From Pseudomonas fluorescens (GTDB taxonomy: Bacteria > Pseudomonadota > Gammaproteobacteria > Pseudomonadales > Pseudomonadaceae): 64,000 nt of DNA. The position numbers and the translations under genes were made by a program. Positions within the stretch are counted from its first letter, which is position 1. Every line of letters starts with the position of its first letter. Where the stretch lies: positions 1-64,000 of the forward strand of contig NZ_JSAK01000014.1 in the NCBI RefSeq assembly GCF_000802965.1. Direction: 5' to 3'. Under the pieces are notes generated by a model, which searched no databases, was not told the origin of the DNA, and worked only from the letters and a program-made list of their open reading frames with translations. Shown here piece by piece: positions 1 through 64,000 of this stretch.

Positions 1-21
1 GCGCCACCCGATGGGTGGCGC
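1..21 (-). terminator. Hairpin downstream of pmbA
   Basis: A perfect 9-bp stem (GCGCCACCC / GGGTGGCGC) with a 3-nt loop lies 25 bp past the pmbA stop. It suits an intrinsic terminator for the minus-strand gene. Any U-tract would fall outside the window, so this is a likely but incomplete call. Confidence 0.5.
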
Positions 22-46
22 GCCTTTGTGTAAGGCGGGGGGACGG

Positions 47-1393
47 TTAGCTACCCGCCACCGTCATCCGCTCGATAAGCACCGAGCCCGTGCGAATGTT
101 GCTGCGCAGTTCCAGGTCATTACCGACGGCGACGATCTGCTTGAACATGTCGCGCATGTTGCCGGCGATGGTCACTTCCTGCACTGCGAACTGGATCTCG
201 CCGTTCTCGACCCAGTAACCCGCCGCACCACGGGAATAATCACCGGTGACCATGTTGAGGCCCTGCCCCATCAGCTCAGTTACCAGCAGACCACGCCCCA
301 TGCGCCGCAGCAAGGCAACCTGGTCTTCATCGCCATGGGTGACGAACAGGTTGTGCACGCCGCCAGCGTTGGCGGTGCTCGGCATGCCGAGTTTGCGACC
401 CGAGTAAGTGCCGAGAATGTAGGACACCAACTCGCCTTTTTCGACGAACGGTTTTGCGTAAGTCGCCAGGCCATCGCCATCGAACCCGGCACTGCCCATG
501 GCCCGCATCAGGTGCGGACGCTCGTCGATGGTCAGCCATTCCGGAAACAGCTTTTGCCCCAGCGTGCCTTCAAGGAACGACGATTTGCGGTACAGGCTGC
601 CACCGGAAATGGCCGACAGGAAACTGCCGAACAAACCGCCCGCCAGCTCCGCCGAGAACAGGACCGGCACTTCGCAGGTCGGCACCGGACGCGCGCCCAG
701 GCGGCTCGCAGCACGTTGAGCGGCACGCTGGCCGATGCTCACCGGGTCGGCCAGCAAGTTGCCCTGACGGTTTACGTCATACCAGTAATCGCGCTGCATC
801 TGGCCGTCGGCTTCGGCAATCATCACGCAGCTCAGGCTGTGGCGCGTCGACGCATACCCGCCGACAAAACCGTGACTGTTGCCATAGACCCGGCAACCCT
901 GATGCGTGCTCAAGGTGGTGCCATCGGCATTCTTGATTCGGCTGTCGGCGGCAAACGCGGCGGCTTCACAGGTCAGTGCCTGCTCGATCGCCTGCTCTGG
1001 CGTGATATCCCATTCATGGAACAGGTCGTAATCCTGCACGTCCCTGGCCATCAGCGCAGCATCCGCCAGACCCGACGCTTCATCTTCCGAGGTGTGCTTG
1101 GCGATGGCCAGTGCCGCGGCGACGGTTTCGCGAATGGCGTCCGGGCCACTGGCCGACGTGCTCGCCGAGCCCTTGCGCTGACCCACATACAAGGTGATGC
1201 CAAAGCCCTGATCGCGGTTGAATTCGACAGTTTCGACTTCGCGCTGGCGAACCGTGGTCGACAGGCCCTGCTCCAGGGACACCGCCACTTCACAGGCGCT
1301 CGCGCCCTGGCGCTTGGCTTCAGCGATGATCTGCTCGACTTGTTCTTGCAGTGCCGGCAACGCTTGTGGGCCGACGCTTTCAACTGCACTCAT
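47..1393 (-). CDS. pmbA: Metalloprotease PmbA/TldE
   Basis: Encodes a 448-residue peptidase U62 family protein, the PmbA (TldE) subunit. In Enterobacteria it forms a heterodimer with TldD that matures microcin B17 and degrades CcdA. The start at 1393 (MSAVESVG) is chosen because GGAG lies 6-7 nt upstream; an in-frame GTG four codons earlier overlaps that Shine-Dalgarno. The C-terminal half carries the family pattern around [20 protein letters not shown] and the terminal [17 protein letters not shown]. PmbA lacks the HExxxH zinc site, which sits in TldD. The partner tldD is only about 750 bp away but is separated by plus-strand darP, so the two are probably transcribed separately. Confidence 0.95.
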
Positions 1394-1501
1394 GCTGTTC
1401 TCCACTCAAATTCTGCTTTCGGTAACGGTCATCGAGCGACCGGGCCGGACAAGCGGCCCCCGACTGGTTATCATGGCGGCGTTTCTTTGCGGACGGCCAC
1501 C

Positions 1502-2026
1502 ATGGTTGATTCTTACGACGACTCCCTCGATACGGGAGAAAAAAGCAAATCCCAGGTTAAACGCGAGCTGCATGCTCTGGTTGACCTCGGCGAGCGCCTT
1601 ACAACACTCAAGCCTGACTTGCTGGCTAAACTGCCGTTGACCGACGCTATGCGCCGGGCTCTGGCCGATGCGCCTAAGCACACCGCGAATATCGCGCGTA
1701 AACGGCACCTTCAGTTCATCGGCAAACTGATGCGCGATCAGGACACTGACGCCATTCTGGTTTTGCTCGATCAACTCGATGCCTCCACTCGCCAGTACAA
1801 CGAACGCTTCCATAACCTGGAGCGTTGGCGCGATCGCCTGATTGCCGGCGACGATGCCGTACTGGAAAAATTCGTCGTCGACTACCCGGACGCGGACCGC
1901 CAGCAACTGCGCTCCCTGATCCGTCAGGCCCAGCACGAGGTTGCGCAAAACAAACCTCCTGCTTCCAGCCGTAAAATCTTCAAGTACATCCGTGAGCTGG
2001 ACGAGACTCAACGCGGTCTGCGCTAA
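1502..2026 (+). CDS. darP: Ribosome biogenesis factor DarP (YjgA)
   Basis: A 174-residue protein of the YjgA/DUF615 family, known in E. coli as DarP, which associates with late 50S precursors and helps 23S rRNA maturation. It is highly charged and helical. It starts with [22 protein letters not shown], has the family's K-R[10 protein letters not shown] segment near residues 65-76 and ends with F-K-Y-I-R-E-L-D. The usual length is about 170-180 residues, so it is complete. The frame is open far upstream, but that extension is antisense to pmbA and is not coding; the ATG at 1502 is the family start. It is divergent from pmbA, so promoters for both should lie in 1394-1501. Confidence 0.93.
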
Positions 2027-2036
2027 GTCTCGCCCC

Positions 2037-2128
2037 CTGTAGGAGCTGCCGCAGGCTGCGATCTTTTGACTTTGGATTTTCAAAAGAAAGATCAAAAGAT
2101 CGCAGCCTGCGGCAGCTCCTACACAGGG
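2037..2128. repeat. REP/REPIN-type inverted repeat, family A
   Basis: Two inverted arms, TGTAGGAGCTGCCGCAGGCT and its complement, flank a short AT-rich centre (GATCTTTTGA...TCAAAAGATC). It fills the gap between convergent darP and tldD. The same element recurs at 4481, 23217, 32390, 44259, 51681, 55742 and 58483. Confidence 0.85.
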
Positions 2129-2141
2129 GATGTGTACGTCC

Positions 2142-3584
2142 CTATGCGCCCGTGCCACCCACGGTGATCGCATCAATCTTCAGCGTTGGCTGGCCGACAC
2201 CCACCGGCACCGACTGCCCATCCTTGCCACACGTCCCCACACCGCTGTCCAGCGCCAGATCGTTGCCGACCATCGACACTTTGCTCATGGCTTCCGGACC
2301 GTTGCCGATCAGCGTCGCGCCTTTGACCGGCGCAGTAATCTTGCCGTCTTCGATCAGGTACGCCTCGCTGGTGGAGAACACGAACTTGCCGCTGGTGATG
2401 TCCACCTGACCGCCGCCGAGGTTGGCGCAGTAGATGCCGCGCTTCACCGAAGCAATGATTTCTGCTGGATCGCTTTCACCGCCGAGCATGTAAGTGTTGG
2501 TCATACGCGGCATTGGCAGGTGCGCGTAGGATTCGCGACGACCGTTACCGGTACGCGCCACACCCATCAGGCGGGCGTTGAGCTTGTCCTGCATGTAGCC
2601 TTTGAGTACGCCGTTTTCGATCAGCGTGGTGCACTCGGTCGGGGTGCCTTCGTCGTCAACGCTCAAAGAACCACGACGACCGGCCAGAGTGCCATCATCG
2701 ACAATGGTGCAGAGCTTGGACGCGACCATCTCGCCCATGCGTCCGCTGTAAGCCGAACTGCCCTTGCGGTTGAAGTCGCCTTCCAGACCGTGGCCGACCG
2801 CTTCGTGCAACAGCACGCCGGACCAACCGGAACCGAGTACCACCGGCAACGTACCGGCCGGCGCCGGAATGGCTTCGAGGTTGACCAGTGCCTGACGCAG
2901 CGCCTCACGGGCATAGCTCATGGCACGGTCTTCAGCGAGGAAATAACGGTAATCGGTACGACCGCCACCGCCATGGCCACCGCGTTCGCGACGGCCATTC
3001 TGCTCGACGATCACGCTGACGTTGAAGCGCACCAGCGGGCGCACGTCCGCCGCCAGACCACCATCGGTGGATGCCACCAGAATCCGTTCCCAGACACCGG
3101 CCATGCTCACGGTGACTTGCTGGATACGCGGATCCAGGGCGCGTGTGGCAGCATCAATGCGCTTGAGCAAATCGACTTTCTCGGCGCGGGTCAGCACTTC
3201 GAGTGGGTTGTCCGGCCCGTACAACTGCGCCACATCCTGAGTGGTGAACGCTTGCACGGTGCCGTTCTGTCCGGCGCGGGAGATCGAACGCGCGGCACGG
3301 GCCGCTGCGCCCAAGGCTTCCAGGGTGATGGCATTGCTGTAGGCGAAACCGGTCTTCTCACCGGATTGCGCGCGAACGCCCACCCCTTGGTCGAGGTTGA
3401 AGCTGCCTTCCTTGACGATGCCGTCTTCCAGCGCCCAGGACTCGGAAATCTGCCCCTGGAAATACAGGTCGGCGGCATCGATGCCCGGGCCGGCCAGATC
3501 GCCGAGCACACCTTGCAGGCTCTCGATCGTTACGCCGCCAGGCGCCAGGAGGTGTTCACTGACTGAGGACAACAACTCGCTCAT
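2142..3584 (-). CDS. tldD: Metalloprotease TldD
   Basis: A 480-residue zinc metalloprotease, the catalytic subunit of the TldD/PmbA complex. The zinc-binding motif [11 protein letters not shown] is visible near residue 265 (H-E-x-x-x-H). The C-terminal part carries [19 protein letters not shown], typical of the family. Length matches E. coli TldD (481). It is the last gene of the mreBCD-maf-rng-yhdP-nit-tldD series; the gap to the upstream amidase gene is only 18 bp, suggesting co-transcription. The start ATG at 3584 gives the usual [14 protein letters not shown]-terminus. Confidence 0.96.
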
Positions 3585-3602
3585 ATGCTTTACGCCTTAA
3601 AT

Positions 3603-4451
3603 TCATCGTTCTGATGCAGGTCGCTGGGCGCCCTGCGAGAAAAAGCGCCGGTGAGTGGACACCGGCATCCGCGCCCGGATGGACGCCTGTTCGCTGCTGT
3701 CTACTTCGGCCAGCAGCACGGCCTCGCCTTGATCCTGTTGCGCCAGCACCCGGCCCCACGGATCGATGATTGCCGCGTGACCCCAGGTTTCCCGGGGGCC
3801 CGGATGGGTTCCGCCCTGGGCGGCTGCGAGCACATAACATTGTGTCTCGATGGCTCGCGCGCGAATCAGCACATCCCAGTGCGCCGCGCCGGTCACCGCG
3901 GTAAAGGCCGACGGTGCGGTAATCAGCTGCGCACCGGCAGCACGCAATTCGCTGTACAGCTCCGGAAAGCGCAGGTCATAACAAACCGTCAAGCCAACTC
4001 GGCCCACCGGCGTATCCGCTACCACGACGCCACTGCCATAAGCATAGTCATCGGATTCGCGATAACGCCCGCGATTGTCGGCCACGTCCACGTCGAACAG
4101 GTGCAGCTTGTCGTAACGCGCCACCGTTTCGCCGCGATCATCGACCAGCAACGAGCAGGCATGCACCTTGGCCGTCGGTTGACCAACCGGCGGCAACGGC
4201 AACGTGCCGGCCACTATCCATAACTTGAGGTCGCGTGCGGTCTGTTTCAACCAGGGCAGAATCGGGCCTTCGCCCAGTGCTTCGGCGCGGCCGATGTCGG
4301 CGACATCACGCCGGCCCATGGCGGCGAAGTTTTCCGGCAGCACGGCAAGCTTCGCTCCACCCGCCGCCGCCTGCTCAAGCAAGCGTCGGGCCTGGGCCAG
4401 ATTGGCCAGCACATCGCTCTGGCTGACCATTTGAATCACCGCTACAGACAT
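3603..4451 (-). CDS. Carbon-nitrogen hydrolase (nitrilase/Nit family amidase)
   Basis: A 282-residue single-domain C-N hydrolase. The Glu-Lys-Cys triad can be placed: Glu in LPENFAAMG, Lys in YDKLHLFDVD and Cys in LTVCYDLRFPELYSEL. Cytoplasmic members of this branch (Nit1/YbeM-like) act as omega-amidases or deaminated-glutathione amidases; the exact substrate is inferred, not shown. Between yhdP and tldD, an arrangement conserved in Pseudomonas. The ATG at 4451 has an AGGAAAAGG ribosome site. It is separated from yhdP by a REP element. Confidence 0.92.
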   Translation of the reverse strand: MSVAVIQMVSQSDVLANLAQARRLLEQAAAGGAKLAVLPENFAAMGRRDVADIGRAEALGEGPILPWLKQTARDLKLWIVAGTLPLPPVGQPTAKVHACSLLVDDRGETVARYDKLHLFDVDVADNRGRYRESDDYAYGSGVVVADTPVGRVGLTVCYDLRFPELYSELRAAGAQLITAPSAFTAVTGAAHWDVLIRARAIETQCYVLAAAQGGTHPGPRETWGHAAIIDPWGRVLAQQDQGEAVLLAEVDSSEQASIRARMPVSTHRRFFSQGAQRPASER

Positions 4452-4480
4452 AGCCTTTTCCTGATCGGATCAACGCATAA

Positions 4481-4576
4481 CTGTAGGAGCTGCCGCAGGC
4501 TCGGGCCGCGTTCGGACGATCTTTTGATCTTGTTTAAAAACCCAAAAGATCGCAGCCTGCGGCAGCTCCTACAAGG
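4481..4576. repeat. REP/REPIN, family A, variant with long left arm
   Basis: A family A element whose left arm carries CGGGCCGCGTTCGGAC in place of the usual GC before GATCTTTTGAT; the right arm is standard. The same 16-nt replacement occurs in the copies at 32390 and 44259. Confidence 0.85.
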
Positions 4577-4605
4577 GAGTTACGGTCATGCTACTCCATG
4601 GCTTT

Positions 4606-7600
4606 TCAAAAAGGTTTGTCGTAAGTGATTTGCGGTTCTTTCCAAGGTCCCTTGACGGTGTACTTCACGCTGGCGAAACGGGACACGCGGTCACCGATCA
4701 GCTTGTCGATCAGGAACAGCGCCCCGCCAACGGCCGGCGCGCCGACGATCAGTGCGGCAATCGGCAGGTTGTTGGTCACCGGCAAGGTCACCAGCAGTTT
4801 CGCGTCAATCTGATCGGCCACCATGTTCAGGGTGCCGTCGAGTTCGATGGTGCTCGACGGGCCTGTCAGGCGGATCGGTTCACGGGTGACATAGACGCCG
4901 TTGTTGGCTACCAGCAGGCCTTTGACCCGGTCATAGCTCAGGCCTTTGCCGAACAGGTCGGAGAAGTCCAGGCGCAAGCGGCGGCCAATGGAGTTGAAGT
5001 TGAGCAGGCCGAACACACGCAAGGCCTGGGCACTGCCTTCTACCTCGACAAACTGGCCTTCGTTGAGCGACGCATCCAGGGTGCCCGAGAAACGCTTGGT
5101 AGCCAGCCATGCCGGCGATCCCGGCCAGCGCCCATCGACATCCATATGGAACTCCCGGCTGGTGACACTCGGCGCAAAACCCCATCCCTTGAGCACATCC
5201 GCGAGGTTCTTGCCGCTGACCCGGCCCTTGAAGAAGCTCGTGCTGGAACCGGGTACGCCTTCCCAGCCACCACTGCCCTGCAACAAAATGCCCTTCAGGC
5301 CCATGTCCAGCGAATTGAAGGCAATCCCTTTAGCCGTCGGTCGAATCTTCAATGACCAGGCGCCGACCAGGTCATTACCCTGGTACAGCTGATTGATGGT
5401 GATATCCAACGCAGGAATCTTTGTCGGGTCCACCGAGGCCAAAGGATCCGGAGTGTTTTCGTCGGCCAGGACTTTGGGGTCAGGAGCCGGCAGACGCACG
5501 GTTTGCAGATTGATCACCATCGGCGCGGCTTTCGCATCAGGGATGCTTGCGTTGCCCTTGACCTGCTGACTGTCGAGTTGCAAGGCCCAGGCGGACGGTT
5601 TGCGTGTCAACTGCACCGATGCCTGATCCAGCGTGGTGCCGAAAGCTTTGAGTTTGCCGACCTTGACGTCCACACCACTGAGCAATTGCTTGGCACTGCC
5701 ACCCGGATCCTGCCCGGCATATTTGCTCATCAGCTCCTGCCACGGTCCGACATCCAGCTCCGAGAGCTCGCCGCGTACCCGCAGGCCTTTGGTATCCGGC
5801 AACATGGCATTGCCGCTGCCCAGGAACAGCTCACCACGACCGCCGGCAAAATTGTCCTTTGGCGCGGCAAATGTGAAATTCGCCAACTCGCCGTAGTTCA
5901 CCCAGTAGCGCCGCTCCGGTCCCTGCAAGGTCATGCGGAACGTCGTATCACGCCCCACATCCGCCGCGATCCCAAAAGGCGCCGGCAAATCAATCGCAAC
6001 GCCTCTGAGATTGGAGTTGACCATCAACTGGCTGTCGGCGCCGTCCAGGGTCAGTTGCAGTTGATACGGGATCAAACCGCTCACCGGCAGCGGCTGGGTC
6101 ACGTTCAGCCAGTCAGTGAGCTTCTTGACTTCGACCTGCCCCGAAGCGGTGACCCGGGTATTGAGCTTGCCCTCGCGCCCCTCGGCAAAAATCTGCGCCG
6201 TCACCGGTTTATCGAAGGCTCGCGCGCTGATGTTCTGACCACTCAACCCTTTGCTGCTGTCGAAACGGAAATCACCTTTGATCTGCGTTAGTTCAAGCGG
6301 AGGCTCAGGCAGTTTCAAACGGGCCTTTGCCGTTTTGAAGTCGACCAGGATCTTCGGCTGCTCGCCTTTGGCCAGCGGGATGTCCAGCTTCAGTTTGCCT
6401 TGCAGATCACCCTCGCCTTCCCAGCCGGCAAACGTTTCGGCCGTGCCGATCGGCGCTTCCTTGAGAATTTTCAGGCCATCGCCCAAACCGCCAGCGAACG
6501 CGCCATCGAGAAACAGATGACTGTTCTGCCCAGCAGGCACGTGGGGGATATTGACGTAAATATCGCGGACCTGGGTATCGAGCAACTGCCCCTGACTTGC
6601 CAGAATCCGCACGCCGCTGTCCTCAACGAACACATCACCGGTGACCTTGCTGACATGCGGCCAGCCAGGCTGGAACGCCAGCTCGGCATCGTGAACCTTG
6701 AAAAACAGGCTGATGCTGCGGGCGGTCTCAGCCGCGCCGTGGTTCAAGGAACCTTGGTATTGGAAGAACCCTTGATCCACCGCACCTTTGAGAATCGCCG
6801 TGCGCAGCCATTCATCCAGCCCCGGGCTGAGCATCGTCGGCAGGTACTTGGCGGTGTAGCGACCGTCACCGTCAACCAGGCCGACCCGCAGGTCCATGTA
6901 GTCTTCCTGGGACTCATCGAAAAACAGGCGGATCAGGAAGTCGCCGGCGATCTTGCCTTCCTCGCCCAACACCTTCAGGTACGGCGCGATCAGGGTGAAG
7001 GCTTGTTTATCGAGCTTCCAGGTCAATGTTGCGTTGGCCTGAATGTATTGCCATGGCTTGGCGAATATCGGGTCCAGGTGCAGCATGAAATCCTTGCTGT
7101 CCATGCGCAATTCGCCATGGCCCAGGTCGCCGCTGATGCTGCCTGTGACATTGCGCGCCGCCGGAGCGCCGTGATAGGCATCAAAACCGACCCGGTCGAG
7201 GTTAGCGGCAAAGCTGAACTTGCTGTCGTCGGTGGCATTGGGCCGCACGTCGATCAACACGTTACGCAGGCCGCCGATGACCTTCAGTTTCTCGACGGTC
7301 TTGGCGAAACCCTCAGGCAATGGCGCCAGCGCATTGAGCACGGGTGTCAGCGGTGTGAGGTCGAGGCGGTCGGCTTGCAGATGCCAGAGTTCTTCGGACT
7401 TGTCCGAGGCAGCGGTTTGCCTGAGTTGCAGGCGCGATTCCCAGCGTGTTTCACCAAGGTTCATGGCCAGCGAGTCGACTGTTACCAACATTCCCTCGGC
7501 GCTGCGCTGGAAATAGCCGTTGAGCGCCAGATTGTTGATCTGGATCGGCTTGCGCTCGGAATAGGCACCCTTGAGTTGCGGCGCATTCAACCGCACGGCT

Positions 7601-8409
7601 GCGCTCTGCAAGGCGCCCTTGCCCCAGGTTGCCCACAACTCGCCCCCGGCCTTGATCTCGGCGAAATTCCATTGCTGGGTCAGGGTTTCAGGCAGCCATT
7701 TCGACCAGTCGCTTTGCGGCAGACTCACATAAACATCCGCTTCGCCCTCTTTCCATTGGCTGGCGCGAATACGGCTACGCAGGCTCACAGACAATGGCTG
7801 GCCATCGGGCAGGGTCAAGCGCGCATCGAGTCGCTGACGGGAAGGACCGGTCTTCAGATTCAGGCCGACGTACGTCAAGGTCAGCGGCGATTCGCCCCAC
7901 GGCTGCAACGTGATCTGGCTGTCGAGTACCGACAACTGTTGAATCATTTGCATGCGATTGAGCAACTGCTCCGGGTCGAGGGGCTGATCGTCCTTTACCG
8001 GCAAGCCTTCCAGTGCCCAATTACCATCATCGCCTTGTTTCAGGCTGATCTTCAGACCATTGAGTTCCAGATGGGCAATGCGTACTTCACGTGCCAGCAG
8101 ACTGTCCCAAAGGTCCGGTACCGCGCGTACTTTTTCCAGGTGCAGCGCGTTGGCACCCTCGCCGACCGTCACGTCGTGCGCCGACAAAATGGGCGCAAAG
8201 CCACTCCAGTCGCCTTTCAACTCGCCGATTTGCAGCGGCATGCCCAAGGCCTCGCTGGCCTTGGTTTCGATTTCGCCGCGATACTCCGCCACCAACGGCG
8301 CCAGTTCCCGGCCAAGGCTGACGTACAACGCCATCAACACCAAAACCAACGCGCACAGGCCCAGACCCCAACGGGTCAGCGCGGCCAAAATGCGTGTCAG
8401 ACGGTCCAT
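4606..8409 (-). CDS. yhdP: YhdP family AsmA-like envelope protein
   Basis: A 1267-residue protein of the AsmA-like clan (YhdP, DUF3971). In E. coli, YhdP, TamB and YdbH are inner-membrane-anchored bridge proteins needed to move phospholipids to the outer membrane. A single N-terminal membrane helix (about residues 9-32, LTRWGLGLCALVLVLMALYV) is followed by a long periplasmic region of repeated beta-rich segments. A conserved hydrophobic stretch lies near the C-terminus (VTNNLPIAALIVGAPAVGGA). The start at 8409 (MDRLTRI) is chosen because GGGAG lies 9 nt upstream; the frame extends 7 codons further to a TTG. It lies directly downstream of rng and may share its transcript. Confidence 0.93.
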   Translation of the reverse strand: MDRLTRILAALTRWGLGLCALVLVLMALYVSLGRELAPLVAEYRGEIETKASEALGMPLQIGELKGDWSGFAPILSAHDVTVGEGANALHLEKVRAVPDLWDSLLAREVRIAHLELNGLKISLKQGDDGNWALEGLPVKDDQPLDPEQLLNRMQMIQQLSVLDSQITLQPWGESPLTLTYVGLNLKTGPSRQRLDARLTLPDGQPLSVSLRSRIRASQWKEGEADVYVSLPQSDWSKWLPETLTQQWNFAEIKAGGELWATWGKGALQSAAVRLNAPQLKGAYSERKPIQINNLALNGYFQRSAEGMLVTVDSLAMNLGETRWESRLQLRQTAASDKSEELWHLQADRLDLTPLTPVLNALAPLPEGFAKTVEKLKVIGGLRNVLIDVRPNATDDSKFSFAANLDRVGFDAYHGAPAARNVTGSISGDLGHGELRMDSKDFMLHLDPIFAKPWQYIQANATLTWKLDKQAFTLIAPYLKVLGEEGKIAGDFLIRLFFDESQEDYMDLRVGLVDGDGRYTAKYLPTMLSPGLDEWLRTAILKGAVDQGFFQYQGSLNHGAAETARSISLFFKVHDAELAFQPGWPHVSKVTGDVFVEDSGVRILASQGQLLDTQVRDIYVNIPHVPAGQNSHLFLDGAFAGGLGDGLKILKEAPIGTAETFAGWEGEGDLQGKLKLDIPLAKGEQPKILVDFKTAKARLKLPEPPLELTQIKGDFRFDSSKGLSGQNISARAFDKPVTAQIFAEGREGKLNTRVTASGQVEVKKLTDWLNVTQPLPVSGLIPYQLQLTLDGADSQLMVNSNLRGVAIDLPAPFGIAADVGRDTTFRMTLQGPERRYWVNYGELANFTFAAPKDNFAGGRGELFLGSGNAMLPDTKGLRVRGELSELDVGPWQELMSKYAGQDPGGSAKQLLSGVDVKVGKLKAFGTTLDQASVQLTRKPSAWALQLDSQQVKGNASIPDAKAAPMVINLQTVRLPAPDPKVLADENTPDPLASVDPTKIPALDITINQLYQGNDLVGAWSLKIRPTAKGIAFNSLDMGLKGILLQGSGGWEGVPGSSTSFFKGRVSGKNLADVLKGWGFAPSVTSREFHMDVDGRWPGSPAWLATKRFSGTLDASLNEGQFVEVEGSAQALRVFGLLNFNSIGRRLRLDFSDLFGKGLSYDRVKGLLVANNGVYVTREPIRLTGPSSTIELDGTLNMVADQIDAKLLVTLPVTNNLPIAALIVGAPAVGGALFLIDKLIGDRVSRFASVKYTVKGPWKEPQITYDKPF

Positions 8410-8484
8410 GTCAGTTGGCTCCCATGGCAAAAGTGTTGCAAAAAGCTGAGGCCAGCCGTTCAGGAAAAGTTGAAACCCAGCGAA

Positions 8485-9942
8485 TCAGAGCAACACCACG
8501 TCGTATTGTTCCTGGGAATACATGGTTTCCACCTGGAACCGAATGGTGCGCCCGATAAACCCTTCAAGTTCGGCGACGTTGCCCGATTCTTCATCGAGCA
8601 GTCGATCGACGACTTTCTGGTTCGCCAATACACGATAGCCTTCCGCCTGATAGGCGCGAGCCTCCCGAAGGATTTCGCGGAAGATTTCGTAGCAAACGGT
8701 TTCCGGAGTCTTCAACTTGCCGCGACCCTGACAGCTGCTGCACGGTTCGCACAGCACCTGTTCGAGACTTTCGCGGGTGCGCTTGCGCGTCATCTGCACC
8801 AGGCCCAACTCGGTGATGCCGATGATGTTGGTCTTGGCGTGATCGCGTTCCAGTTGCTTCTCAAGGGTGCGCAGTACCTGGCGCTGGTGCTCTTCATCTT
8901 CCATGTCGATGAAATCGATGATGATGATCCCGCCGAGATTGCGCAGGCGCAGCTGACGAGCAATCGCGGTCGCCGCTTCGAGGTTGGTCTTGAAGATGGT
9001 TTCTTCGAGATTGCGATGCCCGACGAACGCCCCGGTGTTGACGTCGATGGTGCTCATGGCTTCCGCCGGATCCACCACCAGGTAACCACCGGACTTCAGC
9101 GGGACTTTGCGCTCCAGGGCTTTCTGGATTTCGTCTTCGACGCCATACAGGTCGAAAATCGGCCGCTCGCCCGGGTAGTGCTCCAGACGATCGGCGATTT
9201 CCGGCATCAGCTCCGCGACGAACTGCGTGGTTTTCTGGAAGGTTTCCCGCGAATCGATGCGGATTTTCTCGATCTTCGGGCTCACCAGGTCACGCAAGGT
9301 GCGCAGCGCCAGACCGAGGTCTTCGTAGATCACGCTTGGCGCGCTGATGGTTTTGATTTGTTCGTTGATCTGATCCCAGAGCCGCCGCAGGTAGCGGATG
9401 TCCATGAGGATCTCATCGGCCCCGGCACCTTCAGCCGCGGTACGCAGGATGAAACCACCCGCCTCCTTGATGCCTTCTTTGGCGACGCAATCGGTGACCA
9501 CCTGCTTGAGGCGCTCGCGCTCGGCTTCGTCTTCGATTTTCAGCGAAATGCCAACATGCGCGGTGCGCGGCATGTACACCAGATAGCGCGACGGGATCGA
9601 CAGCTGCGTAGTCAGCCGCGCACCTTTGGAGCCGATCGGGTCCTTGGTGACCTGCACCACCAGGCTCTGGCCTTCGTGCACCAGCGCGCTGATGCTCTCC
9701 ACCGCCGGGCCTTCGCGCAGGGAGATTTCCGAAGCATGGATGAACGCGGCGCGGTCCAGACCGATATCGACGAAAGCGGCCTGCATGCCGGGCAATACCC
9801 GCACGACCTTGCCTTTATAGATGTTGCCGACGATCCCGCGCTTTTGCGTGCGCTCGACGTGGACCTCTTGCAGGACACCGTTTTCAACCACCGCCACACG
9901 CGATTCCATCGGCGTGATGTTGATCAGGATCTCTTCACTCAT
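8485..9942 (-). CDS. rng: Ribonuclease G
   Basis: A 485-residue RNase E/G family endoribonuclease, which processes the 5' end of 16S rRNA and contributes to mRNA decay. An S1 domain occupies roughly residues 35-125 (IYKGKVVRVLPGMQAAFVDIG). Catalytic metal-site residues lie in TIDVNTGAFVG and IIIIDFIDM, and the Zn-link is C-E-P-C-S-S-C. The long C-terminal scaffold of RNase E is absent, which identifies RNase G. The start MSEEILINITPMESRVA at 9942 matches the family; an in-frame extension of 9 residues exists upstream. It lies in the mreBCD-maf-rng cluster. Confidence 0.96.
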   Translation of the reverse strand: MSEEILINITPMESRVAVVENGVLQEVHVERTQKRGIVGNIYKGKVVRVLPGMQAAFVDIGLDRAAFIHASEISLREGPAVESISALVHEGQSLVVQVTKDPIGSKGARLTTQLSIPSRYLVYMPRTAHVGISLKIEDEAERERLKQVVTDCVAKEGIKEAGGFILRTAAEGAGADEILMDIRYLRRLWDQINEQIKTISAPSVIYEDLGLALRTLRDLVSPKIEKIRIDSRETFQKTTQFVAELMPEIADRLEHYPGERPIFDLYGVEDEIQKALERKVPLKSGGYLVVDPAEAMSTIDVNTGAFVGHRNLEETIFKTNLEAATAIARQLRLRNLGGIIIIDFIDMEDEEHQRQVLRTLEKQLERDHAKTNIIGITELGLVQMTRKRTRESLEQVLCEPCSSCQGRGKLKTPETVCYEIFREILREARAYQAEGYRVLANQKVVDRLLDEESGNVAELEGFIGRTIRFQVETMYSQEQYDVVLL

Positions 9943-9999
9943 GGCAGGGTCTCGTTCAGGCATGTTCACGATAATGGCCGCATCTCGTCAGTACGACGC

Positions 10000-10596
10000 T
10001 TAACGCGCGTTATGGGTTTGCCAACAGGGTATGCCGAAATGGCCGAGCAGTTCTGCGGTTTCGCACAGCGGCAGTCCAACCACCGCCGAGTAACTTCCAT
10101 TGAGCCCGGCGACAAACACCGCACCCAGTCCTTGAATTCCATAACCACCCGCCTTGTCCTGCGGCTCGCCGCTGGCCCAGTAGGCGGCCGCCTCATCGCG
10201 ACCGACAGGGCGAAAACGCACCAGACTGCGCACCACCCGTGACTCGCAGCGCTCGCCGTCAAGCACGGCAATGGCTGTCAGCACTTCATGTTCTTGTCCC
10301 GCCAACATCATAAGCATGGCGCAAGCGTCAGCTTCATCAACCGGCTTGCCGAGAATTTTCCCGTTCAGCACTACGGCGGTGTCGGCGCCCAGCACGCAAA
10401 ATTCTGCGTCGGACACGACCGTACCGCGCCCGGCTTCGGCCTTGCCGCGCGCGAGGCGTTCGACATAGGCCGAGGGGGATTCATGCGATAGAGGGGTTTC
10501 ATCGATGTCCGCACTGATCGCGGAGAACGGCACGCCGATCTGCGTGAGCAGTTCACGCCGACGCGGCGAGCCTGAAGCGAGGTAAAGCATTTTCAT
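10000..10596 (-). CDS. maf: Maf-family nucleoside triphosphate pyrophosphatase (YhdE type)
   Basis: A 198-residue Maf protein with the N-terminal signature [13 protein letters not shown], the ADTAVV catalytic segment and [12 protein letters not shown]. Maf proteins hydrolyse non-canonical or pyrimidine NTPs; the position next to mreBCD and the DIDET signature point to the YhdE (dTTP/UTP) type. The open frame runs to 11337, but that extension is antisense or out of frame with mreD. The ATG at 10596 has AGGGAG at 8 nt; a second ATG lies two codons inside. Confidence 0.94.
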
Positions 10597-10640
10597 CAAG
10601 ACATCTCCCTTGTCGTGGTGTGGGCAAATGCCTGACCGAA

Positions 10641-11132
10641 TCAGTTGATTTTGTAGCGTCGACGCAATCCGCGCAAACCGAAGCTGATCCACGGCCAGAG
10701 CAAGGCACTGACCAGTGCCGGCAACACCAGTGCCAGCGTCGGCTGACGATTGCCGGTCAGGGCGCTGAGCCACAACTGAACCAGTTGCGCCAGACCGAAG
10801 ATCACCAGGATCACCAGGCTCTGTTGCCACATCGGGAACATCCGCAGGCGTTGTTGCAATGCCAGCACGAGGTAGGTGATCAGCGTCAGGATCAAGGCGT
10901 TCTGGCCCAGCAACGTGCCGTAAAGCACATCTTCCGCCAGGCCCAGGCACCACGCGGTGACCATCCCGACCTTCTGTGGCAGGGCCAAGGCCCAGAATGC
11001 CAGCAGCAAGGCGAGCCACAGCGGGCGCAGGATTTCCATGAATTGCGGCAACGGCGAAACACTGAGCAACATGCCGACGGCGAATGTCAGCCAGACCATC
11101 CAGCCGTTTCGGGAGGCTTTGACACCGACCAT
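10641..11132 (-). CDS. mreD: Rod shape-determining protein MreD
   Basis: A 163-residue inner-membrane protein with about five hydrophobic helices (for example [32 protein letters not shown] and [16 protein letters not shown]). MreD is part of the Rod elongasome with MreB, MreC, RodA and PBP2. Its ATG overlaps the mreC stop (TAATG at 11130-11134), indicating translational coupling. Confidence 0.94.
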
Positions 11133-12238
11133 TATTCTCGTCCCCCAGTATTAGCCGGCGCGGAGACAGGCGGTTTGGCAGCCGGTTTAACGGCAGCAGG
11201 TTGAGCGGCCGGTGGCTTGGCGGCTGCAGGTGCGGAGGCTGGCGGCTTGGCAGCGGCGGGATGTGTGGCAGTTGGCTTGGCCGGTGTGGCCGCAGCCGGT
11301 GTGCTTGCTGGAACCGCCGGGGCTGCCGGGGCTGCAATGGCCGCCGGGACGATGGCCGGTTTCGGCACGGTCGCCGGCATCATCGGCCCACCACCTTGCG
11401 CATCCAGACTCTCCTGAGCCTGGGCGGCATCGTTGGCGCGTTCTTCCGGAGTACGGGTGTCGCTGAATACCAGCAGCAGGTAACGGCTGCGGTTCAGTGC
11501 AGCAGTCGGTACGGCACGGACAATGGCAAACGGCTGGCCGGAGTCGTGAATCACTTCCTTGACCGTGGCCACCGGATAACCTGCAGGGAAACGCTGACCC
11601 AGGCCGGAACTGACCAGCAGATCACCCTCCTTGATGTCGGCAGTGTCCGCCACGTGACGCAATTCCAGGCGTTCCGGGTTGCCGGTGCCGCTGGCAATCG
11701 CCCGCAGGCCGTTGCGGTTGACCTGCACTGGAATGCTGTGGGTGGTATCGGTCAACAGCAGCACGCGCGAGGTGTACGGCATCAATTCGACCACCTGGCC
11801 CATCAGCCCGCGGGCATCAAGCACCGGCTGACCGAGAACCACACCGTCGCGCTCACCTTTGTTGATGATAATGCGATGGGTGAAGGGGTTGGGGTCCATG
11901 CCGATCAACTCGGCCACTTCGACCTTCTCGTTGACCAGGGCTGAAGAGTTGAGCAACTCGCGCAGCCGAACGTTCTGCTCGGTGAGGGCGGCAAGTTTTT
12001 GCATGCGGCCCTGCAACAGCAGGTTTTCAGTCTTGAGTTTTTCGTTTTCGGCGACGAGTTCGGTCCGGCTGCCAAACTGGCTGGCCACACCTTGCCATAG
12101 CCGCTGCGGCAGGTCGGTGATCCAGTACGACTGCATCAGCACCAGCGACATTTGGCTACGCACTGGCTTGAGCAGTGTGAAGCGGGCATCGACCACCATC
12201 AGCGCGACCGAAAGCACGACCAGCACCAACAAGCGCAC
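11132..12238 (-). CDS. mreC: Rod shape-determining protein MreC (N-terminus apparently frameshifted)
   Basis: Encodes 368 residues from a GTG at 12238. It has a membrane helix ([18 protein letters not shown]), a coiled coil near residues 45-80, the MreC beta domain ([19 protein letters not shown]) and a long Ala/Pro/Lys-rich tail from about residue 285. MreC links MreB to the periplasmic elongasome. The first family residues are missing from this frame. They appear in another frame from 12275 downward (I-K-P-L-F-T-K-G-P-S-L-G, compare E. coli M-K-P-I-F-S-R-G-P-S-L), preceded by GGGAGGAG. A GGGG run at 12240-12243 (minus strand) shifts the frame by one. The real start is therefore probably the ATT at 12273-12275, with either a sequence error or a true +1 insertion. 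GTG 12238 is used only as the longest uninterrupted frame. Confidence 0.88.
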
Positions 12239-12416
12239 GCCCAGTGAGGGACCCTTGGTGAAAAGCGGTTTAATAAGCCGCTCCTCCCAGGCAAATGTTC
12301 TCTTTATTCATACGGCATCAAACCGGCCTGGATGCAGACGACAGAAGATAAACGCGAACAGGCAGCACTGCAAAGTGCCGCCTGCGCGCTCAACAGCATA
12401 GAGGCAATCCGGCGAC

Positions 12417-13466
<1,050 letters not shown>

Positions 13467-13665
13467 CTAGGCAACGCGTGGGTAAAAAAGTGCGGCAAAC
13501 TCTAACAACGACAGGGATTTTGGGCAAGGCGCCAATATGTTAAATTGGCCGCTTTTCTGTGCACCAAGCCCCACAATCGCGGCCTTATGACCGTAGAAGT
13601 GCGGTAGTGTTCCGACAATCTAACACACGGACGCCGTCCGTTCTGTTTTCCACTGGAGAATCCCA

Positions 13666-13953
13666 ATGGCGCTTGAACGCTCCGACGTGGAAAAAATCGC
13701 TCATCTGGCCTGTCTGGGCCTCAATGATGCCGATCTTCCACACATCACTTCGGCCCTAAACAGCATTCTCGGGCTGGTCGACGAAATGCAGGCGGTCAAT
13801 ACCGACGGTATCGAGCCGCTCGCCCACCCACTGGAAGCCAGCCAGCGCCTGCGTGCAGACGTCGTGACCGAGACCAATCACCGCGAGGCTTACCAGTCCA
13901 TCGCACCAGCGGTCGAAAACGGCCTGTACCTGGTTCCGAAAGTCATCGACTAA
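13666..13953 (+). CDS. gatC: Asp-tRNA(Asn)/Glu-tRNA(Gln) amidotransferase subunit C
   Basis: A 95-residue GatC, the small stabilising subunit that wraps between GatA and GatB. It has the family start ([19 protein letters not shown]) and the motif [19 protein letters not shown] ribosome site GGAG lies upstream (ctggagaatcccaATG). Only 16 bp separate it from gatA, so the three gat genes form an operon. Confidence 0.96.
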
Positions 13954-13969
13954 AGGGAAAGAGCCTGCA

Positions 13970-15421
13970 ATGCATCAATTGACTCTGGCCGAGATCGCCC
14001 GCGGACTCGCCGATAAAAAGTTTTCCTCCGAAGAGCTGACCAAAGTCCTGCTGGCGCGCATCGCCCAGCTCGATCCACAGCTCAACAGTTTCATCAGCCT
14101 CACCGAAGACCTGGCGCTGTCGCAGGCGAAAGCCGCTGACGCCCGCCGGGCCAATGGTGAGAGCGGCGCCCTGCTCGGCGCGCCGATCGCCCACAAAGAC
14201 CTGTTCTGCACCCAGGGCATTCGCACCAGCTGCGGCTCGAAGATGCTCGACAACTTCAAGGCTCCGTACGACGCCACCGTCGTCGCCAAGCTGGCTGCTG
14301 CCGGCGCCGTGACCCTGGGCAAGACCAACATGGACGAATTCGCCATGGGTTCGGCCAACGAGTCGAGCTACTACGGCGCGGTGAAAAACCCGTGGAACCT
14401 GGAACACGTCCCGGGCGGTTCGTCCGGCGGTTCGGCGGCAGCCGTTGCCGCTCGTCTGTTGCCTGCCGCTACCGGCACCGACACCGGCGGCTCCATTCGT
14501 CAGCCCGCTGCGTTGACCAACCTGACTGGCCTGAAACCGACGTACGGTCGTGTTTCGCGCTGGGGCATGATTGCCTACGCCTCCAGCCTCGATCAGGGCG
14601 GACCGATGGCACGCACCGCCGAAGACTGCGCGATTTTGTTGCAAGGTATGGCCGGCTTCGATCCGAACGACTCCACCAGCATCGATGAGCCCGTGCCGGA
14701 CTACAGCGCCAGCCTCAACGGCTCGCTGCAAGGCCTGCGCATCGGCGTGCCGAAAGAGTATTTCAGCGCCGGTCTCGACCCGCGCATCGCCGAGCTGATC
14801 CACAACAGCGTCAAGGAGCTGGAAAAGCTCGGCGCCGTGGTCAAGGAAATCAGCCTGCCAAACATGCAGCACGCGATCCCTGCGTACTACGTGATCGCCC
14901 CGGCGGAAGCCTCGTCCAACCTGTCGCGTTTTGACGGCGTGCGTTTCGGCTACCGCTGCGAAAACCCGGTCAACCTGATCGACCTGTACAAGCGCTCCCG
15001 TGGCGAAGGCTTCGGCCCGGAAGTGCAGCGCCGGATCATGGTCGGTGCCTACGCGCTGTCCGCCGGTTACTACGACGCCTACTACCTGAAGGCGCAGAAG
15101 ATCCGTCGCTTGATCAAGAACGACTTCATGGCGGCCTTCAACGAGGTCGACATCATCCTCGGCCCAACCACGCCGAACCCGGCCTGGAAGCTCGGCGCCA
15201 AGAACAGCGACCCGGTCGCCGCGTACCTGGAAGACGTCTACACCATCACCGCCAACCTCGCGGGCCTGCCAGGTCTGTCGATGCCGGCCGGTTTTGTCGA
15301 TGGTCTGCCGGTCGGCGTGCAATTGCTCGCTCCGTATTTCCAGGAAGGCCGCTTGCTCAACGTTGCGCACCAGTATCAGTTACACACTGACTGGCACACT
15401 CGCACCCCAACCGGCTTCTGA
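13970..15421 (+). CDS. gatA: Asp-tRNA(Asn)/Glu-tRNA(Gln) amidotransferase subunit A
   Basis: A 483-residue amidase-signature enzyme that releases ammonia from Gln for transamidation of misacylated tRNA. The Lys-Ser-Ser triad is visible: Lys in [10 protein letters not shown] and the serines in the Gly/Ser-rich [16 protein letters not shown] and [10 protein letters not shown]. Length is typical (about 483-485). Confidence 0.98.
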
Positions 15422-15431
15422 GGAGACACAC

Positions 15432-16877
15432 ATGCAATGGGAAGTCGTGATCGGGCTGGAGATTCATACCCAGCTCACCACCCGGTCGAAAATCTTTTCC
15501 GGTAGTTCCACCACCTTCGGTTCCGAGCCGAACACCCAGGCCAGCCTGATCGACCTGGGCATGCCCGGCGTATTGCCGGTGCTGAACCAGGAAGCGGTGC
15601 GCATGGCGGTGATGTTCGGTCTGGCGATTGACGCCGAGATCGGCCAGCACAACGTGTTCGCCCGCAAAAACTACTTCTACCCGGACCTGCCCAAGGGCTA
15701 CCAGATCAGCCAGATGGAATTGCCGATCGTCGGCAAGGGCCACCTGGACATCGCCCTCGAGGACGGCACGGTCAAACGTGTCGGCATCACCCGCGCGCAC
15801 CTGGAAGAAGACGCCGGCAAAAGCCTGCACGAAGAGTTCAACGGTGCCAGCGGCATCGACCTGAACCGTGCCGGCACGCCGTTGCTGGAAATCGTTTCCG
15901 AGCCGGACATGCGCAGTGCCAAGGAAGCCGTGGCTTACGTCAAGGCGATCCATGCGCTGGTGCGTTACCTGGGGATTTGCGACGGCAACATGGCCGAAGG
16001 TTCGCTGCGTTGCGACTGCAACGTTTCGATCCGTCCAAAAGGCCAGGTCGAGTTCGGCACCCGCTGCGAGATCAAGAACGTCAACTCGTTCCGCTTCATC
16101 GAGAAGGCGATCAACAGCGAAATCCAGCGCCAGATCGAACTGATCGAAGACGGCGGCAAGGTGATCCAGCAGACTCGCCTGTACGATCCGAACAAAGACG
16201 AAACCCGTCCGATGCGTAGCAAAGAGGAAGCCAACGACTACCGTTACTTCCCCGATCCGGACCTGCTGCCGGTGGTCATCGAGAACTCGTTCCTCGACGA
16301 CGTACGCGCCACCCTGCCGGAGTTACCGCCGCAGAAACGCGAGCGCTTCCAGGAGCAGTTCGGTCTTTCGGTCTACGACGCCAGCGTTTTGGCCACCAGC
16401 CGCGAACAAGCCGATTACTTCGAGAAAGTCGCGAGCATCGGCGGCGACGCCAAACTGGCGGCGAACTGGGTGATGGTCGAGTTGGGCAGCTTGCTCAACA
16501 AGCAAGGCCTGGACATCGAAGAGTCGCCGGTATCCGCCGAGCAACTGGGCGGCATGCTGCAGCGCATCAAGGACAACACCATCTCCGGCAAGATCGCCAA
16601 GGTGGTGTTTGAAGCGATGGCCAACGGCGAAGGCAGTGCAGACGAAATCATCGACAAGCGCGGCCTCAAGCAAGTAACCGACACCGGCGCCATCTCGGCG
16701 GTGCTGGATGAAATGCTTGCGGCGAACGCCGAGCAGGTCGAGCAATACCGCGCGGCAGACGAAGCCAAGCGCGGCAAGATGTTCGGCTTCTTCGTCGGCC
16801 AGGCCATGAAAGCCTCCAAAGGCAAGGCCAACCCGCAACAGGTCAACGAACTGCTGAAAAGCAAACTCGAAGGCTGA
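15432..16877 (+). CDS. gatB: Asp-tRNA(Asn)/Glu-tRNA(Gln) amidotransferase subunit B
   Basis: A 481-residue GatB, which phosphorylates the tRNA-bound Glu/Asp and transfers ammonia to it. It has the family start [12 protein letters not shown], the Zn-site region with R-C-D-C-N-V-S-I, and a C-terminal YqeY-like tRNA-binding tail ending in [13 protein letters not shown]. The ATG at 15432 has AGGAGA 7 nt upstream. The frame is open further upstream inside gatA, but that part is not GatB. Confidence 0.98.
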
Positions 16878-16882
16878 TGAGA

Positions 16883-16911
16883 ATGGAGCCAGCCCAACAC
16901 ACTGGCTCCAT
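16883..16911 (+). terminator. Hairpin after gatB
   Basis: A 10-bp perfect stem (ATGGAGCCAG / CTGGCTCCAT) with a 9-nt loop starts 5 bp after the gatB stop. It lacks a clear U-tract, so it may terminate weakly or protect the 3' end. A REP element follows at once. Confidence 0.5.
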
Positions 16912-16915
16912 TCCC

Positions 16916-17046
16916 TGTGGCGAGAGAGCTCGCTCCCGCTGGTCTGCGAAGCAGACCCAAACAGGTCACCGCATTTTTTCAGAAAATGTGTTGTCTGAGT
17001 TTGCGACCGCTTCGCGGTCGAGCGGGAGCAAGCTCCCTCGCCACAA
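16916..17046. repeat. REP/REPIN, family B
   Basis: Inverted arms of TGTGGCGAGRGAGCTYGCTC (R, Y = this copy's variants) and GAGCAAGCTCCCTCGCCACA. Inner palindromic stretches GGTCTGCGAAGCAGACC and GACCGCTTCGCGGTC sit inside the arms. Between gatB and the RlpA-like gene. Other copies: 20124, 31373 and 49885. Confidence 0.85.
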
Positions 17047-17064
17047 TTTTTTGGGAGCCTTCCA

Positions 17065-17436
17065 ATGAAACGTCTACTCGGCGCCTGCGCCCTGCTCTCA
17101 CTGCTCGCCGGTTGCGCCAGCACCGATACCGTCGACCCGCACGGCTACGACAAGACCGGCGTTGCTTCCTATTACGGCGCCAAACACCAAGGTAAACGCA
17201 CCGCCAGTGGCGAGCGTTTCAACAAGAATTCCATGACCGCCGCCCACCGCCAGCTACCCTTCGGTACGCGGGTAAAGGTCACCAACCTGAACAACGACAA
17301 ATCCTGCGTGGTCCGCATCAACGATCGTGGACCGCACACCCGTGGACGCCTGATCGACCTGTCCCATGAAGCCGCCGAACGGCTGGGCATGCTCAAGAGC
17401 GGCACCGCACGGGTTCGCGTGCAAGCCCTCGACTGA
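17065..17436 (+). CDS. RlpA-like double-psi beta-barrel lipoprotein
   Basis: A 123-residue secreted protein. The signal peptide ends in a lipobox (LLSLLAGC, Cys18), and a compact double-psi beta-barrel of the RlpA family follows (GVASYYGAKHQGKRTASGERF, INDRGPHTRGRLIDLS). RlpA proteins are septal lytic transglycosylases that cut glycan lacking stem peptides. This protein has no SPOR domain and is far shorter than canonical RlpA, so septal targeting by SPOR is unlikely. The catalytic role is inferred from the fold. Confidence 0.9.
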   Translation: MKRLLGACALLSLLAGCASTDTVDPHGYDKTGVASYYGAKHQGKRTASGERFNKNSMTAAHRQLPFGTRVKVTNLNNDKSCVVRINDRGPHTRGRLIDLSHEAAERLGMLKSGTARVRVQALD

Positions 17437-17486
17437 CAGACGGAGCCCCGACCATTCTCGGACTAGCCGATATACCCCTGATCAAC

Positions 17487-18545
17487 GTGATCGAATTGCT
17501 CGCCGGGCTGGTGCTGCTGATTGTTGGTGCCGAACTGATGGTACGCGCCGCTGTGCGCCTGGCCGCACGCCTGCATGTTCGACCCTTGATCATCGGCCTG
17601 ACCATCGTTGCCCTCGGCAGCAGCGCACCGCAAATGGCCGTCAGCCTGCAAGCCACACTGGCGCACAACGCCGACATCGCCGTCGGCAGCGTGATCGGCA
17701 GCAGCATCTTCAACATCCTCGTGACCCTCGGGTTGTCGGCACTGATCATCCCCCTGCGGGTATCACGGCAACTGGTGCGCCTGGATATTCCGCTGATGAT
17801 CGGCGCCAGCCTGCTGGTGTTCATCCTGGCCTGGAATGAAGAGCTGACCCGCGCCGATGGCGTGATCCTGCTGACGGCACTGCTGCTGTATCTGGGCCTG
17901 TTGCTGCGCCAGTCACGGCATTCAGCGCGTCCGCAGTCGAGTCATGAGCCTCGGCATGCGCCATGGTTGAAAAGCCTGCTGATGATCGTCGCCGGCCTGG
18001 CGATGCTGGTGTATGCCGGGCATTTGCTGTTGGGCGCTGCGGTGGCGGTCGCGACCGATCTGGGGCTTTCCGAGCGGATCATCGGCCTGACCATCGTCGC
18101 CGTCAGCACGTCCCTGCCGGAACTCGCTACCTCGTTGATCGCTGCATTGCGCGGCGAACGGGAAATTGCCGTGGGCAACGTGATCGGTAGCAACCTCTTC
18201 AACCTGCTGGGTGTGCTGGGCATCACGGCGTTGATTGCACCGTCGCCATTGTCGGTTTCGCCCAATGCCCTGGATTTCGACCTGCCGGTGATGCTTGGCG
18301 TGGCCGTGCTGTGCCTGCCGATGTTTTATTCCGGCTACCGCGTGACCCGCGCCGAAGGCCTGCTGTTTTTGGGTTTGTACCTGGCTTACGGGCTGCACGT
18401 GGTGTCGTTCACCACCGGCATGCCGCTGGCGGGCAAGCTTGAACACCTGATGCTGTTTTTCGTCCTGCCGGCGCTGGTTGCGTTCTTGCTGTTCACGTCG
18501 CTGCGCGCCTGGCGTCGCCAACACCACAAGAGGGAATTGCCATGA
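17487..18545 (+). CDS. Calcium/sodium antiporter (CaCA family, YrbG-like)
   Basis: A 352-residue inner-membrane exchanger with about ten helices and the two inverted alpha-repeats of the CaCA family: GSSAPQMAVSLQATL with GSVIGSSIFNIL near residues 50-75, and STSLPELATSLIAAL with GNVIGSNLFNLLG near 210-240. The start shown is GTG at 17487; no convincing Shine-Dalgarno is seen, so the exact start is uncertain. The stop overlaps the next gene's ATG (ATGA at 18542-18545), which implies translational coupling. Confidence 0.9.
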   Translation: MIELLAGLVLLIVGAELMVRAAVRLAARLHVRPLIIGLTIVALGSSAPQMAVSLQATLAHNADIAVGSVIGSSIFNILVTLGLSALIIPLRVSRQLVRLDIPLMIGASLLVFILAWNEELTRADGVILLTALLLYLGLLLRQSRHSARPQSSHEPRHAPWLKSLLMIVAGLAMLVYAGHLLLGAAVAVATDLGLSERIIGLTIVAVSTSLPELATSLIAALRGEREIAVGNVIGSNLFNLLGVLGITALIAPSPLSVSPNALDFDLPVMLGVAVLCLPMFYSGYRVTRAEGLLFLGLYLAYGLHVVSFTTGMPLAGKLEHLMLFFVLPALVAFLLFTSLRAWRRQHHKRELP

Positions 18546-18922
18546 CCGAGAATAAAAAATCCGGCGTTGAAGTACGTCGCCAAGTGATGGGCGACGCCTT
18601 CGTCGACCGCGCGCTGGGTAACGCCACCGAGTTCACCCAGCCGTTGCAGGATTTCGTTAACGATCACGCATGGGGCAGCGTCTGGAGCCGCGAAGGACTG
18701 CCGCTGAAAACCCGCAGCCTGATCACGCTGGCCGCGCTGACCGCATTAAAGTGCCCGCAGGAATTGAAAGGTCACGTGCGCGGCGCGCTGAACAACGGCT
18801 GCACCGTGGATGAGATTCGCGAAGCGCTGCTGCATTGCGCGGTGTATGCGGGCGTGCCGGCGGCAATCGATGCGTTTCGGGCGGCGCAGGAAGTGATTGA
18901 TACTTATCAGCGACCAGCGTGA
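18542..18922 (+). CDS. Carboxymuconolactone decarboxylase (CMD) family protein
   Basis: A 126-residue CMD/AhpD-fold protein resembling PcaC, with the family stretch LKTRSLITLAALTAL and the helical C-terminus TVDEIREALLHCAVYAGVPAAIDAF. The redox CxxC of AhpD is absent; only single cysteines are seen, so a peroxidase role is unlikely. No protocatechuate pathway gene lies nearby, so the substrate is unknown. It overlaps the antiporter gene by 4 nt. Confidence 0.88.
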   Translation: MTENKKSGVEVRRQVMGDAFVDRALGNATEFTQPLQDFVNDHAWGSVWSREGLPLKTRSLITLAALTALKCPQELKGHVRGALNNGCTVDEIREALLHCAVYAGVPAAIDAFRAAQEVIDTYQRPA

Positions 18923-18950
18923 GTCATTGAAATTCGGGTTGCCTGATCTG

Positions 18951-19053
18951 GCCTCATCGCGGGCAAGCCCGCCCCCACAAGGTTTTTCGTTGCGAAGGAA
19001 ATGTCATCAACAACTGAGAAACCTGTGGGAGCGGGCTTGCCCGCGGTGAGGCC
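18951..19053. repeat. REP/REPIN, family C
   Basis: Arms ATCGCGGGCAAGCCCGCCCC and TGTGGGAGCGGGCTTGCCCG in inverted orientation around about 40 bp. Between convergent genes. One other copy of this family lies at 43688. Confidence 0.85.
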
Positions 19054-19078
19054 CACTACAACACCGCAGATTCAAGAA

Positions 19079-20020
19079 TTAGATCCACCCACCCCACTGC
19101 AACAAAAAGATCCCGATATTGGTGGTCACCGCCGCCATCAACGTGGTGATGACGATAATCGCCGCCGCCAGTTCATGATTGCCATCCGCCGCCCGGGCCA
19201 TGACGAAACTGGCCGCTGCTGTCGGGCTGCCGAAGTACAGAAACAGAATCCCCAACTCCGCCCCACGAAAGCCCCAAAGCCACGCGCCGAGTGTCGCCAG
19301 AATCGGCAGGCCGAGCATTTTCACCAGGCTTGAACTGAGCGCCATCGAGCCGCTTTTGCGCATTGCCGCCAGCGACAGCGTGCCGCCGATGCAAATCAAC
19401 GCCAATGGCAAAGTGGTTTGCGCCAGATACTGGCCGGACGTCTCCAGCCATCCCGGCAGGCTGATTTTGAAGTACGCAAAGGGCGCCGCCGCAAACACGC
19501 TGATGATCAGCGGGTTGATCATCACGCTTTTGCAAATGCTCCACGGGTCGGACTTGATCACCGGGCTGTAGACCGCCAGGACGATGGTCGAGAGCGTGTT
19601 GTAGAACAGGATCACCAGCGCCGCGAGAATCGCCCCGAGGGAAATCCCGTAGTCGCCGTACATGCTCGCGGCCAGCGCCAGGCCGATCACGCCGTTGTTA
19701 CCGCGAAATGCGCCTTGGGTGTAGATCCCTCGGTCTTCCCGCGGACACTTGAAAATCGCCCAGCCCCAGGCAATGGCAAAGCACACCAGGGTCGCGAGGG
19801 AGAAGTAGATCAGCAGCGCCGGTTGCAGCGCGGCGTGCAGGTCGGCATGCAGGATGCCCAGAAACAGCAACGCCGGCATGGTGACGTTGAACACCAGGGA
19901 CGATGCGGTGTGGATGAAATTGTCGTTGATCCAGTCGATGCGTTTGAGCAGCACCCCAAGAAACAGCATGGCGAACACCGGGGCGGTGATGTTCAGGGTT
20001 TCGAGGAAAATTGCCAGCAT
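19079..20020 (-). CDS. AEC family transporter
   Basis: A 313-residue inner-membrane carrier of the auxin efflux carrier (AEC) family, with about ten hydrophobic helices in two halves (for example VFAMLFLGVLLKRI and LPLALICIGGTLSLAAM, with the central Pro and Gly residues of the family). Bacterial members move organic acids such as malate or malonate; the substrate here cannot be read from the sequence. It stands alone between two REP elements. Confidence 0.88.
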   Translation of the reverse strand: MLAIFLETLNITAPVFAMLFLGVLLKRIDWINDNFIHTASSLVFNVTMPALLFLGILHADLHAALQPALLIYFSLATLVCFAIAWGWAIFKCPREDRGIYTQGAFRGNNGVIGLALAASMYGDYGISLGAILAALVILFYNTLSTIVLAVYSPVIKSDPWSICKSVMINPLIISVFAAAPFAYFKISLPGWLETSGQYLAQTTLPLALICIGGTLSLAAMRKSGSMALSSSLVKMLGLPILATLGAWLWGFRGAELGILFLYFGSPTAAASFVMARAADGNHELAAAIIVITTLMAAVTTNIGIFLLQWGGWI

Positions 20021-20123
20021 GCCGGAGAGGACCTTGAGGTGGGCGTCGTTAGGGGGCTAATGATAAGCCACTGACGACGTTGGCGTCTGGGAGAAAGTCT
20101 TCGCTGGCAGGCGATGAGTAACC

Positions 20124-20228
20124 TGTGGCGAGGGAGCTTGCTCCCGCTGGGTCGCGAAGCGGCCCCCTCCTCACTTCAAAACAGGGGACTGCTGCGCAGT
20201 CCAGCGGGAGCAAGCTCCCTCGCCACAG
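20124..20228. repeat. REP/REPIN, family B
   Basis: Arms TGTGGCGAGGGAGCTTGCTC and its complement around about 65 bp, downstream of garD and upstream of the AEC gene. Confidence 0.85.
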
Positions 20229-20230
20229 TC

Positions 20231-21784
20231 TTAAGTAATAGGCGCCGGGTTGAACAAGGTGATGTCGTTATGCAGCTTGTGCTTTTCGGCCCACGTCTTT
20301 TTCTTGCCGCTGGCCACGTCCAGGTAGTAGTGGAACAACTCCCAGCCGAGGTCCTCGATGGACGCGCGTCCGGTGGCGATGCGTCCGGCATCGATGTCGA
20401 TCAGGTCGGGCCAGCGCTGCGCCAGCTCGGTTCGGGTCGACACCTTTACCACCGGCGCCATGGCCAAACCGTAAGGCGTGCCACGACCGGTGGTGAATAC
20501 ATGCAGGTTCATCCCCGCCGCCAGTTGCAACGTCCCGCAGACAAAGTCGCTGGCCGGGGTCGCGCAGAAGATCAGGCCTTTGTCCTTGACCCGCTCGCCA
20601 GGGCCGAGCACGCCAGTGATCGCACTGCTGCCGGACTTGACGATCGAGCCCAAGGACTTCTCGACAATGTTCGACAACCCACCCTTTTTGTTGCCCGGCG
20701 TGGTGTTGGCGCTGCGATCCGCTTCACCCTTGGCCAGGTAGCGGTCGTACCAGTCCATCTCCCGCACCAGTTCCTGGGCGACTTCCTTGGTCTGCGCGCG
20801 GGAGGTCAGCAGGTAGATCGCGTCGCGCACTTCGGTAACTTCGGAGAACATCACCGTCGCACCGGCGCGCAACAACAAATCCGAGGCATAGCCCAAGGCC
20901 GGGTTGGCGGTGATCCCGGAAAACGCATCACTGCCACCGCACTGCATGCCGAGGATCAGCTCGGACGCCGGCACGGTTTCCCGACGGCGTTGATCGAGCT
21001 TCTTCAAACGGGTTTCCGCCAGTTCCATGATCTGCTCGATCATTTCGGTAAAACCGTGGCTGGAATCCTGCAAGCGATAGAGCCACGGCTCGCTCAAATC
21101 CACCGAACTGTCGTTCTCGTGCATCACCTGCCCGGCCTGCAATTTCTCGCAACCGAGGCTGATCACCAACGCCTCGCCGCCCAGGTTCGGATTGCGCGCC
21201 AGGTTGCGCACGGTGCGAATCGGGATGTAGGCGTCGGTGGCGGTGATGGCCACGCCACAGCCGTAGCTGTGGGTCAGCGCTACAACGTCATCGACGTGTG
21301 GGTACTTGGGCAGCAATTCGTCCTTGATGCGCTTGACCGCATGATCCAGCACACCGGTCACGCATTGCACAGTGGTGGTGATACCAAGAATGTTGCGCGT
21401 GCCGACGGTGCCGTCGGCGTTGCGATAACCCTCGAAGGTGAAGCCTTCCAGCGGTGCCTGCGCGGCCGGCACTTCGGTGGACAGCGGCAGGCTGTCCAGC
21501 GGTGGCGCGGTCGGCATGCGCAGTTGATCTTCCTTGACCCAACTGCCGCGTGGAATCGGCTGCAAGGCGTAGCCAATGGTCTGGCCGTAACGAATCACCT
21601 GGCCACCCTCAGGAATGTCTTCCAGGGTGACCTTGTGGCTCTGTGGCACGAAGTCCACGGTGACCAGGCCGTCCGCAAATGCGGTGCCGGCCGGTACGCC
21701 CTGATCGTTGACCACGATCACCACGTTGTCCCGCTCGTGCAGGCGGATGTAGCGCGGCGAGTCGGAATGTTCAATCAACTGCAT
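20231..21784 (-). CDS. garD: Galactarate dehydratase
   Basis: A 517-residue UxaA/GarD-family dehydratase converting galactarate to 5-dehydro-4-deoxy-glucarate. An N-terminal SAF-like domain (about residues 1-90) is followed by the catalytic part with [21 protein letters not shown] near residue 165, and [21 protein letters not shown], typical of the family. It is the last gene of the minus-strand hexarate cluster, 11 bp after the permease gene, so it is probably co-transcribed. Confidence 0.95.
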
Positions 21785-21795
21785 GACGCCGCTCC

Positions 21796-23166
21796 TCAGG
21801 AATGCGCTTGAGACAATTTGTTGTGAGTTTCAGGACCGCTGACCGGTGGCTCTTTGAGCACCACACGCTTGATCGGACCTACGATGACCAGATAGCTGAA
21901 CACCGCGACCAGTGCGTTGCAACCGACGAATACCAACGCCCATTTGAACGAACCGGTGGAGCTGATGATGTAGCCGATCACGATTGGAGTGGTGATCGAA
22001 GCGATGTTACCGAAGGTGTTGAACAGGCCACCGCTGAGACCGGCAATCTGTTTCGGCGAAGTGTCGGACACAACGGCCCAACCCAGTGCGCCTACGCCTT
22101 TGCCGAAGAAAGCCAAAGCCATGAAGCCAACGACCATCCACTCAACATCGACATAGTTGCAGGCCACGATGCTGCTGGACACCAGCAGGCCGGCAATGAT
22201 CGGTGCCTTGCGGGCGAAGGTCAGGGAATGGCCTTTGCGCAGCAGGTAATCGGAAATCACTCCGCCGAGGACGCCGCCGATAAAGCCGCAGATAGCTGGC
22301 AACGAGGCAATGAAACCGGCCTTGAGGATGGTCATGCCGCGCTCTTGAACCAGGTACACCGGGAACCAGGTCAGGAAGAAGTAGGTGATGCCGTTGATGC
22401 AGTATTGGCCCAGATACACGCCGAGCATCATGCGGTTGGTCAGCAGTTGGCGAATGTAATCCCACTTCGGACCGTCGCCCTTTTTGCCTTTGCCTTTGTC
22501 CTGGTCCATGTCGACCATGCCGCCGTTATCGGCGATGTGCTTGAACTCGGCGTCATTGATCATCGGGTGTTGGCGCGGGCTGTAGATCACCTTCAGCCAG
22601 ATGCCGGAGAAGATAATGCCGATCACGCCCATGACGATGAACACGTGCTGCCAGCCGAAGCTGTAGACGATCCAGCCCATCAGCGGTGCGAACAACACGG
22701 TGGCAAAGTATTGCGCCGAGTTGAAGATCGCCGAAGCGGTGCCACGTTCAGCCGTCGGGAACCAGGCCGCGACAATGCGCGCGTTGCCGGGGAAGGATGG
22801 CGCTTCGGCCAGGCCCACCAGGAAGCGCAGCATGAAGAGCGCGACCACTGCGGTGGACATGCCGAACTCGCCGACATAACCCTGCAGCACGGTGAACAGC
22901 GACCAGGTGAAGATGCTCAGAGCGTAGATTTTTTTCGAGCCGAAACGGTCCAGCAACCAGCCACCGGGAATTTGCCCGGCCACGTAGGCCCAACCGAATG
23001 CGGAGAAGATGTAGCCGAGGGTAACGGCGTCGATGCCGAGGTCTTTTTGCAGGCTGGAACCGGCGATAGCGATGGTCGCCCGGTCGGCGTAGTTGATCGT
23101 GGTCACCAGGAAAAGCATGAGCAGGATCAAATAGCGGACGTGAGTCGGCTTCTGAGTCGATTGCAT
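21796..23166 (-). CDS. gudP: MFS hexarate (galactarate/glucarate) permease
   Basis: A 456-residue 12-helix major facilitator of the anion:cation symporter group. It closely resembles E. coli Gud[67 protein letters not shown]. The start [10 protein letters not shown] at 23166 is used; the frame extends six codons to 23184. Neighbours garD and kdgD support uptake of galactarate and/or glucarate. The specific sugar acid is inferred. Confidence 0.92.
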
Positions 23167-23216
23167 GTAGATGTACTCCCACAAATTATTTTTATGCGCG
23201 GGTGAATCTGTTTTTC

Positions 23217-23305
23217 CCTGTAGGAGCTGCCGCAGGCTGCGATCCTTTGATCTTGATCTTAAAAAACAAGATTAAAAGATCGCAGCCTGCGGCAGCTCCT
23301 ACACG
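23217..23305. repeat. REP/REPIN, family A
   Basis: Standard family A pair inside the hexarate cluster, between the dehydrogenase and permease genes. It may act as an mRNA 3' end or partial terminator there. Confidence 0.85.
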
Positions 23306-23338
23306 GTATCCGGCGCCACCGAGGTGGTGCCGGGTGGA

Positions 23339-24784
23339 TCAGGAGCCGATGTAGGAGGTTTTCACGACCGTGTAGAACTCTTGCGCATAGCGACCTTGCT
23401 CACGCGAGCCATAGGATGAACCTTTACGGCCACCGAACGGAACGTGGTAATCGACGCCGGCAGTCGGCAGGTTGACCATTACCATCCCGGCCTGGGAGTG
23501 GCGCTTGAAGTGGTTCGCGTACTTCAACGAAGTGGTGGCGATGCCCGCCGACAGACCGAACTCGGTGTCGTTGGCCATGGCCAGCGCAGCTTCGTAATCG
23601 GCGACGCGAACGATGTTGGCCACCGGACCGAAGATCTCTTCGCGGCTGATACGCATCGACGCTTCGCTGTCGGCAAACAGCGTTGGCGCGAGGAAGTAAC
23701 CTTCGGTATCGCAAGTCACCAGACCGCCGCCGCTGACCAGACGTGCACCTTCGGACTGGCCGATGTCGATGTACTTCATGTCTTGTTCAAGCTGCGCTTG
23801 CGAGACCACCGGACCGATGTCAGTGCCGGTTTTCAACGCGTGGCCGACCTTGATCGACTTCATGCGCTCGGCCATGGCTTCGACGAATTTGTCGTGAATC
23901 CCGGCGGTGACGATGAAGCGGCTCGAGGCGGTGCAACGCTGGCCGGTGGAGTAGAACGCGCTCTGTACCGACAGCTCGACCGCTTGCTTGAGGTCGGCGT
24001 CGTCGAGAATGATCTGCGGGTTCTTGCCGCCCATTTCCAGCTGAACTTTGGCCTGACGCGACACGCAGCTGACAGCGATCTGACGACCAACACCCACGGA
24101 ACCGGTGAAGCTGATGCCGTCGACTTTCGGGCTATGGACCAGTGCATCGCCAACCACGCGACCACTGCCCATCACCAGGTTGAACACACCGGCCGGGAAG
24201 CCCGCGCGGGAGATGATTTCGGCCAGGGCCCAGGCGCAACCCGGTACCAGGTCAGCAGGTTTCAGCACGACGCAGTTGCCGTAGGCCAGGGCCGGGGCGA
24301 TTTTCCACGACGGGATGGCAATCGGGAAGTTCCACGGGGTGATCAGACCGACCACGCCCAGAGCTTCGCGGGTGACTTCAACGTTGACGCCCGGACGCAC
24401 CGACGGCAGATAGTCGCCGGACAGGCGCAGGCATTCGCCGGCGAAGAACTTGAAGATGTTGCCGGCGCGGGTCACTTCGCCAATGGCCTCGGGCAGGGTC
24501 TTGCCCTCTTCCCGGGCCAGCAGGGTGCCGAGCTCTTCGCGACGGGCGAGAATTTCAGTGCCGACTTTATCCAGGGAATCGTGACGCGCCTGAATGCCGG
24601 AAGTGGACCATGCCGGGAACGCGGCACGGGCGGCGTCGATGGCGGCGTTGACCTGAGCCAGGTCAGCCTTGGCGTAATCGCCGATGGTGTCGGTCAGTTC
24701 GGACGGGTTGATGTTGGCCGAGTAATCGCCACCGGCAACCCATTCGCCATTGATGTAGTTATCGAAACGCTTTGCATCTGCCAC
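23339..24784 (-). CDS. Alpha-ketoglutarate semialdehyde dehydrogenase (aldehyde dehydrogenase family)
   Basis: A 481-residue NAD(P)+ aldehyde dehydrogenase. Cofactor and catalytic motifs are present: [26 protein letters not shown] (general-base Glu) and [14 protein letters not shown] (nucleophile Cys near residue 285). Context with kdgD indicates oxidation of 2,5-dioxopentanoate to alpha-ketoglutarate, the last step of the non-cleaving hexarate pathway. A hairpin terminator sits just upstream, between kdgD and this gene. Confidence 0.94.
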
Positions 24785-24802
24785 TTTAAGATCTCCTCAC
24801 GC

Positions 24803-24830
24803 AAAAGGCCGCTGATCGCTCAGCGGCCTT
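24803..24830 (-). terminator. Intercistronic intrinsic terminator-like hairpin
   Basis: A perfect 9-bp stem (GGCCGCTGA / TCAGCGGCC, 24807-24828) with loop TCGC, followed on the minus strand by TTTT. It lies between kdgD and the dehydrogenase gene, so it probably attenuates read-through. Confidence 0.7.
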
Positions 24831-24845
24831 ACTTAATCGGATGTG

Positions 24846-25757
24846 TTACTGCGCACCCTGCTTGTCGATCAACGCGGCGAGCATTTCGTACTCTTCGCCG
24901 GTCAGGTCGGTCAGCGGTGCACGCACAGGACCTGCGTCGTAGCCGGCAATTTTTGCCCCGGCCTTGACGATGCTCACCGCGTAGCCAGCCTTGCGGTTAC
25001 GGATGTCCAGGTACGGCAGGAAGAAGTCGTCGATGATCTTGCCAACGGTGGCGTGATCTTCACGAGCGATCGCGTGGTAGAAGTCCATCGCGGTTTTCGG
25101 GATGAAGTTGAACACTGCCGAGGAGTAGACCGGCACGCCCAGCGCCTTGTAGGCCGCGGCATAGACTTCAGCGGTCGGCAAACCGCCCAGGTAGCTGAAG
25201 CGATCACCGAGGCGGCGACGGATCGACACCATCAACTCGATATCGCCCAGGCCATCCTTGTAGCCGATCAGGTTCGGGCAACGCTCGGCCAGACGCTCCA
25301 GCAGCGGCGCGGTCAGGCGGCAGACGTTACGGTTGTAAACCACTACGCCGATGTTGACCGATTTGCACACGGCTTCAACGTGGGCGGCAACGCCGTCCTG
25401 GCTGGCTTCGGTCAGGTAGTGCGGCAGCAGCAACAGGCCTTTGGCACCCAGACGCTCGGCTTCCTGAGCGTATTCGATGGCTTGACGGGTCGAACCGCCC
25501 ACGCCGGCGAGGATTGGCACGCTGGTGGCGCAGGTGTCGACGGCAGTCTTGATGATTTCCGAATATTCGCTGGCCGCCAGAGAGAAGAACTCACCGGTGC
25601 CGCCTGCGGCGAACAGAGCCGAGGCGCCGTATGGGGCCAGCCATTCGAGACGCTTGATGTAACCAGCGCGGTTGAAATCGCCCTGGGCATTGAAATCGGT
25701 GACCGGGAAAGACAGCAGGCCGGAAGAGAGGATGGACTTCAGTTCTTGTGGATTCAT
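24846..25757 (-). CDS. kdgD: 5-dehydro-4-deoxyglucarate dehydratase
   Basis: A 303-residue DHDPS/NAL-family enzyme that dehydrates and decarboxylates 5-keto-4-deoxy-glucarate to alpha-ketoglutarate semialdehyde. The Schiff-base lysine is in [10 protein letters not shown] (near residue 185), and the family YNRN segment ([11 protein letters not shown]) precedes it. First gene of the minus-strand hexarate cluster; a palindromic operator lies about 60-80 bp upstream. Confidence 0.95.
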
Positions 25758-25815
25758 TATTCGAACACCCTGGGTAGCAACGTTTATGTGTGAGAAAACC
25801 GTTCAGCCTTCGCCG

Positions 25816-25839
25816 AAGTTGTAGGTCATCGTACAACTT
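25816..25839. promoter_or_regulatory. Palindromic operator upstream of kdgD (probable GntR/FCD site)
   Basis: Perfect 8-bp arms AAGTTGTA and TACAACTT flank the 8-nt centre GGTCATCG. It lies about 60 bp before the kdgD ATG. The right half, GGTCATCGTACAAC, reappears with one change on the minus strand at 27493-27506, upstream of the adjacent GntR-family gene. Size and symmetry fit a FadR-subfamily dimer site. Binding is inferred. Confidence 0.65.
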
Positions 25840-26133
25840 AAAAAATAACCGTCAACTGCATTTCATCGCTGAGGGTGAAAATTGTTCGACAAATACTCGT
25901 GAACGCCCTGCTTCAAGGCATTTACTGGAGGCTGGAAAAATGATGGAGCTTCAGTTGATGCGAATCCGAGTGGTACGTCGTCTTAGGATTTAAAAACGCA
26001 GCGAAACCATTCGTCGAAACTGTAATTTCTATCAGTTTCGGATGGCGCATCTGAAGGGGATAACTCTCTGACTGTGAGCTTGGGTTGAGCTGCACCCCAT
26101 TACGCCAGGCTCGACATTCAAAGGAGCCACATC
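25840..26133. other. Intergenic interval, AT-richer, no gene recognised
   Basis: About 290 bp between the kdgD operator and the small plus-strand gene at 26134. It reads visibly AT-richer than its surroundings. A 67-codon open frame at 25790-25993 has no plausible ribosome site or recognisable product. It probably holds the promoter of the downstream small gene. Confidence 0.4.
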
Positions 26134-26508
26134 ATGGCACTTGAAGCCCCAACGCTTACACAATTCCCAACCCCAAACGCCGATCAGGAGATTGTCGTGG
26201 CGTTGTCAAAGCTCAAAGGAGATCTGGAAGTAGGCATTCCTGATTCCGCCTATTCCTCACCATTAAACGAAGCATTGGCAATCTTGAACTTGGGCAAAGG
26301 CGACCAGGAATGGCGGGGTAACAAGACCCCTACCGGACAATACAGCGAAGAAACTGACGACGTCGAAAGAACGCCAAACCTGAGAGTTTACGTCGCGAGA
26401 GAAGAGCTGGAGAGATACGTGAACAAGCCAGTCACGCTGTGTTACGAGATCGGCGGCGAGAACGAGCCACAAACCAGTGTGCCGCTGACGTTGCGCATCG
26501 AACCGTAG
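26134..26508 (+). CDS. Hypothetical protein, possible single Ig-like domain
   Basis: A 124-residue protein that I do not recognise. The ATG has a good AAGGAG ribosome site 8 nt upstream. There is no signal peptide or membrane helix. The C-terminal half (L-R-V-Y-V-A-R-E-E-L-E-R-Y, then CYEIGGENEPQTSVPLTLRIEP) has the alternating pattern of a beta-sandwich edge. It recalls repeat units in large Pseudomonas Ig-like-repeat proteins; this is a weak resemblance, not an assignment. The base composition is less GC-rich than neighbours. It splits kdgD from its putative regulator, which suggests insertion or a remnant of a larger gene. Confidence 0.6.
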   Translation: MALEAPTLTQFPTPNADQEIVVALSKLKGDLEVGIPDSAYSSPLNEALAILNLGKGDQEWRGNKTPTGQYSEETDDVERTPNLRVYVAREELERYVNKPVTLCYEIGGENEPQTSVPLTLRIEP

Positions 26509-26689
26509 CTCACACCCCAATCACCGCGATGGACTTCGGCCTCCATCTGCAGATCGGCGATTGGGTCGAATTTGAACAGCTGTCGGGGTCCTCCTGGGAA
26601 GTCATCCGAACAAAAATTCTATGTGTAGGGTGACTACACCAAAGAGCATGCCGATTACTTGACCGAACGGTGGAAGATCCTGAACGTCC
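26509..26689. other. Possible coding remnant between the hypothetical gene and the GntR gene
   Basis: Short open stretches on the plus strand look protein-like: MDFGLHLQIGDWVEFEQLSG from 26529, and T-K-E-H-A-D-Y-L-T-E-R-W-K-I-L-N-V-P after 26638. They are separated by a stop and a palindrome. No complete gene is present, so decayed coding sequence is a reasonable inference. Confidence 0.3.
26623..26639. other. Perfect palindrome GTGTAG-5 nt-CTACAC
   Basis: Six-base perfect arms around GGTGA, in the gap between the hypothetical gene and the regulator stop. No U-tract follows on either strand. Function unknown. Confidence 0.35.
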
Positions 26690-27448
26690 CTATACCCGCT
26701 GCGCCTCAGCCTCTTCATGCGCATGACGCAACCGCTCACGGCTGTTGGTCAGGTGCAAGCGCATGGCCGCGCGCGCGGCGTCGGAGTCCTGGCGGGCGAT
26801 CGCGTCGAAGATCTCTTCGTGCTCGCGGCTCAGGCGATTCATGTAGTGCTGTTGATCGTCATGGGCCAGCCGCGCGGAGTTGAGGCGGGTGCGCGGAATG
26901 ATGCTGGTGCCCAGGTGCGTCATGATGTCGGTGAAGTAGCGGTTGCCGGTCGCCAGGGCGATCTGCAAGTGGAACTGGAAGTCCGAGGCCACCGCATCGC
27001 TGGCGTGGGAAACACTTTCGTTCAGTGCATCCAGTGCCGCGCGCATCAGCGCCAACTGCTCAGGGCTGCGACGTTGTGCGGCCAGGCCGGCGGATTCCAC
27101 TTCGAGGCTGATGCGCAACTCCAGAATCGCCAGCACGTCACGCAGCGTGACCACGGTCGCCGGGTCGATGCGAAAACCGCTCGGGCTCGGGGTATCGAGG
27201 ACGAAGGTGCCGATGCCGTGGCGGGTTTCCACCTGCCCGGCCGCCTGCAAACGGGAAATCGCCTCGCGCACGACCGTGCGGCTGACGCCATGGGCATCCA
27301 TGATCGCCGACTCGGTGGGCAACTTGTCGCCCCGCTTGAGGTGACCGTCGCGGATCTGCTCGGACAGCACCGTCACCAGTTCCTGCGCGAGACTGCGGCG
27401 CTTGCGAGGGAGGCGTGGTACGTCGTTCGGGTTTTCCATGGTGAACAT
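26690..27448 (-). CDS. GntR family (FadR/FCD subfamily) transcriptional regulator
   Basis: About 252 residues. An N-terminal winged helix-turn-helix (KLPTESAIMDAHGVSRTVVREAISRL, near residues 45-70, then GQVETRHGIGTFV) is followed by an FCD effector domain (residues about 100-230) containing the conserved Asp/His metal-site pattern around DFQFHLQIALATGN. The start is taken at 27448 (MFTMENP); MENPND at 27439 or the longer frame to 27481 are possible. Given the neighbours it probably represses the hexarate genes and releases DNA on binding a pathway acid; this is inference supported by the shared operator sequence. Confidence 0.92.
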   Translation of the reverse strand: MFTMENPNDVPRLPRKRRSLAQELVTVLSEQIRDGHLKRGDKLPTESAIMDAHGVSRTVVREAISRLQAAGQVETRHGIGTFVLDTPSPSGFRIDPATVVTLRDVLAILELRISLEVESAGLAAQRRSPEQLALMRAALDALNESVSHASDAVASDFQFHLQIALATGNRYFTDIMTHLGTSIIPRTRLNSARLAHDDQQHYMNRLSREHEEIFDAIARQDSDAARAAMRLHLTNSRERLRHAHEEAEAQRV

Positions 27449-27492
27449 CTGTCTCGAAAAATTCGGCTGAAACCGCATCATAGCTCAACGCG

Positions 27493-27506
27493 GTTGTACG
27501 ATCACC
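27493..27506 (-). promoter_or_regulatory. Half-operator upstream of the GntR gene
   Basis: On the minus strand it reads GGTGATCGTACAAC, 13 of 14 identical to GGTCATCGTACAAC in the kdgD palindrome, about 45 bp before the regulator's start. It suggests autoregulation by the same protein. Confidence 0.5.
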
Positions 27507-27512
27507 ACCGCC

Positions 27513-27604
27513 CTGTAGGAGCTGGCTTGCCAGCGATGGCCATAACGCGGTTTGTGTATGGAACTGCGCTATCGTTCATCGCTGGCAAGCCAGCTCCTAA
27601 AGGG
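27513..27604. repeat. REP/REPIN, family D variant
   Basis: Arms TGTAGGAGCTGGCTTGCCAG and CTGGCAAGCCAGCTCCTA in inverted orientation, between the GntR gene and the ABC exporter stop. Related copies: 46072, 51564 and 60173. Confidence 0.85.
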
Positions 27605-27613
27605 GCAGGGTGT

Positions 27614-29341
27614 TTATGCGGGCACGGTTTGATCCACCAGGTGGCCATTCTCTATACGAATGTGCCGTGGGTGGAATCGTTTCAAGCTGCTGCGATGCCC
27701 GACGCTGACAATGCTCAACCCCGGCAACTCATCAATCAGCGCCTGATACAGCGACGCTTCATCCTCCTCGTCCATCGCTGAAGTCGCTTCGTCCATGTAC
27801 AGCCATTGCGGCGCATAAAGCAGCGCGCGGGCGAAGGCCAGGCGTTGCTGCTCGCCCGGCGACAGCATGCGCTGCCAGTGATTGGCTTCATCCAGACGCG
27901 CCACCAGATGCGGCAAACGGCAGGTTTCCAGCACTTGGGCGTAGCGCTCTTGCGGATAGGTTTCGCCAGGCTGTGGATAACTCAGCGCCTCACGCAATGT
28001 GCCAATCGGCAGATACGGTTTCTGCGGCAAGAACAGGTAACGCGCCGCTGGCAGGCGAATACTGCCGTGACCCGCCGGCCACAAATGCCCCATCGCCCGC
28101 AGCAGGGTCGACTTGCCGCTGCCGGAGCGGCCGCTGAGCATCACGCGCTCGCCCTCCTCCACGGTCATGTCGGCGTTGGTCAACAGGTGACGGCCGTCAG
28201 CCAGGTCCAGGCCAAGGTCGTGCACCTTCAACACTGAACCGGTGTTTTGCACATCAATGGCCGGCGGCCGTTGTTCGATGTCAGTCATGGCCTGACGGAA
28301 ACTGAGCAGACGATCGCAGGTGGCGCGCCATGAGGCGAGGCTCTGGTACGCGGTAATGAACCAGCTGAAACTGTCCTGGACATTGCCGAACGCCGAGCTG
28401 ATTTGCATCAGCTCACCGAGTTCGATCTTGCCGGCGAGGTAACGCGGCGCGGCCACCATGAACGGGAAGATAACGGCGGCTTGTTCATACCCGGAGGTGA
28501 AGAACGTCAGACGCTTGGACACCTTCATGATGTCCCAGAAGTTGTGCCAGACCATGCCGAAGCGGCTGCTCAAACGACGGTTTTCGTTCGGTTCGCCGTT
28601 GTACAACGCGATGCTTTCGGCATTCTCACGAATCCGCACCATGGAGAAACGCAAGTCGGCTTCGAAGCGTTGTTGCCGGTTGTTCAGGCCAATCAAGCGA
28701 CGACCGATCAAATGCGTCAGCCAGCTCCCCACCACTGCATAAACCAGCACGCACCAGAACATGTAGCCAGGAATGGTCACACCGAACACTTCGATGCTGC
28801 CCGACACACCCCAGAGGATGATCGAGAACGACACCAGGCTGACGATATTGCGCAGCAGGCCAATGCCCAGACTCAAGGTGTCAGAGGTGAAGCTGTTGAG
28901 GTCTTCGGAAATCCGCTGGTCCGGGTTATCGGTGTAACCACCCTGCTCCAACTGGTAGTAATTCTTGTTGCCGAGCCAACGGTTGAAATGCTTTTCAGTG
29001 AGCCACGCCCGCCAGCGAATCGTCAGCATCTGCGTCAGGTACAGACGGTACACCGCACCGACAATCGCCACCGCGGCAATGCCGCAGAAATACAGGATCA
29101 GCCGCCAGAACGCCTCCTCGTCCTTTTGTTGCAACGCGTTGTAGAAATCCTTGTACCAGGTGTTGAACCACACCGAGATCCCCACGCTGATCAGCGACAG
29201 CGCAATTACGGCGATCAGCAACGTCCAGGCCTTGACCTTCTCTTCACTGCGCCAGTAAGGCGTGATCATCGCCCACACTTTGCTAAAAAACTGCCCGCGC
29301 ACAGTATCGTTGACCGCGGAATACTCAGCGTTCTGATTCAT
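27614..29341 (-). CDS. ABC transporter, fused permease/ATPase (SbmA/BacA-like, YddA type)
   Basis: A 575-residue half-size ABC protein. The N-terminal SbmA/BacA-like membrane domain has about six helices (for example TLLIAVIALSLISVGISVWF, GIAAVAIVGAVYRLYL). The ATPase domain starts near residue 375 with Walker A SGRSGSGKSTLLRA, signature LSPGEQQRLAFARAL and Walker B LYMDEATSAMDEE. It should act as a homodimeric exporter or peptide/vitamin B12-type carrier; the substrate is not evident. Transcribed on its own, downstream of the roxR terminator. Confidence 0.9.
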   Translation of the reverse strand: MNQNAEYSAVNDTVRGQFFSKVWAMITPYWRSEEKVKAWTLLIAVIALSLISVGISVWFNTWYKDFYNALQQKDEEAFWRLILYFCGIAAVAIVGAVYRLYLTQMLTIRWRAWLTEKHFNRWLGNKNYYQLEQGGYTDNPDQRISEDLNSFTSDTLSLGIGLLRNIVSLVSFSIILWGVSGSIEVFGVTIPGYMFWCVLVYAVVGSWLTHLIGRRLIGLNNRQQRFEADLRFSMVRIRENAESIALYNGEPNENRRLSSRFGMVWHNFWDIMKVSKRLTFFTSGYEQAAVIFPFMVAAPRYLAGKIELGELMQISSAFGNVQDSFSWFITAYQSLASWRATCDRLLSFRQAMTDIEQRPPAIDVQNTGSVLKVHDLGLDLADGRHLLTNADMTVEEGERVMLSGRSGSGKSTLLRAMGHLWPAGHGSIRLPAARYLFLPQKPYLPIGTLREALSYPQPGETYPQERYAQVLETCRLPHLVARLDEANHWQRMLSPGEQQRLAFARALLYAPQWLYMDEATSAMDEEDEASLYQALIDELPGLSIVSVGHRSSLKRFHPRHIRIENGHLVDQTVPA

Positions 29342-29356
29342 GGATAAGGCTCGATA

Positions 29357-29398
29357 AAGAAAAAAACATGCACGAACCGATCATAGATGATCGGTTCG
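29357..29398 (-). terminator. Intrinsic terminator downstream of roxR
   Basis: An 11-bp perfect stem (CGAACCGATCA / TGATCGGTTCG, 29373-29398) with a 4-nt loop. On the minus strand a T-rich run follows about 8 nt after the stem. It separates roxR from the ABC exporter gene. Confidence 0.65.
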
Positions 29399-29438
29399 GT
29401 TTGTCGCGAGGAGCGGCCCGCATTCGTTCAGCGCAGGT

Positions 29439-29999
29439 TCAGCGACGGACGGGACGCTTCTGCAGTTTGCGCTGCAGCGTGCGGCGGTGCATGCCCAGGG
29501 CACGGGCAGTGGCGGAGATGTTGCCTTCGTGTTCGGTCAACACGCGCTGGATGTGTTCCCACTGCAAGCGGTCCACGGACATCGGGTTTTCCGGTACCAG
29601 GCTGTCGAGGTCGGCATGCTCGGAAAGCAATGCAGCCAGCACGTCGTCGGCGTCGGCCGGTTTGCACAGGTAGTTGCAGGCGCCACGCTTGATCGCCTCG
29701 ACGGCGGTGGCAATGCTCGAATAACCGGTGAGGATGACTACGCGCATTTCCGGGTCCATTTCCAGCAACTTGGGCAGCAGCACCAGGCCCGAATCGCCGT
29801 CCATTTTCAGGTCCAGGGCGGCGTAGTCCGGCAGATCGGCCTTGGCCAGTTCCAGGCCCTCTTCGGCGGAACCGGCGGTGCTGACGCGAAAACCACGGCG
29901 GGCCATGGCGCGAGCCATGACGCGGGTAAACGTTGCGTCGTCATCGACCAGCAGCAAATGCGGCAGCTCTTCGCCTTCGACTTGGATTTCGTCACTCAT
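29439..29999 (-). CDS. roxR: Redox response regulator RoxR (RegA/PrrA/ActR family)
   Basis: A 186-residue response regulator. The receiver domain has the acidic pair in LLLVDDDATFTRV, a phospho-acceptor Asp in LDLKMDGDSG, Thr in ILTGYSSIATAV and Lys in YLCKPAD. A Fis-type helix-turn-helix ends the protein (GNISATARALGMHRRTLQRKLQK). This matches RegA/ActR/RoxR, which in Pseudomonas regulates the cyanide-insensitive oxidase and other respiratory genes. The start at 29999 has GGAG 8 nt upstream and overlaps the roxS stop by 8 nt. Confidence 0.95.
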   Translation of the reverse strand: MSDEIQVEGEELPHLLLVDDDATFTRVMARAMARRGFRVSTAGSAEEGLELAKADLPDYAALDLKMDGDSGLVLLPKLLEMDPEMRVVILTGYSSIATAVEAIKRGACNYLCKPADADDVLAALLSEHADLDSLVPENPMSVDRLQWEHIQRVLTEHEGNISATARALGMHRRTLQRKLQKRPVRR

Positions 30000-31254
30000 G
30001 TTGGTCTCCTCGGGCGACACGGGGCAGGCGCAGCTCGGTGAGCGTGCCACCTTCCTCATGACTGTAGAGTTTCACTGAGCCGCCGGCGCGTGTCACGCTG
30101 GCCTTGCTCAAAAACAGGCCCAGGCCGAAACCTTTGCCCTTGGTGGTAAAAAATGGTTTGCCGATCTGCTCGGCGATGGCCAGCGGCACGCCGGCGCCGT
30201 GGTCGCGAATGCTGATGGTGAGGTTTTCATCATCCCAGTCCAGTGTCACTTGCAGACCTTCGGGGCATGCATCTGCCGCGTTGTTGAGCAAATTCAGCAG
30301 CGCCTGGGTCAGGTCCGGCGGCGGTGCCATGCGTGGCACGGTGCCTTGGCCAAGACGCTGGAAGCGATAACTGGCTTCCGGGCGCATCAGGTGCCAGCGG
30401 TTCAGCGCCTCGTCGAGCCAGTCGGTGACGTCCTGCATCTCCACGGCCAAACGGCGATTGGCCTCGGCGGCGCGCACCAGTTGCTGCAAGGTCTCCTTGC
30501 ACAGCTTGACCTGATCCTGCAGCACGCTCAGGTCGTCCTGCAACATCGGGTCGTGATGGTCCTGGCGCATTTCCTTGAGCAGCACGCTCATGGTCGCCAA
30601 CGGCGTACCCAGTTCATGGGCGGCACCGGCGGCTTGCGTGGCCACGGCCAGCAATTGCTGATCGCGCAGGCCTTCTTCGCGGCGGATGGCGCGCAATTCT
30701 TCCTGCCGGCGCAACTCTTCGGCCATGCGCGCGGCGAAGAAGGTGATGACTGCCGCCGCCAGGGCGAAGCTCAACCACATCCCGTACACCTGCAGGTTTT
30801 CCCGGGCGATCGGGAAGGTTTGCAGCGGATAGAAACGCGCCAGCAATAGCGTGTACATCGTCAGCGCGATACCCGACAGAATCACCGAATAGCGCCATGG
30901 CAAAGTCACGGCAGCGATGGTCAGCGGCACCAGGTAATAAGAGACGAACGGGTTGGTCGAACCGCCGGAGAAATACAGCAGGGCACTGTGGATAAACAGG
31001 TCGCAGGCCAGTTGCACGGCGTATTCGAGCTCGGTCACCGGCCACGAAGTGCGCAGGCGAATCGCCGTGAACGCGCACAGCAGCATCGAGCAAGCGAGGG
31101 TCGCGGCCAGTTGAAACCAGGGCAGCGGCAGCAACTCGAGCCAGTAGGCCAGGCCCACGGAACCGGCCTGGGCAGCCAGCACCAACGTGCGGATGAAAGT
31201 CAGCCGCCAGAGATTCTGGCGCGTGGCGGAAGTGATTTGAACGGGGGCGAGCAT
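29992..31254 (-). CDS. roxS: Redox sensor histidine kinase RoxS (RegB/PrrB family)
   Basis: A 420-residue membrane kinase. Six N-terminal helices span about residues 20-170. The RegB quinone-site pattern lies in FSGGSTNPFVSYYLVPL (near residue 108). The H-box is AAGAAHELGTPLATMSVLLKEM with the phospho-acceptor His, and the ATPase boxes include NLLNNAADACPEG, IRDHGAGVP and GKGFGLGLFLSKA. RegB-type kinases sense ubiquinone redox state. The frame extends to 31422 into a REP element, but MLAPVQITSATRQNLWRLTF at 31254 is the family-like start. Operon with roxR. Confidence 0.95.
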   Translation of the reverse strand: MLAPVQITSATRQNLWRLTFIRTLVLAAQAGSVGLAYWLELLPLPWFQLAATLACSMLLCAFTAIRLRTSWPVTELEYAVQLACDLFIHSALLYFSGGSTNPFVSYYLVPLTIAAVTLPWRYSVILSGIALTMYTLLLARFYPLQTFPIARENLQVYGMWLSFALAAAVITFFAARMAEELRRQEELRAIRREEGLRDQQLLAVATQAAGAAHELGTPLATMSVLLKEMRQDHHDPMLQDDLSVLQDQVKLCKETLQQLVRAAEANRRLAVEMQDVTDWLDEALNRWHLMRPEASYRFQRLGQGTVPRMAPPPDLTQALLNLLNNAADACPEGLQVTLDWDDENLTISIRDHGAGVPLAIAEQIGKPFFTTKGKGFGLGLFLSKASVTRAGGSVKLYSHEEGGTLTELRLPRVARGDQHE

Positions 31255-31372
31255 GAGCTCTCCTGATGAGCGCTCCAGGCGGATCGCAGGGAGTATAACC
31301 AAGCGCGGGGCCTGGCAGGCGAAAGTGCGGCAAACGGCCACAGCCAGGCTCGATGTTGTAAGGGAACGCTTT

Positions 31373-31494
31373 TGTGGCGAGGGAGCTTGCTCCCGCTGGA
31401 CTGCGAAGCAGGCCCCAACCATTCACTGGGAAATGGCGAATACCGATTCGACGACTGCTACGCAGCCGAGCGGGAGCAAGCTCCCTCGCCACAG
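31373..31494. repeat. REP/REPIN, family B
   Basis: Arms TGTGGCGAGGGAGCTTGCTC and its complement, enclosing about 80 bp, in the divergent gap between roxS and the SIMPL gene. Unlike most copies it sits between two 5' ends. Confidence 0.85.
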
Positions 31495-31610
31495 GTTTCT
31501 CATACATCTGTATAGAAGTTGTAACTGTGCGAACCGGATCATAGGCGCTAGAGTCTGATGGTTTCACGCAGGCCCGGAACATATCCCTGCGCATCACCCT
31601 AGGAGCTTTC

Positions 31611-32327
31611 ATGCACACATTCCGCCGCAGCGCCGCCCTCCTCGCCCTGAGTGTTGGCGCGATCGCCAGCCTCCCGGCCCTGGCTGCCGACGAACTTCAT
31701 TACAACCAGATTTCCCTGCGCGCCGAAGTCAGTCAGGAAGTGGCCCGCGACCTGATGATCGTGACCCTCTACACCGAAGAACAAAACGCCGACCCGGCCA
31801 AACTCGCCGCCGACGTCAGCACCACCATGAACAAGGCGCTGGCCCAGGCCAAGCAGGTCAAGGACATCACCTTGCGCCAGGGCAGCCGCAACAGCTACCC
31901 GATCTACGACACCAAGGGTCAGAAGATCACCGGCTGGCGTGAACGCGCCGAACTGCGTCTCGAAAGCTCAGACTTCGCCGCCCTGTCGAAACTGACCGGC
32001 GAGCTGCTCACCGACCTGAAGATGGGCGGCATGGACTTCGCCATCGCTACACCAACCCGCAAGGCCAGTGAAGACGCCCTGCTCAAGGATGCCGTGACCG
32101 CTTTCAAGGCCCGCGCGCAACTGGCCACCGATGCACTCGGCGGCAAGGGCTACAAAATCGTCAACCTGAACCTCAACAGCAACGGTTATCCACAACCGTA
32201 CATGCGCGGGCCGATGATGATGAAAGCCGCCAGCATGGACGCCGCTCCGGTGACGCCGGAAGTGGAAGCGGGCACCAGCCAGGTCAGCATGACGGCTGAC
32301 GGTTCGATTGAAGTGCTTATGCCTTGA
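31611..32327 (+). CDS. SIMPL domain (DUF541) periplasmic protein
   Basis: A 238-residue protein with a cleavable signal peptide (AALLALSVGAIASLPALAA, cleavage near residue 24) and a SIMPL/DUF541 domain (YNQISLRAEVSQEVARDLMIVTLYTEEQN, then NLNLNSNGYPQPYMRGP). The family includes outer-membrane-stress and BP26-like proteins of unclear activity. It sits between roxSR and dpp, as in P. aeruginosa (PA4495). A strong terminator follows 20 bp after the stop. Confidence 0.9.
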   Translation: MHTFRRSAALLALSVGAIASLPALAADELHYNQISLRAEVSQEVARDLMIVTLYTEEQNADPAKLAADVSTTMNKALAQAKQVKDITLRQGSRNSYPIYDTKGQKITGWRERAELRLESSDFAALSKLTGELLTDLKMGGMDFAIATPTRKASEDALLKDAVTAFKARAQLATDALGGKGYKIVNLNLNSNGYPQPYMRGPMMMKAASMDAAPVTPEVEAGTSQVSMTADGSIEVLMP

Positions 32328-32344
32328 ACCGATAACCTCTGAAC

Positions 32345-32382
32345 AAAAAACGGCGATCACCCAAATGATCGCCGTTTTTTTT
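32345..32382 (+). terminator. Intrinsic terminator after the SIMPL gene
   Basis: A 10-bp perfect stem ACGGCGATCA / TGATCGCCGT with loop CCCAAA and an 8-T tract. The A-run on the left also permits termination in the other direction. Confidence 0.9.
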
Positions 32383-32389
32383 CATCTCC

Positions 32390-32507
32390 CTGTAGAAGCT
32401 GCCGAAGGCTCGGGCCGCGTTCGGACGATCTTTTGATCTTGATCTATGCTCTCCAGACCTTCTGGTGGTCACTGAAAAGATCGCAGCCTCCGGCAGCGCC
32501 TACAAGG
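32390..32507. repeat. REP/REPIN, family A, long-left-arm variant
   Basis: The left arm carries CGGGCCGCGTTCGGAC; the right arm is a slightly diverged standard arm (CAGCCTCCGGCAGCGCCTAC). The centre is longer than usual and includes sequence not seen in the other copies. Confidence 0.8.
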
Positions 32508-32531
32508 TCGGTGTTCTGTTTTGAAGGTTAA

Positions 32532-32568
32532 GTTGCACTTGGTATAACTCGACCATTACCAGTGCAAC
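32532..32568. promoter_or_regulatory. Inverted repeat upstream of the first dppA-like gene
   Basis: Arms GTTGCACTTGGTA and TACCAGTGCAAC are complementary except for one bulged T and are separated by 12 nt. They lie about 320 bp before the gene start. It may be an operator; no regulator is assigned. The remaining 300 bp to the ATG contain no gene that I can support. Confidence 0.4.
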
Positions 32569-32884
32569 GAGAACCACTCCGATTAACCCCTACCCACCCC
32601 TTAAGGACGGGGTATAAATAGGTAACACCTCGCCCCACCCACGGGCGTCCCGAGGCTTTCTCGCACCAGAAAAGTGCGCCAGATGCACTGCAAAAATGCC
32701 GCGCAAACGGTCAACTGCGTCAAATTTTATACATATGCGACATTAAGGTACGTTCGTGCCACCGTTTAAGGCTTGTAGTCACTCTGGATCTTGCTTTGGG
32801 TATAGCCCCTGCATAAGTATCCGCAGGCACGACTCACGAGGTCGTCCTCAAAATCAAAAAATGACAACAAATCATGAGGCCACC

Positions 32885-34516
32885 ATGCTTAAACAAGCGG
32901 TCATTCCGTTTTTATTAGGTGCCAGCTTGCTAGCTAGCGCACCGTTCGCCCAAGCTGCGACTAACCTGGTGTTCTGCTCCGAAGGGAGCCCGGCCGGTTT
33001 CGATCCAGGTCAATACACCACCGGAACCGACTTCGACGCCTCTGCAGAAACCATGTTCAACCGCCTGACGCAGTTCGAGCGCGGCGGCACTGCCGTTATT
33101 CCTGGCCTGGCAACCAGCTGGGACGTCTCCGATGACGGCCTGACTTACACCTTCCACCTGCGTGAAGGCGTCAAGTTCCACACCACCCCGTACTTCAAGC
33201 CGACGCGTACCTTTAACGCCGACGACGTGTTGTTCACCTTTAATCGCATGATTAACAAGGATGACCCGTTCCGCAAAGCGTACCCGACCGAATTCCCGTA
33301 CTTCACCGACATGGGGATGGATACCAACATCACCAAGATCGATAAAGTCGACGACAACACCGTCAAGTTCACCCTCAAAGACGTCGATGCCGCGTTCATC
33401 CAGAACATGGCCATGAGCTTCGCCTCGATCCAGTCCGCCGAGTACGCTGCCCAGCTGCTCAAGGAAGGCAAGGCCGCCGACATCAACCAGAAGCCGGTCG
33501 GCACTGGTCCGTTCGTGTTCAAGAGCTACCAGAAAGACTCCAACATCCGCTACACCGGGAACAAGGACTACTGGAAGCCGGATGACGTCAAGATCGACAA
33601 CCTGATCTTCGCCATCACCACCGACCCGTCGGTTCGCATCCAGAAGCTGAAGAAGAACGAGTGCCAGGTCACTCTGTTCCCACGTCCGGCCGACCTGAAA
33701 GCGCTGCGCGAAGACAAAACCCTGAAGCTGCCTGACCAGGCCGGTTTCAACCTGGGCTACATCGCCTACAACGTGATGGACAAGGTCAAGGGCAGCAACG
33801 AGCCAAATCCGTTGGCCCAACTGAAAGTGCGTCAGGCACTGGACATGGCGGTCAACAAGCAGCAGATCATCGACTCCGTGTATCAGGGCGCTGGCCAACT
33901 GGCCGTCAACGCCATGCCGCCGACCCAGTGGTCCTACGACACCACCATCAAAGATGCTCCGTACAACCCTGAGAAAGCCAAAGAGCTGCTCAAGGAAGCG
34001 GGCGTTAAAGAAGGCACCGAGATCGTTCTGTGGGCGATGCCGGTACAGCGTCCATACAACCCGAACGCCAAGCTGATGGCAGAAATGCTGCAGTCCGACT
34101 GGGCGAAGGTCGGCCTCAAGGTCAAGATCCAGAGCTACGAGTGGGGCGAGTACATCAAGCGCTCCAAAGGTGGCGAGAACCAGGCGATGCTGATTGGCTG
34201 GAGCGGTGACAATGGTGATCCGGACAACTGGCTGAACGTGCTGTTCGGTTGCGACTCGCTGGAAGGCAACAACTTCTCCAAGTGGTGCGACAAGAAGTTT
34301 GACGACATCGTCAAACAAGCCAAGCGTACTTCGGACCAAGGCAAGCGCACCGAGCTGTACAAACAAGCGCAACACGTCCTCAAAGACGCGGTGCCAATGA
34401 CACCTATCGCTCACTCGACGGTGTTCCAACCCATGCGCGCTAATGTGCAGGACTTCAAGATCAGCCCGTTTGGCTTGAACTCCTTCTACGGCGTCAGCGT
34501 CAGCGTCAGCAAGTAA
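32885..34516 (+). CDS. dppA: Dipeptide ABC transporter substrate-binding protein (first copy)
   Basis: A 543-residue periplasmic peptide-binding protein (SBP family 5). Signal peptide about residues 1-24 (VIPFLLGASLLASAPFAQA). Mature-domain landmarks: NLVFCSEGSPAGFDPGQYTTGTDFDASAETMFNRL near residue 25 (long pattern, abbreviated here), GPFVFKSYQKDSNIRYTGN, and GWSGDNGDPDNWLNVLFGCD near residue 440. It is very similar throughout to the protein at 34820 and less so to the one at 38106. The start at 32885 is chosen over upstream in-frame codons because it begins the signal peptide. In P. aeruginosa the matching genes are dppA1-A4. Confidence 0.94.
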   Translation: MLKQAVIPFLLGASLLASAPFAQAATNLVFCSEGSPAGFDPGQYTTGTDFDASAETMFNRLTQFERGGTAVIPGLATSWDVSDDGLTYTFHLREGVKFHTTPYFKPTRTFNADDVLFTFNRMINKDDPFRKAYPTEFPYFTDMGMDTNITKIDKVDDNTVKFTLKDVDAAFIQNMAMSFASIQSAEYAAQLLKEGKAADINQKPVGTGPFVFKSYQKDSNIRYTGNKDYWKPDDVKIDNLIFAITTDPSVRIQKLKKNECQVTLFPRPADLKALREDKTLKLPDQAGFNLGYIAYNVMDKVKGSNEPNPLAQLKVRQALDMAVNKQQIIDSVYQGAGQLAVNAMPPTQWSYDTTIKDAPYNPEKAKELLKEAGVKEGTEIVLWAMPVQRPYNPNAKLMAEMLQSDWAKVGLKVKIQSYEWGEYIKRSKGGENQAMLIGWSGDNGDPDNWLNVLFGCDSLEGNNFSKWCDKKFDDIVKQAKRTSDQGKRTELYKQAQHVLKDAVPMTPIAHSTVFQPMRANVQDFKISPFGLNSFYGVSVSVSK

Positions 34517-34522
34517 GGTATT

Positions 34523-34553
34523 GCAATGGCGACGTCTTTGACGTCGCCATTGC
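34523..34553 (+). terminator. Hairpin after the first dppA copy
   Basis: A 14-bp perfect stem (GCAATGGCGACGTC / GACGTCGCCATTGC) with a TTT loop, followed by TTTAT. A short U-tract suggests partial termination or mRNA 3'-end stabilisation. The next 265 bp hold no gene that I can support. Confidence 0.65.
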
Positions 34554-34819
34554 TTTATCTATCGAGAAAGCAGGAATTTGCCTACATCCAAACCCGCTGC
34601 GTAATACAGCAGAGGTTTAGGACGCGTCGACTTTTCCCACGAGTCTTTCGGACTCTACGCATTTACTGCCGGACTCACGGTTCCATACCGTCGAGATCCG
34701 ACCAGCTCATGCGTGGGTCATCGTTTTTTGCTGAACGTCATGGCTGGTAACGAGTGAGACCTCCACGTCCCCGGACGGCCGAGGGCTCATTGCTAAAACA
34801 CTGAACAAGAGAGAGCGTC

Positions 34820-36421
34820 ATGCGCCATACCTTGGTTTTATCCGCATTGCTGGGTACCGGCCTGTTGGCCGCCACTTCCATGAGCCAGGCCGCCAATAAC
34901 AGCCTGGTGTTCTGCTCCGAAGGCAGCCCCGCTGGTTTCGATACCGCGCAGTACACGACCGCGACCGACAACGACGCCGCCGAACCGTTGTACAACCGCC
35001 TGGCAGAGTTTGAAAAAGGCGCGACCAATGTCGTACCGGGCCTGGCCACGAGCTGGGATATTTCCGAGGACGGCCTCAAGTACACCTTTCACCTGCGTCC
35101 CGGGGTGAAATTTCACACGACCAAATACTTCACACCGACACGCGATTTCAATGCCGATGACGTGCTGTTCACGTTCAACCGCATGCTCGATCCGCAACAA
35201 CCTTTCCGTAAGGCCTACCCGACCGAATTCCCGTATTTCAACGGAATGAGCCTGAACAAGAACATCGCCAAGGTCGAGAAGACCGGGCCGCTGACCGTGG
35301 AGTTCACGCTCAACAGTGTGGACGCCGCGTTCATCCAGAACCTCGCCATGAGCTTCGCCGCGATCCTCTCCGCCGAGTACGCCGACAAGCTGCTGGCCGA
35401 AGGCAAGCCGAGCGACATCAACCAGAAGCCGATCGGCACCGGGCCGTTCGTGTTCAAGAGCTACCAGAAAGACTCGAACATCCGTTACACCGGCAATAAG
35501 CAGTACTGGGCCCCTGACCGGGTCAAGCTCGACAACCTGATCTTCGCCATCAACACCGACGCATCGGTCCGTGTGCAGAAGCTCAAGGCCAACGAGTGCC
35601 AGATCACCCTGCACCCGCGCCCTGCCGACGTCACCGCGCTGAAAAATGACCCGGCACTGAAGCTGATCGAGAAGCCTGGCTTCAACCTCGGCTACATCGC
35701 CTACAACGTGCGCCACAAACCGTTCGACCAGCTCGAAGTGCGTCAGGCGCTGGACATGGCGGTGAACAAGCAAGGCATTCTCCACGCCGTCTACCAAGGT
35801 GCGGGGCAACTGGCGGTCAACGCCATGCCACCGACCCAGTGGTCCTACGACGAAACCATCAAGGATGCCGCCTACAACCCGGAAAAAGCCAAGGAATTGC
35901 TCAAGGCTGCCGGCGTCAAGGAAGGCACCGAAATCACCCTCTGGGCCATGCCCGTGCAGCGTCCGTACAACCCCAACGCCAAGTTGATGGCCGAGATGCT
36001 CCAGGCTGACTGGGCGAAGATCGGCCTCAAGGTCAAGATCGTCAGCTACGAATGGGGCGAGTACATCAAGCGCACCAAGAATGGCGAGCACGACATCAGC
36101 CTGATTGGCTGGACCGGTGACAATGGTGACCCGGACAACTGGCTCGGCACGCTGTACAGCTGCGACGCCATTGGCGGCAACAACTATTCCATGTGGTGTG
36201 ATCCGGCTTACGACAAGCTGATCAAGCAGGCCAAGGTCGTGACCGACCGCGAGCAGCGCACCGTGCTTTACAAACAGGCGCAGCAATTGCTCAAGCAGCA
36301 AGTGCCGATCACGCCAGTCGCCCACTCGACGGTCAACCAGCCGTTAAGCGCCAAAATCGAAGGGTTCAAAGTCAGCCCTTTCGGTCGCAACGTGTTCTCG
36401 GGTGTCAGCATCGAAAAATAA
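34820..36421 (+). CDS. Dipeptide ABC transporter substrate-binding protein (second copy)
   Basis: A 533-residue SBP family 5 protein with signal peptide LSALLGTGLLAATSMSQAA. Long identical stretches with the preceding copy (for example VFKSYQKDSNIRYTGN and LWAMPVQRPYNPNAKLMAEM) show a tandem duplication. Ligand-pocket segments such as GWTGDNGDPDNWLGTLYSCD differ slightly, compatible with a different peptide preference. AGAGAG precedes the ATG. Probably delivers peptides to the shared DppBCDF. Confidence 0.94.
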   Translation: MRHTLVLSALLGTGLLAATSMSQAANNSLVFCSEGSPAGFDTAQYTTATDNDAAEPLYNRLAEFEKGATNVVPGLATSWDISEDGLKYTFHLRPGVKFHTTKYFTPTRDFNADDVLFTFNRMLDPQQPFRKAYPTEFPYFNGMSLNKNIAKVEKTGPLTVEFTLNSVDAAFIQNLAMSFAAILSAEYADKLLAEGKPSDINQKPIGTGPFVFKSYQKDSNIRYTGNKQYWAPDRVKLDNLIFAINTDASVRVQKLKANECQITLHPRPADVTALKNDPALKLIEKPGFNLGYIAYNVRHKPFDQLEVRQALDMAVNKQGILHAVYQGAGQLAVNAMPPTQWSYDETIKDAAYNPEKAKELLKAAGVKEGTEITLWAMPVQRPYNPNAKLMAEMLQADWAKIGLKVKIVSYEWGEYIKRTKNGEHDISLIGWTGDNGDPDNWLGTLYSCDAIGGNNYSMWCDPAYDKLIKQAKVVTDREQRTVLYKQAQQLLKQQVPITPVAHSTVNQPLSAKIEGFKVSPFGRNVFSGVSIEK

Positions 36422-36593
36422 AACCGTGTAGCTAGAACGCTGGGGGCGCATTGCGCCCTCACGCAAGCGTATTGCCGTAATTCGCCCAAACGGCGCACAG
36501 CAAACGTTTGCGATGCGTGCAAGAGTTCCAAACCAATAGCCGGATCACCCAAAAAAGACCGGTATAAAAAAAAGAAAGTAAGGAGCTTCACCC

Positions 36594-38027
36594 ATGAAAC
36601 TGAGCAGCACCGCATTATTGGCCCTGGCCATCAGCAGCGTAACCGCCACGGCTTACGCGGAGACCCAGAGCCAGGCGTTCACCCCGGTTACTGTGAAAGA
36701 AAAAAGCGCCCAGAGCGAAGCCACCGGTTTTGTCGAAGGCCAGTCCATCAGCGGCACGACCCGTAACTGGTACGCCAACGAACAGCTCAAGCGTGGGGGC
36801 AAATTCCGCTACAGCAAAGATGGCGCGTTGCCGGAAACCGATCGCCGTATCAACTGGGTGCAGGGCACCATCCTCAAATACAACTCGGGCTTCACCGAAG
36901 GTGCGGTAGGTTTCAGCACTGAAGTCGCGGCGTACAACGCCATCGCGCTGGAGCGGGATCGCGAGAACCTGGCCGCCGGCAACGGTGGCGCACCGAAGAC
37001 CGGTCCGTTCTCGGGTAACAACCGTACCCTGACCGAAAAAGGCGGTGACGCCGTCGGCCAGTGGAGCAAACTGGGCCTGGCCAATGTCAAGGCGCGTTAC
37101 TCCAACAGCACCCTGACTGCCGGCCGCCAGAGCTACAGCAGCCCGCAAGTCGATACGATCGGCAACCGCGCCCTGCCTTCTAGCTTCCAGGGTGTGAGCC
37201 TGAACGTCGCCGAACTGGAAAACCTGACTTTCGACCTCGCGACCTTCGACCGCGTGTCCCCGCGTATGGAACAAAGCCAGCAGAAATTCCGCACCGAATA
37301 CGCCAACGGCCGGGAAGAGTCCGACCACATCTACACTGGCGGCATCACCTACACCCCATTCTCCAGCCTGACCACCAGCCTCTGGGCGACCCAGGCCGAA
37401 GACATCTGGAACCAGTACTACTTCGGCGCCACCCACGTGCTGGGTGACAGCCAGGTCCTGAGCCTGACCACCGGCCTGAACTACTACAAAACCCAGGAAG
37501 AAGGTAAGGCGCTGATCGGCGACATCGACAACGACACCTACTCCCTGTCGTTCGGCCTGACTCACCAGGCGCACAGCCTGACCTTCTCGTACCAGGAAGT
37601 GAACGGTAACGAGTACTTCGACTACCTGCACGAAACCAACGGCATCTACCTGGCCAACTCCCTGCTGTCGGACTTCAACGGCCCGAACGAGAAATCCTTC
37701 CAGGTGGCCTATGGTCTGAACATGGCCGAATACGGCGTGCCGGGCCTGAAGTTCAACATCTATCAGGCGCGCGGCTGGGGCATCGACGGCACGCACTACA
37801 CCGGCAACAAAGGTGTGGTGGGCAAAGGCTACGACGGCGTCCAGGAACAGGATGGCGAACACCACTACGAATACGGTATCGGTGCGACTTACGCTGTTCA
37901 AAGCGGCCCGCTCAAGGCCACCACAATCCGTGGTACCTACACTGCCCACCGCGCCAGTGAAAACCAGTCTGATGGCAGCATCAACGAGTTCCGTCTCGTG
38001 ACCACTATCCCGTTCAACATTCTGTAA
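36594..38027 (+). CDS. opdP: OprD family outer-membrane porin (OpdP type)
   Basis: A 477-residue OprD-family 18-stranded porin. Signal peptide about residues 1-21 (STALLALAISSVTATAYA). The family opening F-V-E-G-Q-S-I-S-G-T-T-R-N-W-Y is present, and it ends in an aromatic-poor F-N-I-L strand. Its position between peptide-binding proteins and dppBCDF matches OpdP of P. aeruginosa, which admits glycine-glutamate dipeptides and arginine. The ribosome site is AAGGAG 10 nt before the ATG. Confidence 0.93.
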   Translation: MKLSSTALLALAISSVTATAYAETQSQAFTPVTVKEKSAQSEATGFVEGQSISGTTRNWYANEQLKRGGKFRYSKDGALPETDRRINWVQGTILKYNSGFTEGAVGFSTEVAAYNAIALERDRENLAAGNGGAPKTGPFSGNNRTLTEKGGDAVGQWSKLGLANVKARYSNSTLTAGRQSYSSPQVDTIGNRALPSSFQGVSLNVAELENLTFDLATFDRVSPRMEQSQQKFRTEYANGREESDHIYTGGITYTPFSSLTTSLWATQAEDIWNQYYFGATHVLGDSQVLSLTTGLNYYKTQEEGKALIGDIDNDTYSLSFGLTHQAHSLTFSYQEVNGNEYFDYLHETNGIYLANSLLSDFNGPNEKSFQVAYGLNMAEYGVPGLKFNIYQARGWGIDGTHYTGNKGVVGKGYDGVQEQDGEHHYEYGIGATYAVQSGPLKATTIRGTYTAHRASENQSDGSINEFRLVTTIPFNIL

Positions 38028-38105
38028 AACACCGGCCGAACGGCTGATTCAGCGATGAATCGGCCGTCAGGCTTTGTCCTGCTAACCGATTGCAGAGGGT
38101 TCTTG

Positions 38106-39701
38106 ATGAAAATGCTTCCCCTACGTGCGGCCATCGCGGCCGCGTTGCTGAGTGTCGCGGTGGGCGTATCGGCCAAACCGCTGGTGGTCTGTACCGAAGC
38201 CAGCCCGGAAGGCTTCGACATGGTCCAGTACACGACTGCAGTCACCGCCGATGCCGTGGCTGAAACCATCTTCAATCGACTGGCGGACTTCAAGCCCGGC
38301 ACCACTGATGTGATTCCGGCCCTGGCCGACTCCTGGGACATCAGCGAGGACGGCCTGACCTACACGTTCCACTTGCGCAAAGGCGTCAAGTTTCACACCA
38401 CCGAATACTTCAAACCGACGCGCGACATGAATGCCGACGACGTGGTCTGGAGCTTCCAGCGCCAGCTGGACCCGAACCACCCATGGCACAAACTGTCGAG
38501 CGTGGGCTTCCCGTACTTTGAAAGCATGGGCTTCAAGGAACTGCTGAAAAGCGTCGAGAAAGTCGACGACAACACGGTCAAGTTCACCCTGACCCGTCGC
38601 GAGGCGCCGTTCCTGGCCGACATCGCCATGGCCTTCTCGTCGATCTACTCCGCCGAGTACGCCGATCAGTTGCTCAAGGCAAACAAAGCTGCCGACCTGA
38701 ACAACAAACCGGTCGGCACCGGTCCGTTCGTCTTCCAGCGCTACAACAAGGACGCTCAGGTTCGCTTCAAGGCCAACCCGGACTACTTCCGTGGCAAGCC
38801 ACCCGCCGAGGCGCTGATCCTGGCCATCGGCACCGACAACAATGTGCGCCTGCAAAAGCTCAAGGCCAACGAGTGCCAGATCGCGCTGTATCCGAAACCG
38901 GATGACATCCCGAGCATCAAGAAAGACCCGAACCTGAAGGTCGATGAACTGAACGCGATGACCGTTTCGTACGTCGCCATGAACACCACACACAAGTACA
39001 TGAGTGATGTGCGGGTGCGCAAAGCCATCGACATCGCGTTCGATAAGGAAGCCTACGTCAACGCGCTGTTTGGCAAAGGCAATGCGACAGTGGCGGTCAA
39101 CCCGTATCCTGACACCCTGCTGGGCTACAACCACAGCCTGAAGAATCCGACTCGCGATCTGGACAAGGCGCGTGCCCTGCTCAAGGAAGCCGGCGTACCG
39201 GAAGGCACCACTTTCACCCTGTTCACCCGCAACGGTGGCGGGCCAACCAACCCGAACCCGATGCTCGGCGCGCAGATGATGCAGGCCGATTTGGCCAAGG
39301 TCGGCATCAAGATCGACATCCGCGTGATGGAATGGGGCGAAATGCTCAAACGCGCTAAAAACGGCGAGCACGATATGGTTTCCGCCGGATGGGCGGGCGA
39401 TAACGGCGATCCGGATAACTTCCTGACGCCTATGCTCAGTTGCGAAGCGGCGAAGAACGGCGAAAACTACGCGCGCTGGTGCAATGCCAAGTTCCAGACG
39501 CTGATCGACCAGGCCCGCGAGAAGACCGATCCGGCTGAACGTGCAGCGCTCTATGAGCAGGCTCAGGTTATTTTTAATCAGGACCAGCCGTGGATCAGCA
39601 TGGCACACACTAGAATGTTCACTGCAATGCGCAACAACGTAGAGGGCTATCACATTAGCCCCCTCACCACTAATAACTTCGCCACCACCCAGGTGAAGTA
39701 A
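38106..39701 (+). CDS. Peptide ABC transporter substrate-binding protein (third copy)
   Basis: A 531-residue SBP family 5 protein with signal peptide LRAAIAAALLSVAVGVSA. It is more diverged from the other two than they are from each other (MNADDVVWSFQRQLDPNHPW; GWAGDNGDPDNFLTPMLSCE). The start at 38106 (MKMLPLR) begins the signal peptide; an upstream in-frame ATG at 38055 would add 17 residues and is less likely. It lies 73 bp before dppB, so it is the copy most tightly linked to the permease genes. Confidence 0.94.
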   Translation: MKMLPLRAAIAAALLSVAVGVSAKPLVVCTEASPEGFDMVQYTTAVTADAVAETIFNRLADFKPGTTDVIPALADSWDISEDGLTYTFHLRKGVKFHTTEYFKPTRDMNADDVVWSFQRQLDPNHPWHKLSSVGFPYFESMGFKELLKSVEKVDDNTVKFTLTRREAPFLADIAMAFSSIYSAEYADQLLKANKAADLNNKPVGTGPFVFQRYNKDAQVRFKANPDYFRGKPPAEALILAIGTDNNVRLQKLKANECQIALYPKPDDIPSIKKDPNLKVDELNAMTVSYVAMNTTHKYMSDVRVRKAIDIAFDKEAYVNALFGKGNATVAVNPYPDTLLGYNHSLKNPTRDLDKARALLKEAGVPEGTTFTLFTRNGGGPTNPNPMLGAQMMQADLAKVGIKIDIRVMEWGEMLKRAKNGEHDMVSAGWAGDNGDPDNFLTPMLSCEAAKNGENYARWCNAKFQTLIDQAREKTDPAERAALYEQAQVIFNQDQPWISMAHTRMFTAMRNNVEGYHISPLTTNNFATTQVK

Positions 39702-39774
39702 TAAGAAAACTCCCGGCATTCCTGAACCCAGGCATGCCGGGCACGCCTAACCGGCTGATGAGGTACAACACACG

Positions 39775-40785
39775 ATGTTTAGTTTTATTGCCCGCCGACT
39801 GGGGTTACTGATCCCTACGTTCTTCGGCATCACCTTGCTGACTTTCGCGTTGATTCGCATGATCCCAGGCGACCCCGTGGAAGTCATGATGGGAGAACGC
39901 AGGGTTGACCCTGAAATGCACGCTCAGGCAATGGAACGCCTAGGTCTGAACAAACCCCTGTATGCCCAGTACCTGGATTACATCGGCAAACTGGCCCACG
40001 GCGATCTCGGGGAATCCCTGCGTACCCGTGAAAGCGTCTGGAGCGAGTTCACCTCCCTCTTCCCCGCGACCCTGGAACTGTCCATGGCCGCGCTGTTGTT
40101 CGCCGGCATCCTGGGCCTTCTGGCCGGGGTGATCGCGGCACTCAAGCGAGGATCCCTGTTCGACCACGGGGTGATGGGCATCTCCCTCGCGGGGTACTCG
40201 ATGCCGATCTTCTGGTGGGGCCTGATTCTGATCATGTTCTTCTCGGTATCCCTGGGCTGGACCCCGGTATCCGGGCGGATCGACCTGCTCTATGACATCG
40301 AGCCACGCACCGGTTTCATGCTGATCGATACGCTGCTGGCCGATGATGTCGGAGCGTTCGTCGATGCCCTGCATCACTTGATCCTGCCGGCCATCGTACT
40401 CGGCACCATCCCGCTGGCGGTGATCGCGCGGATGACCCGTTCGTCGATGCTCGAAGTGCTGCGTGAGGACTATATCCGTACCGCCCGCGCCAAAGGCCTT
40501 TCGCCGTCGCGCGTGGTGTTCGTGCATGGTCTGCGTAACGCGCTGATTCCGGTCCTGACCGTAGTCGGTCTGCAAGTCGGCACCCTGCTGGCCGGTGCGG
40601 TCCTGACCGAAACCATCTTCTCGTGGCCGGGCATCGGCAAATGGCTGATCGAAGCCATTGGCGCCCGGGACTATCCGGTTGTGCAAAACGGCATCCTGTT
40701 AATCGCCTGCCTGGTGATTCTGGTCAACTTCGTAGTGGACATCCTCTACGGCTTTGCCAACCCACGCATCCGTCATCAGCGCTGA
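39775..40785 (+). CDS. dppB: Dipeptide ABC transporter permease DppB
   Basis: A 336-residue inner-membrane permease with six helices. The EAA loop is AKGLSPSRVVFVHGLRNAL near residues 240-260, and the N-terminal FGITLLTFALIRMIPGDPV is typical of OppB/DppB. Pairs with DppC. Confidence 0.97.
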   Translation: MFSFIARRLGLLIPTFFGITLLTFALIRMIPGDPVEVMMGERRVDPEMHAQAMERLGLNKPLYAQYLDYIGKLAHGDLGESLRTRESVWSEFTSLFPATLELSMAALLFAGILGLLAGVIAALKRGSLFDHGVMGISLAGYSMPIFWWGLILIMFFSVSLGWTPVSGRIDLLYDIEPRTGFMLIDTLLADDVGAFVDALHHLILPAIVLGTIPLAVIARMTRSSMLEVLREDYIRTARAKGLSPSRVVFVHGLRNALIPVLTVVGLQVGTLLAGAVLTETIFSWPGIGKWLIEAIGARDYPVVQNGILLIACLVILVNFVVDILYGFANPRIRHQR

Positions 40786-40796
40786 GGTCATTACCC

Positions 40797-41723
40797 ATGA
40801 GCACTCCAACATCCTCAGTAGCCACCGCCGCGTCCGCCGTGGATCAAAGCCTGCTGTACCCGTCGCCGTACAAAGAATTCTGGCAAGCGTTCTCCAAGAA
40901 CAAGGGCGCCGTTGCCGGCCTGTTGTTCATGCTGCTGGTGATTTTCTGCGCCATCTTCGCCCCGTGGGTCGCACCCCATGACCCGAGCGAGCAATACCGT
41001 GATTTCCTGCTGACCCCGCCAGCCTGGCTGGAAGGTGGGCAGATACAATTCCTGCTCGGTACCGATGAACTGGGTCGTGACTTGCTGTCGCGCCTGATCC
41101 AGGGCTCGCGCCTGTCGTTGCTGATCGGCCTGTCGTCGGTGGTGATGTCGCTGATCCCGGGGATCCTGCTGGGTCTGTTCGCCGGGTTCTTCCCGCGCGT
41201 GCTCGGCCCGACCATCATGCGCCTGATGGACATCATGCTGGCCTTGCCGTCCCTGCTGCTGGCCGTGGCGATTGTCGCCATCCTCGGCCCTGGCCTGATC
41301 AACACCGTAATCGCGATCGCCGTGGTGTCCCTGCCGTCCTACGTTCGTCTGACCCGCGCCGCGGTGATGGGCGAGTTGAACCGCGACTACGTGACCGCCG
41401 CGCGCCTGGCCGGTGCCGGCCTGCCACGTCTGATGTTCGTGACCGTGTTGCCTAACTGCATGGCACCACTGATCGTTCAGGCAACCCTGAGCTTCTCCTC
41501 GGCGATTCTCGATGCCGCCGCACTGGGCTTCCTCGGCCTTGGCGTACAACCGCCAACCCCTGAGTGGGGCACCATGCTGGCCTCGGCCCGCGACTACATC
41601 GAACGCGCCTGGTGGGTAGTCAGTCTGCCTGGCTTGACCATTTTGCTCAGCGTGCTGGCAATCAACTTGATGGGTGACGGCCTGCGCGATGCGCTGGACC
41701 CGAAACTCAAGAACGCCGCCTGA
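40797..41723 (+). CDS. dppC: Dipeptide ABC transporter permease DppC
   Basis: A 308-residue permease of the OppC/DppC type. A cytoplasmic N-terminal stretch precedes the first helix ([20 protein letters not shown]). It has the PHDPSEQ periplasmic motif and the EAA loop [21 protein letters not shown]. The start at 40797 is 11 bp after dppB; the longer open frame upstream overlaps dppB and is rejected. Confidence 0.97.
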
Positions 41724-41733
41724 GGAGATTCCA

Positions 41734-42702
41734 ATGTCACTGTTAGAAATCAAGAATCTCAACGTTCGCTTCGGCGACAAAAACGCTACGCCTGTGGTCG
41801 ACGGCCTCGACCTGAAAGTCGACAAAGGCGAAGTGCTGGCCATCGTTGGCGAGTCGGGTTCGGGTAAATCCGTGACCATGATGGCGCTGATGGGCCTGAT
41901 CGAGCATCCCGGCATCGTCACCGCCGACTCGCTCAGCTTCGACGGCAAGGACATGCTCAAGCTCAGCAACCGTCAGCGTCGGCAAATCGTCGGCAAAGAC
42001 CTGTCGATGGTCTTCCAGGACCCGATGACCGCGCTCAACCCGAGCTACACCGTCGGTTTCCAGATCGAAGAAGTGCTGCGCCTGCACCTGAAAATGTCCG
42101 GCAAAGCTGCGCGCAAGCGTGCCATCGAACTGCTGGAAAAAGTTGAGATCCCGGGCGCGTCCAGTCGCATGGACGCCTACCCGCATCAACTGTCTGGCGG
42201 TATGAGTCAGCGTGTCGCAATCGCCATGGCGATTGCCGGCGAGCCGAAACTGCTGATCGCCGACGAACCGACCACAGCGCTGGACGTGACGATTCAGGCA
42301 CAGATCATGGACCTGCTGCTGGCGTTGCAGAAAGAGCAGAACATGGGCCTGGTGCTGATCACCCACGACCTTGCGGTCGTGGCCGAAACTGCCCAGCGCG
42401 TGTGCGTGATGTATGCCGGCCAAGCCGTCGAAGTCGGTCAGGTTCCGCAACTGTTCGACATCCCCGCGCACCCGTACAGCGAAGCGCTGCTCAAGGCGAT
42501 TCCGGAACACAGCCTCGGCGCCTCACGCCTGTCGACCCTGCCAGGCATCGTGCCGGGCCGCTACGACCGGCCGCAGGGTTGCCTGCTGTCGCCGCGCTGC
42601 CCGTACGTGCAGGAAAACTGCCGCACGCAGCGCCCAGCCCTTGACCCGAAAAGCAACAGCCTCGCCCGCTGCTTCTACCCGCTGAACCAGGAGGTGGCGT
42701 AA
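41734..42702 (+). CDS. dppD: Dipeptide ABC transporter ATPase DppD
   Basis: A 322-residue ATPase with Walker [12 protein letters not shown], signature [15 protein letters not shown], Walker [17 protein letters not shown], and the C-terminal Oligo_HPY cysteine cluster ([19 protein letters not shown]) that binds an Fe-S cluster in DppD. AGGAG precedes the ATG. Its stop overlaps the dppF start (TAATG). Confidence 0.97.
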
Positions 42703-43673
42703 TGGCCGTCGTTCTTACCGCCCGCGACCTGACCCGTCACTACGAAGTGTCCCGTGGCCTGTTCAAGGGTCACGCCACCGTGCGCGCCCTCAACGGCGTG
42801 TCGTTCGAGCTGGAAGCCGGCAAGACCCTCGCGGTTGTAGGCGAATCCGGTTGCGGCAAATCCACCCTGGCCCGCGCCCTGACGCTGATCGAAGAGCCAT
42901 CCTCGGGCTCCTTGAAAATCGCCGGCCAGGAAGTCGCCGGTGCCGACAAGGCCCAGCGCAAGCAACTGCGCAAAGACGTGCAGATGGTGTTCCAGAGCCC
43001 GTACGCTTCGTTGAACCCACGGCAGAAAGTCGGTGATCAGCTGGCCGAACCGCTGCTGATCAACACCAACCTGTCCGCCTCGGAACGCCGCGAGAAAGTC
43101 CAGGCGATGATGAAGCAGGTGGGCTTGCGTCCCGAGCACTACCAGCGTTATCCGCACATGTTCTCCGGCGGTCAGCGCCAACGGATCGCCCTCGCCCGCG
43201 CCATGATGCTGCAACCGAAAGTGCTGGTGGCGGACGAACCGACCTCGGCGCTGGACGTGTCGATCCAGGCGCAGGTGTTGAACCTGTTCATGGACCTGCA
43301 GCAAGAGTTCAACACCGCCTACGTGTTCATCTCGCACAACCTGGCGGTGGTGCGTCACGTGGCTGACCACGTGATGGTGATGTACCTCGGTCGTCCGGTG
43401 GAAATGGGCCCGAAAGAGGACATCTACACTCGCCCTCTGCACCCGTATACCCAGGCGCTATTGTCGGCGACTCCGACCATCCACCCGGACCCGGACAAAC
43501 CGAAAATCAAGATCGTCGGCGAACTGCCCAACCCGCTGAACCCACCGTCCGGCTGCGCGTTCCACAAGCGCTGCCCGTACGCGACCGAGCGTTGCAGCAC
43601 TGAAGAGCCGGCCCTGCGCCTGCTCGACAGCCGCCAAGTGGCCTGCCACTACGCCGAGCAGTTCCTCGGTTAA
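42702..43673 (+). CDS. dppF: Dipeptide ABC transporter ATPase DppF
   Basis: A 323-residue ATPase. Walker A GESGCGKSTLARAL, signature FSGGQRQRIALARAM, Walker B VLVADEPTSALDVSIQ, and the cysteine cluster CAFHKRCPYATERC near the C-terminus. Translationally coupled to dppD. Last gene of the dpp locus; a family C REP follows within 15 bp. Confidence 0.97.
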   Translation: MAVVLTARDLTRHYEVSRGLFKGHATVRALNGVSFELEAGKTLAVVGESGCGKSTLARALTLIEEPSSGSLKIAGQEVAGADKAQRKQLRKDVQMVFQSPYASLNPRQKVGDQLAEPLLINTNLSASERREKVQAMMKQVGLRPEHYQRYPHMFSGGQRQRIALARAMMLQPKVLVADEPTSALDVSIQAQVLNLFMDLQQEFNTAYVFISHNLAVVRHVADHVMVMYLGRPVEMGPKEDIYTRPLHPYTQALLSATPTIHPDPDKPKIKIVGELPNPLNPPSGCAFHKRCPYATERCSTEEPALRLLDSRQVACHYAEQFLG

Positions 43674-43687
43674 AAGCGTCCACAAAA

Positions 43688-43784
43688 CACTGTGGGAGCG
43701 GGCTTGCCCGCGATGACGATGTAACAGCCAACTTCAATTTTGAATGTTACGCAGCTATCGCGGGCAAGCCCGCTCCCACAAGGG
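43688..43784. repeat. REP/REPIN, family C
   Basis: Arms TGTGGGAGCGGGCTTGCCCG and CGGGCAAGCCCGCTCCCACA around about 55 bp, directly after dppF. Confidence 0.85.
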
Positions 43785-43856
43785 TTGAGTGAACCAGCCC
43801 CTTCTACTTCGACTGATTATCAGTCGGCGTAAAAGGGGTTTTCCTTTGCCTGTGAT

Positions 43857-44105
43857 TTACGTCTGGCTATCGCCTTCGTCGGCATCCGGATCATCGGTGG
43901 TCGAGTCGTCGTCACCCTCAGCCCCGCCCTGCCCCTTGTCGCCCGGTTCCGATTCGGACCTGGCAATCATCAGATCACCCTGCCCCGACTGCCCGCTCGA
44001 AGCCTGAGTCTCATGTTGCTCACACTCAGCCCAGACCGCCGAGCTGCCGAGCGTCAACATCACCAACACCTTCATCATCAGTAAAACGCGTAACAATCTG
44101 TTCAT
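43857..44105 (-). CDS. Small acidic secreted protein, unknown function
   Basis: About 82 residues from MNRLLRVLL (44105). A signal peptide (LMMKVLVMLTLGSSAVWA) is followed by a short mature part rich in Gln, Ser and Gly, and a strongly acidic tail (EGDDDSTTDDPDADEGDSQT). AAGGA lies about 10 nt upstream; an in-frame ATG four codons earlier has no spacing to a ribosome site. I do not recognise it. The low-complexity tail makes homology hard to judge. It stands alone between dppF and prfC. Confidence 0.55.
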   Translation of the reverse strand: MNRLLRVLLMMKVLVMLTLGSSAVWAECEQHETQASSGQSGQGDLMIARSESEPGDKGQGGAEGDDDSTTDDPDADEGDSQT

Positions 44106-44258
44106 GGCCGAATCCATCCTTTCGAAGAGTGCCTGTCTGGCGCTGAATGAAATCTAGTTCCGATCAGCGGGGTTCTCCAGATAGGACGCTAATGATGGGA
44201 GGGAAATGCCATGGATGTAGAGACTGGTTTTGAATAACCGTTATGCCGAAAAGATAAA

Positions 44259-44343
44259 AAGATCGCAGTCTGCGGCAGCTCCTACAGAGATTGTGTAGGA
44301 GCTGCCGAAGGCTCGGGCCGCGTTCGGACGATCTTTTGATCTT
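44259..44343. repeat. REP/REPIN pair, family A, arms in swapped order
   Basis: A right-type arm (GATCGCAGTCTGCGGCAGCT, 44261-44286) comes first and a long variant left arm with CGGGCCGCGTTCGGAC follows (44293-44343). The two arms meet at their outer ends (CTCCTACA...TGTAGGAG), the reverse of every other copy in the window. Confidence 0.75.
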
Positions 44344-44344
44344 C

Positions 44345-44376
44345 AAAAAAAAAGCGAAGCCCGAAGCTTCGCTTTT
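44345..44376 (-). terminator. Intrinsic terminator downstream of prfC
   Basis: An 11-bp stem AAAAGCGAAGC / GCTTCGCTTTT with loop CCGAA; the A-run at 44345-44353 gives a U-tract on the minus strand. It lies 22 bp after the prfC stop. Confidence 0.85.
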
Positions 44377-44397
44377 CTGTACCCGAACACTTGATGC

Positions 44398-45981
44398 TTA
44401 GTGATGCTCACGCGTCGCACGGAATTTCACGTCCGGCCAGCGCTCTTCCATCAACGCCAGGTTGACCCGGGTCGGTGCGAGGTAGGTCAGGTGACCGCCG
44501 CCGTCCAGTGCCAGGTTTTCCACCGCCTTGTTGGAGAATTCCTCGAGTTTCTTCTTGTCGTCGCACTCGATCCAGCGCGCGGAATAGACGGTGATCGGCT
44601 CGTAGGAGCACTCGACCTTGTATTCCTCTTTGAGGCGGCTCGCGACCACATCGAACTGCAGCACACCAACGGCGCCGAGGATGATGTCGTTGCTGCGTTC
44701 CGGGAAGAACACCTGGGTCGCGCCTTCTTCGGCGAGTTGCTGCAGGCCCTGACGCAGTTGCTTGGATTTCAGCGGATCACGCAGGCGCACGCGACGGAAC
44801 AGTTCCGGGGCGAAGTGCGGGATGCCGGTGAAGCCCAGGACTTCGCCTTCGCTGAAGGTGTCGCCGATCTGGATGGTGCCGTGGTTGTGCAGGCCGATGA
44901 TGTCGCCGGCGAAGGCTTCTTCCAGTTGCTCACGCTCGGAGGAGAAGAACGTCAGCGCGTCGCCGATCCGCACGTCCTTGCCGGTGCGCACGTGGCGCAT
45001 CTTCATGCCTTTTTCGTACTTGCCGGAGCAGATACGCATGAAGGCGATGCGGTCGCGGTGTTTCGGGTCCATGTTCGCCTGGATCTTGAAGATGAAGCCC
45101 GAGAACTTCTCTTCCACCGGCTCCACGGTGCGCTCGTTAGCCACGCGTGCCAGTGGGCGCGGCGCCCAGTCGACAACGGCGTCGAGTACGTGATCGACAC
45201 CGAAGTTGCCCAGTGCCGTACCGAAGAACACCGGGGTCAGTTGACCGTCGAGGAATTCCTGCTGGTTGAACTCGTGGCAGGCACCCTGCACCAGTTCCAG
45301 CTGTTCGATGAAACGCTCGTACTCGTCACCCAAGTGCGCGCGCGCTTCATCGGAGTCCAGCTTCTCGATGATCTTGGTTTCGGTGCGCTCGTGGCCGTGA
45401 CCGGCGGTGTAGACGATGATGTAGTCGTCGGCGAGGTGATACACGCCTTTGAAATCGCGGTAGCAACCGATCGGCCAGGTGATCGGCGCGGCCTTGATCT
45501 TCAGGACCGCTTCAATTTCGTCGAGCAGTTCGATCGGGTCGCGGATGTCACGGTCGAGTTTGTTGATGAAGCTGACGATCGGCGTGTCACGCAGACGGCA
45601 GACGTCCATCAGGGCGATGGTCCGTGGCTCAACACCTTTACCGCCGTCGAGAACCATCAACGCCGAGTCCACCGCCGTCAGGGTGCGGTAGGTATCTTCG
45701 GAGAAGTCTTCGTGGCCCGGGGTGTCGAGCAGGTTGATCATATGCTCGCGATACGGGAACTGCATGACCGACGTGGTAATGGAAATACCACGTTGTTTTT
45801 CCATTTCCATCCAGTCGGAGGTGGCATGGCGGTCGGATTTACGAGATTTCACCGTGCCGGCTACCGCAATCGCCTTGCCCATCAGCAAGAGCTTCTCGGT
45901 GATGGTGGTCTTACCGGCATCGGGGTGGGAAATAATGGCGAAAGTGCGGCGTTTCGCGACTTCGGCGGCCTGTTTGGTCAT
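44398..45981 (-). CDS. prfC: Peptide chain release factor 3
   Basis: A 527-residue translational GTPase that recycles RF1/RF2 from the ribosome. G1 [17 protein letters not shown]3 [14 protein letters not shown] and G4 [12 protein letters not shown] are all intact. The start at 45981 ([16 protein letters not shown]) matches the family; the longer open frame to 46179 runs into a REP element and is rejected. Single-gene unit with its own terminator. Confidence 0.97.
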
Positions 45982-46071
45982 GGGAAATCGCCTGGCAGGT
46001 GATTCAAAAAAGGGCGGCGAGTATAGCGCAAAGCGACCGTCCCGGACCACCGCGGCGACCAATAGACCCCT

Positions 46072-46161
46072 TCGTAGGAGCCGGCTTGCTGGCGATAACA
46101 TCACCTCGGTGTATCTGGCAGACCACGGGAATGCTATCGCCCGCAAGCCGGCTCCTACGGG
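46072..46161. repeat. REP/REPIN, family D
   Basis: Arms CGTAGGAGCCGGCTTGCTGG and CCGCAAGCCGGCTCCTACGG, in the divergent gap between prfC and the osmoprotectant transporter. Confidence 0.85.
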
Positions 46162-46206
46162 GACGCAATTGGTAATCAAGGGTGGCCAAAGGCTGCTAAT
46201 TATGGA

Positions 46207-46220
46207 ACCTTTTAAAAGGT
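46207..46220. promoter_or_regulatory. 14-bp perfect palindrome upstream of the osmoprotectant operon
   Basis: ACCTTTTAAAAGGT is fully self-complementary and lies about 205 bp before the first gene of the operon. It could be an operator; no regulator is assigned. The rest of 46162-46425 contains no supportable gene. Confidence 0.35.
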
Positions 46221-46425
46221 GGAGGCGTCCACTCCCCTGCTACGACCACTCGTCAGGGGCTGAAAAATCAGCAAGTTAGCCTGACGAGGCTGCGCTTATG
46301 GCTCGATCTCATGCGGTTTCATCAGCATGAAGAGCTGCTTCTCGCGAACGTTTCGATCCCGGCAGCCATGTATGGCACTGCCACACGGGACTGCGTTCGC
46401 CGACAAAGAAAAAAGGAGTCCGCCT

Positions 46426-47142
46426 GTGGCTATTCGCTATGGCAAAGGGCTGATGGGAGGCGCGCTGGTAATCGCCCTCCTGGCCCTGCTGATCCACTGG
46501 ATCGGCATCAACACGATCGAACACTACCGCGACGATTTGTTGTTTTACCTGCAAGCTCATCTGATTCTCGTCCTCGCTTCCATGCTGGCCGCCCTTGTCG
46601 TGGGCATTCCCGCCGGCATCTTCCTCAGCCGTCCGACCCGGGTCGACCGTGCTGAACGCTTCATGCAAATCTTCAACATCGGCAACACCATTCCACCGCT
46701 GGCCGTGCTGGCCATCGCCCTGGGCATTCTCGGGATCGGCAGCGGCCCGGCGATTTTCGCCCTGTTCCTCGCCTCTTTGTTGCCCATTGTGCGCAACACC
46801 TATGAAGGTCTGAAAAACGTCCAGGGCTCGCTCAAGGAAGCCGCCGTCGGCATCGGCATGACCCCGCGCCAGGTGCTGTGGAAAGTCGAATTGCCCAACG
46901 CCGTGCCGATCATCATCGGTGGCGTGCGCGTCGCACTGGCGATCAACGTCGGCACGGCGCCGCTGGCGTTCCTGATCGGCGCCAACAGTCTCGGCAGCCT
47001 GATTTTCCCCGGCATCGCCCTGAACAATCAGCCGCAACTATTGCTCGGCGCGGCCTGCACGGCGCTGCTGGCCTTGTTGCTGGACGGCCTGGTGACGATC
47101 GCCAGCCGCCTCTGGCTCGAACGCGGCTTGCGCCCGTCTTAA
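46426..47142 (+). CDS. Osmoprotectant ABC transporter permease (OpuC/YehW type)
   Basis: A 238-residue inner-membrane permease with a BPD_transp domain: FNIGNTIPPLAVLAIALGILGIG and the EAA loop EAAVGIGMTPRQVLWKVELPNAVP. GTG at 46426 is chosen because AAAGGAG lies 8 nt upstream; in-frame ATG codons up to 46327 lack a site. First of four genes (permease, binding protein, permease, ATPase), the layout of quaternary-amine OpuB/OpuC/OsmF systems. Confidence 0.92.
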   Translation: MAIRYGKGLMGGALVIALLALLIHWIGINTIEHYRDDLLFYLQAHLILVLASMLAALVVGIPAGIFLSRPTRVDRAERFMQIFNIGNTIPPLAVLAIALGILGIGSGPAIFALFLASLLPIVRNTYEGLKNVQGSLKEAAVGIGMTPRQVLWKVELPNAVPIIIGGVRVALAINVGTAPLAFLIGANSLGSLIFPGIALNNQPQLLLGAACTALLALLLDGLVTIASRLWLERGLRPS

Positions 47143-47162
47143 GCCTCGGCAAAGGAATACTC

Positions 47163-48056
47163 ATGAAGACATCAAGCTTTTTACTGGGCTGCGTCCTGCT
47201 GTTCGCAGGATTTGCCCAAGCCGCCGAAAAACCGGTAATCCGCATCGGCGCCCGGGTGTTCACCGAACAAACCCTGCTGGCGGAAATCACCTCGCAATAC
47301 CTGCGTGCCAAGGGCTACGACGCCCAAGTGACCGGCGGACTCGGCAGTAACCTGGCCCGTAGCGCTCATGAGAGCGGCCAACTGGACATGCTCTGGGAAT
47401 ACACCGGCGTATCGCTGGTGGCCTACAACCATGTGACGGAAAAACTCGACAGCGAACAGTCCTACGCCCGGGTGAAAGAACTCGACGCGAAGAAAGGACT
47501 GGTCTGGCTCACCCCGTCGAAATTCAGCAACACCTACGCACTCGCCCTGCCGAAAAACGTCGCTGACCAATACCCACAGATCAACAACATCAGCGATCTG
47601 AACAGAGTGCTGCGCGACGAGGCCAAGACCAACAACCTGGTGGCCTTGGACACCGAGTTCGCCAACCGCTCCGACGGTCTCGACGGCATGGTCAAGCTCT
47701 ACGACATGAACCTGACCCGCAAAAACATCCGTCAGATGGACGCCGGGCTGGTCTACACAGCGCTGCGCAACGGCCAGGTGTTTGCCGGTCTGGTCTACAC
47801 CACTGACGGTCGCCTCAACGCCTTCAAACTCAAGCTGCTGGAAGACGACAAGTACTACTTCCCGGACTACACCGCCGCTCCCGTGGTGCGTCAGGCCTAC
47901 CTCGATGCACACCCGCAATTGGCGGAACAGCTCAAGCCCCTGGCGGAACTGTTCGACGACGAGACCATGCGCCAGCTCAATGCGCGGGTCGATGTCGATC
48001 ACGAAAGCCCTTCATCCGTTGCCGCAGATTTCCTGCGCCAGCATCCAATCAAGTAA
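47163..48056 (+). CDS. Osmoprotectant ABC transporter substrate-binding protein (OsmF/OpuCC type)
   Basis: A 297-residue OpuAC-family binding protein with signal peptide FLLGCVLLFAGFAQA. It has IRIGARVFTEQTLLAEI, DMLWEYTGVSLVAYN and VALDTEFANRSDGLDG. Ligands of this family are betaine, choline and related compounds; the exact ligand is not determinable here. Lies 20 bp after the first permease gene. Confidence 0.93.
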   Translation: MKTSSFLLGCVLLFAGFAQAAEKPVIRIGARVFTEQTLLAEITSQYLRAKGYDAQVTGGLGSNLARSAHESGQLDMLWEYTGVSLVAYNHVTEKLDSEQSYARVKELDAKKGLVWLTPSKFSNTYALALPKNVADQYPQINNISDLNRVLRDEAKTNNLVALDTEFANRSDGLDGMVKLYDMNLTRKNIRQMDAGLVYTALRNGQVFAGLVYTTDGRLNAFKLKLLEDDKYYFPDYTAAPVVRQAYLDAHPQLAEQLKPLAELFDDETMRQLNARVDVDHESPSSVAADFLRQHPIK

Positions 48057-48068
48057 GGAGGAAAAGTC

Positions 48069-48722
48069 ATGGAATTTCTCAACGCCTTTTCCCACCTCGA
48101 CTGGCAGCAGGTAATACACCTGACCTGGCAGCACATCACCCTGGTCGGCATCGCGGTGACGCTGGCGATTGTGGTCGGCGTGCCGCTGGGCATCCTGATG
48201 ACGCGCTTTCCGGCCCTCGCCGGCCCCTTGCAGGCCAGCGCCACGGTGCTGCTGACCGTGCCATCGATTGCGCTGTTCGGCCTGCTGCTGCCGTTCTATT
48301 CCAAGTTCGGTCAGGGCCTTGGCCCCATGCCGGCGATCACCGCTGTGTTCCTCTACTCGCTGCTGCCGATCATGCGTAACACCTACCTCGCGTTGACCGG
48401 CGTCGAACCGGGCATACGCGAAGCCGCACGCGGCATCGGCATGACCTTCGGCCAGCGCCTGCGCATGGTCGAACTGCCCATCGCCGTGCCGGTGATCCTC
48501 GCCGGTGTGCGCACCGCCGTGGTGATGAACATCGGCGTCATGACCATCGCCGCGACCATCGGCGCCGGTGGTCTGGGCGTGCTCATCCTCGCTTCCATCA
48601 GCCGCAGCGACATGTCGATGCTGATCGTCGGCGCCGTGCTGGTCAGTCTTCTGGCCATCTTCGCTGACCTGCTTCTGCAATGGCTGCAACGTTCGCTGAC
48701 TCCAAAAGGACTGCTCAAATGA
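48069..48722 (+). CDS. Osmoprotectant ABC transporter permease (second subunit)
   Basis: A 217-residue permease paralogous to the first (GVPLGILMTRFPALAGPLQASATVLLTVPSIALFG, abbreviated use of the same EAA region EAARGIGMTFGQRLRMVELP). AGGAGG precedes the ATG. Its stop overlaps the ATPase start (ATGA). Confidence 0.92.
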   Translation: MEFLNAFSHLDWQQVIHLTWQHITLVGIAVTLAIVVGVPLGILMTRFPALAGPLQASATVLLTVPSIALFGLLLPFYSKFGQGLGPMPAITAVFLYSLLPIMRNTYLALTGVEPGIREAARGIGMTFGQRLRMVELPIAVPVILAGVRTAVVMNIGVMTIAATIGAGGLGVLILASISRSDMSMLIVGAVLVSLLAIFADLLLQWLQRSLTPKGLLK

Positions 48723-49876
48723 TCGAACTTCAAAACCTCAGCAAGACCTTCCAAAGCAACGGCAAAGATGTGAAAGCCGTGGACTCGGTGAGCCTGACCG
48801 TCAATGAAGGCGAAATCTGCGTGTTCCTCGGGCCATCGGGTTGCGGCAAAAGCACCACGCTGAAAATGATCAACCGCCTGATCAAGCCGACCTCGGGCAA
48901 GATCCTGATCAACGGCGAAGACACCACCGGCCTCGACGAAGTGACCCTGCGGCGCAACATCGGTTATGTGATCCAGCAGATCGGCCTGTTCCCGAACATG
49001 ACCATCGAGGAAAACATCACCGTGGTCCCGCGCCTGCTGGGCTGGGACAAACAGAAATGCCACGACCGCGCCCGCGAGTTGATGAGCATGATCAAGCTTG
49101 AGCCCAAGCAGTACCTGCATCGCTATCCGCGGGAATTGTCCGGTGGCCAGCAGCAACGGATCGGCGTGATTCGGGCGCTGGCAGCGGATGCACCGCTGCT
49201 GTTGATGGACGAACCGTTCGGCGCGGTCGACCCGATCAACCGCGAGATGATCCAGAACGAGTTTTTCGAGATGCAGCGGGCGCTGAACAAGACCGTGATC
49301 ATGGTCAGCCACGACATCGACGAAGCCATCAAGCTGGGCGACAAGATCGCGATCTTCCGCGCCGGCAAGCTGCTGCAGATCGACCATCCAGACACCTTGC
49401 TCGCGCATCCGGCGGACGACTTTGTCAGTAACTTCGTCGGCCAGGACAGCACGTTGAAACGCCTGTTGCTGGTGAAGGCCGAAGACGCAGCGGACAACGC
49501 GCCGTCCGTCAGTCCGGAAACCCCGGTAGCCGATGCTTTGGAATTGATGGATGAGCACGACCGCCGCTACGTGGTGGTGACCTGCACCGAGAACAAGGCG
49601 CTGGGCTACGTGCGCCGCCGCGACCTGCACCGTCAGACCGGCACTTGCGGGCAATACCTGCGCGAGTTCAATGCCACGGCGGCCTACGACGAGCATTTGC
49701 GCATCCTGTTGTCGCGGATGTACGAGTTCAATCGCTCGTGGTTGCCGGTGATGGATGCGGAGCGGGTGTTCCTTGGGGAAGTGACCCAGGAATCGATTGC
49801 TGAGTATTTGAGCTCGGGCAAGTCCCGTGGCGGCAAGACCAGCATCGTTTCCCCAGCTGAGACTGCCATCGCCTGA
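48719..49876 (+). CDS. Osmoprotectant ABC transporter ATPase with CBS domain
   Basis: A 385-residue OpuCA/ProV-like ATPase. Walker A GPSGCGKSTTLKMI, signature LSGGQQQRIGVIRAL, Walker B LLLMDEPFGAVDPINR. A C-terminal extension (about residues 260-375) resembles paired CBS domains, which in OpuA-type transporters sense ionic strength. Coupled to the second permease gene by a 4-nt overlap. The longer frame to 48680 is rejected. Confidence 0.93.
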   Translation: MIELQNLSKTFQSNGKDVKAVDSVSLTVNEGEICVFLGPSGCGKSTTLKMINRLIKPTSGKILINGEDTTGLDEVTLRRNIGYVIQQIGLFPNMTIEENITVVPRLLGWDKQKCHDRARELMSMIKLEPKQYLHRYPRELSGGQQQRIGVIRALAADAPLLLMDEPFGAVDPINREMIQNEFFEMQRALNKTVIMVSHDIDEAIKLGDKIAIFRAGKLLQIDHPDTLLAHPADDFVSNFVGQDSTLKRLLLVKAEDAADNAPSVSPETPVADALELMDEHDRRYVVVTCTENKALGYVRRRDLHRQTGTCGQYLREFNATAAYDEHLRILLSRMYEFNRSWLPVMDAERVFLGEVTQESIAEYLSSGKSRGGKTSIVSPAETAIA

Positions 49877-49884
49877 CCTGACCC

Positions 49885-49978
49885 TGTGGCGAGGGAGCTT
49901 GCTCCCGCTCGGTTGCGCAGCAGCCGCAAATTTGGGGCCGCTGCGCGGCCCAGCGGGAGCAAGCTCCCTCGCCACAAA
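49885..49978. repeat. REP/REPIN, family B
   Basis: Arms TGTGGCGAGGGAGCTTGCTC and its complement, 8 bp after the osmoprotectant ATPase stop. Confidence 0.85.
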
Positions 49979-50143
49979 GGCAATACAAATCCCGCCAAAA
50001 CTCTCCATCCGGGGAACATCACACCGTCACACAGGTCGGTTACATCAGTAGCTGTCAGGGACCACACGACGGAAGCGTGCAAAAACGCGACATTTTTTGT
50101 TGATCTCAAGCCCCTCACGCCCTAAAGTTCGCGCCGAACGTCC

Positions 50144-50254
50144 ATGCTGGAAACGATCCATCCGGCTCAAGTACTGACGACGAGACAGCAAGGCCAAGGG
50201 AAAGCTGCACTTCCCATGGCCTTTTTGCTTTCGGCGACATGCCTTGGGAAGTAG
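50144..50254 (+). promoter_or_regulatory. speC leader: 36-codon ORF with competing stem-loops
   Basis: A 36-codon ORF (starting MLETIHPAQV, ending ATCLGK) precedes speC. It has no strong ribosome site. Three segments inside it can pair in two ways: segment 1 (50191-50202, AGGCCAAGGGAA) with segment 2 (50211-50222), forming the terminator hairpin; or segment 2 (CTTCCCATGGC, 50210-50220) with segment 3 (GCCTTGGGAAG, 50241-50251), 10 of 11 paired. The ORF stop follows segment 3 directly. This looks like an attenuator or a small RNA. Function is inferred. Confidence 0.45.
50190..50226 (+). terminator. Intrinsic terminator-like hairpin in the speC leader
   Basis: A 12-position stem with one A-A mismatch (AGGCCAAGGGAA / TTCCCATGGCCT), loop AGCTGCAC and a TTTTT tract. 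It lies about 105 bp before speC and about 315 bp after the osmoprotectant operon, so it could end upstream read-through, end a small RNA, or attenuate speC. Confidence 0.7.
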
Positions 50255-50332
50255 GCGAACCAAAGTGGGGATACGGAGGACGTTCATTTGCACCCATTGA
50301 TTATTAACGTTTGCCAGTAGGAGCTCCCAGGT

Positions 50333-51496
50333 ATGTCGATCCAGGTCGAAGACTATTTCGCGCGTGAAACCTTCCAGAAAATGAAGGCGTTCGCCGACAA
50401 GCAAGAAACCCCGTTCGTGGTGATCGACACCGCGATGATCAGCCAGGCCTATGACGACCTGCGCGCCGGTTTCGAATTCGCCAAGGTCTACTACGCGGTC
50501 AAGGCCAACCCGGCCGTGGAAATTATCGACCTGCTCAAAGAGAAAGGCTCGAGCTTCGACATCGCCTCGATCTACGAGCTGGACAAAGTGCTGGGCCGCG
50601 GCGTCAGCGCCGACCGGATCAGCTACGGCAACACCATCAAGAAATCCAAGGACATCCGCTACTTCTACGAGAAGGGCGTGCGCCTGTATGCCACCGACTC
50701 CGAAGCCGACCTGCGCAACATCGCCAAGGCTGCGCCGGGCGCGAAAGTCTACGTACGCATCCTGACCGAAGGCTCGACCACCGCTGACTGGCCGTTGTCG
50801 CGCAAATTCGGCTGCCAGACCGACATGGCCATGGACCTGCTGATCCTCGCTCGCGACCTGGGCCTGGTGCCGTACGGCATCTCGTTCCACGTGGGTTCGC
50901 AACAGCGCGACATCAGCGTCTGGGACGCGGCGATCGCCAAGGTCAAAGTGATTTTCGAGCGTCTGAAAGAAGAAGACGGCATCGAGCTGAAACTGATCAA
51001 CATGGGCGGTGGCTTCCCGGCCAACTACATCACCCGTACCAACAGCCTGGAAACCTACGCTGAAGAAATCATCCGTTTCCTCAAGGAAGACTTCGGTGAC
51101 GACTTGCCGGAAATCATCCTGGAGCCAGGCCGTTCGTTGATCGCCAACGCCGGCATCCTGGTCAGTGAAGTGGTGCTGGTCGCGCGTAAATCCCGTACCG
51201 CCGTTGAGCGTTGGGTGTACACGGATGTGGGCAAGTTCTCCGGCCTGATCGAAACCATGGACGAAGCCATCAAGTTCCCGATCTGGACCGAAAAGAAAGG
51301 CGAGATGGAAGAAGTCGTGATCGCCGGCCCAACCTGCGACAGCGCCGACATCATGTACGAAAACTACAAGTACGGCCTGCCACTGAACCTGGCCATCGGT
51401 GATCGCCTGTACTGGCTGTCGACCGGTGCGTACACCACCAGCTACAGCGCGGTTGAGTTCAATGGCTTCCCGCCGCTGAAGTCGTTCTACGTGTAA
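50333..51496 (+). CDS. speC: Ornithine decarboxylase (fold-III PLP enzyme)
   Basis: A 387-residue alanine-racemase-fold decarboxylase producing putrescine from ornithine. The PLP lysine is in VYYAVKANPA (near residue 60); the glycine-rich loop is MGGGFPANY, and EPGRSLIANAG binds phosphate. The catalytic cysteine region AGPTCDSADIMYE and the C-terminal YTTSYSAVEFNGFP are present. Length and motifs match Pseudomonas SpeC, which may also accept lysine. AGGAG precedes the ATG by about 10 nt. It has a long structured leader and its own terminator. Confidence 0.95.
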   Translation: MSIQVEDYFARETFQKMKAFADKQETPFVVIDTAMISQAYDDLRAGFEFAKVYYAVKANPAVEIIDLLKEKGSSFDIASIYELDKVLGRGVSADRISYGNTIKKSKDIRYFYEKGVRLYATDSEADLRNIAKAAPGAKVYVRILTEGSTTADWPLSRKFGCQTDMAMDLLILARDLGLVPYGISFHVGSQQRDISVWDAAIAKVKVIFERLKEEDGIELKLINMGGGFPANYITRTNSLETYAEEIIRFLKEDFGDDLPEIILEPGRSLIANAGILVSEVVLVARKSRTAVERWVYTDVGKFSGLIETMDEAIKFPIWTEKKGEMEEVVIAGPTCDSADIMYENYKYGLPLNLAIGDRLYWLSTGAYTTSYSAVEFNGFPPLKSFYV

Positions 51497-51517
51497 GAGC
51501 AGCCACAAGCTGCAAGT

Positions 51518-51548
51518 AAAAAGCCCATGACGAGTCATGGGCTTTTTT
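51518..51548 (+). terminator. Intrinsic terminator after speC
   Basis: Stem AAAAAGCCCATGA / TCATGGGCTTTTT with a 4-nt CGAG loop and six T residues, 22 bp after the speC stop. Confidence 0.92.
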
Positions 51549-51563
51549 GTGGCTGATTACAAT

Positions 51564-51655
51564 CCTGTAGGAGCCGGCTTGCTGGCGATCAACGGTCACG
51601 CGGTGTATCTGGTTGACCGGAGCGCCTGGATCGCCAGCAAGCCGGCTCCTACAGA
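51564..51655. repeat. REP/REPIN, family D
   Basis: Arms TGTAGGAGCCGGCTTGCTGG and CCAGCAAGCCGGCTCCTACA around about 45 bp, between the speC terminator and the next REP. Confidence 0.85.
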
Positions 51656-51680
51656 AGTTCGAATGCCTGTACACCATCCC

Positions 51681-51754
51681 CCTGTAGGCGCTGCCGCAGG
51701 CTGCGATCTTTTGATCTTGCTTTTAAAAGATCGCAGCCTGCGGCCGCTACAGGG
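51681..51754. repeat. REP/REPIN, family A, compact copy overlapping a gene end
   Basis: Arms TGTAGGCGCTGCCGCAGGCT and AGCCTGCGGCCGCTACAGG with a short centre. The outer end runs into the Sel1-repeat gene and supplies its TAG stop codon. Confidence 0.8.
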
Positions 51755-52505
51755 TCGACGTGAGTTCGGTGCAGCGGCGGTGGTAATCGTTCGCCAGCAT
51801 TTGAATACGTGGGTCGGTGGCGCTCTTTAGCGCCTCGCTCGCCACCCGCAGGAAATTAAGATTTCCGGCGACCAACGCCTTGCGCAGCCAGTCCAACGCG
51901 CCATCGACATTGCCTTCATCAGCCAACACCGCCGCAAAGCTGAACTGCCCACGAAAGTCCCCGCCCTCGGCGGAACGCCGATACCAGTCACGGGCGGCTG
52001 CCGGATCTGCCGGGCAAACGCGCCCTTCTTCCAGATATCGGCCCAGCAGGTTCATCGATTTCGCATGGCCCATGTCGGCGGCCTGTTGATAAAAACTCAA
52101 TGCCTTGAGCTGATCCTCAACCACTCCGCGCCCGGTCGCCAACAGGTTGGCGTAGTTGTACATCGCCCAATCCAGCCCAGCCTCGGCTGCAACCTGATAA
52201 TGCCGTGCGGCCAGCGCAGCATCGGCCTCACACCCCCACCCATGCTCATGGCAACGCCCCAGCATGTTGCGCGCCATCAAATGCCCGCGCCGCGCCGCGA
52301 TGTCGAACCAGCGCACCGCCAGCAGCTGATCCTGAGCGATGCCCTGCCCGTCCAGCAGAATCTGCCCGAGTAGCGCCTGCGCATCGAGAACGTCCTCGCG
52401 CGCGGCCATCAGAATCGCCTGGGCGGCACGGGCCGGGCTTTCTTCGAGCATGGATTTGAGCGCATCGCCGTCAAGGACTTCCTCGCGTCGCAATTGAAAA
52501 CTCAT
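51747..52505 (-). CDS. Sel1-like repeat (tetratricopeptide-type) protein
   Basis: A 252-residue protein with about four to five Sel1-like repeats ([104 protein letters not shown]). Such helical repeats mediate protein contacts; no partner is known. No signal peptide is seen. Its ATG overlaps the piuC stop by 4 nt, so it is coupled to the iron-regulated piuC. The stop codon lies inside a REP arm. Synteny matches PA4516. Confidence 0.92.
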
Positions 52506-53182
52506 ACCTCGACCCAGCGGCGCAACAGATTGTGATAGGTGCCCGTCAGGCGGATCAGCGAAGGGTGATCCGGCACATCCTGCGTCAGTTGCCGGATCGC
52601 GCCGTCCATCTCGAACAGCAAGGCGCGCTGACTGTCTTCGCGCACCAGGCTTTGGGTCCAGAAAAACGAGGCGTAGCGCGTCCCGCGAGTGACCGCGTTG
52701 ACCTTGTGCAGGCTGGTGCCGGGGTAAAGAACCATGTCACCGGCCGGCAGCTTCACGCGCTGGGTGCCGTAGGTGTCCTGGATTTCCAGCTCACCGCCGT
52801 CGTAATCCTCCGGCTCACTGAAAAACAAGGTAGCCGACAGATCGGTGCGCACCCGCTCCATACTGCCCTTGGGCTGACGCACGGCGTTGTCGATGTGGAA
52901 GTCGAAACTGCCGCCGGCCGTGTAACAGTTCAGCAGCGGTGGAAAGACTTTGTGAGGTAACGCCGCTGACATGAACTGCGGATTTTTCCACAACCGTTCC
53001 AGCATGGCCGCGCCAATCTCCTTGGCCAGCGGATGACCTTCGGGCAATTGCAGATTGTGCTTGGCCTTGGCCGACTGATAACCGGCGGTGATCTTGCCAT
53101 CGGCCCAATCGGCCTGCTCCAGAGCCTCGCGAACGCGCTGCACTTCTTCTTTATCGAACAAGCCGGGGATGTGCAGCAGCAT
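52502..53182 (-). CDS. piuC: Fe(II)/2-oxoglutarate-dependent hydroxylase PiuC (PKHD type)
   Basis: A 226-residue dioxygenase. The iron triad is visible: H-x-D in FDFHIDNAV near residue 97, and a distal His in [21 protein letters not shown] with the 2-oxoglutarate Arg. PiuC is iron-regulated and lies beside a siderophore receptor in Pseudomonas; its substrate is not established. The start at 53182 ([14 protein letters not shown]) matches the family; the frame extends to 53248. Confidence 0.95.
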
Positions 53183-53212
53183 GGCAGAGACACCTGGGAG
53201 CAAAGGGGTGCC

Positions 53213-53234
53213 AATGGTATTGATTCTTATTGAC
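53213..53234. promoter_or_regulatory. Candidate Fur box in the piuC-piuA intergenic region
   Basis: GGTATTGATTCTTATTGAC (53216-53234) matches 11 of 19 positions of the classical Fur consensus. It lies about 35 bp upstream of piuC and about 155 bp before piuA. Iron genes on both sides support the assignment; binding is inferred. Confidence 0.5.
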
Positions 53235-53389
53235 TGTGTAAAACCCACGGGACGAACGAAACAGCAAAAACCGTAAGGTTAAATTGTAAAGATTGTAAAT
53301 TCAGTGCGAATAGTAATGTTTCGCAATTGATACGAATACGTGTTTACCCTATATTCCGCGGCCTCAAATCCTTGGGGAGGGGAATTAAA

Positions 53390-55720
53390 ATGTCACGCCA
53401 ACAAGCACAATTACCTGTCAGTTCACCGCGTTTGCTCGCTTCTGCAATTGGCGTGGCGATCACTGCCGGCTCCGCGGGCCACATGGTTTTCGCGGCTGAA
53501 AAGACCGACGAAAAAGCACCGAGCAACACCATCTCCCTCGGTGCCACTGCCATCACCGGCGAAGCTCAGGACGAAACCTCGTACAACGTCGAAAAAGCGT
53601 CCTCTCCCAAGTACACCGCACCGCTGGTCGACACACCACGCTCGGTCACCGTTATCCCGCAGCAAGTGCTAAAAGACACTGGCGCGATGAACATGCAGGA
53701 CGCGCTGCGTACTGTTCCCGGCATCACCTTCGGTGCCGGTGAAGGCGGTAACCCGCAGGGCGACCGTCCATTCATTCGCGGCTTCGATGCCCAGGGCGAC
53801 ACCTATCTCGACGGCGTGCGCGACACCGGTTCGCAGAGCCGCGAGATTTTCGCCGTAGAATCGATCGAAGTCAGCAAAGGCCCGAACTCGGCCATCGGCG
53901 GCCGTGGCGCGGCTGGCGGCAGCATCAACCTGGTGAGCAAGAAAGCGCACCTGGGCAACTCGTTCGACGGTGGTTTCACCTGGGGCTCCGATCACACCCA
54001 GCGTTACACCCTGGATGGCAACTATCAGTTCACTGACACCGCCGCTGGCCGTCTGAACCTGATGAGCCACGAGAGCAACGTCGCCGGGCGTGACAGCGTC
54101 GATTACGATCGCTGGGGCATTGCGCCATCGCTGGCCTTCGGCCTGGGCACAGATACCCGCGTCAACCTCGACTACTACCATCTGGAAAGTAACGACACGC
54201 CGGACTCGGGCATTCCGTATTCGATCCCGACCGCTGGCTCCGCTGCCCGTACCAAGTCCAACCCGGACAAGCCTGACGACGGCGGCGACAGCAGCAACTT
54301 CTACGGCCTCGATGGCCGCGACTTCCGCAAGGGCCGCACCGATACCGCGACCATCGCCATCGAGCACGACCTGAGCGACGCGCTGACCATCAAGAACACC
54401 CTGCGTCATGGCAACAGCATGCAGGACTACATCCTGACCCAGCCGGACGACAGCAAGGGCAACGTCAACAATGGCAGCGTCTGGCGCCGGCCCAACAGCC
54501 GTGTCAGCAACACCGAGACCACCACCAACCAGACCGACCTGTTTGGTGACGTGTACATCGCCGGCTTCAAGAACAGCTTCGCCACCGGTATCGAGTTGAG
54601 CCGTGAGGAAAGCCAGAAATCCTCGTACACCGTCAACTCCGACACCACTCCACTGACGACGGTGCCGGCTTCGAGCACCAACTGCACCCCGGCGATGATC
54701 GGCGCGCCAAGCGGCTACAACTGCACCTCGTTGTCCAACCCGACCCCGAGCGATCCATGGAACGGTGCCATCTCGCGCAACTATGCCGGCACCGACACCA
54801 CGGGCAAAACCTACGCGCTCTACGTGTTCGACACCCTGACGCTGTCCGAGCAGTGGCTGGTGAACATGGGCCTGCGCTACGACCATTTCGACACCGACTA
54901 CAAAACCTACAACGCAGCCGGCACCACCACCGCCAAGGGCGATGATGTCAGCGAGTTCGTGACCGGTCAGTTCGGTGTGGTCTACAAGCCGGCGGAAAAC
55001 GGCAGCATCTATGCGTCCTACGCAACCTCGGCAACGCCACCGGGCGCTACCCTCGGCGAAGGCCAGGATGGCAACCCGCTGGGCGGCACCCCTGATCGCA
55101 GCGGCAACCTGCTGAGCAGCGACATGGAGCCGGAAACCACCAAGAACTACGAAATCGGCACCAAGTGGGATCTGCTGAACGATCGCCTGTCGCTGACGGC
55201 AGACATCTTCCGCACCGAGAAAGACAACGCTCGTGTGCAAACCAACACCACCACCTACGAAAACGTCGGCAAAACCCGCGTTCAAGGTTTCGAACTGTCG
55301 GCCACCGGCAAGCTCACTGACAAATGGCAGGTGTTCGCCGGTTACGCCTACATGGACAGCGAGCAGGTTGATGGCGGCGACCTGCCGGCCAACAAAGCCA
55401 ACGATGGCAACGAACTGCCGAACACACCGAAAAACAGCGCCAGCCTGTGGACGACTTACCAGGTCACGCCGAAGCTGACCATCGGCGGTGGCGCGTTCTA
55501 TGTCGACGACGTGTTCGGTAGCGCGGCCAACACCACCATGGTTGATTCCTACGTTCGTTACGATGCGATGGCCGCCTACAAGCTGACCAAAAACGTCGAC
55601 CTGCAACTGAACGTACAGAACCTGACCGACGAAACCTACTACGACAAAGCCTTCTCGACTCACTTCGCCAACCAGGCGGCGGGCCGTACTGCCTTGCTGA
55701 GTACCAACTTCCACTTCTGA
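53390..55720 (+). CDS. piuA: TonB-dependent siderophore receptor PiuA (Fiu-like)
   Basis: A 776-residue outer-membrane receptor. A long signal region (MSRQQAQ to about residue 38, ending near MVFAAEKT) precedes a plug domain (RSVTVIPQQVLKDTGAMNMQ, SIEVSKGPNSAIGGRGAAGG) and a 22-strand barrel ending in L-L-S-T-N-F-H-F with the terminal Phe needed for BAM assembly. PiuA/Fiu receptors import catechol-type ferric siderophores and siderophore-antibiotic conjugates. GGGGAGGGG lies 8-9 nt before the ATG at 53390. Divergent from piuC. Confidence 0.95.
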   Translation: MSRQQAQLPVSSPRLLASAIGVAITAGSAGHMVFAAEKTDEKAPSNTISLGATAITGEAQDETSYNVEKASSPKYTAPLVDTPRSVTVIPQQVLKDTGAMNMQDALRTVPGITFGAGEGGNPQGDRPFIRGFDAQGDTYLDGVRDTGSQSREIFAVESIEVSKGPNSAIGGRGAAGGSINLVSKKAHLGNSFDGGFTWGSDHTQRYTLDGNYQFTDTAAGRLNLMSHESNVAGRDSVDYDRWGIAPSLAFGLGTDTRVNLDYYHLESNDTPDSGIPYSIPTAGSAARTKSNPDKPDDGGDSSNFYGLDGRDFRKGRTDTATIAIEHDLSDALTIKNTLRHGNSMQDYILTQPDDSKGNVNNGSVWRRPNSRVSNTETTTNQTDLFGDVYIAGFKNSFATGIELSREESQKSSYTVNSDTTPLTTVPASSTNCTPAMIGAPSGYNCTSLSNPTPSDPWNGAISRNYAGTDTTGKTYALYVFDTLTLSEQWLVNMGLRYDHFDTDYKTYNAAGTTTAKGDDVSEFVTGQFGVVYKPAENGSIYASYATSATPPGATLGEGQDGNPLGGTPDRSGNLLSSDMEPETTKNYEIGTKWDLLNDRLSLTADIFRTEKDNARVQTNTTTYENVGKTRVQGFELSATGKLTDKWQVFAGYAYMDSEQVDGGDLPANKANDGNELPNTPKNSASLWTTYQVTPKLTIGGGAFYVDDVFGSAANTTMVDSYVRYDAMAAYKLTKNVDLQLNVQNLTDETYYDKAFSTHFANQAAGRTALLSTNFHF

Positions 55721-55741
55721 TGACACAAGCGTGAACACAAA

Positions 55742-55826
55742 CCTGTAGGAGCTGCCGCAGGCTGCGATCTTTTGATCTTGCTTTTAAAAGATCAAAAGAT
55801 CGCAGCCTGCGGCAGCTCCTACAGAG
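55742..55826. repeat. REP/REPIN, family A
   Basis: A standard family A pair 20 bp after the piuA stop, just before a terminator hairpin. Confidence 0.85.
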
Positions 55827-55830
55827 GTAG

Positions 55831-55860
55831 GCCCCGTTCATCCAGGTGAATGGGGCTTTT
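55831..55860 (+). terminator. Intrinsic terminator after piuA
   Basis: Stem GCCCCGTTCA / TGAATGGGGC (one G-U pair) with a 6-nt loop and TTTT. It separates piuA from piuB. Confidence 0.8.
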
Positions 55861-55942
55861 GTGTGTAAACAGAATGTTTCTCGACAACCCACGGCATAAT
55901 GCGCGCCGTGATGACCACTTTTGAACGAACAAGGCGAGCGAC

Positions 55943-58471
55943 GTGTTGAAGAAAACCCTGTTCCAGTTGCACTGGTTTTTTGGCATCAGCGCCGGACTGG
56001 TCCTGGCCCTGATGGGCATCACCGGGGCGACGGTATCGTTTCAGGATGAGATCCTGTACGCCCTGAACCCTTCGGTGTTGCAGGTCGAGAAACAGGTCGC
56101 CGGTGTTTTGCCGCCTGCCGAACTGGTGGAGAAAATCGAAGCGGCCACGGGCAAAAAAGTGGCGATGCTCTCGGTCGGCATCGACAGCGACATTGCCGCC
56201 AAAGTGTTCTTCACCCCGCCACCGGGCGAGCGGCGCGGGCAGATGCGTTTCTTCGACCCGTACACCGCTGAACTCATGGGCGACGCCACCGGCCAGGGCT
56301 TCTTCGGCTTTATGCTGCAACTGCACCGCTTCCTCGCCATGGGCGATACCGGTCGACAAATCACCGGTGCGTGCACGCTGATCCTGGTGTTTTTCTGCCT
56401 GTCGGGCCTGTACCTGCGCTGGCCGCGCCAGTGGAAAAGCTGGCGTGCCTGGCTGACCCTCGACTGGAAGAAAAAAGGTCGCAGCTTCAACTGGGATTTG
56501 CACTCGGTCGCCGGCACCTGGTGCCTGGTGTTCTACCTCCTGGCGGCACTGACCGGGCTGTCCTGGTCCTACGAGTGGTACAACAAAGGCCTGACCCGAT
56601 TGCTCTCCGATTCGCCGCAGAACGAACGCGTTCGCGGCGGTCGAGGCCCTGCGCCAAGTGGTCCGGCACCGACCGTCGATTACTCGGCGATGTGGAGCAG
56701 CATCTACAGCGCTGCCGGTCCCGACCTGAGTTTCTACAACACCCGCATGCCTGCGGTGGCCGGACAACCGGCGACCGTTTTCTACCTGCTCAAAGATTCA
56801 CCCCACGACCGCGCGCTGAACCAGCTCACCCTCGATCCCGTCACCGGCGCGATCAAACGGCATGAACGCTACAGCGACAAGAGCTTCAAAGCGCAGTTGT
56901 TGACCAGCATCTATGCGCTGCACGTCGGCAGTTACTTCGGCATCGCCGGGCGGATTATCCTGACCATCAGCGCCCTGACCATGCCGCTGTTTTTCATCAC
57001 TGGCTGGCTGCTGTACCTCGATCGCCGACGCAAAAAACGCCAGATCAAGGACGCCCGCCAAGGCCTCACCCAATCGGGCAGCGACGCCCCGGCGTGGCTG
57101 ATCGGTTTCGCCAGCCAGAGCGGCTTTGCCGAACAACTGGCGTGGCAAACCGCCGGTCAATTGCAGGCGGCCGGCCTGCCGGTGAAAGTTCAGGCACTGG
57201 CGACGGTCAGCGAGCAGGACCTGCGTGATTCGAACAACGCGCTATTCGTAGTCAGCACTTTCGGCGACGGCGAAGCACCGGACAGCGCCCGTGGTTTTGA
57301 ACGCAAGGTATTGGGTCGCGCGCTGAGCCTGGAAAGCCTGAACTACGCCGTACTCGGCCTCGGTGATCGGCAGTATCAACACTTCTGCGGTTTCGCCCGG
57401 CGCTTGCACACCTGGCTCGGCGAGCACGGCGGCAAGACTTTGTTCGCCCCGGTGGAAGTCGACAGCGGTGACCCTTACGCCTTACGTCACTGGCAGCAAC
57501 AACTCGGTCAGTTGACCGGGCAAATGCCGGCGAACACCTGGCAAGCACCGAGCTACGACAACTGGATCCTGGCACATCGAGAGCTACTCAACCCGGACAG
57601 CAGCGGTTCGCCGGTGTACTTGCTGAGCCTCAAGGCGCCGACCACCAGCAGTTGGCTGGCCGGCGACCTGGTAGAAGTGTTGCCACGCAATTGCCCATGG
57701 GCCATCGAACATTTCCTTGATGGCCTGGGGATTGATGGCCGGGCGACGATTGAATTCGATGGCCTGTCGCAACCGCTGGAACAAGCCCTCGCCAGCCGCC
57801 AATTGCCGGAGAACCGCGCGCACCTGGTCGGCCTGCATGCCCAGGCGCTGGCGGAGGCGCTGGTGCCGTTGGCCACGCGTGAATACTCGATTGCCTCGAT
57901 TGCCGCCGACGGTGTCCTGGAACTGATCGTGCGCCAGGAACTGCACCCCGATGGCAGCCTCGGGATCGGTTCCGGCTGGCTGACCGAACACGCGCCAGTG
58001 GGCGGCACCATCAGCCTGCGCGTACGGCGCAACAGCGGTTTCCATCTGCCGACCGAGCCGGTGCCGATGATCCTGCTGGGCAACGGTACCGGTCTGGCCG
58101 GGCTGCGCAGTTTGCTCAAGGCGCGGATTGCCGATGGCCAACAGCGTCAATGGCTGTTGTTCGGCGAACGTAATCGCGAGCATGACTACCTGTGTCGAGA
58201 TGAGCTGGAAGAGTGGTTGATTTCGGGTGACCTGGAACGTCTGGACCTGGCGTTCTCGCGGGATCAGGCCGAGAAGATCTACGTCCAGGATCGCCTGCGC
58301 GAATCAGCCGATGAGCTGAAAAAATGGCTGGCGGATGGCGCGGTGATTTACATCTGCGGCAGCCTTCAGGGGATGGCCGCAGGCGTGGATCAAGTGCTCA
58401 ACGACGTACTGGGCGCCGCCGAAGTCCAGCGACTGATCGAACAGGGCCGCTACCGCCGCGACGTCTACTGA
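55943..58471 (+). CDS. piuB: PepSY-flavodoxin-reductase fusion, siderophore-iron reductase PiuB
   Basis: An 842-residue inner-membrane protein. An N-terminal PepSY_TM region has four helices (about residues 10-30, 130-155, 190-215 and 330-360) with conserved His residues (LQLHRFL, DLHSVAG) likely to bind haem. A flavodoxin domain follows near residue 390 ([36 protein letters not shown]). The sulfite-reductase-type FAD/NADPH module ends the protein ([32 protein letters not shown]). It should pass NADPH electrons across the membrane to reduce ferric siderophore. GTG start at 55943. Matches PA4513 next to piuA. Confidence 0.92.
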
Positions 58472-58482
58472 CCCACCCCGCC

Positions 58483-58576
58483 TCTGTAGGAGCTGCCGAA
58501 GGCTGCGATCTTTTGATCTTGATCTTTCAAAAATCAAAATCAAAAGATCGCAGCCTTCGGCAGCTCCTACAGGGGA
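58483..58576. repeat. REP/REPIN, family A
   Basis: Arms TGTAGGAGCTGCCGAAGGCT and AGCCTTCGGCAGCTCCTACA. Compensatory changes (CCGAAGG / CCTTCGG against the usual CCGCAGG / CCTGCGG) keep the stem paired. Between convergent piuB and phoD. Confidence 0.85.
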
Positions 58577-58583
58577 TGTGTGG

Positions 58584-60125
58584 TCAGGCTGGCTGCAAAT
58601 TTTGCTCGAACACCGCCACCCCATCCAGATCTCGCAACACCACGCTCAACTCCCCTGTCTGGCCATCGATGTTCACCTCGCCAAAAAACTGAAACCCGGC
58701 AAACGGCGACATGTTCTGCACGGGTGGTGCTTTCTCGAACACCACTTCAGGGCCAAAGGTTTTATCCAGTTTGTCCGGGCCGAAACTCCCGGCATTCAGC
58801 GGCCCCGCGACGAACTCCCAGAACGGTTCAAAGTCCTGAAACGCGGCGCGGTCCGGGTGGTAATGATGCGCCGCGCAATAATGCACATCCGCCGTCAGCC
58901 AGAGGAAATTGCGCACCTGATGCGCCCGCAGAAAACCCAACAACTCGGCGATTTCCAGCTCACGCCCCTGCGCCGGTCCCGGGTCGCCATTGGCCACCGA
59001 TTCCCAGCGCATCAAGCCGGGGCTGACCTGACCATCCGGTGCACCAAGGCCGATCGGCATGTCAGCGACGATGACTTTCCATTGGGCATTCGAGCCTTTC
59101 AACGAAGCCTTCAACCAATCCAGTTGTTCACGACCCAGGAAGGGTTTGGCGGCACCCAAGTTGTCGTCGTTGGCCCCGCGATAACTGCGCATGTCGAGCA
59201 CGAACACATCGAGCAATGGCCCATAACTGAGTTGACGATAAATCCGCTGACCAGCTTCGGCGCTCTGCCAACGCATCGGCGCATATTCAAGCCAGGCCTG
59301 ACGTCCGCGCCGCACCAGGCTGTGGATATCTTTGTCGGTGTAGCGCGCATCCAGAGACGTGCCCGGCGACCAGTTATTCACCACTTCGTGGTCATCCCAT
59401 AGCCAGACCTGCGGCACTTCGGCGTTGAAGCGGCGGACGTTTTCGTCCATCAGGTTGTAGCGGTAATTGCCCCGGTAATCGTCGAGGGTTTCGGCGACTT
59501 TGCTCTTGGCTTCGCTGGTGATGTTGCGCCACACGCGACCGCTTTCTGTGGTGAGTTGCGCCGGTATGGGACCGTCGGCGTAGATGCTGTCGCCGCAGTG
59601 GATAAAGAAGTCGGGCAGCCGCAAACGCATCGCGTCATAGATGCGCATGCCGCCGATGTCCGGATTGATGCCGAAGCCCTGGCCGGCAGTGTCACCGCTC
59701 CAGACGAAACGGATGTCGCGCCTCGTCTGCGGCACGCTGCGCAGATGGCCGAACCACGGCTCGCTGGTGACGCCGCTTTGGGCATCTTCGAACTGTACGC
59801 GATAGAAAATCGCCTGATCGGCGGGCAGCCCGCTGAGCTCGACCCGGGCGGTGAAATCGGAGCGGGCATCGGCCAGGGCCGAAACGAAGCGTCGGGGGTA
59901 GGGAAACAGACTGCGGGTGTCCCACTCCACCACCATGCGCGCCGGGCGATCGGTGCGGCTCCAGATGATCGCCCGATCACCCAGCACGTCGCCGGACTGC
60001 ACGCCATCGGTGAGTTGCGGACGATCCTTGATCGACGCAATCACCACCGGCGCCAGCCCCGGCAACAACAACCCGGCGCCCACCGCTTGCAAGACACGAC
60101 GGCGGCCGAGGTCGAATTCGCTCAT
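58584..60125 (-). CDS. phoD: Alkaline phosphatase D family phosphodiesterase/phosphatase
   Basis: A 513-residue secreted metallophosphatase. A Tat signal (GRRRVLQAVGAGLLLPGLAPVV) carries the twin Arg. The metallophosphatase core includes FVWSGDTAGQGFG, FFIHCGDSIYADG (metal Asp) and WLWDDHEVVNNWSPG. PhoD enzymes release phosphate from mono- and diesters at the cell envelope. The start at 60125 (MSEFDLG) places the Tat motif correctly; the frame extends 9 codons to 60152. Single gene. Confidence 0.93.
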   Translation of the reverse strand: MSEFDLGRRRVLQAVGAGLLLPGLAPVVIASIKDRPQLTDGVQSGDVLGDRAIIWSRTDRPARMVVEWDTRSLFPYPRRFVSALADARSDFTARVELSGLPADQAIFYRVQFEDAQSGVTSEPWFGHLRSVPQTRRDIRFVWSGDTAGQGFGINPDIGGMRIYDAMRLRLPDFFIHCGDSIYADGPIPAQLTTESGRVWRNITSEAKSKVAETLDDYRGNYRYNLMDENVRRFNAEVPQVWLWDDHEVVNNWSPGTSLDARYTDKDIHSLVRRGRQAWLEYAPMRWQSAEAGQRIYRQLSYGPLLDVFVLDMRSYRGANDDNLGAAKPFLGREQLDWLKASLKGSNAQWKVIVADMPIGLGAPDGQVSPGLMRWESVANGDPGPAQGRELEIAELLGFLRAHQVRNFLWLTADVHYCAAHHYHPDRAAFQDFEPFWEFVAGPLNAGSFGPDKLDKTFGPEVVFEKAPPVQNMSPFAGFQFFGEVNIDGQTGELSVVLRDLDGVAVFEQNLQPA

Positions 60126-60172
60126 GGTGTTCTCCCTGAAAATGGAAAACATGACCTGAAGGTGACATCGGC

Positions 60173-60244
60173 TTTGTAGGAGCCGGCTTGCTGGCGATAG
60201 CGGTCATGAAATCGCCATCGCCAGCAAGCCGGCTCCTACAAGGG
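60173..60244. repeat. REP/REPIN, family D, compact copy
   Basis: Arms TGTAGGAGCCGGCTTGCTGG and CCAGCAAGCCGGCTCCTACA around about 20 bp, ending 1-2 bp before the fruA stop codon. It also lies in the phoD promoter region. Confidence 0.85.
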
Positions 60245-60245
60245 A

Positions 60246-61985
60246 TTACGCGCTCACGGGCTCTACCGCCAACTCAACTGTCTCAGGCCGCTTCACCAGC
60301 GCATACACCACCGCCGTCAACAAACTCCCGGCAACAATCGCCAGCAAATACAGCAACGCATGGTTGATCGCATTCGGGATCGCCAACACGAACAAGCCAC
60401 CGTGGGGCGCCATCAACTTGCAGCCGAAATACATCGACAACGCGCCGGTCAGCGCTCCGCCGGCGATGCTCGCCGGGATCACCCGCAGCGGGTCTTTCGC
60501 AGCAAACGGAATCGCCCCTTCCGAGATAAAGCACAAGCCCAACACCAGCGCCGCTTTACCGGCCTCGCGCTCAGTCTGGGCGAACTTGCGCCGGGCGATG
60601 AACGTGGCGATGCCGAGGCCAATCGGCGGCACCATGCCGGCCGCCATGGTCGCGGCCATCGGCGCATAACTCTGCGACGCCAGCAGCCCGACCGAGAACG
60701 CATACGCCGCCTTATTGATCGGCCCGCCGAGGTCGACGCACATCATCCCGCCCAGCAGCACGCCGAGCAGAATCGCGTTGGTGGTGCCCATGCTGTCGAG
60801 GAAATGCGTGAGCCCGGCAAGCATGCCCGCCACCGGTTTGCCGACCACGTAGATCATCACCAGGCCGGTGAACAGACTGGCCAGCAACGGGATGATCAGG
60901 ATCGGTTTCAGCGCTTCAAGACTCTGCGGCAAACGCGCATATCGATTGATCGCCTGCGCCGCGTAACCGGCAATGAAACCGGCGATGATCCCGCCGATAA
61001 AACCGGCGCCCAACGTGCTCGCCAACAGACCGCCGATCATCCCCGGTGCGAGGCCCGGACGGTCCGCGATGGAGTAGGCGATGTAGCCCGCCAGCAACGG
61101 CACCATCAGTTTGAACGCGGTCTCGCCGCCGATCTGCATCAGCGCCGCCGCCAGCGTCCCCTCTTCCTTGAACGCGGTGATGCCGAACACGAACGACAGG
61201 GCGATCATCAGGCCGCCAGCCACCACCATCGGCAACATGAACGACACGCCGGTCAGCAGGTGTTTGTAGACGCCGGTTTTTTCTTTTTTGGCCGGACCTT
61301 TTGCGCCCGTGGACGCAGTTTCCTGGGTGCCTTCGGCCAGCGCTTTTTTCAGCGTTGCTTCAGCTTGCTTGAGGGCAATGCCGGTGCCGCAACGGTAAAT
61401 TTTCTTGCCGGCAAAACGCTCGGTCGCGACTTCAATATCGCAGGCCAGCAACACCACGTCAGCCTCGGCAATCGCTTGCTCGCTCAGCGGATTGCGCGCA
61501 CCGACCGAGCCCTGGGTTTCCACTTGCAGGTCGTAGCCCAAACGCTTGGCCGCTTGCTGCAAGGCTTCGGCGGCCATGAAGGTATGGGCGACACCGGTCG
61601 GGCATGCGGTGATCGCCACCAGACGCGGGGCGTTTTGGGCGACGGTGATCGGTTCGGCAACGGCTTCAGGCGCGACATACACCTGAGCCTCTTGCGCCCC
61701 ACGGCGCAGCACCGCTTCGACGTCCTGCAGGGCCTGCGCCGGAGTGCTCTGGAATACACGCTTGCCAACGAATCGCGACATATCCACCGGTGCGCTGGTC
61801 ACCAGCAACACCCACTCCGCCGCGTCGATCGTGGCCGCCGACAATTGCCGCTCGGGATGCGCCGCATCGGTGATTTCGACAACGGTGCTCCAGCCCTGAC
61901 GCTGGGCCGCTGCGTCGAGCAAACGGGCGCACAGCACACTGGTGACCATGCCATTCGGGCAGGCAGTAACAATGGCTAACTTCAT
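60246..61985 (-). CDS. fruA: Fructose PTS transporter subunit IIBC
   Basis: A 579-residue PTS permease with domains IIB'-IIB-IIC. The first IIB-like domain starts the protein (MKLAIVTACPNGM, Cys9). The active IIB has Cys128 in LVAITACPTGVAHTFMAAEAL. The IIC membrane part starts near residue 240 with about eight to ten helices (VSFMLPMVVAGGLMIALSFVFG, GGIIAGFIAGYAAQAI). It phosphorylates fructose to fructose-1-phosphate during uptake. Third gene of fruBKA, 11 bp after fruK. Confidence 0.97.
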   Translation of the reverse strand: MKLAIVTACPNGMVTSVLCARLLDAAAQRQGWSTVVEITDAAHPERQLSAATIDAAEWVLLVTSAPVDMSRFVGKRVFQSTPAQALQDVEAVLRRGAQEAQVYVAPEAVAEPITVAQNAPRLVAITACPTGVAHTFMAAEALQQAAKRLGYDLQVETQGSVGARNPLSEQAIAEADVVLLACDIEVATERFAGKKIYRCGTGIALKQAEATLKKALAEGTQETASTGAKGPAKKEKTGVYKHLLTGVSFMLPMVVAGGLMIALSFVFGITAFKEEGTLAAALMQIGGETAFKLMVPLLAGYIAYSIADRPGLAPGMIGGLLASTLGAGFIGGIIAGFIAGYAAQAINRYARLPQSLEALKPILIIPLLASLFTGLVMIYVVGKPVAGMLAGLTHFLDSMGTTNAILLGVLLGGMMCVDLGGPINKAAYAFSVGLLASQSYAPMAATMAAGMVPPIGLGIATFIARRKFAQTEREAGKAALVLGLCFISEGAIPFAAKDPLRVIPASIAGGALTGALSMYFGCKLMAPHGGLFVLAIPNAINHALLYLLAIVAGSLLTAVVYALVKRPETVELAVEPVSA

Positions 61986-61996
61986 GACCAACCCTC

Positions 61997-62938
61997 TTAT
62001 TGTTCTGTCAGGGGACGCACGCGCACACCCTGTTCGAGCTGCGCCAGGTGCGCCGCATCGCCAATGCCGAAACCGATCTGGGTGACCGCCATCGCGGCAA
62101 TCGCCGTGGCGGTGCGCAAGGTTTGTTCAGGCGTATCGGCGCTGAGCAAACCGTGGAGCATGCCCGCCAGCAACGAGTCGCCCGCGCCCACCGTACTGGC
62201 GACACTGACCCTGGGCGGCGTGGCATGCAGCGCCGAGCCGACGCTGAACCAGTTCACGCCGTCGGCACCGTGGGAAATCACCACGTGTTCGATCCCTTGC
62301 GCGTGCAAACGGCTCGCCGCTTCGGCTTGTGCGTTAACGGAAACCACTTCGCAATCGAGCACTTCCGCCAGCTCTTCGGTGTTGGGTTTGATCAGCCACG
62401 GGCCGGCCTTGAGCGCGGCCCGTAGCGCATCGCCGCTGGTGTCCAGGGCCACTTTCAAACCGAGCTTTTTCAAGCGCAGGATCAACGCCTGCAACCACTG
62501 CGGGCTGATGCCTTGCGGCAGGCTGCCAGCGACAACGACGGCGTCATGTCCCGGCGCAATCTGATCGAGACGATCAAGCAAGGCCTGCTGCGCCGCCGCA
62601 CTGACCAGCGGCCCCGGACCATTGAGGTCAGTGATACGCCCATCGCTTTCAGCGAGTTTGATGTTGCTACGGGTCTCGCCGGGAACACGAATGAACGCAT
62701 CGACAAAGCCGCGTTTGGCGAACAGCGTTTCGAACGCTTGCGGATTGTCTTCACCAAGGAAACCGCTGACGGTCAGTTGATGCCCAAGGTCCGCCAGCAC
62801 CTGCGCCACGTTCACGCCTTTGCCGGCGGCGTGGGTGTGCATCACGTCGCTGCGGTTGACCTGACCGGGCTCGAGGCGCGGCAACTGCACGGTGAGGTCC
62901 AGTGCCGGGTTGAGGGTCAGGGTTAAGATCTTGGCCAT
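61997..62938 (-). CDS. fruK: 1-phosphofructokinase
   Basis: A 313-residue PfkB-family kinase making fructose-1,6-bisphosphate from fructose-1-phosphate. It has the N-terminal LTLNPALDLTVQLPRLEPGQVNR signature region, GKGVNVAQVLADLG and the catalytic/anion-hole motif STVGAGDSLLAGMLHGL near residue 255. Its ATG overlaps the fruB stop (TAATG), showing coupling. Confidence 0.97.
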   Translation of the reverse strand: MAKILTLTLNPALDLTVQLPRLEPGQVNRSDVMHTHAAGKGVNVAQVLADLGHQLTVSGFLGEDNPQAFETLFAKRGFVDAFIRVPGETRSNIKLAESDGRITDLNGPGPLVSAAAQQALLDRLDQIAPGHDAVVVAGSLPQGISPQWLQALILRLKKLGLKVALDTSGDALRAALKAGPWLIKPNTEELAEVLDCEVVSVNAQAEAASRLHAQGIEHVVISHGADGVNWFSVGSALHATPPRVSVASTVGAGDSLLAGMLHGLLSADTPEQTLRTATAIAAMAVTQIGFGIGDAAHLAQLEQGVRVRPLTEQ

Positions 62939-64000
62939 TACAGGGCCTCCACTAATGCGCGCACTTCGTTGGCGCTGCCCACGGCCAGAGCCTGTTGGGC
63001 AAGGGTTTGAGCCTGGGCCAGGCTGAGTTCGCGAATCCGCGCCTTGACCTCGGCGATGCTGCGCCCGCCGACGCTCAGCTCATCCACACCGAGCCCGACC
63101 AGCACCGGCACCGCCAGCGGATCGGCCGCCAACTCACCGCACACGCCGACCCACTTGCCATGGGCATGGGCCGCGCGCACGGTGATGTCGATCAGTTGCA
63201 GCACCGCCGGATGCAAACCGTCGGCCTGCGCCGACAGGGTCGGATGACCACGGTCGATGGCCAGGGTGTATTGGGTCAGGTCGTTGGTGCCGACGCTGAA
63301 GAAGTCGACTTCCTTGGCCAGGACCGGCGCCAGCAAGGCCGCCGACGGCACTTCGATCATGATCCCCAGTTGCAGGTCCGCGACCGGGATTTCCAGGCGC
63401 AGGCGTTCGGTCATGTCCCGCGCCTGACGCCACTCATCGACGCTGCCGACCATCGGGAACATGATCCGCAGCGGACGGTTGTCGGCGGCGCGCAGCAAGG
63501 CGCGAATCTGCGCTTCCATGATCTGCGGCCGCTGCAAGGTCAGGCGAATGCCGCGCACACCGAGGAACGGGTTTTCTTCCTTGGCGATCGGCCAATACGG
63601 CAGCGGTTTGTCACCGCCAACATCAAGGGTACGCACCACCAGCGGTCGCCCGGCCAAGCCATCGAGGACACGACGGTATTCAGCTTCCTGGGTCGCCTCG
63701 TCCGGCGCTTGTGGGTGAGCCATGAAAATCAGTTCAGTACGCAGCAAGCCGATGCCTTCGGCACCCTGCTCCACCGCAGCGGTCACACCGGCGCTTTCAC
63801 CGATGTTGGCGAACACTTCGACGGCATGACCGTCAGTGGTCAATGCCGGTTGATGACGTTGCTCGGCGGCCGCCTTCAAGCGTTGTTCGCGGGTGTCGCG
63901 CTCTTGCGTGGCACGCTGCAAGGTCGCCGCGTCGGCGTCCACATGCAAACGCCCGCGCTGACCATCGATCAACAGCGGCGTACCTGGTGCCAACAGCAAC
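62938..64000 (-). CDS. fruB: Multiphosphoryl transfer protein FruB (partial, C-terminal enzyme I part)
   Basis: Only the C-terminal ~353 residues lie in the window; the 5' part, including any IIA, HPr and the phospho-histidine region, is beyond the right edge. Enzyme I-type PEP-binding features are clear: VRTLDVGGDKPLPY, ENPFLGVRGIRLTL, FFSVGTNDLTQYTLAIDRGHP and the catalytic Cys in VGVCGELAADP. Pseudomonas FruB is a fused IIA-HPr-EI protein dedicated to fructose. First gene of fruBKA; its Cra/FruR operator would be outside the window. Confidence 0.95.
   Translation of the reverse strand, partial: LLLAPGTPLLIDGQRGRLHVDADAATLQRATQERDTREQRLKAAAEQRHQPALTTDGHAVEVFANIGESAGVTAAVEQGAEGIGLLRTELIFMAHPQAPDEATQEAEYRRVLDGLAGRPLVVRTLDVGGDKPLPYWPIAKEENPFLGVRGIRLTLQRPQIMEAQIRALLRAADNRPLRIMFPMVGSVDEWRQARDMTERLRLEIPVADLQLGIMIEVPSAALLAPVLAKEVDFFSVGTNDLTQYTLAIDRGHPTLSAQADGLHPAVLQLIDITVRAAHAHGKWVGVCGELAADPLAVPVLVGLGVDELSVGGRSIAEVKARIRELSLAQAQTLAQQALAVGSANEVRALVEAL

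Follow-up and report, generated by a model that had tools for sequence, protein, structure and literature searches.

We identified a leader RNA of about 150 nt (50136–50285, forward strand) upstream of a Pseudomonas fluorescens gene that we take to be speC, which encodes ornithine decarboxylase. The RNA is closed by a helix between its two ends, P1, and two near-invariant blocks flank its one variable arm. It is larger than, and different from, the short open reading frame (ORF) and terminator that a sequence-only reading of the same DNA had proposed as a polyamine- or ornithine-responsive attenuator. The explanation that we favor on balance is that this element is a cis-regulatory speC leader with a specific partner, and that it acts as a translation switch in the genus of the source strain. 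It would then be an undescribed regulatory leader of an ornithine decarboxylase gene, perhaps a riboswitch.

The leader is more conserved than the coding sequence behind it, yet it has no match in Rfam 15, and this in a much-studied genus. It provides a tangible starting point for understanding how pseudomonads regulate putrescine synthesis, a process that affects biofilm, motility, and plant infection in P. syringae (PMC12152252).

The speC locus and its predicted promoter

The window analyzed here is the whole stretch of 64,000 nt from P. fluorescens assembly GCF_000802965.1, contig NZ_JSAK01000014.1, read on the forward strand, and all features described below lie on the plus strand. The ORF at 50333–51496 (387 amino acids) is presumably speC, ornithine decarboxylase, a gene name that we adopt from the sequence-only reading, and its product is presumably of the alanine-racemase-fold type. 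Orthologs of this protein were found in 111 of 119 Pseudomonadaceae genomes (E 1e-30). The Shine-Dalgarno sequence AGGAG sits at 50319–50323, and its GGAG served as the anchor for the comparison of leader tails.

A sigma-70-like promoter is predicted at 50100–50128, with TTGATC at 50100–50105 and TAAAGT at 50123–50128 separated by 17 nt. This pattern recurs across 301 unique leaders when the best hexamer match within a small range is taken: the spacer is 17 nt in 295, the –10 element TAAAGT is present in 264, and the –35 element TTGATC is present in 235. The gap between the –10 element and P1 is 7–8 nt in 289 of the same 301 leaders. The predicted transcription start in the window (about 50135–50136) coincides with the first base of P1. 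Because the conserved promoter places the start at P1, the RNA probably begins with this helix and is probably part of the speC mRNA.

Two side observations concern this region. The segment between the –10 element and the start (50123–50136) includes a GC-rich stretch, TCGCGCC, of a kind seen at stringently controlled promoters. Further upstream, a long imperfect palindrome (49880–49980) that resembles a repeat hairpin separates the speC promoter from a gene for an ABC transporter ATPase. Rfam miRNA-like matches at 49878–49983 are spurious products of this hairpin and lie outside the leader.

Architecture of the leader RNA

The ends of the leader, GAACGUCC (50136–50143) and GGACGUUC (50278–50285), pair to form P1, and the 5′ strand (GAACGTCC) and 3′ strand (GGACGTTC) of this helix covary in our alignments. 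Its innermost pair, 50143:50278, forms in only 27 of 93 sequences. Invariant core block 1 (ATGCTGGAAACGATCCATCCGGCTCAAGTACTGACGACGAGA, 50144–50185) is delimited by identity across relatives and holds the first codons of the ORF described by the sequence-only reading. Inside it, GCTGG (50146–50150) pairs with CCGGC (50162–50166) around the loop AAACGATCCAT to form helix P2, which is nearly invariant and thus falls outside the covariation test.

The variable arm, P3/P4 (50175–50239), keeps its pairing while its letters differ. It is built from a UG/CA base (50175–50176/50238–50239), a CG/CG step (50178–50179/50235–50236), a CGAGA/UUUCG helix (50181–50185/50229–50233), and a tip hairpin (50188–50228) with a U-run at 50222–50226. 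This tip hairpin is the terminator of the sequence-only reading.

Invariant core block 2 (TCGGCGACATGCCTTGGGAAGTAGGCGAACCAAAGTGGGGA, 50231–50271), likewise recognized by identity across relatives, contains a possible hairpin, P5, in which GCCT (50241–50244) pairs with AGGC (50253–50256). P5 is favored by folding and competes with an alternative pairing of UCAAG (50167–50171) with CUUGG (50243–50247), so that GCCUUGGG has two competing pairings, both nearly invariant. The UCAAG/CUUGG helix has 100% of its cells paired in the alignment; it is not seen in the leaders of the other family, f26, that we describe at the end. Downstream of P1, just 5′ of the ribosome site, the window carries the motif GTTTGCC (50309–50315). 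We call this motif anti-core, as it is complementary to the invariant GGCGAAC at 50254–50260.

Conservation, covariation, and folding

Leaders were gathered by DNA and protein searches of whole genomes. A query spanning 50100–50500, which includes 168 nt of speC, matched 199 of 199 genomes of the genus, and SpeC was then located in 50 genomes of the genus whose DNA matches had been weaker or split, as well as across a set of 119 genomes from the family. Three alignments (A1, A2, and A3) contain 62, 64, and 93 selected, non-identical elements without long inserts. A1 and A2 were drawn from 153 unique elements, from which elements longer than 190 nt and leader L047, with its degenerate core, were excluded.

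The two core blocks are conserved to a degree that the neighboring sequence is not. In nine divergent relatives, block 1 is 88–100% and block 2 is 95–100% identical to the window, compared with 15–64% for the stretch from P1 to the start codon and 20–72% for third codon positions in the first 180 nt of speC (ungapped). Of the 131 well-filled columns in the alignment of 93 elements, 66 show no change at all. Core letters conserved to this extreme suggest a specific binding partner for the fold.

P1 covaries. In the 93-sequence alignment fitted to the model, four of its pairs have changed on both sides, giving 31 double-change cells against 3.9 after shuffling, a value that none of 500 shuffles reached. 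An unfitted alignment gave the same outcome at a lower level (three pairs, with 11 double-change cells against 2.1, again reached by 0 of 500 shuffles). Pair 50138:50283 changes from A-U to C-G and G-C, pair 50140:50281 from G-C to A-U, and pair 50141:50280 occurs as U-A, U-G, or C-G. Read from the opposite strand, the U-G form that one P1 pair takes in 31 sequences would be A-C, which identifies the plus strand as the RNA.

Other measures in the fitted alignment discriminate less. The count of pairs changed on both sides (4 against 2.1) was reached by 23 of 500 shuffles, and the count of further pair types (16 against 15.2) by 173 of 500. A control in which the pairing was slid by –1 yielded 19 double-change cells in a single pair, which indicates that relatedness among the sequences inflates covariation counts. 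Paired cells make up 94.4% of the whole structure in the fitted alignment of 93 sequences, and the helices outside P1 and the arm are nearly invariant, so that they carry no covariation information.

Folding energies of single sequences add little to this picture. The element in the window folds better than shuffled sequences (z –3.50), owing to its arm, and eight relatives do not (z –0.9 to +1.7); the whole of 50090–50332 also folds no better than shuffles (z –0.35). The nested minimum for the window UTR (–74.6 kcal/mol) lacks P1, and enforcing P1 raises the energy to –63.0 kcal/mol, a cost of 11.6 kcal/mol. Plain energy rules thus do not favor P1 in the window UTR. Conservation, covariation, and the promoter pattern nonetheless leave us with little doubt that the speC leader is a structured RNA that belongs to the speC transcript.

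Linkage of the RNA to speC

A covariance model of the leader, R1, finds one copy in the source genome and matches 112 of 119 Pseudomonadaceae genomes from 18 of 19 genera, with one match in each. The linkage to speC is strict. In 110 of the 111 genomes with SpeC, the RNA lies on the same contig and strand as the gene, 45–304 nt upstream of it. In the remaining genome (G234), a contig end falls between the two. The seven genomes without the RNA likewise lack a SpeC match at E 1e-30, and one genome that is 76% complete (G309) has the RNA while SpeC was not found.

In this form, the RNA was not found in other families among the order and class genome sets. The matches of R1 in 293 genomes of the order were confined to 13 Pseudomonadaceae genomes and one weak match (G434, E 0.096), which we rejected as its sequence reads as coding. 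Its matches in 369 genomes of the class came from only two genomes, both Pseudomonadaceae. Searches of more than 40 genomes used stricter filters, with which weak matches are lost.

An exact-pattern scan of named genomes with a 17-mer matched at least 119 stretches. Among the matches listed are Pseudomonas, Stutzerimonas, Halopseudomonas, Azomonas, and Serpens, as well as metagenome-assembled genomes named Pseudomonadaceae or Gammaproteobacteria. The matches listed also include four further stretches without SpeC, in which the match lies near the stretch end, and one Oscillospiraceae metagenome-assembled genome with no SpeC in the stretch, which we take as chance or contamination.

The upstream ORF and the variable arm

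The sequence-only reading looked for regulation at the right place, and all of its coordinates are correct. The ORF at 50144–50254 runs from ATG to TAG over 36 codons ahead of speC. Within it, segment 1 (AGGCCAAGGGAA, 50191–50202) and segment 2 (TTCCCATGGCCT, 50211–50222) form the proposed terminator, followed by T-runs at 50222–50226 and 50229–50231. Segment 3 (GCCTTGGGAAG, 50241–50251) has the TAG stop immediately 3′ of it, and it pairs with CTTCCCATGGC at 10 of 11 positions. In the window genome, the terminator-like hairpin (50185–50230; z –3.16) and the alternative stem (50205–50258; z –3.17) are each matched by 2 of 200 shuffles; a simple terminator scan does not list the hairpin.

These features do not hold up across relatives as parts of a shared mechanism. 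Of 274 unique elements, 18 carry AGG or AAG in place of the ATG. The commonest length, 36 amino acids, is shared by only 27 of the 256 elements with an ATG, the others ranging from 10 amino acids to frames still open at the end of the sequence read. In the core, first, second, and third codon positions alike show almost no variation. We thus rejected the ORF as a conserved feature, as its start and length vary and no conserved translated upstream ORF of the arrest-peptide kind is seen. The earlier caution that the ORF lacks a strong ribosome site was borne out, as the predicted transcription start at about 50135 precedes its ATG by only about 9 nt.

The T-run has a restricted distribution. The 301 unique leaders yielded 282 arms, and the 10 arms longer than 70 nt were excluded from the counts. 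Among the other 272, the arm ends in TTTTTGCTTT in 173 and does not in 99. Every sampled genome of genera g6 (11), g10 (8), and g17 (4) has the T-run, as does one of two genomes of g16. In the window's genus (g1), 110 of the 163 unique leaders have it; it is absent from all sampled genomes of the other 13 of the 18 genera with the RNA. Where it occurs, the hairpin is stable, averaging –16.3 kcal/mol against –7.2 kcal/mol for shuffled sequences, and its stem changes are compensated (GGCC/GGCC in 105 and GGTC/GACC in 41 of the 173 arms). At the corresponding place, the Halopseudomonas arm reads CTTATTGC.

Segment 3 lies inside invariant block 2, and segment 2 lies inside the variable arm. Homologous pairing of the two segments over 138 unique T-run arms reaches 10 of 11 positions in 16 arms, 8–9 in 58, 6–7 in 18, and 2–5 in 46. 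When pairing of at least 10 of 11 positions is allowed anywhere in the arm, it is found in 29 of 173 T-run arms compared with 2.5% of shuffles. For arms without a T-run, the corresponding figures are 1 of 99 and 1.9%. The alternative stem thus exceeds chance in T-run arms, but one in three of these arms forms it poorly, and in arms without a T-run it is no commoner than chance. With this partial stem, and with no T-run in 13 of 18 genera, we rejected a conserved terminator/anti-terminator switch. Missing covariation and ORF conservation had been named in advance as the outcome that would count against the attenuator. That outcome applies to the ORF and, outside part of the T-run arms, to the alternative stem; the leader taken as an RNA, with its covarying P1, escapes it. 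What survives of the attenuator claim is that a regulatory leader of the ornithine decarboxylase gene is probable.

The arm as a whole retains its pairing despite changes in its letters. Of 274 unique elements, 264 could be read by eye for the base of the arm and 10 could not; 260 of those read have UG/CA or a replacement by standard pairs, and the other four have CG/UG. In a P. plecoglossicida-like lineage, the whole arm is cleanly deleted and UCAAGUACUGA is left; this natural arm-less form of about 80 nt is a ready minimal version of the RNA.

Insertions were observed only in the variable arm or in the tail. Repeat-like insertions with an intact core occur in the arm of L135, L140, L141, L039, L053, L175, and L184. 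Similar insertions, also with an intact core, occur between P1 and the speC ribosome site in L037, L042, L043, L045, L046, L083, and L144. Leader L047 (genome G144) retains P1 and most of block 1, with a degenerate arm and part of block 2 degenerate as well.

A possible translation switch in Pseudomonas

Most of the tail between P1 and speC varies strongly, and one motif stands out. In the consensus of 180 tails, UUUGCC sits 4 nt 5′ of GGAG. Among 237 unique 42-nt tails, which are mutually related sequences, 78% form at least six contiguous pairs with the core GGCGAAC (20% after shuffling) and 53% form seven (4% after shuffling). No such excess was seen in these tails for three other core segments. 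Tails of up to 313 nt occur and fit a local translation switch less well.

Among the 163 unique leaders from the window's genus, 149 carry UUUGCC within their last 42 nt. It occurs in only 23 of 76 genomes from 17 other genera, and these include all 12 genomes of g16, g17, and g18. It is absent from every sampled genome of g5, g6, g7, g8, g11, g13, g14, and g19. As the motif is absent from eight of the 17 other genera, the pairing cannot serve the whole family.

In the window, the pairing of 50254–50260 with 50309–50315 is used in the nested minimum-energy fold of the UTR. It crosses P1, and the two would therefore either coexist as a pseudoknot or exclude each other. The complementarity between GGCGAAC and UUUGCC in the window's genus suggests a translation switch by pseudoknot. 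Anti-core pairing appears to be the best-supported expression platform for Pseudomonas, and we tentatively suggest that control in this genus may operate on translation through the motif.

Two other candidate pairings were tried and rejected. Pairing of core AAAGUGGGG with a downstream pyrimidine tract shows no clear excess (mean score 14.8 against 14.4 shuffled; 7-nt complement in 47% against 55%); part of the tail comparison that gave the mean score was restricted to tails of at most 140 nt. Eight or more contiguous pairs between core CGACAUGC and the start region GCAUGUCG are possible in 68 of the 156 unique combinations examined, compared with about 2% of shuffles, a count made on leaders with ATG at the aligned start. 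This pairing is absent in 30 of the 156, is uncompensated when the core varies, and is impossible in the arm-less lineage, which argues against a shared mechanism.

Comparison with known regulatory RNAs

Rfam 15 contains no model that matches the leader. A search of 49500–51000 at E up to 10 returned only matches to the repeat hairpin and weak chance matches outside the leader, and a search of 14 divergent relatives at E up to 5 returned only three chance matches outside the element. RF00518, the speF model, matched neither the window region nor the 14 relatives at these thresholds, so that membership in the alphaproteobacterial speF family is not supported. The speC leader was not found described in the literature that we searched, which covered neither subscription journals nor supplements, so an earlier mention is possible. 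The main texts of two transcript maps of P. aeruginosa (PMC8297930 and PMC3460626), searched with speC and similar terms, held no relevant passage.

Leaders with analogous roles have been described. The alphaproteobacterial speF RNA is a large structured leader upstream of a COG0019 ornithine decarboxylase gene, with conservation that starts at the putative transcription start (PMC1273637). Our leader resembles it in lying upstream of an ornithine decarboxylase gene and in beginning near the predicted transcription start, but it occurs in a different bacterial class and has no Rfam match; the two are set apart by model search rather than by consensus letters. In that study (PMC1273637), six metabolites of the pathway were assayed and none was bound by the speF RNA, which cautions against presuming a polyamine ligand. 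The odc1 RNA is an alphaproteobacterial cis-regulatory RNA, also upstream of ornithine decarboxylase, for which a pseudoknot and a sequestered ribosome site have been proposed (PMC8632094). It consists of one extended hairpin, has its ribosome site in P1, and combines two UUG starts with an overlapping peptide of 11 amino acids. The speC leader, in contrast, is a multi-branched domain that ends 47 nt before the AUG in the window and has no conserved ORF; across 255 unique tails, no fewer than 41 nt separate P1 from the speC start, and the start codon in the window is AUG. The speF RNA and odc1 are analogues of the speC leader and not demonstrated relatives.

The speF leader of E. coli and Salmonella, which acts through the speFL arrest peptide and Rho, requires translation of an ORF, and the SpeF protein differs in fold from SpeC. 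The speC leader shares with speFL the proposed leader-based control of an ornithine decarboxylase gene but lacks a conserved ORF, so that control of the E. coli speF type, which the sequence-only reading had brought up, is not supported (the Salmonella leader is the subject of PMC6386406). The spermidine riboswitch, a bacterial polyamine-sensing RNA, is a variant of SAM-I (PMC10853860), and unlike this SAM-I-like aptamer, the speC leader has no SAM-I match. In common with riboswitches in general, the leader is a conserved, structured, aptamer-like domain in the 5′ UTR, as given by the predicted promoter, of a metabolic gene.

Interpretation and alternative explanations

In the mechanism that we propose, transcription would start at P1 and the RNA would fold into a P1-closed domain composed of P2, the variable arm P3/P4, and the invariant 3′ strand. 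This leader would control speC in cis, which the conservation and linkage make very probable. The fold would bind either a metabolite of the ornithine/putrescine pathway, as a riboswitch, or a protein. In the window's genus, GGCGAAC would either join the folded domain or pair with (G)UUUGCC 4 nt 5′ of GGAG, crossing P1 as a pseudoknot or replacing P1; the presumed direction of control is that this pairing hinders the ribosome. Other genera would use a different expression platform.

A pathway metabolite could well be the partner, at a likelihood that we place slightly short of even. The spermidine-riboswitch paper of 2023 holds it certain that further polyamine riboswitch classes await discovery (PMC10853860), and the speC leader is a strong candidate for one. 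The complete proposal is more demanding: a new riboswitch class in nearly all SpeC-bearing Pseudomonadaceae, and perhaps in another Pseudomonadales family, that senses an ornithine–putrescine metabolite and sets translation, at least in Pseudomonas, through a pseudoknot between core and ribosome site. We consider it a serious possibility that, taken whole, is somewhat doubtful.

The original proposal, in which a translated 36-codon ORF and a choice between terminator (segments 1–2) and anti-terminator (segments 2–3) attenuate speC transcription in response to polyamines, is now extremely improbable. The letters that it invokes are present, both hairpins beat shuffles in the window genome, T-run hairpins are stable, and the 2:3 stem exceeds its shuffled frequency in T-run arms. 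Against this, neither start nor length of the ORF is kept, the 2:3 stem is weak in one third of the T-run arms and no commoner than chance outside them, the T-run is missing from 13 of 18 genera, and the predicted distance from transcription start to ATG is too short for a ribosome site. A narrower version of termination fares better but is still unlikely. Here, the P4 arm of the T-run lineages would be a genuine intrinsic terminator acquired by an older leader, yielding a 5′ fragment of about 90 nt (a small RNA or attenuated transcript) beside the full mRNA. The GC-rich stem directly before TTTTTGCTTT, its compensated changes, and the regular occurrence of the T-run in g6, g10, g17, and 110 of 163 g1 leaders are consistent with such an addition, but the U-run can also pair inside the arm (GCAA/UUGC), Halopseudomonas keeps an arm with CTTATTGC instead, and block 2 and P1, which require read-through, are conserved in the T-run lineages too.

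Two further alternatives accept the conserved domain but assign it a different role. The leader may be the site of a protein, be it SpeC itself, an RNA-binding protein specific to Pseudomonadaceae, or the ribosome, instead of a small molecule. Near-invariant helix letters before one gene in one family suit a dedicated partner, and the analogous speF RNA bound no metabolite among those tested (PMC1273637), but we have no candidate protein and nothing specific indicates one; we regard a protein site as rather unlikely, though a real contender. An independent gene for a trans-acting small RNA, whose place before speC would be historical, could account for the separate promoter pattern, the closed fold, and the RNA-gene insertions in some genomes. 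This reading is very unlikely: in 110 of 111 genomes the RNA sits immediately before speC and points the same way, RNA and gene are absent together, and no conserved terminator was seen by eye after P1. The cis-regulatory leader with a specific partner thus remains our preferred explanation.

speC leaders beyond Pseudomonadaceae

SpeC-like proteins were found in 72 of 244 genomes of the order; 10 are from Pseudomonadaceae, 49 others have 59–80% identity, and 13 have 31–42% identity. R1, run unfiltered at 20 of these loci, gave no match (best E 0.56). In another family of Pseudomonadales, f26, speC is directly preceded by a different, highly conserved leader RNA about 107 nt long (for example, L417:1346–1461, plus strand), which is found in L417–L421 and L424–L427, with L422–L423 excepted. 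By eye, this leader has a sigma-70-like promoter at its start, a GCGUC/GRCGU closing helix, and a variable hairpin arm. A model built from it, R2, matches 12 of 293 genomes of the order, all of them f26. R2 also gave a match in L054 (362–471, E 2.8e-5) that does not fall at the speC leader of that locus and that we rejected; R2 E-values are thus rough.

The f26 and Pseudomonas leaders have UCAA, AAGUAGG, and ACA-GCC blocks in common, in the same order by eye. Homology between them is not significant by nhmmer or by covariance model. Global alignments are no more than suggestive: 12, 34, and 41 of 3000 shuffles were as good for the 5′ halves, compared with 111 and 784 of 3000 for the 3′ halves. 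The f26 leader is possibly a distant relative of the Pseudomonas leader, and leader control of speC may be old and varied. In a further family, f20, a strong terminator-like hairpin (GGTGCTGCAGC...GCTGTAGCACCTTTTTTT or similar) was seen by eye before speC in leaders L400–L405, and more weakly in L399 and L413; it is a candidate attenuator of another type.
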